Assembly: GCA_018671575.1 (NCBI GenBank)
Contig: JABHHM010000373.1
Span: 1 to 38,092 of the forward strand
Reading direction: 5' to 3'
Length of the DNA stretch: 38,092 bases
DNA from: Methylococcales bacterium
GTDB lineage: Bacteria > Pseudomonadota > Gammaproteobacteria > JABHGC01
Each line of letters starts with the position of its first letter. Position 1 is the first letter of the stretch. Positions 1 to 38,092 of the stretch are shown piece by piece. The notes under the pieces were generated by a model, which worked only from the letters and a program-made list of their open reading frames with translations, was not told the DNA's origin and did not search any database. Made by a program: the position numbers and the translations under genes.

Positions 1-150
1 AATAATGACAGTTACCGAACCTTCAACAATATAATAGAGTGTATCAGCGGGATCACCAGGGTAAATAATATCACTTTTAGCAGGATATCTTCTGACATGA
101 CAATGCGATAAATACTTTTGAAGCATTGGATTGTCTGCTTGCTTTAACAT
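1..150 (-). CDS. crp: Crp/Vfr-family transcriptional regulator, N-terminal part only
   Basis: The first 50 codons of a gene that runs off the left edge of the window. The translation contains the segment LSHCHVRRYPAKSDIIYPGD followed by TLYYIVEGSVTVII, which is the start of the cyclic-nucleotide-binding beta-roll of Crp and Pseudomonas Vfr. The start is the ATG whose complement lies at 148-150. The cAMP-binding core and helix-turn-helix lie outside the window, so DNA specificity cannot be read. A divergent OsmC-like gene and speD next door match the neighbourhood known around vfr/crp in other gammaproteobacteria, which supports the call. It may control the CRP-type boxes at 20948 and 32127 (inference). 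Confidence 0.85.
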   Translation of the reverse strand, partial: MLKQADNPMLQKYLSHCHVRRYPAKSDIIYPGDPADTLYYIVEGSVTVII

Positions 151-369
151 ATGATTAATACACCTAAGAAAAGATTTACCAACTATTATTAACACTTATG
201 GAATAATAAATAGTCGCTATTTGATCCTTATAGTGTAGAGCATATTTTCGTACAATGTCGATAGCTAATGCTCATTTGTTTTATGTTTGTGTAAGCCAGA
301 CTATAATTCTAAAATATATGTTATTTCGTGCTCATCCCAACGCTAAATCGATTAAGGAAAATTAGTATC

Positions 370-795
370 ATGATGAATGTCAGAATTAAATGGATTGAAA
401 ATGCAATGTTTGTGGGTGAATCAGGCAGTGGACATGCTGTCATTATGGATGGGCCTAAAGACAGTGGTGGTAGAAACTTAGGCATTCGCCCAATGGAAAT
501 GCTGTTACTTGGCATGGGTGGCTGCACCGCTTTTGATGTTGTGTTAATTTTACAAAAAGGCAAAAATCAGATATCCGATTGTCAGGTTGAAATTTCAGCA
601 GAACGTTCTGAAGAAATTCCCAAAGTATTCACCAAACTTCATGTACACTTTAAAGTATTTGGTAAAAACTTAAAAAATAATGTGGTGGATAGAGCCATCA
701 AGCTCTCGTCTGAAAAATACTGTTCTGCTTCAATCATGCTGGACCAAGTAGCGAAGATTACACATGATTTTGAAATCATTAATTCGGAGAATTAA
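370..795 (+). CDS. OsmC/Ohr-family protein (YhfA-like)
   Basis: A 141-residue OsmC-family protein. Members of this family are cytoplasmic thiol peroxidases or of unknown redox role. The two conserved cysteines are present: Cys52 in GMGGCTAFD and Cys118 in SEKYCSASIML. The ATG at 370 is preferred over a GTG at 328 because AAGGAAA at 354-360 gives a well-placed ribosome-binding site and the 14 extra residues look unlike the family. The gene is divergent from the Crp-like gene, as yhfA is from crp in E. coli, and lies only 6 bp upstream of the next gene, so it is probably co-transcribed with it and with speD. Family assignment is firm; the substrate is unknown. Confidence 0.85.
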   Translation: MMNVRIKWIENAMFVGESGSGHAVIMDGPKDSGGRNLGIRPMEMLLLGMGGCTAFDVVLILQKGKNQISDCQVEISAERSEEIPKVFTKLHVHFKVFGKNLKNNVVDRAIKLSSEKYCSASIMLDQVAKITHDFEIINSEN

Positions 796-801
796 TTTGT
801 T

Positions 802-2361
802 ATGATTGCCTGTGAATCAGAATTCAATAGCCTAATTGGAAAATATTATAATGCCTGGTTTAATTACCATCCAGACTTAGCAACAAAAGCAGGAATTAAA
901 GGTTATGAATCAAAACTACCCCCTTTAAGCAATGAACATTATGGCGCTCTCATTGCGTTAAATGAAAAAGCAATGTGCTGTATTGGAGAATTCAGTTATT
1001 GTCGATTAGATGAAAAAGAAAAAAATGAATGCACTCTGGTCGTCGGTTCAATTTTATCTGAACGTGGTGATTTGTTAAAGAAAGACTGGCGAGTCATTGA
1101 TCCATTGCGCTACATCATTACCGATGATTTATTAATACTGCATCTAAAATCAACCAATAACAATCCTCATATTTTATCTCAATTATCACAATATCCAAAG
1201 TATCTGCAAACGGCAACAAAACTATTATCCATCCACCCTGAACGGATCCCCATGGAATGGACTACCAGCGCAATGAGCTCAGTACAACAAGGCATCCGTT
1301 TGCTCAATGCTTTTAAAAAGATGGATAGCTTCAGCACTTTAGATAACAGCACATTAATTTTAAGCAATGCGGTCAAAGCCTTGACTGATTATCAAGATTT
1401 TTTAGAAAAAGACATTATTGCTAATGCTAATGGCAATTTCGCCAATGGTGAAGAATCGTACCAACAAATTTTACAATACAAACATCTTATTGATGTCGAT
1501 CTGGAAAAAATCACTCAGTTTGCAGAAAAACTTTTCCGTCAAACCAAAGCTGAATTACAAGCATTGACGATAAAAATCCAAGGAAATAGTGACTATTTAA
1601 CACTTTTTAATCAGCTTAACCAACCGAATAGCGATGATGTATTGGCCAGTTATCAAACATCATTATCTCAATTACATGCTTTCATTGAGAATAACAGCGA
1701 CCTCTTCTCAGAAAACTCAATGATGAATGTTACCGTACATCCACTCCCTACAGAACTAGAAGCCATTTACCCAGACTCATTAATATTAAAAAATGGTCAA
1801 TCTTATTGTGCAATGATTGAAAAAAAGTATTCTGAAATAAATATCATGCATCAATGTGTCAGTCAGATAATGCCAGGCGCTTTACCACAGGCATCAAATA
1901 GTATTCCCAGACAACTAAATGCTTCATTACTCACCACCAATGGATGGGAAAGTTTTTGTGAAACAATGATGATTGAGCATCATTATTTAGATCAGCCAGA
2001 AAATCAATTCATCTTTCTTTTCAATAAACTAAAAAATACTTTCGCAATGTTGATTGATATTGATATACATAGCCAAAACCTTACTATTCAACAGGCAGAA
2101 ACAAAGATATCAGCTGAATTTCCAAATATCAAAGCAATTAATATCATTCAACAATCAAGACAACCCTGCCAACAAACCTGTGCTGTACTCGGAGAGTACA
2201 TTCTATCTAACTACCTTAGACTACTTAAAATTGAAAATAATGATGCCAGTTTCAAAACATTACAAAATAAGATAATATCTAATGAAGCCCTTGCATTGCC
2301 TTTATTGATACAAAATGATGGTAAAAAATATTGGGAGAAAATAATAAAAAACATCGGTTGA
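802..2361 (+). CDS. DUF885-like protein, probably a non-catalytic relative
   Basis: A 519-residue protein without signal peptide or membrane segments. The N-terminus (YYNAWFNYHPDLATKAGIKG, then GALIALNEKA) and a C-terminal stretch with EHHYLDQPEN and DIHSQNLT follow the pattern of DUF885, a family related to zinc metallopeptidases. Members usually carry a YPGHH-type metal motif and EGWALYxE. Here the corresponding places read MPGALP (residues 357-362) and NGWESFCE (380-387), so the paired histidines and the first glutamate are missing. It sits between the OsmC-like gene and speD with 6-bp gaps on each side, implying one transcript. Function is unknown; a structural or scaffolding role is possible. 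The family call rests on remembered motif patterns. Confidence 0.7.
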   Translation: MIACESEFNSLIGKYYNAWFNYHPDLATKAGIKGYESKLPPLSNEHYGALIALNEKAMCCIGEFSYCRLDEKEKNECTLVVGSILSERGDLLKKDWRVIDPLRYIITDDLLILHLKSTNNNPHILSQLSQYPKYLQTATKLLSIHPERIPMEWTTSAMSSVQQGIRLLNAFKKMDSFSTLDNSTLILSNAVKALTDYQDFLEKDIIANANGNFANGEESYQQILQYKHLIDVDLEKITQFAEKLFRQTKAELQALTIKIQGNSDYLTLFNQLNQPNSDDVLASYQTSLSQLHAFIENNSDLFSENSMMNVTVHPLPTELEAIYPDSLILKNGQSYCAMIEKKYSEINIMHQCVSQIMPGALPQASNSIPRQLNASLLTTNGWESFCETMMIEHHYLDQPENQFIFLFNKLKNTFAMLIDIDIHSQNLTIQQAETKISAEFPNIKAINIIQQSRQPCQQTCAVLGEYILSNYLRLLKIENNDASFKTLQNKIISNEALALPLLIQNDGKKYWEKIIKNIG

Positions 2362-2367
2362 CTATTT

Positions 2368-3132
2368 GTGAACAAGATCAAAAAATTAAAACTACATGGT
2401 TTCAACAATTTAACCAAAACACTTAGCTTTAATATCTATAACGTTTGCTACACCAGAAATAAAAAAGATCAACTAAGCTACACAAAATCCATTAATGAAA
2501 CTTACAATTCTACAAAACTGATTTCAATTCTACGGGATGTATCTGATATTATTGGTGCAAAAATATTAAATATTGCACAACAAGACTACGAACCTATGGG
2601 AACCAGTGTCACCATGATGATATCAGAACAGGTTAACAAACATTCTGATCCTCAAACTCTCGTTGCACATTTAGATAAAAGTCATCTGACGGTGCATACT
2701 TACCCAGAATCTCACCCTGACCTTGGTGTTTGCACATTTCGTACTGACATTGATGTCTCAACCTGTGGAGATGTACCACCACTGAAAGCATTAAATTATT
2801 TAATTGAGTGTTTTGAATCTGACATCGCCATTGTTGATTACCGAATACGAGGTTTTACTCGTGACACCAAAGGTGAAAAACACTTCATAGATCATAAAAT
2901 CAATTCCATTCAGGATTTTTTATCTATCGCCATAAAAAAACGCTACAACATAATGGACATAAATGTGATCCCAGAAAATATTTTTCACAGCAAAATGCTT
3001 TTAAAAGAAATTATAATTAGCAATTATTTATTTGACGGCAATACATCTGAGCTTAGTGACAATGAATATCAACAGATAAAAAAGTATTTAGAACAGGAAA
3101 TGCTTGAAATATATCAAGGTAAAAATTGCTAA
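2368..3132 (+). CDS. speD: S-adenosylmethionine decarboxylase proenzyme (E. coli type)
   Basis: A 254-residue proenzyme that decarboxylates SAM to supply aminopropyl groups for spermidine synthesis. It begins with [20 protein letters not shown], the signature start of the E. coli-type enzyme. It self-cleaves at Lys104-Ser105 within [12 protein letters not shown] to give the pyruvoyl group. The start codon is GTG, 6 bp after the upstream stop, and its reading frame gives the full family N-terminus. The stop codon overlaps the ATG of the DUF2835 gene. No spermidine synthase (speE) is in this window. The methyl-cycle operon that makes SAM lies 1.2 kb downstream on the other strand. Confidence 0.95.
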
Positions 3133-3362
3133 TGTCGAATGCCTATGCAGTACAGTTTTCTATTAAAATGAGTGTAGATGAGTGCCAAACAATTTATGCG
3201 GGAAAAATCAAACACTTAAGAGTGAGGGCAAGCGACGGATTAGTCTACCAAATCCCGTCGGCTAATTTCAGACAATTCATTACCCATCATGGCATTAATG
3301 GAAACTTCATGTTGTTTTTTGATGAAAATAAAAAGTTCATAGGAATAAGACAGATCAATTAA
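3132..3362 (+). CDS. DUF2835 family protein
   Basis: A 76-residue protein matching the DUF2835 pattern: a short beta-rich domain with LRVRASDGLVYQIPSANFRQ, then FITHHGINGNFML and a C-terminal FDENKKFIGIRQ. The ATG at 3132 is preferred to an upstream TTG at 3126. It overlaps the last base of the speD stop, which suggests translational coupling, and AAGG lies about 12 bases upstream. The family has no known function. It occurs as small stand-alone proteins in gammaproteobacteria and is the last gene of this operon. Confidence 0.75.
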   Translation: MSNAYAVQFSIKMSVDECQTIYAGKIKHLRVRASDGLVYQIPSANFRQFITHHGINGNFMLFFDENKKFIGIRQIN

Positions 3363-3446
3363 GCCAACTAAAGAGTTTTTTTAATGAAATAAAAATCAAA
3401 TAATTGATTAAAAAACAAATAAATACAAAATATTGTTAATATTTAT

Positions 3447-3475
3447 TTGAATATTTATTTATAGAGTGCTATAAC
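3447..3475 (+). promoter_or_regulatory. Sigma-70-type promoter with extended -10
   Basis: TTGAAT at 3447-3452 and TATAAC at 3470-3475 are separated by 17 bp, and a TG at 3467-3468 gives an extended -10. No ORF follows; a strong hairpin lies about 120 bp downstream. Transcription would start near 3482. An AT-rich 10-bp inverted repeat (3416-3425 with 3440-3449) overlaps the upstream part and could be an end structure of the preceding operon. Confidence 0.5.
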
Positions 3476-3481
3476 TATTAG

Positions 3482-3625
3482 TAACAACACAACATTATGT
3501 TGTTTTTACAGGATATACCTAAAATATAAAATTTAGGTTAAACAGCCAAGGTAGGCAAAACAAATAATAATAATAAGTTCGCTCTTCTGTATTTATGGGT
3601 GTTATTTTTAATAACACCCATTTTC
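3482..3625 (+). ncRNA. Candidate small regulatory RNA
   Basis: About 144 nt between a good promoter and an intrinsic terminator, with no plausible ORF (the only ATG opens a 10-codon frame without a ribosome-binding site). Visible elements in order: a small hairpin pairing ACAACA with TGTTGT near 3490-3510 followed by a T-run, a hairpin pairing ACCTAAA with TTTAGGT near 3518-3540, an unpaired AATAATAATAATAAG stretch resembling Hfq-binding ARN repeats, and the terminal 12-bp stem at 3595-3621. It lies between convergent genes. No known RNA family was recognised. This is inference from layout; no expression evidence is available. Confidence 0.4.
3595..3621 (+). terminator. Strong terminator hairpin
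   Basis: A perfect 12-bp stem (ATGGGTGTTATT with AATAACACCCAT) and a 3-nt loop, followed by TTTCATTTC. It lies between convergent genes (the DUF2835 gene ending at 3362 and the DUF1820 gene ending at 3663) and could serve both strands. It also forms the 3' end of the candidate sRNA. Confidence 0.7.
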
Positions 3626-3662
3626 ATTTCTAATGAGAAATATCATTTAGTTTCTACCCAAC

Positions 3663-3992
3663 TCACACTTTCTTTGGTGTATAAATTGGAGAGGGAAATT
3701 CAGCAACATTATCTTTCGCATCACCTATTGATTTAATTTTTCCCACCCCCTGTTTTTCGACCTGATCAATTCTAACAATTGAATGCATTGGAATATAAGT
3801 CAATTTTACACCACTAAACTCTTCTTTTAACTTTTCCTCTGCTGGATCCACAACCAGTGAAGTTTTTTCATCAAAAACAATTTCCTCAATGGTTACAAAA
3901 CCATATAAATCACTTTGATGTACGCTTTTTGCGTAAATTTCGTAAATTTTACCTTGATTTAAAAATATTATTTTATATAAGATTTTTTCCAT
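3663..3992 (-). CDS. DUF1820 family protein
   Basis: A 109-residue protein with the DUF1820 pattern: LYKIIFLNQGKIYEIYAKSV, then YGFVTIEEIVFDEKTSLVVD, PAEEKLKEEFSGVK and YIPMHSIVRIDQVEKQG. There is no signal peptide. The family is small, conserved in gammaproteobacteria and uncharacterised. The gene stands alone, with a terminator hairpin just beyond its stop and a 386-bp upstream gap that holds an inverted-repeat element. Confidence 0.85.
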   Translation of the reverse strand: MEKILYKIIFLNQGKIYEIYAKSVHQSDLYGFVTIEEIVFDEKTSLVVDPAEEKLKEEFSGVKLTYIPMHSIVRIDQVEKQGVGKIKSIGDAKDNVAEFPSPIYTPKKV

Positions 3993-4160
3993 TCTATATA
4001 CTCGTATTATTTATAACACCTAAACAAATCAGCTGAATCTACTGCGAGCGTCCATTGCGCTGAATATTAAAGATTTTACAGAACATTTTAACTCACCTGC
4101 AGAGTAACTACTGGAGCCTTCAAAATAATCTGAAAATATTCAGCATTTTAGATAACACAC
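3993..4160. other. Non-coding stretch upstream of the DUF1820 gene
   Basis: No ORF with a ribosome-binding site and no RNA family was seen. It presumably carries the promoter of the minus-strand DUF1820 gene. Together with the inverted-repeat element at 4161-4330 it makes up the 386-bp gap between the DUF1820 gene and rsmE. Confidence 0.4.
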
Positions 4161-4330
4161 AATAAATAAACTACCCATATTACGCAGAAATTTTGTTTGT
4201 CTTTTTTTACAAAAATAGACATGTAGTCGTTCTACATAATTATTATTGTGACAAAGAAGACAAACTAAAAATTAGATGAGATTTTTCGAATTTTATACAA
4301 CGCCCCAGCAAGATGGGTAGTTTATTTATT
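4161..4330. repeat. MITE-like inverted-repeat element A
   Basis: Perfect 18-bp inverted ends: AATAAATAAACTACCCAT at 4161-4178 and its reverse complement at 4313-4330. Inside them a second imperfect pair continues the symmetry (TTTTGTTTGTCTTTTTT near 4190 against AAGAAGACAAACTAAAAA near 4257). At the centre is a small hairpin, ATGTAG-TCGTT-CTACAT. The whole 170 bp could fold into one long hairpin. No transposase is encoded. It contains ACGCAGAAATT, a core also seen in elements B and C, but its ends differ from theirs. Confidence 0.65.
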
Positions 4331-4378
4331 GAGATTTGTCTTAAACAATCTCGCTACGATTCAACTGATTGATTTAGA

Positions 4379-5113
4379 TTAAAACGACATATCACCCCAG
4401 CGATACTGAATACATGCCAGTGATGCAATCACTGCCGTCTCCGTTCTTAAGATTCTGGAACCAATTTTAATGGGAACATAACCACTACTTCTAGCAAACA
4501 TCTCTTCATTTTGAGAAATGCCACCCTCTGGACCAACCAACAAAGAAAACCCATTAGATGCATCAATATCTTTAGCATCTACTTTTTCCTCTTGCATACT
4601 CATAATAAAACGATTGGTTTGCTTGTTAATGGTTACAAATTCACTAAGCAATTGAATATCATGAATTTTAGCAAGAACATTACGTCCGCACTGCTCACAA
4701 GCACTGACCATAATTTTTTCCCATCGCGAAATTTTTTTTTCAAATAAACTCATATTTTGTTTAACTGGAGAATAATCACTGATGAGAGGGTATATTTCAG
4801 ATACGCCAAGTTCCACACTTTTCTGAATGGCAATATCCATATACTGATTTTTTGAAATACACAAGCCTAAAAGTGTATTAACATTAGAAATATTATTATG
4901 ATTAGAAAAACGTTCAACCATCAAACTACAAAACTTTGCACTCTGAGTAATAATTTTTGATTCAAATTCACCGCCAGCACCATTAAACAATATAACCAGA
5001 CTATTTTTTTTTGCTCGCAAAACGTGAAAAAGATGATGAGATTGATATTTATCCAGATTTACCTTAACACCAACAAATAAATCTTGATCGATAAAAAACC
5101 GAGGACAATGCAC
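4379..5113 (-). CDS. rsmE: 16S rRNA (uracil-1498-N3)-methyltransferase
   Basis: A 244-residue SPOUT-fold methyltransferase that uses SAM to methylate U1498 of 16S rRNA. Visible family motifs are HHLFHVLRAKKN near the N-terminus, SVELGVSEIYPL, SACEQCGRN, LLVGPEGGIS and RILRTETAVIASL, the last two forming the SAM-binding knot. The start is GTG at 5113, two bases after the metF stop, so the gene is translationally close-coupled to metF. It ends the metK-ahcY-metF operon, placing a SAM consumer with the SAM recycling enzymes. Confidence 0.93.
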   Translation of the reverse strand: MHCPRFFIDQDLFVGVKVNLDKYQSHHLFHVLRAKKNSLVILFNGAGGEFESKIITQSAKFCSLMVERFSNHNNISNVNTLLGLCISKNQYMDIAIQKSVELGVSEIYPLISDYSPVKQNMSLFEKKISRWEKIMVSACEQCGRNVLAKIHDIQLLSEFVTINKQTNRFIMSMQEEKVDAKDIDASNGFSLLVGPEGGISQNEEMFARSSGYVPIKIGSRILRTETAVIASLACIQYRWGDMSF

Positions 5114-5115
5114 AG

Positions 5116-5964
5116 TCAGACTTTTAAGTTGTCGATAATTTTTAGTGTATTTTTAGATTGATTCATTGCATAGAAATGCAGACCAGGCACACCTATTTTA
5201 ATCAATTGTTCACATAAATCAGTAATGATATCTAAACCCAAAGCAACAATTGAATCTAAATCATCACCATAACTTTCAAATCGTTTTCTTAACCATCTTG
5301 GAATTTCTGCCCCACACATATCAGAAAACCTGGCCAACTGTACAAAATTATTGATTGGCATAATTCCAGGAGTTACAGGAATTGAAACATTATTACTTTC
5401 CAACTGATCTATAAAATAATAATAGGCATCCGCATTAAAAAAATATTGCGTAATTGCACTATTTGCGCCCGCATTTACTTTTTCAATAAAATGTTTTATA
5501 TCATCATCAGCACTTTTTGCCTGCGGATGAAATTCTGGATAAGCTGCCACTTCAATATGAAAATGATCACCTGTTTCCTGACGAATAAAAGCCACCAATT
5601 CGCTGGCAAACTTAAAATCACCTATCTCAACCATCCCCGAAGGAATATCGCCTCGAAGCGCAACTATTCGCCTGATATTATTTTTCATATAGAAACTCAA
5701 AATATCACGAATGGTATTTTTTGTTGCGCCAACACATGACAAATGAGCTGCTGTTTCGATTTTTGTCAACTCTTGTATTTTGATAACCGTATCAGCTGTT
5801 CTATCTTGAGTTGAACCACCCGCACCAAAAGTTACCGAAAAGAATTCTGGATTAATTCTTGCCAGTTCTTTAGCAACAGTGGATAATTTTTCAACACCTT
5901 TTTCAGTTTTGGGTGGGAAAAATTCACAACTTAACTGCAATGGGTGATTCTCATATTTATTCAT
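5116..5964 (-). CDS. metF: 5,10-methylenetetrahydrofolate reductase
   Basis: A 282-residue FAD-dependent enzyme that reduces methylene-THF to methyl-THF, the methyl donor for methionine synthesis. It begins with the motif SCEFFPPKTEKGVEKL and shows FFSVTFGAGGSTQDRT, RRIVALRGD and a C-terminal GVPGLHFYAMN, all typical of MetF. Length fits the bacterial enzyme of about 290 residues. It starts 10 bp after the ahcY stop in the same operon. Confidence 0.96.
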   Translation of the reverse strand: MNKYENHPLQLSCEFFPPKTEKGVEKLSTVAKELARINPEFFSVTFGAGGSTQDRTADTVIKIQELTKIETAAHLSCVGATKNTIRDILSFYMKNNIRRIVALRGDIPSGMVEIGDFKFASELVAFIRQETGDHFHIEVAAYPEFHPQAKSADDDIKHFIEKVNAGANSAITQYFFNADAYYYFIDQLESNNVSIPVTPGIMPINNFVQLARFSDMCGAEIPRWLRKRFESYGDDLDSIVALGLDIITDLCEQLIKIGVPGLHFYAMNQSKNTLKIIDNLKV

Positions 5965-5974
5965 AATTTATGAA

Positions 5975-7288
5975 TTAATAACGATAATGATCAGGCTTAT
6001 AGGGACCTTCAACAGGTACATTGATGTAATCAGCTTGTGTTTTCGTCAAAGTAGTCAACTTAACACCAATTTTTTCTAAATGCAGTCTTGCAACTTTTTC
6101 ATCCAGATTTTTTGGTAACACATACACCTTATTCTCGTACTTATCTGCATTATTCCATAATTCCATTTGTGCCAACACTTGATTAGCAAATGAATTGGAC
6201 ATTACAAAACTAGGATGACCTGTTGCACATCCCAAATTAACCAAACGACCTTCGGCTAAAACAATCAATCTTTTACCATCAGGAAAAATAACATGATCAA
6301 CTTGTGGCTTTATATTTTCCCACTGATATTGCCTCAATGAAGCAATGTCAATTTCAGAATCAAAATGACCAATATTACAAATAATGGACTGATCCTTCAT
6401 TTGCTTCATATGCTCATGATTAATAACTTCAAGGTTGCCAGTCGTTGTCACAAAGATATCACCTTGAGAAGCGGCAACCTCCATGGTAACAACTCGATAA
6501 CCTTCCATCGCAGCCTGTAATGCACAAATTGGATCGATTTCAGTAATTAAAACAGACGCTCCCTGACCTCTCAGTGATTGAGCGCAACCTTTACCGACAT
6601 CACCATAACCCAGAACCACTGCAATTTTTCCTGCAATCATTACGTCAGTCGCTCTTTTAATACCATCCAATAGTGACTCACGACAGCCATAAAGATTATC
6701 AAATTTTGACTTAGTCACTGAATCATTAACGTTAAATGCAGGCGTTTTTAAGGTACCCTTTTCAACCATTTCATACAAACGATGTACACCCGTTGTGGTT
6801 TCTTCAGAAAGACCTCTGACATCACTCAATAATTCGGGGTATTTGTCATGCATGATTTGAGTCAAATCACCACCATCATCAAGAATCATATTTGGACGCC
6901 AGTTATTTGGGCCAAAAATTGTTTGCTCTATACACCACCATGCTTCATCTTCTGTTTCGCCTTTCCATGCAAAAACGGGAATAGCCTTGTCTGCAATTGC
7001 TGCTGCCGCATGGTCTTGAGTTGAAAAGATATTACATGAAGACCATCTAACTTCTGCCCCAAGATCTATCAATGTTTCAATTAAAACAGCCGTTTGAATT
7101 GTCATATGTAAACAACCAGCAACTCTTGCACCCGCCAATGGTTGAGATTTTTTGAATTCTTCTCTGATTGCCATCAAACCTGGCATTTCAGTCTCTGCAA
7201 TTGATATTTCTTTTCTTCCCCATTCTGCCAAAGAAATATCAGCAATTTTATAATCAGGTGTTAAATTTTCTACCGCTTGAGTTGTCAT
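5975..7288 (-). CDS. ahcY: S-adenosylhomocysteinase
   Basis: A 437-residue NAD-dependent enzyme that splits S-adenosylhomocysteine into adenosine and homocysteine, removing the inhibitory product of methylation. Motifs include the substrate site [15 protein letters not shown], the glycine-rich NAD loop [12 protein letters not shown] and the C-terminal [13 protein letters not shown]. It lies 68 bp downstream of metK and immediately before metF. No SAH riboswitch fold was evident in the short metK-ahcY gap. Confidence 0.97.
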
Positions 7289-7356
7289 ACTACTACCTTA
7301 ATATTTTATTTATTCAAATCTGTGCACAATCAAATGCAATGTTTCATTTTTTTGTA

Positions 7357-8514
7357 TTATTTGGCCGCTTCTTTTAATAAATCAACCTTATCAGTTGCTT
7401 CCCACGATAACTCAATATCATCTCGACCAAAATGGCCGTAAGCAGCAGTCTGTTGATAAATGGGTTGAATTAAATTCAACATACTGATTAATCCTTTAGG
7501 GCGCAAATCAAAATATTCTCGTACAATGGATTCCATTCGCTTATTAGAAACGATTCCCGTACCAAATGTTTCAACTGAAACAGAGGTAGGCTCTGCCACA
7601 CCAATGGCATATGAGACTTGTATTTCACATCGTTCTGCAAGACCTGCAGCAACAATATTTTTTGCCACATATCGACAAGCATAAGCTGCCGAACGATCAA
7701 CTTTTGATGGATCTTTACCAGAAAAAGCACCTCCTCCGTGCCTTGCCATTCCACCGTAAGTATCTACAATAATTTTCCTGCCCGTCAAACCACAATCACC
7801 CACTGGGCCACCAATAACAAATCGCCCCGTTGGATTAATAAAATATTTGGTCTCTTTGGTTAATAAATTTGCAGGAAGTGTTGGCTTAATAATTGTTTCC
7901 ATCACCCCTTCTTTTAAGTCTTCCAATGAAATATCAGGTGAATGCTGTGTTGATAATACAACAGCATCAATAGCACTCGGCTTACCATTTTCATATTTAA
8001 ATGTTACCTGACTTTTTGCATCAGGCCTTAACCATGATAATGAGCCATCATTTCTAACAACGGAGTGACGCTTCACCAATCGATGAGCATAAGTAATAGG
8101 TGCAGGCATCAACACATCTGTTTCATTAGTCGCATAGCCAAACATTAAACCCTGGTCACCAGCACCTTGCTCATGATCATTTGACTCATCAACCCCCATT
8201 GCTATATCAGGAGATTGCTTGCCAATAGATGACATAACTGCACAAGTCTTCCAATCAAAACCGATTGAAGGATCATTATAACCAATATTTTTTACAGTCT
8301 GTCTAACCAGTTCTTCAAAATCAACCCAAGCAGTTGTGGTAATTTCACCTGCAAGTAGCACCATTCCTGTTTTGACCAATGTTTCACAGGCAACTCGAGA
8401 ATTTTTATCTTGTGTTAATAACGCATCTAATACTGCATCAGAAATTTGGTCGGCCACTTTATCTGGATGGCCTTCAGAAACTGATTCAGATGTAAATATA
8501 AAATCATTTGACAT
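7357..8514 (-). CDS. metK: S-adenosylmethionine synthetase
   Basis: A 385-residue enzyme that makes SAM from methionine and ATP. Motifs are [19 protein letters not shown], the ATP-binding [12 protein letters not shown], the loop [19 protein letters not shown] and [11 protein letters not shown] near the end. It is the first gene of the minus-strand methyl-cycle operon and diverges from tkt, an arrangement also known in Pseudomonas. The ATG is preceded by AGGGCAG as ribosome-binding site, and directly upstream of that lies a 44-bp pentanucleotide repeat. Confidence 0.97.
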
Positions 8515-8525
8515 TGTTACTGCCC

Positions 8526-8569
8526 TGTTGTGTTGTGTTGTGTTGTGTTGTGTTGTGTTGTGTTGTGTT
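8526..8569. repeat. Pentanucleotide tandem repeat in the metK leader
   Basis: Eight perfect copies of TGTTG plus a partial ninth (44 bp). On the metK-sense strand this reads as CAACA units ending right at the AGGGCAG ribosome-binding site, about 12 bp before the start codon. The mRNA would carry an unstructured CA-rich leader. Five-base units are prone to slipped-strand length change. Confidence 0.95.
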
Positions 8570-8985
8570 TAAGAATTTAATGCTTTATTAATTAATGTGT
8601 TAAATCAATTTCATAAATTATGGAATTATCTTTTTATAACACCCAAAGCAAGCCGAACAACTCTAATAGATAACAATTTAAAGTCAACATAATATTGATA
8701 TATTTTTCGAAAAACCCTTTCAACAATTATTCATTGAAAATTAAGTTAAAATCATTAGCGATTGATTTTTTTTATGCTCGCATTTAAAAATCCATGTGTT
8801 TTCTGTAAACTCGCACTTGCTCATTAACCATAAGTAGTTCAGAATAAGCAGTTTTTCGATTTTAGTTAATTTTGAAATTCAAAATAAATGCAAAAAATCC
8901 ATAAATTAGAATCACACAATTAATGTTTATTTGATTTTATAAACATTACATATTTTTATTATTTATATTAATTTTAGGAGATGTT
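8570..8985. promoter_or_regulatory. Divergent metK / tkt promoter region
   Basis: A 416-bp AT-rich gap between divergently transcribed genes, so it must hold promoters for both. No ORF, tRNA or known riboswitch was recognised. The clearest structure is the inverted repeat at 8921-8948. No convincing sigma-70 hexamer pair could be fixed by eye. Confidence 0.5.
8921..8948. promoter_or_regulatory. Inverted repeat upstream of tkt, possible operator
   Basis: TAATGTTTAT and ATAAACATTA form a perfect 10-bp dyad separated by 8 bp, about 37 bp before the tkt start codon. It could bind a dimeric regulator or form a leader hairpin in the mRNA. No known binding consensus was recognised. Confidence 0.4.
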
Positions 8986-10977
8986 ATGCCATCTAGAAGC
9001 GAACTAGCCAATGCCATTCGCGCATTAAGTATGGACGCCGTTCAAAAGGCTAAATCAGGTCACCCAGGTGCGCCAATGGGGATGGCAGATATTGCAGAAG
9101 TGTTATGGAATGATTACTTAAAACACAACCCAAGCAATACTAACTGGTCTAACCGTGATCGTTTTGTTTTATCTAATGGCCATGGCTCAATGCTGATTTA
9201 TTCTTTACTACACTTATCAGGTTATGATTTATCAATCGATGATCTAAAAAACTTTAGACAATTACATTCTAAAACACCAGGCCACCCTGAATATGGATAT
9301 GCGCCAGGTGTTGAAACAACAACAGGCCCTCTTGGACAAGGCATTACCAATGCAGTTGGTATGGCAATGGCTGAAAAAATATTGGCTTCGCAATTCAATA
9401 AAGACGGTCATGATATAGTAGATCACAACACTTATGTATTCATGGGTGATGGTTGCATGATGGAAGGTATTTCACATGAAGCTTGCTCACTTGCAGGTAC
9501 TTGGAAATTAGGCAAACTCACTGCTTTTTGGGATGACAATGGCATTTCTATTGATGGCCATGTTGAAGGCTGGTTTTCAGACAATACCCCAATGCGTTTT
9601 GAAGCTTATGGCTGGCATGTTATCAGTGATGTTGATGGTCACAATCCAGACGCAATCTCAAAAGCAATTCAGGAAGCACAAGCAGTCACTGACAAACCTT
9701 CCATGATTTGTTGCAAGACAGTCATTGGTTTTGGTTCACCAAAACTTGCAGGCACACATGATTGTCACGGTGCACCATTAGGTGACGAAGAAATAGCCGC
9801 TACTCGAAAGCAGCTTGGCTGGAATCATGAACCATTTGTTATTCCTGAAGATGTTGCATCAGACTGGAATGCTGTTGAAAAAGGCCAAACAGCCGAAAAA
9901 GTATGGGACGAAAAATTTGCAGCGTATAAAACAGCATTTCCTGACTTGGCGGCAGAATTTGACCGAAGAATGAATGGTCAATTACCCACAAATTGGGAAA
10001 CAGATGCCACTGCATTTATTACTGCAGTCAATGACAAGGCAGAAACAATTGCATCAAGGAAAGCATCTCAAAATGCGCTTAATGGTTTTGGCCCATTATT
10101 ACCAGAATTTCTCGGTGGATCAGCTGACTTAGCAGGTTCAAACTTAACCATTTGGTCTGGATCAAAAAGTATCACAGGTGATGATGCCAGTGGTAACTAC
10201 ATACACTATGGCGTTCGTGAATTTGGCATGGCCGCCATTATGAATGGTGCCGCATTACATGGTGGATTTGTTCCTTATGGAGCAACTTTCTTGATGTTTT
10301 CAGAATATGCCAGAAATGCCCTAAGAATGGCAGCATTAATGAAAGTACAAGGTATTTATGCGTTTACCCATGATTCTATTGGCCTAGGTGAAGATGGTCC
10401 AACTCATCAACCTGTTGAGCAAACAGCAACTTTAAGAATGATTCCAAATATGTCAGTATGGAGACCTTGTGACGCAGTTGAGTCTGCCATTGCATGGAAA
10501 TTGGCAGTGGAACGAAGCAATGGCCCCACTTCATTGATTTTTTCCAGACAAAACCTACCTCATCAACAAAGAGATGCAACACAAATTGCCAATATCAACA
10601 AAGGCGGATACATCCTGTCAGATTGTGATGGAACGCCCGACGTCATCATCATAGCAACGGGATCTGAAATTGGCCTTGCAATGGACTCGGCAACAGAATT
10701 AACATCAAAAGGCAAAAAAATTCGTGTTGTTTCAATGCCTTCTACTGATGTTTATGACAGCCAGGATGATGCTTATAAAGAATCTGTTTTACCATCAAGC
10801 GTAACTGCACGAGCTGCAATTGAAGCTGGCGTTACAGGTCTTTGGAGAAAATATGTTGGCTTGTCAGGTGCAGTTATCGGCATAGACTGCTTCGGCGAAT
10901 CAGCACCTGCAGGTGATCTTTTTAAACATTTCGGCTTTACAGTTGACAATGTTGTAGAAACAATAAACAAACTTTAA
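8986..10977 (+). CDS. tkt: Transketolase
   Basis: A 663-residue thiamine-diphosphate enzyme that transfers two-carbon units in the pentose phosphate and Calvin cycles. The N-terminal [18 protein letters not shown], the TPP/metal motif [14 protein letters not shown] with DDNGISIDG, and the central [13 protein letters not shown] are characteristic, and the length matches E. coli TktA. AGGAG precedes the ATG by a few bases. It heads a run of central-carbon genes (gap, pgk, pyk, fba) on the same strand and is separated from gap by a 12-bp hairpin. Confidence 0.97.
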
Positions 10978-10990
10978 GACAGCAAATAAC

Positions 10991-11016
10991 GCAATCACTA
11001 AAAATTTAGTGATTGC
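10991..11016 (+). terminator. Intergenic hairpin between tkt and gap
   Basis: A perfect 12-bp dyad, GCAATCACTAAA-AA-TTTAGTGATTGC, beginning 13 bp after the tkt stop. No T-run follows, so it is not a textbook intrinsic terminator. It may be an mRNA-stabilising or processing hairpin within an operon, or a partial terminator. Confidence 0.5.
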
Positions 11017-11047
11017 TGATCATTTAAATATTTAAGGAGCTAAATAA

Positions 11048-12046
<999 letters not shown>

Positions 12047-12059
12047 AAATCCAAAAAAA

Positions 12060-12092
12060 ACTGTAAACTGGTAAATTTTTCCAGTTTACAGT
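12060..12092 (+). terminator. Intergenic hairpin between gap and pgk
   Basis: A perfect 12-bp stem, ACTGTAAACTGG with CCAGTTTACAGT, with a 9-nt loop, starting 14 bp after the gap stop. A run of eight A precedes it, but no T-run follows on the plus strand. It resembles the tkt-gap hairpin in stem length and position, so a shared role in mRNA processing or stability is plausible. Confidence 0.5.
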
Positions 12093-12201
12093 AACATTCC
12101 AATCTTCCATCAAACCTATTAGCTAAACTCATCAAAAACGGTTTAACTAATTGTTCAAAATTATTCTAATTAATATCAATAAATTTAGAGGGGCAATCCA
12201 A

Positions 12202-13377
12202 ATGTCAGTAATAAAAATGACAGATTTAGACCTAAAAGGTAAACGCATACTTATTCGTCAAGATTTAAATGTCCCCATTAAAGATGGCAAAGTCAGTAGT
12301 GATAAAAGAATTAAAGCCAGCTTACCTACGATTGAACTGGCACTGAATGCAGGCGCAAAAGTCATGATTATGTCGCATTTAGGAAGACCTACAGAAGGCG
12401 AATATAACGAAGAATTTTCATTAGCTCCTGTTGCAGAACATATGGGAGCATTACTAAACAAAACAGTTAAACTGGAAAAAAACTGGTTAGACCATATTAA
12501 TGTCAACGAAGGTGAAGTTGTCATCTGTGAAAATGTAAGATTTAATGTTGGTGAGAAAAAAAATGATGATGATCTTGCCAAGAAAATGGCATCACTTTGT
12601 GACATCTATGTCATGGATGCATTCGGCACAGCTCACAGAGCACAAGCATCAACTCATGGTGTCGCAAAATATGCAACAACGGCTTGTGCAGGCCCTTTAT
12701 TAGCCAATGAACTTGATGCATTAGGCAAAGCATTGGATAATCCAGCCAGACCAATGGTCGCTATTGTTGGCGGATCAAAAGTTTCAACCAAACTCACTGT
12801 TTTAGATTCACTTTCAAAAATAGTTGACCAACTGATTGTTGGAGGCGGTATTGCAAATACATTCATCGCGGCGGCAGGTCACAATGTGGGTAAATCGCTA
12901 TACGAAGCAGACCTAGTTGATGAAGCCAAACGATTGTCAGAAGCAGCAAAAGTAGCCGACGGAGATATACCCGTACCAGTCGATATAATTTGTGCCAAAG
13001 AATTTGCAGAAACTGCAGAAGCAACACTTAAGACAGTTGAAAACGCCAGCGATGATGATATGATTTTTGATATTGGTCCAGAAACATCAAAACAATTTGC
13101 AGAAATACTTAAATCTGCAGGAACAATTGTCTGGAATGGACCTGTAGGCGTTTTTGAATTTGATCAATTTGGTGAAGGCACCAAAGCATTAGCCATGGCA
13201 ATCGCTGAAAGCCCTGCTTTTTCAATTGCTGGAGGGGGAGACACTTTGGCCGCTGTTGATAAATATAACATCTCTGATAAAGTTTCTTATATTTCGACAG
13301 GTGGCGGGGCATTTTTGGAATTTTTAGAAGGCAAAAAACTACCTGCGGTTGCCATTCTAGAAGAAAGAGCAAAATAG
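12202..13377 (+). CDS. pgk: Phosphoglycerate kinase
   Basis: A 391-residue enzyme of glycolysis and the Calvin cycle. Motifs include [10 protein letters not shown] near the start, [10 protein letters not shown], the nucleotide-site region [18 protein letters not shown] and the C-terminal [14 protein letters not shown]. The ATG at 12202 is chosen over an upstream TTG at 12151 because AGAGGGG lies just before it and the family N-terminus begins there. It is followed after 33 bp by pyk. Confidence 0.97.
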
Positions 13378-13410
13378 CATCAAAAACCAACTGATATTTT
13401 AGTGTGACCT

Positions 13411-14841
13411 ATGAAAAGAAGAACCAAAATAATTGCAACTCTTGGGCCAGCAACTGAAGACCCTAAAGTCATGGATGAAATCATTTCTGCAGGAATTGAT
13501 GTTGTTCGTGTCAACTTTTCACATGATAAAATAGAAGAACATGTTGAACGGATTGAAACTTTAAGGAACAGAGTTAGGTCATACGGACATCAAATAGGTG
13601 TTTTAGTTGACCTACAAGGGCCAAAAATACGCATTGAAAAGTTTAAAAAAGGAAAAATTAAACTTAAAAAAGACAGTGTTTTTATTCTTGATACAAACCT
13701 TGATAAAAATGCAGGTGATGAGAACAGAGTTGGCATAAATTACGCCAACCTAGCCGAAGATGTTTCAAGAGGCGACACTTTACTATTGGATGATGGCGCA
13801 ATTGTTCTTTGGGTCAATAAAGTCGAAGATAATGAAATCACCTGTAAAGTCATCGTCGGAGGAAAATTATCTGATAATAAAGGCCTTAATCGTCAGGGAG
13901 GAGGACTGTCAGCTCCTGCCTTAACTGAAAAAGATAAAGAAGACTTGGTCGTTGCAGCAGAAATGAATGCTGATTTTGTTGCCGTTTCTTTTGTTAGATC
14001 AGCCAGTGATATTGAAGAAGCAAGAGAACTATTTCAGCAAGCTGGCGGAACAGGTGGAATCATCGCTAAAATTGAGCGAGCTGAAGCACTAGATTCTTTG
14101 GAAGAATTGATTGATGCATCAGATGCAATCATGATTGGTCGTGGCGATTTGGGTGTAGAAGTTGGTGATGCTGAATTACCTGCTTTACAAAAGAAAATAA
14201 TACGTTTGGCTCGACAGAAAAACTCCGTTGTAATCACAGCAACTCAAATGATGCAATCCATGGTCAACAGCCCAATACCAACCAGAGCAGAGGTTTTTGA
14301 TGTTGCCAATGCTGTACTGGATGGAACTGATGCGGTCATGTTGTGTGAAGAAACAGCAACGGGTCAATATCCTGCCAAAGTTGTTATTGCAATGGATAGG
14401 ATTTGTAAAGAAGCCGAAAAACAAAATGTTGCCAGAATTTCTGATCACCGATTAAATACCAGATTTGGAAGAATTGATGAAGCCATTGCAATGTCAACAA
14501 TGTATACTGCCAATCATTTGGGTGTTGCTGCCATTGCAGCTTTAACAGAATCAGGTGACACAGCCAAATGGATGTCCAGAATCAGCTCTGGAATCCCTAT
14601 TTACGCTTTAACAAGACACGTCGAAACAAGACGAAAAGTAACATTATATAGAGGGGTTTATCCTGTCAGCTTTGATGTTATGCTGAATGACACTTCAGAA
14701 GTTAACCAGGAAATAATAGATGAATTACAACGTCGAGGAGCCGTCAGAAATGGCGACCTGATTGTTGTCACTATGGGTGATGTTTCTGGTGAACGAGGCG
14801 GAAGTAATGTCATGAAAATCATACGTGTCAGTGACTCATGA
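13411..14841 (+). CDS. pyk: Pyruvate kinase
   Basis: A 476-residue enzyme that converts phosphoenolpyruvate to pyruvate with ATP formation. The start RRTKIIATLGPAT, substrate-site motifs VDLQGPKIRI and AKIERAEALDSL, the metal motif MIGRGDLGVEV and VITATQMMQSM are all present, and the C-terminal allosteric domain is complete. No strong ribosome-binding site is visible before the ATG. It lies 33 bp after pgk, so it is probably co-transcribed. Confidence 0.96.
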   Translation: MKRRTKIIATLGPATEDPKVMDEIISAGIDVVRVNFSHDKIEEHVERIETLRNRVRSYGHQIGVLVDLQGPKIRIEKFKKGKIKLKKDSVFILDTNLDKNAGDENRVGINYANLAEDVSRGDTLLLDDGAIVLWVNKVEDNEITCKVIVGGKLSDNKGLNRQGGGLSAPALTEKDKEDLVVAAEMNADFVAVSFVRSASDIEEARELFQQAGGTGGIIAKIERAEALDSLEELIDASDAIMIGRGDLGVEVGDAELPALQKKIIRLARQKNSVVITATQMMQSMVNSPIPTRAEVFDVANAVLDGTDAVMLCEETATGQYPAKVVIAMDRICKEAEKQNVARISDHRLNTRFGRIDEAIAMSTMYTANHLGVAAIAALTESGDTAKWMSRISSGIPIYALTRHVETRRKVTLYRGVYPVSFDVMLNDTSEVNQEIIDELQRRGAVRNGDLIVVTMGDVSGERGGSNVMKIIRVSDS

Positions 14842-14874
14842 TTATGATCACCCTTATTCTAAATAAAACAATTT

Positions 14875-15042
14875 GTAACTATTTAGGAATATAATAATTT
14901 TTTGCAAAAAACACAATAAATAGCCCGTAACTGTTCAGATTGCCCTATTTTCTCCAGTTCAAGGAAAAAATATGAGTTTACAGGTGTAAATGAATATTTT
15001 TAACGCAGAAATGAAGCAAAAGAGGGTAACCTAAATAGTTAC
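14875..15042. repeat. MITE-like inverted-repeat element B
   Basis: The right end AGGGTAACCTAAATAGTTAC (15023-15042) pairs with GTAACTGTTCAGATTGCCCT (14927-14946) at 16 of 20 positions. A second copy of the outer sequence, GTAACTATTTAGG (14875-14887), pairs perfectly with 15030-15042. The interior contains TTTTTAACGCAGAAATG and GTGTAAATGA, shared with element C. There is no coding capacity. It fills most of the pyk-fba gap. Confidence 0.65.
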
Positions 15043-15088
15043 AACAATTTTATCATTAAGAAACACTTAAACAACTAGGAGAAAATAA

Positions 15089-16153
15089 ATGGCTCTAATT
15101 TCAATGCGTCAACTATTAGATCATGCTGCTGAAAATTCCTACGGCATGCCTGCATTTAATGTTAATAACATGGAACAAGTTCATGCAATCATGCAAGCAG
15201 CAGATGAAACTAACAGTCCCGTTATTATGCAAGGTTCAGCTGGAGCGAGATCTTATGCTGGCGAAGCTTTTTTACGTCATCTAATCATTGCTGCAACTGA
15301 AGAATACCCTCATATTCCCATTGTTATGCATCAAGATCACGGTTCAGAACCTGCTGTTTGCTTACGTTCTATCCAATCAGGTTTTACTTCTGTTATGATG
15401 GATGGTTCATTGATGGCAGACATGAAAACACCTTCAAGCTTTGAATACAATGTTGATGTCACAAAAACAGTGGTAGACATGGCTCATGCTGGAGGCGTAT
15501 CAGTTGAAGGCGAGCTGGGTTGTTTAGGCTCTTTGGAAACTGGTGAAATGGGTGAAGAAGATGGTCATGGAGCAGAAGGCAAATTAGACATGGACCAACT
15601 TTTAACTAACCCTGATGAAGCGGCTGATTTTGTTAAAAAAACAGGTGTTGATGCTCTTGCCATTGCAATTGGAACAAGTCATGGTGCCTACAAATTCACA
15701 CGACCACCCACAGGTGATATTCTGGCCATCAATCGAATTAAAGAAATTCATGCAAGAATTCCTAACACTCATCTTGTTATGCATGGCTCGTCTTCCGTTC
15801 CACAAGACTGGTTAAAAATCATCAATGACTTCGGTGGCGACATGGGTCAAACCTATGGCGTTCCAGTTGAAGAAATTGTTGAAGGCATCAAGCATGGTGT
15901 TAGAAAAGTTAATATAGACACTGATTTAAGAATGGCATCAACAGGCTCTGTTAGAAGACATCTAATGGAAAACACCTCTAACTTTGATCCTAGAAAATTC
16001 CTGAAAGAAGCCACAAAAGGCATGAAAGAAATTTGTAAAGCCAGATATGAGGCTTTTGGGTGTGCTGGTCAGGCTTCTAAAATCAAAATTGAGTCATTGG
16101 AAGTGATGTTTGGAAAATATAAAAATGGCGATTATGATCCAAAAATCAGCTAA
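15089..16153 (+). CDS. fba: Class II fructose-bisphosphate aldolase, Calvin-cycle subtype
   Basis: A 354-residue zinc aldolase that cleaves or forms fructose-1,6-bisphosphate. It has the subtype start [18 protein letters not shown] with [11 protein letters not shown], the zinc-site HQDHG near residue 80, [10 protein letters not shown] and the phosphate-binding [13 protein letters not shown]. The long C-terminus fits the class IIB enzymes found in autotrophs. A GGAG ribosome-binding site precedes the ATG. A repeat element separates it from pyk, so it may have its own promoter. An intrinsic terminator ends the unit. Confidence 0.96.
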
Positions 16154-16180
16154 ACTTTCTGGCTAAAATTTTTGCAACTA

Positions 16181-16206
16181 AAAAGCCCTGTCATTCAGGG
16201 CTTTTT
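16181..16206 (+). terminator. Intrinsic terminator after fba
   Basis: AAAAGCCCTG-TCATT-CAGGGCTTTTT: a GC-rich stem with a 5-nt loop ending in a T-run, 27 bp after the fba stop. This is a textbook Rho-independent terminator closing the central-carbon gene cluster. Confidence 0.92.
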
Positions 16207-16226
16207 AGATTTGACCCAAAAATACC

Positions 16227-16694
16227 ATGACATTAAAAAATGATCAGTACTGGATGCAACAAGCAATTGATATTGCAAAACAGGCTGAAATAAAAAACGA
16301 AGTTCCTGTTGGCGCAATTATTGTAAAAAATAATCAGCAATTATGTGTAGGCGAAAATAAAAATATTTCAACATCAGACCCTACTGCTCATGCTGAAATC
16401 ATTGCTATTAGGCAAACATCTCTTTTATTAAAAAATCACAGAATTCCAGAAACAACCTTATATGTCACTCTTGAGCCTTGTACCATGTGTTTTGGAGCCA
16501 TTATTCACGCCAGAATACAGAGAGTCGTATTTGGCGCTTATGATCATCGAACGGGAGTTTTAGGTAGCTCTATTAATTTACCCAGTACAAATATCTATAA
16601 TCACACACCTGAAATATCAGGAGGTATTTTAGAAAATGAATGTGCTTCACTGCTTAAAAATTTCTTTTATAATAAACGGAAAAAAATAACCTAA
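16227..16694 (+). CDS. tadA: tRNA-specific adenosine deaminase
   Basis: A 155-residue zinc enzyme that deaminates the wobble adenosine 34 of tRNA-Arg to inosine. The zinc and catalytic motifs are HAE (residues 55-57) and PCTMC (cysteines 85 and 88), and the TadA-specific VVFGAYDHRTGVLGS follows. Length is normal. There is no strong ribosome-binding site before the ATG at 16227. It lies just after the fba terminator, so its promoter must be very close, or it depends on read-through. Confidence 0.93.
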   Translation: MTLKNDQYWMQQAIDIAKQAEIKNEVPVGAIIVKNNQQLCVGENKNISTSDPTAHAEIIAIRQTSLLLKNHRIPETTLYVTLEPCTMCFGAIIHARIQRVVFGAYDHRTGVLGSSINLPSTNIYNHTPEISGGILENECASLLKNFFYNKRKKIT

Positions 16695-16753
16695 AAAACT
16701 TTTTTACTGATATGATCCAAAATAAATCAGTTGAATCTAAAAAAGGCTAAAAT

Positions 16754-17203
16754 ATGGAAAATATTCCCATAGATTACGGTTGCCGAGTAAAATTATATTA
16801 TTCAATTTCATTACTCAATGGCACTATTGTCGAATCAACAGGTAATGAAACACCTGAAGAATTCACTCTTGGTGATGGTACATTTACTGAAAACTTGGAA
16901 CGTGCAATTTTTGGCTTAAAAAAGACCGACTATCAGAAAATAGAAATTGAAGCCAGAGAAGGCTTCGGGTTTCATGATAAATCTAAAGTTCAATGCTTTA
17001 AACAAAGTGATTTTTCCAAAGACATTGATTTAAAAGAAGGCCTCATAATCCATTTTGAGGATACGAATAAAAATCAATTGCCAGGCATGATCACCAATAT
17101 CAATGATTCTGATGTGACTGTCGATTTTAACCACCCCTTAGCTGACCAAGCCATTATATTTGAAGTTGAAATTTTAGATGTAACGGCAAATTACAACCAT
17201 TAA
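16754..17203 (+). CDS. fkpB: FKBP-type peptidyl-prolyl isomerase (SlpA-like)
   Basis: A 149-residue FKBP of the SlyD/SlpA group, with [18 protein letters not shown] at the start, [19 protein letters not shown], and the inserted-flap region containing [14 protein letters not shown]. It lacks the histidine-rich tail of SlyD. It lies 2 bp upstream of ispH, the same pairing as fkpB-ispH in E. coli, which supports the name. Confidence 0.9.
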
Positions 17204-17205
17204 CC

Positions 17206-18171
17206 ATGAAAGTATTACTTGCAAACCCAAGAGGTTTTTGTGCGGGTGTTGACCGTGCAATCACCATTGTTGAACGCGCATTGGAAATATTTGGTCGCCC
17301 CATTTATGTCAGACATGAAGTTGTTCATAATCGCTACGTGGTTGATGACTTAAAAAATCGTGGTGCAATTTTTGTCAATGAAATATCAGAAGTCCCTGAT
17401 GATTCAACGGTTATTTTTAGTGCTCATGGTGTTTCTCAATCTGTCAGAAAAGAGGCATCCAACAGAGATCTAACAATATTTGATGCAACTTGTCCGCTTG
17501 TTACAAAAGTACACCTCGAAGTTGCTCGTTATAATAAAAACGACTATGAAGTTATCCTCATTGGTCATGCGGGTCATCCTGAGGTAGAGGGTACAATGGG
17601 GCAATATAAAAAGAAAACAGAACAAAATGGAATTTATCTGGTAGAAACCATTGATGACATCAATCAACTTAGCATTCATAATTTAGACAAACTTGGTTTT
17701 GTCACCCAAACCACTTTATCATCTGATGACACTAAAAATATTATTCAACAACTTAAACAAAAATTTCCAAATATTGAAGGCCCTAAAAAGAATGATATTT
17801 GCTATGCCACACAAAATCGTCAGGATGCGGTTAAAACATTGGTTAAAGCTTGTGATTTAGTTCTGGTAGTAGGCTCAGTCAATAGCTCTAATTCAAATCG
17901 TCTAAAAGAAATTGCAATCAAACATGGCATCCCCGCCTATTTAATTGACCAATGTGATGATATCAAACAATCCTGGTTAAAAAATAAAAAAACCATTGGC
18001 ATTACCGCTGGTGCTTCTGCCCCTGAGATATTAGTCAATAATGTGATTCAATTATTTAAGGAATTAGGGGCTGAAATCATTGAAAATTCACCAATGAATC
18101 AAGAAAATGTCATTTTTCCAATTCCTAAAAATCTTGTGAAAATAAAACCTAAATTCGAAACTTTAAGTTGA
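17206..18171 (+). CDS. ispH: 4-hydroxy-3-methylbut-2-enyl diphosphate reductase
   Basis: A 321-residue iron-sulfur enzyme that performs the last step of the MEP isoprenoid pathway. The three cluster cysteines are in [10 protein letters not shown] (Cys12), [11 protein letters not shown] (Cys96) and [11 protein letters not shown] (Cys199). The substrate-binding [10 protein letters not shown] is also present. It follows fkpB after 2 bp. It supplies isoprenoid precursors used, among others, for ubiquinone, whose late genes ubiE/J/B lie further along. Confidence 0.96.
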
Positions 18172-18310
18172 GTTAGAAAGGTCTAAGAAGCTGATTATGG
18201 ATGATATTTTTGCTAAAATAATATGATGCCGTAGTTATTCATACTGCCAGCATTATTTTGATAAAAACATCATTAATAATCAGTACATTAGAAACTCATA
18301 ACCAATTTTC

Positions 18311-18328
18311 GGATTTGGATTTGGATTC
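18311..18328. repeat. Short hexanucleotide repeat before the PilZ gene
   Basis: GGATTTGGATTTGGATTC: two perfect and one near-perfect copy of GGATTT, about 13 bp before the AAGGAGGAAAT ribosome-binding site of the PilZ gene. It may be chance; three units are too few to argue for phase variation. Confidence 0.6.
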
Positions 18329-18351
18329 AGGTAAAACTTAAGGAGGAAATT

Positions 18352-18666
18352 TTGGATAATTTCAGTGAAAAAAGAAACTATATTAGAATGTATGCTGAAA
18401 CAAAGGTTGAATTTAGAGTAATACAACCAGCAAACAATGATAATACCATGCATACTGGAATAAGTATTGATATCAGTGGTGATGGCGTTCAATTTACCAC
18501 CGATCATTTGGTTGAACAAGGCAACTTATTAGACATTAAAATTACACCAGAAAAACCAACAACGCCCCCATTAGATGCAGAAGCTGAAGTCATCAGAGTG
18601 ATTAAGACCGACAATGAAAATGAATATTCTGTTGCCACCAAATTTACTAAGATTAAACCATCTTAA
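18352..18666 (+). CDS. PilZ-domain protein, probable c-di-GMP effector
   Basis: A 104-residue single-domain PilZ protein. The two c-di-GMP-binding motifs are visible: RNYIR (Arg8 and Arg12) and DISGDG (Asp40, Ser42, Gly45), so nucleotide binding is likely. The start is TTG at 18352, supported by a very strong ribosome-binding site (AAGGAGGAAAT) directly upstream. It lies 180 bp after ispH. PilZ proteins often regulate pili, motility or secretion; the nearby secretion-type ATPase operon and pilin gene make that plausible here, but no direct link is seen. Confidence 0.87.
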   Translation: MDNFSEKRNYIRMYAETKVEFRVIQPANNDNTMHTGISIDISGDGVQFTTDHLVEQGNLLDIKITPEKPTTPPLDAEAEVIRVIKTDNENEYSVATKFTKIKPS

Positions 18667-18691
18667 AGAATATAAATTCTTGTCAGAACAA

Positions 18692-18714
18692 GGCAAAATA
18701 ATATTTATTTTGCC
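18692..18714. terminator. Bidirectional hairpin between convergent genes
   Basis: GGCAAAATA and TATTTTGCC form a 9-bp stem overlapping the last codons of the minus-strand lipoprotein gene and lying about 26 bp after the PilZ stop. It could end transcription of the PilZ gene. No clear T-run follows. Confidence 0.35.
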
Positions 18715-20726
18715 GTAAAGATTTTATCCGCGCTGCCAGGTGAAAAGCTATTATTTTGTGGGTCTTTGTAAAAACCAGCAGCAACTGATAGAAATTTTGC
18801 TTTAGACTTGCCTTGTAAAAAATGATTGAAAAAATGTAGATGCATCTGATTGACAATATCAGTCACAACAAGAGGGTCTTTCTTGCCAACGCCAATCAAA
18901 GATTTCAATAATTGCTCAAAAAGGCTGTTATTAAGAGCAGTAGGTATAAAATGACGTATCATCAACGGACCATCTGAAAAATTAGAATGTAGAGTACCCG
19001 CAATTCTCAATGAAAAAGCATTTACATTCTGAGCATTATAAAAATCATCAAATTTTGTGTCATTTAAAGAAACTACTGAACGGACTGCCAACACAGGTTT
19101 TCCGATATTACTGGATTTATTAGCTCCCAAAGGAACGCCATCCATATTACTGCAAGCTTTCATTAATGATTGCTGTGCACACATCTGTAATGCCACTGCA
19201 CCGCCAATAGAATGACCAAACATGCCCATTTGATCCAGATTAAGATGCCCTGTAAAACTGGGGTTTCCAACATCGCTATTATTTAATGACAGTAATTGAG
19301 ATAAGACAAACTCACTGTCTTGTACAACGGTATTAAACTGCGCATCCGTCAAAACACCACCAGAAATGTCCGATGATACAGGTATTGATGTTGAACTCCC
19401 AGGAATAACCGTGTCACCAGAAACATAAGAGTGATTAATTGCCACAACAATATATCCATGACTTGCCAATTGCTCTAAAAAGGTCGTATAAGTTGCTGTC
19501 ACAAATTGCAATCCAGGAGAAAATAGCAAGACAGGATATTTTTCCTGACTAGTCGCAATCGGTGCATTTAAAATACTTTGTGGTTTTATTTGAGCATTGG
19601 CTTCTTCTTTGGTTAAAGACAACTGATCTTGTAATTTAAATGTCTTAATCATACCCGTGAGTGCAACTTGATCCATATAATCTGAAAAATCACCCGTTGA
19701 CGTTGTATCCGTAGGATACCAAACTCGTAACATCAACTCCCTTTGGTTATTCGACTCTTCCGTAAAAGCCGACAAACGACTGGTATCGGTCAGATGAATA
19801 TCTCGCAAACCCACACAAAACCCCCCCGTTAAAGGAGGTAATAGAGAATGAGCCCTGGTTTTACAAGCGGGTTGACTGGGCAACTCAAACGATATAAGAC
19901 CTGTTCTCTTGCCACTGATGGTTCGATTAATCGCAATACATTCTGCACAACTAATACCGCCCAATAATGACATTTGAATGGTTCCTGTATCACCATCACA
20001 ATCCGTCCAAATAATTGAACCCGCAGTATCAATACGTCCATTTAATTCACACTTTGATCGCTGAGCTGATATCCAGCTTCCATTACTAATCTGTCCATCG
20101 GCCGTCATATCAAAAGTAAAACTTCCTATTTCTCCATTATCAACCCATTCTCCGTTAAAAGTACCTGTATATATTATAAAGAGTGATTGGGTAAAATGAA
20201 TACTGGCCTGGGCCGCAGATAATAGTGAACGATTATCACCCGTCATTTGTTTGATAATATTGCCAATCGTCGTTTCACTATCCGTATCAAAATTTAATTG
20301 TAAATTAGCCGCCGCATTACGTGCCGCTTCTGAAATTTGAATACCATTGGTTGGATCCTGATCGGTATCCAGTGTTTGTAGAAATTGCAAAATTTTGAGT
20401 ACCGATTCATTGCTATGATCTTTTGCATTACTGACCATATTCACAGGAGTAATCACTGTTGAAGCCGTAGTATTACCCAGAGTAATACCACCAATGGATA
20501 AAGTAATTTCTTCATTTTCAAGAAATTTAAAAAGACCATTACTATCGGTAAAACCTGATTGAGTCGGGGTCTGATATTTGATACCAGAGACTGCAGAATC
20601 AACAAAAGTACCTTGCTTAGACGATGAATCACTACTAGAACCACTGCTACCGCAACCAGACAAAGCACTGATGGCAAATATTATCAATAAAGATAGGCGT
20701 ACTGAGTCTAAAAGATTGCTGAACAT
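18705..20726 (-). CDS. Secreted lipoprotein with C-terminal PAF-acetylhydrolase-like domain
   Basis: A 673-residue predicted lipoprotein. The signal peptide is followed by lipobox LSGC with acylated Cys25. A serine-rich linker leads to a beta-rich N-terminal domain (VDSAVSGIKYQTPTQSGFTD; SNGLFKFLENEE) that resembles domains in marine surface proteins. The C-terminal half is an alpha/beta hydrolase similar to PAF acetylhydrolase/chlorophyllase proteins: YPVLLFSPGLQ, HGYIVVAINHSY, nucleophile Ser506 in GHSIGG, likely Asp529 in NMDG and His580 in TLHSN. The ATG at 20726 has AAGGAATT upstream and is preferred to one 20 codons earlier. It probably hydrolyses a lipid or ester at the cell surface; the substrate is unknown. 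Confidence 0.75.
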   Translation of the reverse strand: MFSNLLDSVRLSLLIIFAISALSGCGSSGSSSDSSSKQGTFVDSAVSGIKYQTPTQSGFTDSNGLFKFLENEEITLSIGGITLGNTTASTVITPVNMVSNAKDHSNESVLKILQFLQTLDTDQDPTNGIQISEAARNAAANLQLNFDTDSETTIGNIIKQMTGDNRSLLSAAQASIHFTQSLFIIYTGTFNGEWVDNGEIGSFTFDMTADGQISNGSWISAQRSKCELNGRIDTAGSIIWTDCDGDTGTIQMSLLGGISCAECIAINRTISGKRTGLISFELPSQPACKTRAHSLLPPLTGGFCVGLRDIHLTDTSRLSAFTEESNNQRELMLRVWYPTDTTSTGDFSDYMDQVALTGMIKTFKLQDQLSLTKEEANAQIKPQSILNAPIATSQEKYPVLLFSPGLQFVTATYTTFLEQLASHGYIVVAINHSYVSGDTVIPGSSTSIPVSSDISGGVLTDAQFNTVVQDSEFVLSQLLSLNNSDVGNPSFTGHLNLDQMGMFGHSIGGAVALQMCAQQSLMKACSNMDGVPLGANKSSNIGKPVLAVRSVVSLNDTKFDDFYNAQNVNAFSLRIAGTLHSNFSDGPLMIRHFIPTALNNSLFEQLLKSLIGVGKKDPLVVTDIVNQMHLHFFNHFLQGKSKAKFLSVAAGFYKDPQNNSFSPGSADKIFTAK

Positions 20727-21064
20727 AATTTTTTTTAATTCCTTAAACAATGGACGTAATACTCCGTGTCCAAAACCATAGAACAAGAGAAAGAATTTCA
20801 GTATATATTAATATGCTACAACAAGAAGGGCGCTTTTACAATTAGGTCATTTACTAATATTTATTATGTTTTTGACATAATTCGATGATCATGAATTATG
20901 TGACCCACACCATGCACTAATTATAGTAACAACTTTATCAAAAAAACTGTGACCTACTTCACATTTTAGCTCAGAATTTAAAAAATGTTCTGTCTCATTT
21001 TATTAATAGTCTATTAATTCCCGTCTAAACTATAGATGTTTAATCATTAAAAAGTTTTTAAGGC
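20727..21064. promoter_or_regulatory. Divergent promoter region, lipoprotein / secretion operon
   Basis: A 338-bp gap between divergent genes. It holds a perfect CRP-type box at 20948-20963 and an 8-bp dyad CATAATTC/GAATTATG at 20876-20900. No ORF or RNA gene was recognised. Confidence 0.5.
20948..20963. promoter_or_regulatory. CRP/Vfr-type binding site upstream of the secretion ATPase
   Basis: TGTGA-CCTACT-TCACA is an exact match to the CRP core TGTGA-N6-TCACA, and the flanks (AAC before, TTT after) also fit. It lies 102 bp before the ATPase start codon and 222 bp before the divergent lipoprotein start. A Crp/Vfr-type gene lies at the left edge of the window. Binding itself is inferred. Confidence 0.65.
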
Positions 21065-23182
21065 ATGGCAAAACAATCAATTAAATATCCTCGAGTAATC
21101 ATCGTTACAGGAATTCCATTACAGGGGGATAATCTCTCAAAGTTACTGCAACAATATGGCTTGAGTATTAGTAAAATACTGAGACATGATGATCAACTAC
21201 TGACACAGTTAACGGCTCAAGATGCCGATGTTTTATTGGTAGATTTATGTGACTCTGATGATAACGAGCTTAATTTAGATGCCCTTGATGGTTTATTAGA
21301 CCAATCACAATTACCCATTCTGTTTAATGACATTCACATGGAAAACTCTCCCAGTAAACTGGGAGCCAAAATGGTCAGTAAATTATATGACGTCCTTGAA
21401 TGGGAAAAACCCGATACTTTCAAACCTGGCTCAACTAAAAAAATAACCTCTAAAAAATCAACCGCATTGAGCCAACACCATGCCAAAAAAGCCAAACCAT
21501 TAGAAAAACCATTGGGCAAAATATTATTAGATGCAAGAAAAATATCCGAAGAAAATATAGAAAAAGCCCTCATTACTCAGTCTGAACAAGGTGGAAGCCT
21601 CGGTGATATTTTAGTTTCCATGGAACTCATTACAGAAAAAGACTTTGCCATTGCCTTATCAAAACAACTGGGGCTTCCCATTGCAAGGCCCTCTGACTAC
21701 CCAGAAGAAGCATTATTAGCTGAAACAATTAGTGAACGCTTTCTTCAGGAATTCCAGGTCATTCCCATTAAAGAACGCTCAGACGGCATAGCCATTGCCA
21801 TGTTAGACCCCACCAATGATTATATCAAAGAAGCCATTCATTTAGCCGTTGACAAACCCGTTATCTGTTGTGTGGTGGTGATGTCCGAGTTTCGCAAAGC
21901 CTTTGAAAAACTCTATGGTGCAGGTAAAAGTATTATGGAACAGATTGCCGATGATATTGGTGGCGATGAAGACTTTTCTGATGAAGATGATGTTGAACAT
22001 TTAAAAGATTTAGCCAGCGAAGCCCCCATTATTCGTCTAGTAAGCCTAGTTATTCATGATGCCATCGCAGCACGAGCATCTGATATTCACATTGAACCTT
22101 TTGAAACCAACTTAAAAGTTCGATATCGAATCGACGGCATATTAAAAGACGTTGAATCTCCACCATCAAGCTCTTGTGCAGCAGTCATTTCTCGCATTAA
22201 AATCATGGCAAAACTGGATATTGCAGAACGCCGATTACCTCAAGATGGACGAATTAAACTTCGGGTTGAAAATAAAGAAGTAGATTTAAGGGTATCAACC
22301 ATTCCAACCATGCATGGTGAAAGTATCGTCATGCGTATTTTACTCAATGACAGTATCGCCACTGATTTTGACTCACTGGGTTTTGTTGGTGAACCCTTAG
22401 ATATTTATTTAGAATGCTTAAATCAACCACATGGTATTTTATTAGTCACGGGTCCAACAGGTAGCGGAAAAACCACCACACTCTATACCTCATTACAAAA
22501 ACTCAACACCCCTGGACGAAAAATTTTAACCGTAGAAGACCCCGTGGAATATCAACTAGAAGGCATCAATCAAATTCAAGTTAAACCATCCATCGGCTTG
22601 ACCTTTTCAGATGCCTTAAGATCCATTGTCAGACAAGATCCAGACATCATTATGATAGGTGAAATGAGAGACCTTGAAACAGCACAAATAGCCATTCAAT
22701 CTGCTCTCACGGGTCACATGGTATTATCAACATTACACACCAATGATGCACCCAGCAGCTTAACTCGATTAATGGACATGGGCATTGAAGACTATCTCAT
22801 CACTTCTTCAGTATCAGGTGTATTAGCCCAGCGCCTGGTGAGAAAACTATGTGATCATTGCAAATCTGACCTCACCGCTTGTGAAGAATTAATTGAAGAA
22901 ATGAACTTAATCAAATATACAGACAATAATCACTTACACTTAAAGAAAGCGGTTGGTTGCCATAAATGTAATGGAACAGGCTATAACGGACGTTTAAGTA
23001 TTGTACAAATGATGTTGATGACTGACCCAATCAGACGCCTGGTCATGCAACACGCTGATGCCAGAGAAATACAGAAAAAAGCCTTAGAATCAGGCATGGA
23101 ATCCATGTTAGATGATGGCCTGAGAAAAGCGGTAAAAGGACTCACAACCGTTGAGGAAGTGCTTAGAGTGACTCAAGACTAA
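21065..23182 (+). CDS. gspE: GspE/PilB-type secretion ATPase with extra N-terminal pseudo-receiver domain
   Basis: A 705-residue traffic ATPase that would power pseudopilus or pilus assembly at the inner membrane. From the C-terminus back: a tetracysteine zinc motif (Cys596, Cys599, Cys632, Cys635), Walker B DIIMIGEMRD (527-536), Walker A GPTGSGKT (463-470), the Asp-box RASDIHIEPFE, and an MshEN/T2SSE-N domain (about 150-255, LGKILLDARKIS and LGDILVSMELIT). The first ~115 residues are unusual: a receiver-like fold start (VIIVTGIPLQGDNLSKLLQ, then DADVLLVDL and LPILFNDI) that resembles the N-terminus of ChpB/CheB proteins of pilus chemotaxis. It overlaps the next gene by one base. GspE is the most likely identity; MshE or PilB are alternatives. 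Confidence 0.85.
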   Translation: MAKQSIKYPRVIIVTGIPLQGDNLSKLLQQYGLSISKILRHDDQLLTQLTAQDADVLLVDLCDSDDNELNLDALDGLLDQSQLPILFNDIHMENSPSKLGAKMVSKLYDVLEWEKPDTFKPGSTKKITSKKSTALSQHHAKKAKPLEKPLGKILLDARKISEENIEKALITQSEQGGSLGDILVSMELITEKDFAIALSKQLGLPIARPSDYPEEALLAETISERFLQEFQVIPIKERSDGIAIAMLDPTNDYIKEAIHLAVDKPVICCVVVMSEFRKAFEKLYGAGKSIMEQIADDIGGDEDFSDEDDVEHLKDLASEAPIIRLVSLVIHDAIAARASDIHIEPFETNLKVRYRIDGILKDVESPPSSSCAAVISRIKIMAKLDIAERRLPQDGRIKLRVENKEVDLRVSTIPTMHGESIVMRILLNDSIATDFDSLGFVGEPLDIYLECLNQPHGILLVTGPTGSGKTTTLYTSLQKLNTPGRKILTVEDPVEYQLEGINQIQVKPSIGLTFSDALRSIVRQDPDIIMIGEMRDLETAQIAIQSALTGHMVLSTLHTNDAPSSLTRLMDMGIEDYLITSSVSGVLAQRLVRKLCDHCKSDLTACEELIEEMNLIKYTDNNHLHLKKAVGCHKCNGTGYNGRLSIVQMMLMTDPIRRLVMQHADAREIQKKALESGMESMLDDGLRKAVKGLTTVEEVLRVTQD

Positions 23183-24321
23183 TGAAACAACATAACGCCA
23201 AAGAAAAAATTAGATTTTTACTCAAGCAGAGTTTAGGAACCACCCATTTTAAAGCATGGTGGTGGAATCAGGTTGCCTTTTTATTTCCTGAAAAACTGGT
23301 CAAATTATTCATCACTCACAAAGGCATCGTCAGGCTACAATTAAATGCCCCTAATTTATCTGTCACTCGTTTTGAGGACGACCAAAACAAAACCGTTCAG
23401 AAAGAAGCGTTACCCCTGTCAAAAATTAAAGCATCAAAAGACAAACCACTGACCATTCTTGATCAATTTGACCCACATGAGACTCAAATTGAAATCTGCC
23501 TACCTCAAAACCATGTTTTAATCACCGAATTAAGCTTTCCCCTGGCTGTCGAAGAAAATCTTACCGAAGTCATTCAATTTGAAATAGACCGATACACACC
23601 TTTTACCCTTGAACAGGTTTATTTTAGTCATCGCATCATCGACAAACAAGAAGAACAAATTGTCGTTGAATTAACCTTAACACCTCGCAAAAAACTACAC
23701 GAATTACTTAACCTATTTAAAAACTGGCAAGTCATTCCTGATCGTATCTATGCCGTCCCAAAAAATCATGACTATTCCAGATTACCCAATAACAGTCAGC
23801 ATAATCTGATTCCTGATGAATTGAGAATTAAAAAACAAAAACCTTGGGGACAACTCAATTTTATCATGACAATTGTCACTATAGTGCTATTTTGCATCCT
23901 GTTAATTAGCCCGATCATTCAAAAAAGTTTAGATATTACAGAACTCAACACTTTAATTAAAAATGCCAAAAAAGAAGCCAATGAAACCAGTAAAATTCAA
24001 AATACTTTAGACCGTATGGTCAATGAAGCTAATTTTTTGGTCAATAAAAAACAGCAAACGCCCCTTTTCATTAAAACCATCACTGAAATTTCTAGCCTGC
24101 TTCCGACGGATAGCTGGATTCATATGATGGAACAAAATGGAGTGGAAGTCAGAATTCAAGGCAAGTCACCCTCACCCTCTTCTTTGATTGGTCAAATGGA
24201 AGCATCTGATTTATTTGAAAATGCCAAATTTAGATCACCTGTCACACGAGATGCAAAAACGGGTTTGGAACGATTTCATTTATCGGTTGATTTAATCACC
24301 AAAAATCGAGATTCAAAATGA
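23182..24321 (+). CDS. gspL: GspL/PilN-like inner-membrane assembly protein
   Basis: A 379-residue bitopic protein. The cytoplasmic part carries a reduced PilM/GspL-like fold (LPQNHVLITELSFPLAVEEN, FEIDRYTPF). One membrane helix follows (about 227-249, FIMTIVTIVLFCILLISPII), then a periplasmic coiled coil and a PilN-type ferredoxin-like domain (ISSLLPTDSWIHMMEQNGVE). This is the layout of non-canonical GspL proteins, which link the ATPase to the pseudopilus platform. Its ATG overlaps the ATPase stop codon and its end overlaps the next gene by 4 bp, so the three genes form one tight operon. Confidence 0.75.
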   Translation: MKQHNAKEKIRFLLKQSLGTTHFKAWWWNQVAFLFPEKLVKLFITHKGIVRLQLNAPNLSVTRFEDDQNKTVQKEALPLSKIKASKDKPLTILDQFDPHETQIEICLPQNHVLITELSFPLAVEENLTEVIQFEIDRYTPFTLEQVYFSHRIIDKQEEQIVVELTLTPRKKLHELLNLFKNWQVIPDRIYAVPKNHDYSRLPNNSQHNLIPDELRIKKQKPWGQLNFIMTIVTIVLFCILLISPIIQKSLDITELNTLIKNAKKEANETSKIQNTLDRMVNEANFLVNKKQQTPLFIKTITEISSLLPTDSWIHMMEQNGVEVRIQGKSPSPSSLIGQMEASDLFENAKFRSPVTRDAKTGLERFHLSVDLITKNRDSK

Positions 24322-24914
24322 AACGTTTAGACAAATCAACCCAAAAAACACTGGCGTTAGGGCTATTAGCCCTCAGTATTTTAATCACCCTATCATTAAC
24401 CATCATCCCTGCCATCGTTCTTAACTACAGCTTTAATGAAACAATCATTACTCTGGATGATCGCTTAAAACGTTATCAACGCATTGCCAATAAAAAACCA
24501 ATCTTACAAAAACAACTCAAATCACTGCAACAAAATTATTCAGGACGGGATTATTACCTTAAAAGCAAAGGTGAATCCTTGGCTTCTGCCGAACTCACCA
24601 AACTGGTTAAACGAACCATTAAAAGAAATGGTGGTGAAATTATCAGCACTCGAGTCATCAGCAACAAGCCCGACAAAAAAACCAAAAAAAACAGCACCTT
24701 TAAAAAAATTACCATCAAAGTAGAAATTCGTGGCAATATCAATGCACTACAAAAAGTACTCTACAAACTGGAAATGGGCAAACCACTGTTGTTTATTGAT
24801 GCTGTAAGAATACGTTCTAGGAACCGATTTAGGAGAAATTCTCGAAGTAATAATTCTGCTGATACAGGTAATCTTGATATACGAATGGAAATTTCTGGGT
24901 ATATGAAAATTTAG
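24318..24914 (+). CDS. gspM: GspM/PilO-like inner-membrane assembly protein
   Basis: A 198-residue protein with a short cytoplasmic N-terminus, one membrane helix (about residues 11-35, LALGLLALSILITLSLTII), a coiled coil and a periplasmic ferredoxin-like domain ending LDIRMEISGYMKI. This fits the GspM 'b' type. ATGA overlap with gspL suggests coupled translation. It is the last gene of the operon and its stop overlaps that of the opposing membrane-protein gene. No gspC, D, F, G or K gene follows, so the rest of the machine must be encoded elsewhere. Confidence 0.72.
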   Translation: MKRLDKSTQKTLALGLLALSILITLSLTIIPAIVLNYSFNETIITLDDRLKRYQRIANKKPILQKQLKSLQQNYSGRDYYLKSKGESLASAELTKLVKRTIKRNGGEIISTRVISNKPDKKTKKNSTFKKITIKVEIRGNINALQKVLYKLEMGKPLLFIDAVRIRSRNRFRRNSRSNNSADTGNLDIRMEISGYMKI

Positions 24915-25618
24915 CCTTTCATCATTGATAATAAAATTAAAACCACACCAGTAACAATCATTCCTATCCCAATGACACGCCTAACCATCATTGCCTGAGT
25001 CATTTTTGTCAGCCATTGTGTTGCACTGCCCATTGAAATTAACATCGGCAATGTACCTAGGCCAAAAAACAACATCAACAATGAACCATGCCACCAACTT
25101 GACGCCATCAATGACCATCCCAAAACACTATAAACCAAGCCACAAGGTAGCCAACCCCAAACACCGCCCAAAACAAAAGCATGTAATAAATTATTAATGG
25201 GTAAAATTTGACGCCCAAAAGGCTCTATTATTTTCCACAATTTTGCCCCCACTTTTTCTAAATACTGTAAAACAGGCCATATATTAGCTAAATACAAACC
25301 CAATGCGATTAAAAACAAACTGGAAACCCAAAGATTGATTGAATGCCCATGTTGATGTGACAAATGCATGGTGGCAGCCGAACCCACTAAGCCCAATAAA
25401 CCACCTGCAATCATGTAACTAAAAATTCTTCCCGAATTGTAACAAAGCAAATAGGGCAACGTTTTTTTCCAACTTTTCTTTTCTTTGGTATCAAGCCCAA
25501 TGGTTAACAACCCCACCACACCACCACACATACCAGCACAATGGATTGAGCCAAATAATCCAATTAGAAAAGCGGCAACAAAGGTAATTTCTTCTGGCAT
25601 TGGCATAATAATTCTCAT
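24911..25618 (-). CDS. TauE/SafE-like (DsbD_2-type) membrane protein
   Basis: A 235-residue polytopic membrane protein with about six hydrophobic helices. The first helix contains LFGSIHCAGMCGG and the middle one GWLPCGLVYSVLGW; this pairing of CxxxC and PCG resembles DsbD-like proteins called 'sulfite exporter TauE/SafE' and often found with cbb3 oxidase assembly genes, where a copper or thiol role is suspected. Three in-frame ATGs (25618, 25606, 25600) compete; none has a strong ribosome-binding site. It converges on, and overlaps, gspM by 4 bp. No oxidase genes are adjacent, so the role is uncertain. Confidence 0.75.
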   Translation of the reverse strand: MRIIMPMPEEITFVAAFLIGLFGSIHCAGMCGGVVGLLTIGLDTKEKKSWKKTLPYLLCYNSGRIFSYMIAGGLLGLVGSAATMHLSHQHGHSINLWVSSLFLIALGLYLANIWPVLQYLEKVGAKLWKIIEPFGRQILPINNLLHAFVLGGVWGWLPCGLVYSVLGWSLMASSWWHGSLLMLFFGLGTLPMLISMGSATQWLTKMTQAMMVRRVIGIGMIVTGVVLILLSMMKG

Positions 25619-25668
25619 ATTTATTTAAATAAAGTTCGCATCATACAAAAATAATTGAATAGATTGAA

Positions 25669-25683
25669 GTGACAAGATGTCAC
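25669..25683. promoter_or_regulatory. Palindrome between divergent genes
   Basis: GTGAC-AAGAT-GTCAC, a perfect dyad 51 bp before the TauE-like start and 140 bp before the conserved unknown gene. It resembles a CRP/FNR-type half-site pair, but the central spacing is wrong for CRP. It may be an operator for another regulator. Confidence 0.3.
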
Positions 25684-25822
25684 ACTGAATTACTGACATT
25701 TAATAATTTATCAAAAATGCTACCCAGTTAACAAAATTTGACTTATATGCCCATTGATTTATTTTTGTCTTTTGCTAAAGTTTTAACTGTTGTTACCGAA
25801 AAAATAGTTAGAGGTATACAAA

Positions 25823-26395
25823 ATGACAAATTTAATTATTGAACCCACTTCAATGGCTCATTGGCATAAATTGGTCAGTGAAGCACAGTTTAAATGCAAT
25901 CAAAATCTGAATGAAGACACTGAATCATACCTGGTTTATTTATTGATGAGATATTTAAAACGTTCTGATTTTATTAACAACATTATGTCTACAAAATATT
26001 TAGAAGGCTTACAGGCCATGGGGCATGTACGTGATAGTCGTTTACAAGATGTAGGTGATCAATGTTTGTTATTTGCAGGTCTATTTCCACAAATTGCTGA
26101 AAAAAGATCACTCAATGTCAGCTTTTTTGTTGATTTAGGACGAAGCGCCTACCATGAAATTGCTGCTTATGGCGTACAAATAGGTGATTTATTGTATCAA
26201 CAGCTCTATCAAAGTTTTGTTGTAATGATTGATATTCTACATCATATTCGAGAATTAAATGGCTCTGTCAGCTTATCAGCATTTGACTCATATGATCTCT
26301 CTCAAAATGTAGCATCAGAAAAATCACAACAAAAATTAGACGATTTCAACAATAATGGTATTGTTTGTATTCCTGGCGTTTCAACCAAACAGTAA
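25823..26395 (+). CDS. Conserved hypothetical protein
   Basis: A 190-residue soluble protein, mostly alpha-helical, without signal peptide. Segments such as DTESYLVYLLMRYLKRSDFI, VRDSRLQDVGDQCLLFAGLF and VSFFVDLGRSAYHEIA have the look of a family seen in beta- and gammaproteobacteria. I do not know a function. The ATG at 25823 has TTAGAGG upstream. It stands alone between a divergent membrane-protein gene and the hslV region. Confidence 0.7.
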   Translation: MTNLIIEPTSMAHWHKLVSEAQFKCNQNLNEDTESYLVYLLMRYLKRSDFINNIMSTKYLEGLQAMGHVRDSRLQDVGDQCLLFAGLFPQIAEKRSLNVSFFVDLGRSAYHEIAAYGVQIGDLLYQQLYQSFVVMIDILHHIRELNGSVSLSAFDSYDLSQNVASEKSQQKLDDFNNNGIVCIPGVSTKQ

Positions 26396-26733
26396 ATTCC
26401 CACAAAAGACTATTCAAATCAGATGGATAGTCTCCTCTCAACTGCCAATTATTCACCAAATTCACACTTTTCTGTAGCCTCATCGCCATTAGACTTATAA
26501 TTTCGAGTTGTTATTTTATCCAACTGCCCATATTATAAGATTTCTAGGAGGCTATCCGAGAACTCAGGTTTTCGTCAAATCAAGGCATAAATGGTCGAAA
26601 AAGCACAGTTTATGTGTGTAAATGAGCAATTTGAGACCATTTTTAACGCAGAATTGGCGAAAAAATGTGTTCTCGGACAGCCTTTTAGAACACTCCTACA
26701 TTTCAATTTATACAATTTCAAAGAGAATTATTA
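26396..26733. other. Gap upstream of hslV
   Basis: A 338-bp stretch containing repeat element C at 26542-26690 and no ORF. The hslV promoter must lie here, possibly within or just after the repeat, which ends only 43 bp before the start codon. Confidence 0.5.
26542..26690. repeat. MITE-like inverted-repeat element C
   Basis: Terminal repeats of 22 bp: TTCTAGGAGGCTATCCGAGAAC at 26542-26563 pairs with the reverse complement of 26669-26690 at 19 of 22 positions. Inner parts are also symmetric (TTTTCGTCAAAT against ATTGGCGAAAAA; AATGGTC against GACCATT). The interior TTTTTAACGCAGAA, TCAAGG and GTGTAAATGAG are shared with element B. It is not coding and lies directly before hslV. Confidence 0.7.
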
Positions 26734-27270
26734 GTGGCAAATTTAAGAGGAACAACCATACTATCCGTTCGTCGAGGAGACCATGTCGTGGTCGGTGGTG
26801 ACGGTCAAGTTTCACTGGGCAACACAGTCATGAAAGGCAACGCTAGAAAGGTTAGGCGACTGTATCATGAAAAAGTCATTGCAGGCTTTGCTGGCGGAAC
26901 AGCAGATGCATTCACCTTATTTGAACGATTTGAAGCTCAGCTTGAAAAACATCATGGACATTTGACCCGATCCGCTGTAGAACTAGCAAAAGACTGGCGA
27001 ACCGATAGAATGCTCAGACGACTGGAAGCCATGCTGGTCGTAGCCGATAAAACAACCTCTTTAATTATTTCTGGCACAGGTGATGTCATCGAACCAGAAA
27101 ATAGCATCATGGCCATTGGCTCAGGTGGTCCCTATGCCCAAGCAGCAGCCAGAGCTTTAATAGAGCATACTCAATTGAATGCCAGAGAAGTGGTCGAACA
27201 TGGCTTATCCATAGCAGCAGATATCTGTGTTTATACCAATCACAACCGAACAATTGAAGAATTAAAATAA
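26734..27270 (+). CDS. hslV: ATP-dependent protease subunit HslV
   Basis: A 178-residue proteasome-like peptidase. After a short propeptide MANLRG, the catalytic threonine is Thr7 in [10 protein letters not shown]. coli has it directly after the start Met. [57 protein letters not shown] and [13 protein letters not shown] follow. The start is GTG at 26734 with AAAGAGAA upstream. It forms the HslVU protease with the next gene, 32 bp downstream. Confidence 0.95.
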
Positions 27271-27302
27271 TCTTAAATTTATAGCTAATAAATGGTTTAA
27301 AA

Positions 27303-28634
27303 ATGTCTCAAATGACCCCACAAGAAATCGTAAAAGAACTCGACAAACACATCATCGGACAAGCCTCTGCTAAACGTTCTGTTGCCATTGCCTTAAGAAA
27401 TAGATGGAGACGTTCTCAGGTCGAAGAATCCTTAAGGGCAGAAATTACCCCAAAAAATATTTTAATGATCGGCCCAACGGGTGTTGGTAAAACTGAAATT
27501 GCCCGCAGACTGGCTAAATTGGCCAATGCACCTTTCATTAAAGTGGAAGCCACTAAGTTTACCGAAGTTGGTTACGTTGGACGTGATGTAGAATCCATCA
27601 TCCGTGATTTAATGGATATTTCCATCAAAATGACACGTGAACATGAAATGGAAAAAGTTAAATTTCATGCTGACGATGCGGCAGAAGAAATTATTCTTGA
27701 TGCTTTACTGCCCAAAGCCTCATCTGATGATGAGCAAAATGATGAAACAGAAGATTCTTCAACTCGACAAAAATTCAGAAAAATGCTCCGTGAAGGCAAA
27801 CTGGACGATAAAGAAATTGAAATTGAAATCAATGCCACGCCCATTGGAGTGGAAATCATGGCACCTCCAGGCATGGAAGAAATGACCTCTCAACTTCAAG
27901 GCATGTTCCAAAATATGTCGGGCAGTCGAAAAAAAACCAGAAAATTAAAAGTCAAAGCGGCTTATGACATCATCCGAGAAGAAGAAGCCGATAAGATGCT
28001 CAATGAAGATGAAATAAAACACAAATCGCTTGAAGTCGTTGAACAAAACGGCATTGTTTTTATTGATGAAATAGACAAAGTGACACAACGCTCTGAATAT
28101 GGTGGCAATTCTGATGTTTCCAGAGAAGGCGTACAAAGAGATTTATTACCGTTGGTCGAAGGCAGCACGGTCACAACTAAATATGGCATGGTCAAAACAG
28201 ATCATATTTTATTTATTACCTCGGGTGCTTTTCATCTCGCCAAACCTTCAGATTTAATTCCTGAACTACAAGGTAGATTACCCATTCGGGTTGAATTAGA
28301 TGCTTTAACAACGGATGACTTTGTACGCATACTCACTGAACCAGATGCTTCCCTAACTGAACAATACAGTGCATTAATGTTGACCGAAGGGTTGAAGCTT
28401 GAATTTGAAGAAAGTGGCATCAAGCGTGTTGCTGAAATGGCTTTTCAGGTCAATGAAAATACTGAAAACATAGGTGCCAGACGTTTACACACCTTACTTG
28501 AAAGATTATTAGAAGAAATATCCTTTGAAGTCACCAACAAACAACAAGAATCCATGACCATTGATGCTGACTATGTTGACAAACAATTATCCGAATTAGC
28601 CACTGATGAAGATTTAAGTCGATACATACTATAA
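27303..28634 (+). CDS. hslU: ATP-dependent protease ATPase subunit HslU
   Basis: A 443-residue AAA+ unfoldase that feeds substrates to HslV. The N-terminus [20 protein letters not shown], Walker A GPTGVGKT (57-64), the pore motif GYVGRDVE, a full I-domain, Walker [12 protein letters not shown], the sensor arginine motif [10 protein letters not shown] and the C-terminal SRYIL that docks into HslV are all present. The gene is intact. It is followed by a DUF971 gene after 17 bp, as in Pseudomonas. Confidence 0.97.
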
Positions 28635-28651
28635 AGTTAATAGGAATTATT

Positions 28652-29059
28652 ATGCCAATCCCAACTGAAATTAATTTACATAAAAAATCAAAAGTTTTAT
28701 CCATAAAATTTGATGATGATGTTGAATACAATTTATCCTGTGAATTTTTAAGAGTTCACTCACCCTCAGCAGAAGTTCAAGGACATGGTCCTGGTCAGGG
28801 AGTTCTGCAACTGGGCAAAGAAGATGTCACTATTGAAAAAATTGATCCTGTTGGCAACTATGCAGTTTGTTTACATTTTGATGATGGACATAAAACAGGT
28901 ATTTTTTCATGGGATACATTGTATAATATGGGTAATAATTACAATGAAATATGGCAGGACTATCTTAAAAAGCTTGAAGAAAAAGGTTATGAACGTAAAA
29001 CCAATCGTTTAGGCATCAAACCAACCAAAGAATTCAACATCACACCCAAAGAATTATAA
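28652..29059 (+). CDS. DUF971 (gamma-butyrobetaine hydroxylase-like N-terminal domain) protein
   Basis: A 135-residue protein with a single DUF971 domain: PTEINLHKKSKVLSIKF, YNLSCEFLRVHSPSAEVQGH, VGNYAVCLHFDDGHKTGIFS and WDTLYNMGNNYNEIWQDYL. A charged C-terminal tail follows. The family is suspected to bind metal or Fe-S assembly factors but is not well characterised. It sits between hslU and ubiE, a conserved gammaproteobacterial position. AGGA precedes the ATG. Confidence 0.9.
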   Translation: MPIPTEINLHKKSKVLSIKFDDDVEYNLSCEFLRVHSPSAEVQGHGPGQGVLQLGKEDVTIEKIDPVGNYAVCLHFDDGHKTGIFSWDTLYNMGNNYNEIWQDYLKKLEEKGYERKTNRLGIKPTKEFNITPKEL

Positions 29060-29071
29060 CAGTGTAATCCT

Positions 29072-29830
29072 ATGGATCATAACGACACACAACACACCAC
29101 TCATTTTGGTTACAAGCAAGTAGCCGAATCTGAAAAACAGTCAAAAGTCACCGCTGTTTTTGACAGCGTTGCCAGTCAATATGACTTAATGAATGATCTC
29201 ATGTCAATGGGTATTCATCGGATATGGAAAAGAAAAACCATCGAACAAAGTGGTGTCAAATCCCACCATAAAATACTTGATTTGGCAGGCGGAACAGGTG
29301 ACTTAGCCAAAGAGTTTTCAAACATGACCAATGCTAACGGCCAGGTCATTTTAGCCGATATCAATGCCGCCATGCTTGAATGTGGTCGTGACAAGCTCAT
29401 TGACCAAGGTATTATCAGCCCGATTCAATACGTTCAGGCAGATGCCGAATGCTTACCCTTCAAAGACAACTACTTTGACCGCATCACCATGGCATTCGGT
29501 TTACGCAATGTGACCCATAAAGAACAAGCACTGAAATCCATCTTTCGAGTGTTAAAACCTGGTGGGAAGTTTTTAATTTTAGAATTTTCTCATCCTGACA
29601 ATCAACTTTTCAAGAAAATTTATGACCAATATTCCTTTAAATTATTGCCTGTTTTAGGAAAACTCATTGCCAACGACTCTGACAGTTATCAATATTTAGC
29701 AGAATCTATTCGTATGCACCCCAATCAGGAAACATTGATGTCAATGATGCAACAAGCAGGCTTTGAAAAATGCCAATATATCAACATGACCTCTGGCATT
29801 GTTGCCCTACATAGCGGTTATAAATTTTGA
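29072..29830 (+). CDS. ubiE: Demethylubiquinone/demethylmenaquinone C-methyltransferase
   Basis: A 252-residue SAM-dependent methyltransferase of quinone biosynthesis. The family motif [21 protein letters not shown], the SAM motif [11 protein letters not shown], and [18 protein letters not shown] are clear, and the C-terminus [14 protein letters not shown] is complete. It heads a ubiE-ubiJ-ubiB run and its stop overlaps the ubiJ start. Confidence 0.97.
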
Positions 29831-30450
29831 CAGAAACCCCAGTGAAACTTCCACTCCCCATCACCCTCATTATTGAAAAAGCCATCAACACTTTTATTGA
29901 ACAATCACCCAAGATGCGTCAACAATTTTCCACTTATGCAGGAAAACTCATCAAAATTGAACTCACTGATTTTAATCTGGCTATTTTCTTTTATTTTTCA
30001 AACAATTCAATTAAAGTGATGAGCGAATATGAAAGCGAACCTGACACCACTTTTATTGGAAGTTCAGTTGCCTTATCTCAGTTAATACAACAAGACATGA
30101 CTGACACCTTATTCACAGGCAATGTTGTGATTCAAGGTGACATGCATTTAGGTGAAGACCTAAAAAATAGTTTCTCTCAATATCCGATTGATTTTGAAGA
30201 AAAACTTTCAACAATACTTGGGGACGTTTTCACACATCAACTATTTGCTTTTTTTAATCGTACAAAAAAATGGACAAATGCCTCAGAACAAATCATTCAA
30301 TCCAATATCTCAGAATATCTGGTATTTGAAAGAGAACGTTTTGCTTGCCAACACGAAATTTCATCCTACACTTCCTCTGTCGATCAATTAAGATTACAGC
30401 TTGATCGTTTAGAAGCTAAAATCGAGCGATTGGAAATATGCAAAAAATAA
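29827..30450 (+). CDS. ubiJ: Ubiquinone biosynthesis accessory factor UbiJ
   Basis: A 207-residue protein with an N-terminal SCP2 lipid-binding domain ([50 protein letters not shown]) and a C-terminal coiled coil ([17 protein letters not shown]). It is part of the soluble Ubi complex, where it holds hydrophobic intermediates. The start is TTG at 29827 overlapping the ubiE stop; a GTG at 29842 is an alternative. Context between ubiE and ubiB makes the call firm despite low sequence conservation. Confidence 0.9.
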
Positions 30451-30465
30451 CAAGGCAACCATACT

Positions 30466-32115
30466 GTGTTAAAAATTAGCCAGGCACTGCGCTTAATCCA
30501 TATTAGCTGGGTACTGATTAAACATGGGCTTGATGAAGTCATTCTAGCAACCCACCTATTTAGACCTGTTCGTTTTTTACAATATTTAACCCCCTGGTAC
30601 TGGCTAAGAAGAGATATGAAACCTCGTGGCATGCGAATACGACGTGCACTTGAAGAATTAGGTCCTATTTTTGTCAAATTCGGTCAAATTCTTTCAACTC
30701 GCCGAGACTTGTTGCCAGATGACATTGCAGACGAACTGGCTCATCTACAAGACAGGGTTCCTCCATTTTCAGCTGAAAAATCCAGAAAAATAATTGAAAA
30801 AGCGTATGGCCGTCCAATATCGGAGGTTTTTTTAGAATTTGAAACCGAGCCGTTTGCTTCCGCCTCTATTTCACAAGTTCACGGAGCAGTCACCAAAGAT
30901 CATCAGTCCGTTGTGGTGAAAGTTTTGCGACCCAATATTCTCAAAATCATTAAACGTGATGTTAGCTTACTAAAAATTATTGCTGAACTAGCGGAACGTT
31001 ATTGGAAAGACGGTAAACGACTAAAACCCATTGAAGTCGTGGCTGAATATGAAAAAACCATTCTGGATGAACTTGATTTAATTCGAGAAGGTGCCAATGC
31101 GTCTCAGTTACGAAGAAATTTTCAAGACTCCGCCGAACTTTATGTGCCTTACGTTAATTGGGATTTAACACAAACAAATTTACTGGTCATCGAACGTATT
31201 CAAGGCACACCCATTGGCAATATTCAGGAACTCATTGATCAAAATATTGATTTGAAATTATTGGCCACACGGGGTGTTGAGATATTTTTTACTCAGGTAT
31301 TCAGAGATAATTTCTTTCATGCCGACATGCACCCTGGCAATATATTTGTTTCCCCAGAAGGCACCTATCTAGCCGTTGACTTTGGCATCATGGGCACTTT
31401 AGCACAATCTGACAAACTCTATCTTGCAGGTAATTTTCTGGCTTTTTTTAATCGTGACTACCGACGCATTGCCGAACTACATGTTGAATCTGGCTGGGTG
31501 CCACCAACCACCCGAATTGATGAATTTGAATCCGCCATCCGTGCAGTTTCTGAACCTATTTTTGAAAGACCTTTAAAAGAAATTTCATTCGGACATTTTT
31601 TACTGCGTTTATTTCAAACTGCCAGACGATTTGACATGGAAATCCAACCTCAACTGGTTTTATTACAAAAAACATTATTAAACATTGAAGGCCTGGGTCG
31701 TCAACTACACCCTGACCTTGATCTTTGGACAACTGCCAAACCTTTTATGGAAAAATGGGCTGATGAACAAATTGGCTTACGATCGTTTGCCAGCAAAATA
31801 GGCAAAGGCATACCCCAATGGTTACAAAAACTGCCTGATTTCCCAGAATTGGCTTTTGATACCTTACAAAAAATTCAGTCTGGGCATTTAAAAGTGGAAA
31901 CACAATCCCAACAATTAGAACAAATTCAGCTTGAACTCATCAAAAATCGACGCAAAAATGCCATCAATATTCTATCGGGATCACTGATTATCAGTGGCTC
32001 AGTTATTTATGCTCTCAATAGTTATACCTCCATGCGTTTTGCTGATATTCCACTGGTGTCATGGATTTTTGTCTCAGTAGGGGCGTTACTTTTTATGCGC
32101 TCATTATTGGAGTAA
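30466..32115 (+). CDS. ubiB: Ubiquinone biosynthesis atypical kinase/ATPase UbiB
   Basis: A 549-residue ABC1/ADCK-family protein. The inhibitory KxGQ motif is FVKFGQILSTR (Lys71-Gln74), followed by the kinase-like core with ASISQVHGAV, VVKVLRPNI, NFFHADMHPGNIF and AVDFGIMG. Two hydrophobic helices at the C-terminus (about 498-545) anchor it in the membrane. It is thought to use ATP to move quinone intermediates out of the membrane. The start is GTG at 30466 with AAGGC upstream. Confidence 0.95.
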   Translation: MLKISQALRLIHISWVLIKHGLDEVILATHLFRPVRFLQYLTPWYWLRRDMKPRGMRIRRALEELGPIFVKFGQILSTRRDLLPDDIADELAHLQDRVPPFSAEKSRKIIEKAYGRPISEVFLEFETEPFASASISQVHGAVTKDHQSVVVKVLRPNILKIIKRDVSLLKIIAELAERYWKDGKRLKPIEVVAEYEKTILDELDLIREGANASQLRRNFQDSAELYVPYVNWDLTQTNLLVIERIQGTPIGNIQELIDQNIDLKLLATRGVEIFFTQVFRDNFFHADMHPGNIFVSPEGTYLAVDFGIMGTLAQSDKLYLAGNFLAFFNRDYRRIAELHVESGWVPPTTRIDEFESAIRAVSEPIFERPLKEISFGHFLLRLFQTARRFDMEIQPQLVLLQKTLLNIEGLGRQLHPDLDLWTTAKPFMEKWADEQIGLRSFASKIGKGIPQWLQKLPDFPELAFDTLQKIQSGHLKVETQSQQLEQIQLELIKNRRKNAINILSGSLIISGSVIYALNSYTSMRFADIPLVSWIFVSVGALLFMRSLLE

Positions 32116-32126
32116 CCCACCATTTC

Positions 32127-32142
32127 TGTGAACTAGTCCACA
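32127..32142. promoter_or_regulatory. CRP/Vfr-type binding site upstream of the pilin gene
   Basis: TGTGA-ACTAGT-CCACA matches TGTGA-N6-TCACA at 9 of 10 defined positions, with a self-complementary centre and outer C and G that extend the dyad (CTGTG and CACAG). It begins 12 bp after the ubiB stop and lies 132 bp before the pilin start. A weak end-of-operon hairpin is an alternative, but the stem is poor and no T-run follows. Confidence 0.5.
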
Positions 32143-32273
32143 GTTTCCAAAACTAAAGATGGCTTTCTTACCTTAATACTGCTAAAACTAATACTTATGT
32201 GTTGCCAATAAAAATATCAGACAGCACAAATCATTTTTTAACTTATATCTAAAATACCCACGGAGGGAAGTAT

Positions 32274-32858
32274 ATGAATAAACAGAACTTACAAGCTGGT
32301 TTCACAATGGTTGAATTGGTCATTGTTATCGTAATTTTAGGAATTTTAGCCGCGGTTGCCGCACCAAAATTCATGAATATTCAAGGCGATGCTAAAATAT
32401 CTGCGGCAAAATCAAATTTAGGTGCCGTACGTACTGGCGTTTCCTTAGCACATGCAAAAATATTGGCTTCTGGTCAAAACACAGGTCGAACAGGTAACAA
32501 TAAAGACTGGCCAACATTGGTTGAATTACGTGCAAATAAACTTGCTGCCAACAGAATTTCTGCAACACAAAACCTCCAAATAGCAGAATCTGATGCGGTT
32601 TCTGGTGTTAACAATGCGTCACTACCAAAAATGGAACTGCCTAACATGACAACAGCTCAAGTAGCAGCTTCAAGACAAGTGAGAGACCGTAGCCGTGCTA
32701 ACTCTGCAACCAGAAACTTTAATGGAAATGAAGGTTGGTCATATTACCCTGGCGATGAAATTGTTAGTGTAACACGTATTGCAGATGCCGTATTATGGAT
32801 TAATGATCAAACAACAACCAATCAAGATGGTGCAGGTACTAAACCCAACAAATGGTAA
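32274..32858 (+). CDS. Type IV pilin-like protein (MshA or pseudopilin type)
   Basis: A 194-residue prepilin. The leader MNKQNLQAG is followed by the cleavage site and FTMVELVIVIVILGILAAVA: Gly9/Phe10 with Glu at +5 (Glu14). The N-terminal helix leads to a variable globular part rich in Asn, Thr and Ala, ending NQDGAGTKPNKW, with no cysteine. It resembles MshA-type or secretin-system pseudopilins. GGAGGGA is the ribosome-binding site. It stands alone with its own terminator and a CRP-type box upstream. It could be a substrate of the GspE-like ATPase at 21065, which shares a CRP box (inference). Confidence 0.88.
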   Translation: MNKQNLQAGFTMVELVIVIVILGILAAVAAPKFMNIQGDAKISAAKSNLGAVRTGVSLAHAKILASGQNTGRTGNNKDWPTLVELRANKLAANRISATQNLQIAESDAVSGVNNASLPKMELPNMTTAQVAASRQVRDRSRANSATRNFNGNEGWSYYPGDEIVSVTRIADAVLWINDQTTTNQDGAGTKPNKW

Positions 32859-32889
32859 CATTTAATATTAACAATTAAACCATACAAAG

Positions 32890-32921
32890 GGCTCTCTTAA
32901 TGCATAAAAATTAAGAGAGCC
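32890..32921 (+). terminator. Intrinsic terminator after the pilin gene
   Basis: GGCTCTCTTAA and TTAAGAGAGCC form an 11-bp stem with a 10-nt loop, followed by TTTATTCATTT. It begins 31 bp after the pilin stop. Confidence 0.88.
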
Positions 32922-32939
32922 TTTATTCATTTAAAACTC

Positions 32940-33578
32940 ATGCACGAATCAATTGTACAAAACTCCTCACTTGCTTTACTGGGTCATAATGGCGCAGGCA
33001 AATCTACTCTTATCCGTTTTTTACTGGGCTATTATAAAGACCGATCTCAACATGTCTTTTTAGAACGTTGGCGATCCGTTGAACCCATTGATAGATCTCA
33101 ACTGGGTTATGTCCCTGAACTTCCTTATCTCGATAACAGCTTAACAGGTCACGAAACCTTGCAGTTTTTATCTCAATTAAAAAAAACACCTTACAATAAA
33201 AGTGAAGGTGAAATTCTCGTTCAAAGAACGGGACTAAATCCAGAAGATTTAAATAAAAAAGTCAGTCAATATTCTAAAGGCATGAAACAACGCTTATTAT
33301 TGTCACAAGCATTAATTAATCAGCCTAAAGTATTGGTACTGGATGAACCATTATCTGGTTTAGACCCTTTTGGTCATCAACAAATTCGGTCGTTGTTGTT
33401 AGAAATCAAACAACATACCTGTATTATTGTTTCCACCCATTCTCTGGAAGACGCCTATTTATTAGGTGATAGAATCTGGTTACTGAAAGAAGGTGATTTT
33501 ATTTATCAGGGAGAAAAACCCAATAGCCTTGAAGAACTGAAAACACTTTATTTTAAACACCCGCCAGATTTTAATTGA
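32940..33578 (+). CDS. ABC transporter ATP-binding protein, N-terminally short
   Basis: A 212-residue ABC-2-type nucleotide-binding domain. Walker A GHNGAGKST (residues 15-23), signature-like YSKGMKQRL, Walker B VLVLDEP and the switch STHSLED are present. The usual first ~25-30 residues, with the two beta strands and the aromatic A-loop before Walker A, are missing: only 14 residues precede it. The open frame extends back to 32901 into the pilin terminator without a standard start codon. No permease lies beside it. It may be a degraded or truncated transporter gene, or an ATPase with a different partner. Confidence 0.7.
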   Translation: MHESIVQNSSLALLGHNGAGKSTLIRFLLGYYKDRSQHVFLERWRSVEPIDRSQLGYVPELPYLDNSLTGHETLQFLSQLKKTPYNKSEGEILVQRTGLNPEDLNKKVSQYSKGMKQRLLLSQALINQPKVLVLDEPLSGLDPFGHQQIRSLLLEIKQHTCIIVSTHSLEDAYLLGDRIWLLKEGDFIYQGEKPNSLEELKTLYFKHPPDFN

Positions 33579-33630
33579 TTAAGTGTAACCCCACTAATCC
33601 CACACCATGCCAAGGTCTTTTACATATTGC

Positions 33631-34174
33631 CTAACGACCAAAAATATAATCCAGATCAAATGCAATATTTTCAAAGGGTTCAATCCTAACAATACCACCG
33701 CCCTCCAATGATTCTATTACCAAATATTTCCCACTAACTAATTTGTAAGCGATCAAAACCCTGTCTTCTGGCCAAATAAGCCAATAATAAGGTACTTGAT
33801 ATTTACATAATAGATTAAAATTTCGAATAGTGTCTTTACTCTCATGACCTAGTGATACAATTTCACAAACCCAATCAGGTGTTGTTTGTATGATGCCGTT
33901 TGGAAGTTCTGGCAAACGCTTTTTTTGCCACCCAGCAATGGCAAGGCATATTATTTTCATTATAACAAACACTGACTTCAGTAATAAACCACCAGTCATC
34001 TGACTCATCATTATTATAGGATTCCAATTTTTTGTAGGTCCTGCCTTGAGCAATTCCATGTTTTGGACGAGCCATTGGACGTTTAATAATTTCACCATTA
34101 ATTAACTCAAGACGTTCATCTTCAATACAAGCATTGGCTAAATTTTTAATCGTTTTTAATTTAAGTACTTCCAT
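33631..34174 (-). pseudogene. Uma2-family (PD-(D/E)XK-like) gene, frameshifted
   Basis: Two overlapping frames together make one Uma2-type protein. The N-terminal part (MEVLKLKTIKNLANACIEDE, then ELINGEIIKRPMARPKHG and WWFITEVSVCYNENN) is in the frame starting at 34174. The C-terminal part (IAGWQKKRLPELP, TPDWVCEIVSLGHESKDTIR, YYWLIWPEDRVLIAYKL, ending LDYIFGR) continues in another frame. The break lies near 33935-33960; a 5-base deletion between MPCH and IAGW would explain it. Uma2 proteins are abundant restriction-like nucleases of unclear function. A sequencing error is possible. Confidence 0.75.
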
Positions 34175-35042
34175 TATTATTTATCACGTTTAACCAGCCT
34201 AACACCATGCGCCCCATAAAGTCATCAAACGCAGGCTCATTACCCGCTCGATTTCTAGCACGAAGCATATCTTTTTTATTAAACCATGAGCCACCTCTAA
34301 AAACACGATAATGACCAGAAGATGAGCCATTAGGGTTTTTACGTGAAGATTTTTTATAATAATCTGCGCTATACCAGTCACTCACCCATTCCGAAACATT
34401 ACCTGACATATCATATAAACCCAGTGAATTAGGTGTTTTCAACCCCACCCAATGCGTTTTTTTAGATGAATTATTTTTATACCATCCCAGGCTATTGATC
34501 GAATTCCCACCACAATAAGTTTGATTTTTACCTCGCTCTCGGCATGCATATTCCCATTCTGCCTCAGTGGGTAAGCGAAATTTATTTTGGCCTTGTCTAT
34601 TTAACTTAGCAATAAAATCTTGCGCATCATTCCAGGAAATATTTTCCACAGGACAAGTATTCCCACAAGTAGAAAATTCGGAAGGGTTACTGCCCATTAT
34701 TTGCTTCCATTGAGCTTGAGTCACTTCATATTTTGCCATCCAAAATCCATCCAACTTAACACGATCAACTGATTGTTCATCACGAATGGCTGCATTTTTC
34801 TTTCCCATTTGAAAACGACCACCTTCAACCCAAATAAAGTTCATTTTAGTCACAGGGTCAATCCATGTATTTTTTGTTGTTGCTGATTTTTTTTGTTTTA
34901 CTTTAATGGATCTAATACTACTTGGTTTCTTTTTTTCTGTTTTTACAGCAATCACTTTTTTAGGCGTAATTGATGTACATGCTGATAATAAAAAAAGATG
35001 GGTTAAAAAAATAAACCCAATTAATAAAGTTGTTTTTTTCAT
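34161..35042 (-). CDS. Lipoprotein with FGE-sulfatase (SUMF1-like) domain, 3' end probably frameshifted
   Basis: A 293-residue predicted lipoprotein: signal peptide with lipobox LSAC (Cys22), lysine-rich linker, then an FGE-sulfatase domain (FIWVEGGRFQMG, KYEVTQAQWKQIMG, PVENISWNDAQDFI, RLPTEAEWEYACRE, MSGNVSEWVSDWY, YRVFRGGSW). The copper-site cysteines of true formylglycine-generating enzyme are not evident, so it is probably a binding or regulatory relative. The ORF ends RMVLGWLNVINNNGST, but another frame from the same bases reads GVRLVKRDK-stop, the family's normal end. One missing base in the C4 run at 34212-34215 would restore it, ending at 34177. The ATG at 35042 is chosen for the lipoprotein signal. 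Confidence 0.75.
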   Translation of the reverse strand: MKKTTLLIGFIFLTHLFLLSACTSITPKKVIAVKTEKKKPSSIRSIKVKQKKSATTKNTWIDPVTKMNFIWVEGGRFQMGKKNAAIRDEQSVDRVKLDGFWMAKYEVTQAQWKQIMGSNPSEFSTCGNTCPVENISWNDAQDFIAKLNRQGQNKFRLPTEAEWEYACRERGKNQTYCGGNSINSLGWYKNNSSKKTHWVGLKTPNSLGLYDMSGNVSEWVSDWYSADYYKKSSRKNPNGSSSGHYRVFRGGSWFNKKDMLRARNRAGNEPAFDDFMGRMVLGWLNVINNNGST

Positions 35043-35175
35043 ACGATTATCCTGTACTTTACCCAATAAATGATTTTGACGGAAATAAGATTTTATCAAC
35101 TTTTTTACCTATAAACCATATTTTCTAATAAACTGTAAAAAACAATTAAAATTTTATAATAATTTAAGGAACACC

Positions 35176-37242
35176 ATGAGTAACACCCAATCAATTGAAA
35201 ATAACCCATTAACCCAGTGCCAGCGACTACCCAGCTTTTCTTTAATAAAACCAGAGCATGTTACGCCCGCCATTCAATGGATCATTAATGAGAATAAGCA
35301 AAAAATTAATGATCTGTTATTAACCTCACCCTCAACCTGGCAACAATTAATTGTTCCACTGGAAGCATTAGATGAAACACTCAATAAAGCATGGTCACCC
35401 GTCAGTCACATGAACTCAGTGGTCAATTCTGAAAATCTTAGAAAAGCCTATAACGAATGCATCCCATTGCTCACTGAATATGCAACAGCCATTGGCCAAA
35501 ATAAAAAGCTCTATGATGCCTACGTGAGACTATTGGAAAGTGATGGCTACTCAGCATTTAATGCAGCTCAAAAAAGAGTCATCGCTAACACCATCAGGGA
35601 CTTTAAACTGGCAGGTGTTGCACTGGCTGACGATGAAAAAGAACATTATAAAAAATTAAAACAGTCATTATCACAATTAACCAGTAAATTTGATGAAAAT
35701 GTGCTCGACACAACCAATGCCTGGGAATTCAATACAACAGATAACAATCACTTAACAGGATTACCCGAATCTGCTTTGTCACTTGCCAAACAAACCGCTG
35801 AACAAAAACAACAAGACGGCTGGACATTTACCCTGGATTTTCCGATGTATATGCCTGTCATGCTTTATGCAGACGACTCATCACTTCGTCAAAAATTTTA
35901 TCAAGCCTACACTACTCGTGCCTCAGACCAGGGGCCACATGACACCCAATACAATAATTCTGAAATCATGGATGAAATTTTATCGTTACGCCACCAGATT
36001 TCAAACTTATTGGGTTTTAATAACTATGCCGAACGATCGCTGGCAACAAAAATGGCAGAATCCCCCGAACAGGTACTTAATTTTTTAAATGAATTAGCAG
36101 AACACTCATTGCCCATTGCAAAAAATGAACTGAATGAATTACAAAACTTTGCCAAACAACACTTTCAAGTCACCCAATTAAATGCCTGGGATATCCCTTA
36201 TTACAGTGAAAAACTCAAACAACACAAATACAATGTTAGCCAAGAAGATTTGAAGCCCTATTTCCCTATACATAAAGTCATCAAAGGTATGTTTGATGTG
36301 GTTAATCGTTTGTATGGCATTAAAATAAAAGCCATTGATGGCATTGATTGCTGGCATTCTGATGTCAGTTTTTATCAAATTACCGATGAAAATGACCAGC
36401 TCAGAGGAGAATTCTACCTTGATTGTTATGCACGAAAAAATAAACGAGGTGGCGCTTGGATGGATGAATGCATCACTCGCCATCAGCTAGATGGCAAAGT
36501 TGATAATCCCGTTGCCTATTTGACTTGTAATTTCACCCCACCCATCGGAGACGACCCGTCACTATTAACCCATGATGAAGTACAAACGCTATTTCATGAA
36601 TTCGGACACGGGCTACATCACATGCTCACTCAGGTTGATTATCCAGAAATTTCAGGCATCAATGGTGTTGAATGGGATGCAGTCGAATTACCCAGTCAAT
36701 TCATGGAAAACTGGTGCTGGGAAAAATCAGCCATTGACTTATTCTCTGGCCACTATCAAACAGGAGAAAAACTACCTGATGAGCTATTTGAAAAACTATA
36801 CAAAGCTAAAAATTTCCAATCTGGCATGCAAATGGTCAGACAATTGGAATTTTCAATTTTTGATTTTCGAATACACCATGAATACAACCCAGCAAAACCA
36901 GGACAAATTTATCACACACTAGACCAAGTCAGAGACCTAGTGGCTGTTATTATTCCCCCCAAAGACAATCGATTTCCCCATAGTTTTTCACATATTTTTT
37001 CAGGTGGTTATGCTGCGGGGTATTTCAGCTATAAATGGGCTGAAGTATTATCTGCCGATGCCTTTTCAAAATTTGAAGACAGCGGTATTTTTAATGCCGC
37101 AACAGGCAAAGAATTTTTAACCAACATTCTCGAAAAAGGCGGATCTGATAATGCGATGGATTTGTATGTTAATTTTCGAGGACGCAAACCTGAAATTAAT
37201 GCTTTGTTAAGACATTCGGGCATTGAGAAAATACCACGGTAA
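35176..37242 (+). CDS. prlC: Oligopeptidase A (M3 family zinc peptidase)
   Basis: A 688-residue cytoplasmic oligopeptidase that degrades short peptides and cleaved signal peptides. The zinc site is HEFGHGLH (His474, Glu475, His478), and the following NGVEWDAVELPSQFMENW motif supplies the third ligand. The N-terminal FSLIKPEHVTPAIQWII and C-terminal FRGRKPEINALLRHSGI are typical of the family, and length matches E. coli PrlC. AAGGAA precedes the ATG. Confidence 0.96.
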   Translation: MSNTQSIENNPLTQCQRLPSFSLIKPEHVTPAIQWIINENKQKINDLLLTSPSTWQQLIVPLEALDETLNKAWSPVSHMNSVVNSENLRKAYNECIPLLTEYATAIGQNKKLYDAYVRLLESDGYSAFNAAQKRVIANTIRDFKLAGVALADDEKEHYKKLKQSLSQLTSKFDENVLDTTNAWEFNTTDNNHLTGLPESALSLAKQTAEQKQQDGWTFTLDFPMYMPVMLYADDSSLRQKFYQAYTTRASDQGPHDTQYNNSEIMDEILSLRHQISNLLGFNNYAERSLATKMAESPEQVLNFLNELAEHSLPIAKNELNELQNFAKQHFQVTQLNAWDIPYYSEKLKQHKYNVSQEDLKPYFPIHKVIKGMFDVVNRLYGIKIKAIDGIDCWHSDVSFYQITDENDQLRGEFYLDCYARKNKRGGAWMDECITRHQLDGKVDNPVAYLTCNFTPPIGDDPSLLTHDEVQTLFHEFGHGLHHMLTQVDYPEISGINGVEWDAVELPSQFMENWCWEKSAIDLFSGHYQTGEKLPDELFEKLYKAKNFQSGMQMVRQLEFSIFDFRIHHEYNPAKPGQIYHTLDQVRDLVAVIIPPKDNRFPHSFSHIFSGGYAAGYFSYKWAEVLSADAFSKFEDSGIFNAATGKEFLTNILEKGGSDNAMDLYVNFRGRKPEINALLRHSGIEKIPR

Positions 37243-37304
37243 AAAGTTATGTTAATGACCACAACTCACTTTAATCATTCATTGGCTCATCAGGAATGAA
37301 ATAT

Positions 37305-37388
37305 ATGGGTAAAGACGATATCATTGACACGCTTCATGACTTTTTAAATGACTTTATTTCTAAAATTAAGGCAGAGTTTTTTCGCTAA
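37305..37388 (+). CDS. Possible small protein of 27 residues
   Basis: A short frame starting MGKDDIIDTLHDFLNDF and ending KAEFFR, preceded by CAGGAA at a suitable distance; an in-frame ATG at 37296 would add three residues. It would form one amphipathic helix. No homologue is known to me, and it could be chance. It lies 62 bp after prlC. Confidence 0.25.
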   Translation: MGKDDIIDTLHDFLNDFISKIKAEFFR

Positions 37389-37500
37389 TTGCTGACATTT
37401 AATGATTTTTTAAAAAGACCCGTTAATATATACCTATAACACGATTAATTACATATAATTAACAACTATACTTCCTAATAATTATAAAATATTCATCATT

Positions 37501-38092
37501 ATGTTAAAAGAAATACTGATTGAACAAAATCCTCATTGGTCTGGAACAAAAAATATTTCAATTGTGAGAGATCAATTACATAAAATAATTGATTACCTTC
37601 CCTTAAAACAAATTATTACCATTAGTGGCATTAGACGTTGTGGAAAAAGTACATTAGCATGGCAGGCAATTAATTATTTGATTGATCAACAAATCCTAGC
37701 TAACAATATTTTATTTGTTAATTTAGAACAACCTTATTTTATTGACCACAAGCATAATACAAATTATTTAAATACAATTTATGATGAATATTTAAAAATG
37801 ATGAATCCGCAAGGGAGAGTCTATGTTATTTTTGATGAAATTCAATTTTTTCAAAATTGGCAGGTTTTTATTAAGAGTAAATATGAAAATCAATCCATAA
37901 AATTTATTATAACAGGGTCAAACTCTTCCTTATTATCCAATGATCTAAATACTTTATTAAGCGGACGAAGTTTGAATGTTCATCTTGATACATTTTCTTT
38001 TACAGAATTTTTGAGATCTCAAGAAATCGAATATGATAATGAAGTTGAGAGAATAAAAAATAGAATTGCGATTGCAAGAGCAAAAGAAGAAT
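37501..38092 (+). CDS. AAA_14 / DUF4143-type ATPase, N-terminal part
   Basis: The first 197 codons of a P-loop ATPase truncated by the right edge. Walker A is GIRRCGKST (43-51) and Walker B VIFDEIQ (109-115, with Asp112 and Glu113). The sensor-like ITGSNSSLLS and LSGR then FSFTEFL follow. This is the pattern of AAA_14 proteins that usually carry a C-terminal DUF4143 nuclease-like domain, expected beyond the window. Such genes are common in mobile and variable regions, and their role is unknown. There is no obvious ribosome-binding site. The coding strand is particularly AT-rich compared with prlC upstream. Confidence 0.85.
   Translation, partial: MLKEILIEQNPHWSGTKNISIVRDQLHKIIDYLPLKQIITISGIRRCGKSTLAWQAINYLIDQQILANNILFVNLEQPYFIDHKHNTNYLNTIYDEYLKMMNPQGRVYVIFDEIQFFQNWQVFIKSKYENQSIKFIITGSNSSLLSNDLNTLLSGRSLNVHLDTFSFTEFLRSQEIEYDNEVERIKNRIAIARAKEE

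Follow-up and report, generated by a model that had tools for sequence, protein, structure and literature searches.

The window, a 38,092-nucleotide stretch of DNA from a Methylococcales bacterium, encodes a GspE-class ATPase that carries an extra domain at its N-terminus (Table 1). The reading frame passes the GspE equivalog cut-off of TIGR02533 in an NCBIfam scan. It starts at the ATG at 21065 and a TAA lies two codons upstream, so a longer N-terminus is not possible. The start of the following GspL/PilN-like gene overlaps the gspE stop (TAATG), and this gene is in turn overlapped by one for an XpsM-type GspM. The three overlapping genes therefore form the E-L-M block of an Xps-like type II secretion system. 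Xps-like GspE proteins share these same features: they pass TIGR02533 and are followed by GspL/PilN-like and XpsM-type GspM genes. From these gene neighbours, we infer that the window GspE powers protein secretion. By its motifs the motor is otherwise complete, with Walker A, the Walker B region, and both CxxC pairs in place.

Some 7 kb downstream of these three genes, the plus strand encodes a prepilin-type protein (32274-32858, TIGR02532 above cut-off), a candidate pseudopilin for this secretion system. The same genome holds a paralogous block (L012, G000:C179, 403-5135, minus strand) with a second fused GspE and PilN/GspL-like and GspM-like genes. After the GspM-like gene, inspection by eye found a small GspC-like protein, which had no Pfam match, and a cyclic-nucleotide-binding-like protein. 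A further T2SSE ATPase of 776 aa in this genome (L005, G000:C511:4784-5962) has what looks by eye like a GAF-like N-terminus.

Table 1. Features of the fused gspE gene and its neighbours in the window, and ExeA-like loci with a poly-A run at the domain junction.
Feature	Position	Strand	Evidence
gspE-class ATPase gene, 705 aa, N-terminal pseudo-receiver	21065..23182	+	TIGR02533 647.8 bits, cut-off 630.25
ChpB-type truncated pseudo-receiver, residues ~9-113	21089..21403	+	ChpB-only profile, AF2, VIA
ADVLLVDL, third strand, holds D60	21224..21247	+	profile-profile alignment, conservation columns
LPILFND, fourth strand, holds N88	21311..21331	+	profile-profile alignment, conservation columns
Lys/Ser-rich linker, residues ~114-148	21404..21508	+	low confidence in AF2 model
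MshEN tandem 24-residue motifs, residues 149-201	21509..21667	+	NF053729 52.8 bits, cut-off 38
Pfam MshEN domain, residues 202-288	21668..21928	+	PF05157 E 2.5e-13
T2SSE ATPase core, residues 317-701	22013..23167	+	PF00437 E 5.7e-148
Walker A	22451-22474	+	motif check
Walker B region	22646-22672	+	motif check
CxxC pairs	22850-22861, 22958-22969	+	motif check
GspL/PilN-like gene	23182..24321	+	PF05137 E 7.8e-11
GspM gene, XpsM type	24318..24914	+	PF10741 E 2.1e-22; NF040576 139.6 bits, cut-off 60
ExeA-like loci with junction poly-A	L122, L100, L114, L117, L073, L120 (genomes G310, G308, G156, G266, G333, G263)		

Residues 1-148 of the window GspE are extra, made up of a domain and a linker, and neither Pfam nor NCBIfam reports a family above cut-off before residue 149. 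The preliminary description had counted about 115 extra residues ahead of the ATPase, which was borne out (about 113 before the MshEN region by Pfam and NCBIfam), and the strings VIIVTGIPLQ, DADVLLVDL, and LPILFND that it had picked out were confirmed in the translation. Several searches were of little use for receiver identity. Single-sequence Pfam was too weak (Response_reg E 0.16, 12.6 bits against a cut-off of 30.2), and a single-query phmmer search of PDB sequences matched receivers and designed barrels at no better than chance level. Profile A2 against the same sequences gave weak receivers mixed with designed proteins, and we discarded this result as evidence.

For kinship we relied on an independent profile built from 14 ChpB N-termini with no GspE rows, which was searched against the window's own genome. 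The N-terminus of the window GspE was the top match in the genome (E 1.0e-17) and that of the paralogous GspE ranked second (E 9.3e-14), with ordinary receivers from third place onward at E 1.5e-5 and weaker. Moreover, the paralogue shares the N-terminal region directly (37% identity, E 3e-13). Together, the paralogue match and the top two ranks indicate a likeness beyond chance, and the resemblance to ChpB/CheB N-termini that had been suggested from the sequence holds up. When 75 genomes (the window's own and relatives) were searched with the region, 18 had matches of E 0.1 or better. The frames behind these matches were GspE proteins (the paralogue and one in genome G001) and CheB methylesterases that share the N-terminal signatures, and the weak end consisted of ordinary receivers and unrelated proteins. 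ChpB has the N-terminal domain, the signatures, and the predicted truncated fold in common with the window GspE, but in ChpB the domain is followed by a CheB methylesterase domain, whereas in the window protein a type II secretion ATPase stands in that place; a Pfam scan found no PF01339 in the window GspE. Among the ChpB proteins that we scanned, and among AAA ATPases with a C-terminal copy, which we take the liberty of labelling ExeA-like, no Pfam or NCBIfam model covers the pseudo-receiver above cut-off. We conclude that the N-terminal region is almost certainly a ChpB-type truncated pseudo-receiver.

The predicted fold is that of a receiver. AF2, given the window N-terminal region and six ChpB N-termini as rows, returned a model in which the domain forms four strand-helix units; its pTM is 0.66, and its pLDDT averages 74.9, rising to about 90 in most of the core blocks. 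The top Foldseek matches in the PDB were mainly receivers. In a VIA-align ranking of the Foldseek candidates, the top place went to CheB 6ymz (106 aligned, rmsd 2.8, Z 11.0) and the fourth to CheB 1a2o (104 aligned, rmsd 2.6, Z 10.6). As many other receivers score within about 1-2 Z of 6ymz, the fold resembles receivers in general and not CheB alone. Structure prediction had been proposed as a check on the receiver assignment, and AF2, Foldseek, and VIA-align all return this fold. A profile-profile match to nine ordinary receivers (probability 97, E 3.4e-11) covers columns 8-88 only, and its end at column 88 indicates that the alpha4-beta5 part is missing. The model of a ChpB N-terminus built from the AF2 rows shares the layout of the window domain, including the missing last strand, and its second strand is too short to be listed. 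Thus, the window domain shares with CheY/CheB receivers (PF00072) the fold and the first four beta-alpha units, but lacks alpha4-beta5 and the first acidic residue, the Thr/Ser, and the Lys.

Could such a domain be phosphorylated? We take the receiver phosphorylation site to consist of an acidic pair, an Asp, a Thr/Ser, and a Lys. D60 aligns with the phospho-Asp and is the sole site residue present in the window domain. T15 and G16 occupy the first and second acidic columns, N88 stands at the Thr/Ser column, and the Lys has no place because the alpha4-beta5 region is missing. We counted conservation over 82 rows (ChpB 60, ExeA-like 12, GspE 3, other 7), after removing three rows under 90 residues from both this count and the tree described below. 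The Asp column holds D in 62 rows, N in 14, A in three, E in two, and T in one, with D in all three GspE copies. The first acidic column holds A in 34 rows, S in 27, G in six, and T in five, among others; the second is D or E in 35; and at the Thr/Ser column, 54 rows have N and eight have S or T. With most of the site absent from the domain family, a CheY-like phospho-switch in the window GspE is unlikely. The degraded site across the family agrees with a review that regards ChpB as presumably unphosphorylated (PMC12632253). The preliminary description had viewed the fusion as a sensory input to an assembly motor. The receiver fold, the ChpB kinship, and the uncommonness of the extension stand; the sensory input stays a conjecture, and docking or positioning is in better accord with the mostly lost phosphorylation site.

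The pseudo-receiver and linker are followed by an MshEN region that passes the NCBIfam c-di-GMP motif model (NF053729). In motif I, R1 is replaced by P and G10 by R; in motif II, R1 is replaced by S and G10 by E. Measured against the motif RLGxx..xxG.. as given in PMC5013675, the Arg and the second Gly are lost in both motifs, and beyond R1 and G10 there are two and one further departures. G10 is kept in both motifs of the paralogue and of the G001 GspE. The same paper ties changes at key MshEN residues of XpsE to lost c-di-GMP binding (PMC5013675). The degenerate motifs and this precedent make c-di-GMP control of the window motor doubtful. MshEN beside an ordinary REC domain has also been described (PMC5013675). 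Those proteins resemble the window GspE in pairing MshEN with a receiver-type domain; by that description they carry REC, and the window protein is set apart by its truncated ChpB-type pseudo-receiver.

How widespread is the fusion? We found it in both genomes of the order that we examined, with two copies in the window's own genome (G000) and one in G001, which belongs to a second genus and in which the third- and fourth-strand signatures are recognisable. By eye, gspL and gspM are not next at the G001 locus. Wider searches used profile A2, which includes GspE rows and therefore inflates the E-values of GspE matches. With matches accepted up to E 1e-3, it picked out 113 of 369 genomes of the class; with the limit at 1e-7, it picked out 55 of 383 genomes drawn from the class a second time and 19 of 398 from the phylum. 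These draws overlap, and each includes the window's own genome. We opened a minority of the class matches between 1e-7 and 1e-3, leaving out, among others, the long frames of G352, G030, G299, and G257; of the matches opened, L070, L071, and L072 seem to be signalling proteins with ordinary receivers. The 85 domain-bearing rows, among them some duplicated entries (L065/L124, L066/L096) and one split protein (L115), comprised 63 CheB, eight ExeA-like, and three GspE proteins and 11 that were other or cut, four of these 11 having the ATPase in another frame. A further 18 domain-bearing loci comprised 12 CheB, three ExeA-like, and three other proteins. No GspE fusion beyond the three known copies was found among these rows and loci.

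Orthologues point the same way. The nearest full-length GspE orthologues from ten other families are 49-59% identical, with frames of 563-626 aa. The pseudo-receiver is absent from all eight that we read out, in which Walker A lies at 328-381, against 463 in the window GspE. Either this order acquired the domain or all other lineages lost it, and acquisition is the simpler account. The combination of a ChpB-type pseudo-receiver with GspE is rare; as the survey proposed in the preliminary description has turned out, it is not a common GspE extension but is confined, among the loci examined, to the two genomes of the order. In a tree over 113 columns, both G000 GspE domains lie next to ExeA-type domains (83/74), and that of G001 lies next to ChpBs (83/59). 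With the copies placed apart, the tree does not settle the source of the GspE domains.

The domain also occurs at the C-terminus of ExeA-like AAA ATPases, whose nearest model is TIGR03015 (304.9 bits; cut-off 324.5). At six of 15 ExeA-like loci (Table 1), a poly-A run of 9-10 nt lies exactly at the junction of ATPase and pseudo-receiver, and none of the retrieved stretches (GC 0.56-0.71) has another run of at least nine A or T. At four of the six, the ATPase and the pseudo-receiver are in different frames. To judge from the sequence, the run looks like a candidate site for programmed frameshifting or transcriptional slippage. Other hosts of the domain include a 587-aa protein that appears by eye to be a membrane transporter, with the domain at its C-terminus (L124, G317:C218), and two proteins of 474 and 497 aa (L068 and L069, from G102 and G317) that carry the domain and a second, weaker copy; the L068 protein has no Pfam family.

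We also considered which Pil-Chp genes accompany the fusion, a survey that the preliminary description had proposed. In the window's own genome (90.5% complete), a PilJ-like gene precedes a ChpA-like one (E 1e-116), after which, by eye, neither chpB nor chpC follows on that contig. Its three CheB proteins all have other N-termini, and the two GspE proteins are the only strong matches to the ChpB profile. In G001 (94% complete), genes resembling pilG, pilH, pilI, pilJ, chpA, and chpC stand one after another by eye, with no chpB between chpA and chpC and no CheB domain anywhere in the genome. In named genomes, where six ChpB loci were found, chpB lies by eye between ChpA-like and ChpC-like genes. 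Thus, chpA accompanies the fusion in both genomes, but ChpB was found in neither. The retention of chpA, the missing ChpB, and the presence of a fused GspE suggest that the domain may have outlived its enzyme.

What might the pseudo-receiver do for the motor? We propose that, from its place next to the N1 (MshEN) region of this Xps-like motor, it would bind a partner independently of phosphorylation, and that this binding would recruit or position the motor or adjust the N1 ring. The partner would most likely be a Pil-Chp/type IV pilus polarity protein to which the ChpB N-terminus would also bind, or the motor's own GspL. We put docking or positioning as the job of the domain at about an even chance, and the chances are similarly balanced for the statement as a whole, namely that a ChpB-type pseudo-receiver at the N1 end of an Xps-like GspE acts as a phosphorylation-independent docking module. 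The best published analogy for such a role would be ChpB itself at the leading pole, where its presence depends on PilG (PMC12632253). Several points weigh against the proposal. Pure docking has no need of D60, which is kept in every GspE copy, and the motor is of the type II secretion kind, so that the Pil-Chp link is guilt by domain. The lack of gspL and gspM behind the G001 gspE and the split placement of the GspE domains in the tree count against it as well.

The conserved Asp would be explained if the domain were a working receiver in which ChpA, present in both fusion genomes, or another kinase phosphorylates D60 to switch the motor. This is improbable, given that T15, G16, and N88 replace site residues, that the Lys region is missing, that the Asp column holds another residue in 20 of the 82 rows (N in 14; A, E, or T in six), and that Response_reg scores far below its cut-off. 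A pseudo-receiver could instead bind c-di-GMP, as do Caulobacter ShkA and Cle (PMC10333796), and so supplement or replace the MshEN site; a second site could compensate for the loss of both Arg and both second Gly there. However, the Cle motif [Y/F]xGPx[R/K]R (PMC10333796) was not found by eye in residues 1-150, and we give this reading little credence.

Rather than docking to an outside partner, the domain might act within the motor, as an intramolecular or oligomer-interface module for autoinhibition or N1-ring spacing. Its position directly ahead of N1/MshEN, across a Lys/Ser-rich linker, and the intact motor core agree with this; its N-terminal place on ChpB and C-terminal place on ExeA-like ATPases suggest a portable surface rather than a GspE-specific part, and we consider an internal role unlikely. 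Finally, the domain could be a functionless leftover of the fusion, which is known in two genomes only and in which the paralogues are 37% identical in the pseudo-receiver against 53% over the whole protein. However, both paralogues and a second genus have kept it with recognisable strand signatures, which makes a leftover a poor explanation. To return to docking, a more speculative and rather doubtful extension is that a lineage which lost the ChpB methylesterase from the chemosensory operon of its pilus kept the domain as an address tag tying type II secretion motors to the polar Pil-Chp hub that the pilus also reads, and that the domain is a portable "pilus/secretion hub" docking module for ChpB, ExeA-like ATPases, and GspE.

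Among the open-licence PMC papers that our searches listed, no title or abstract opening points to a ChpB-type domain on GspE. The idea of a receiver with MshEN is known from PMC5013675, and what is new is that GspE carries a pseudo-receiver of the ChpB type. According to a 2024 review, the recruitment of PilB by PilG is an open mechanism, and no PilG/PilH-PilB interaction is reported (PMC11656802). The chemosensory link to assembly motors is thus still open, and a ChpB-type domain on a motor ATPase is a testable candidate for motor addressing. Moreover, naming the domain would show annotators the connection between ChpB, GspE, and ExeA-like ATPases.
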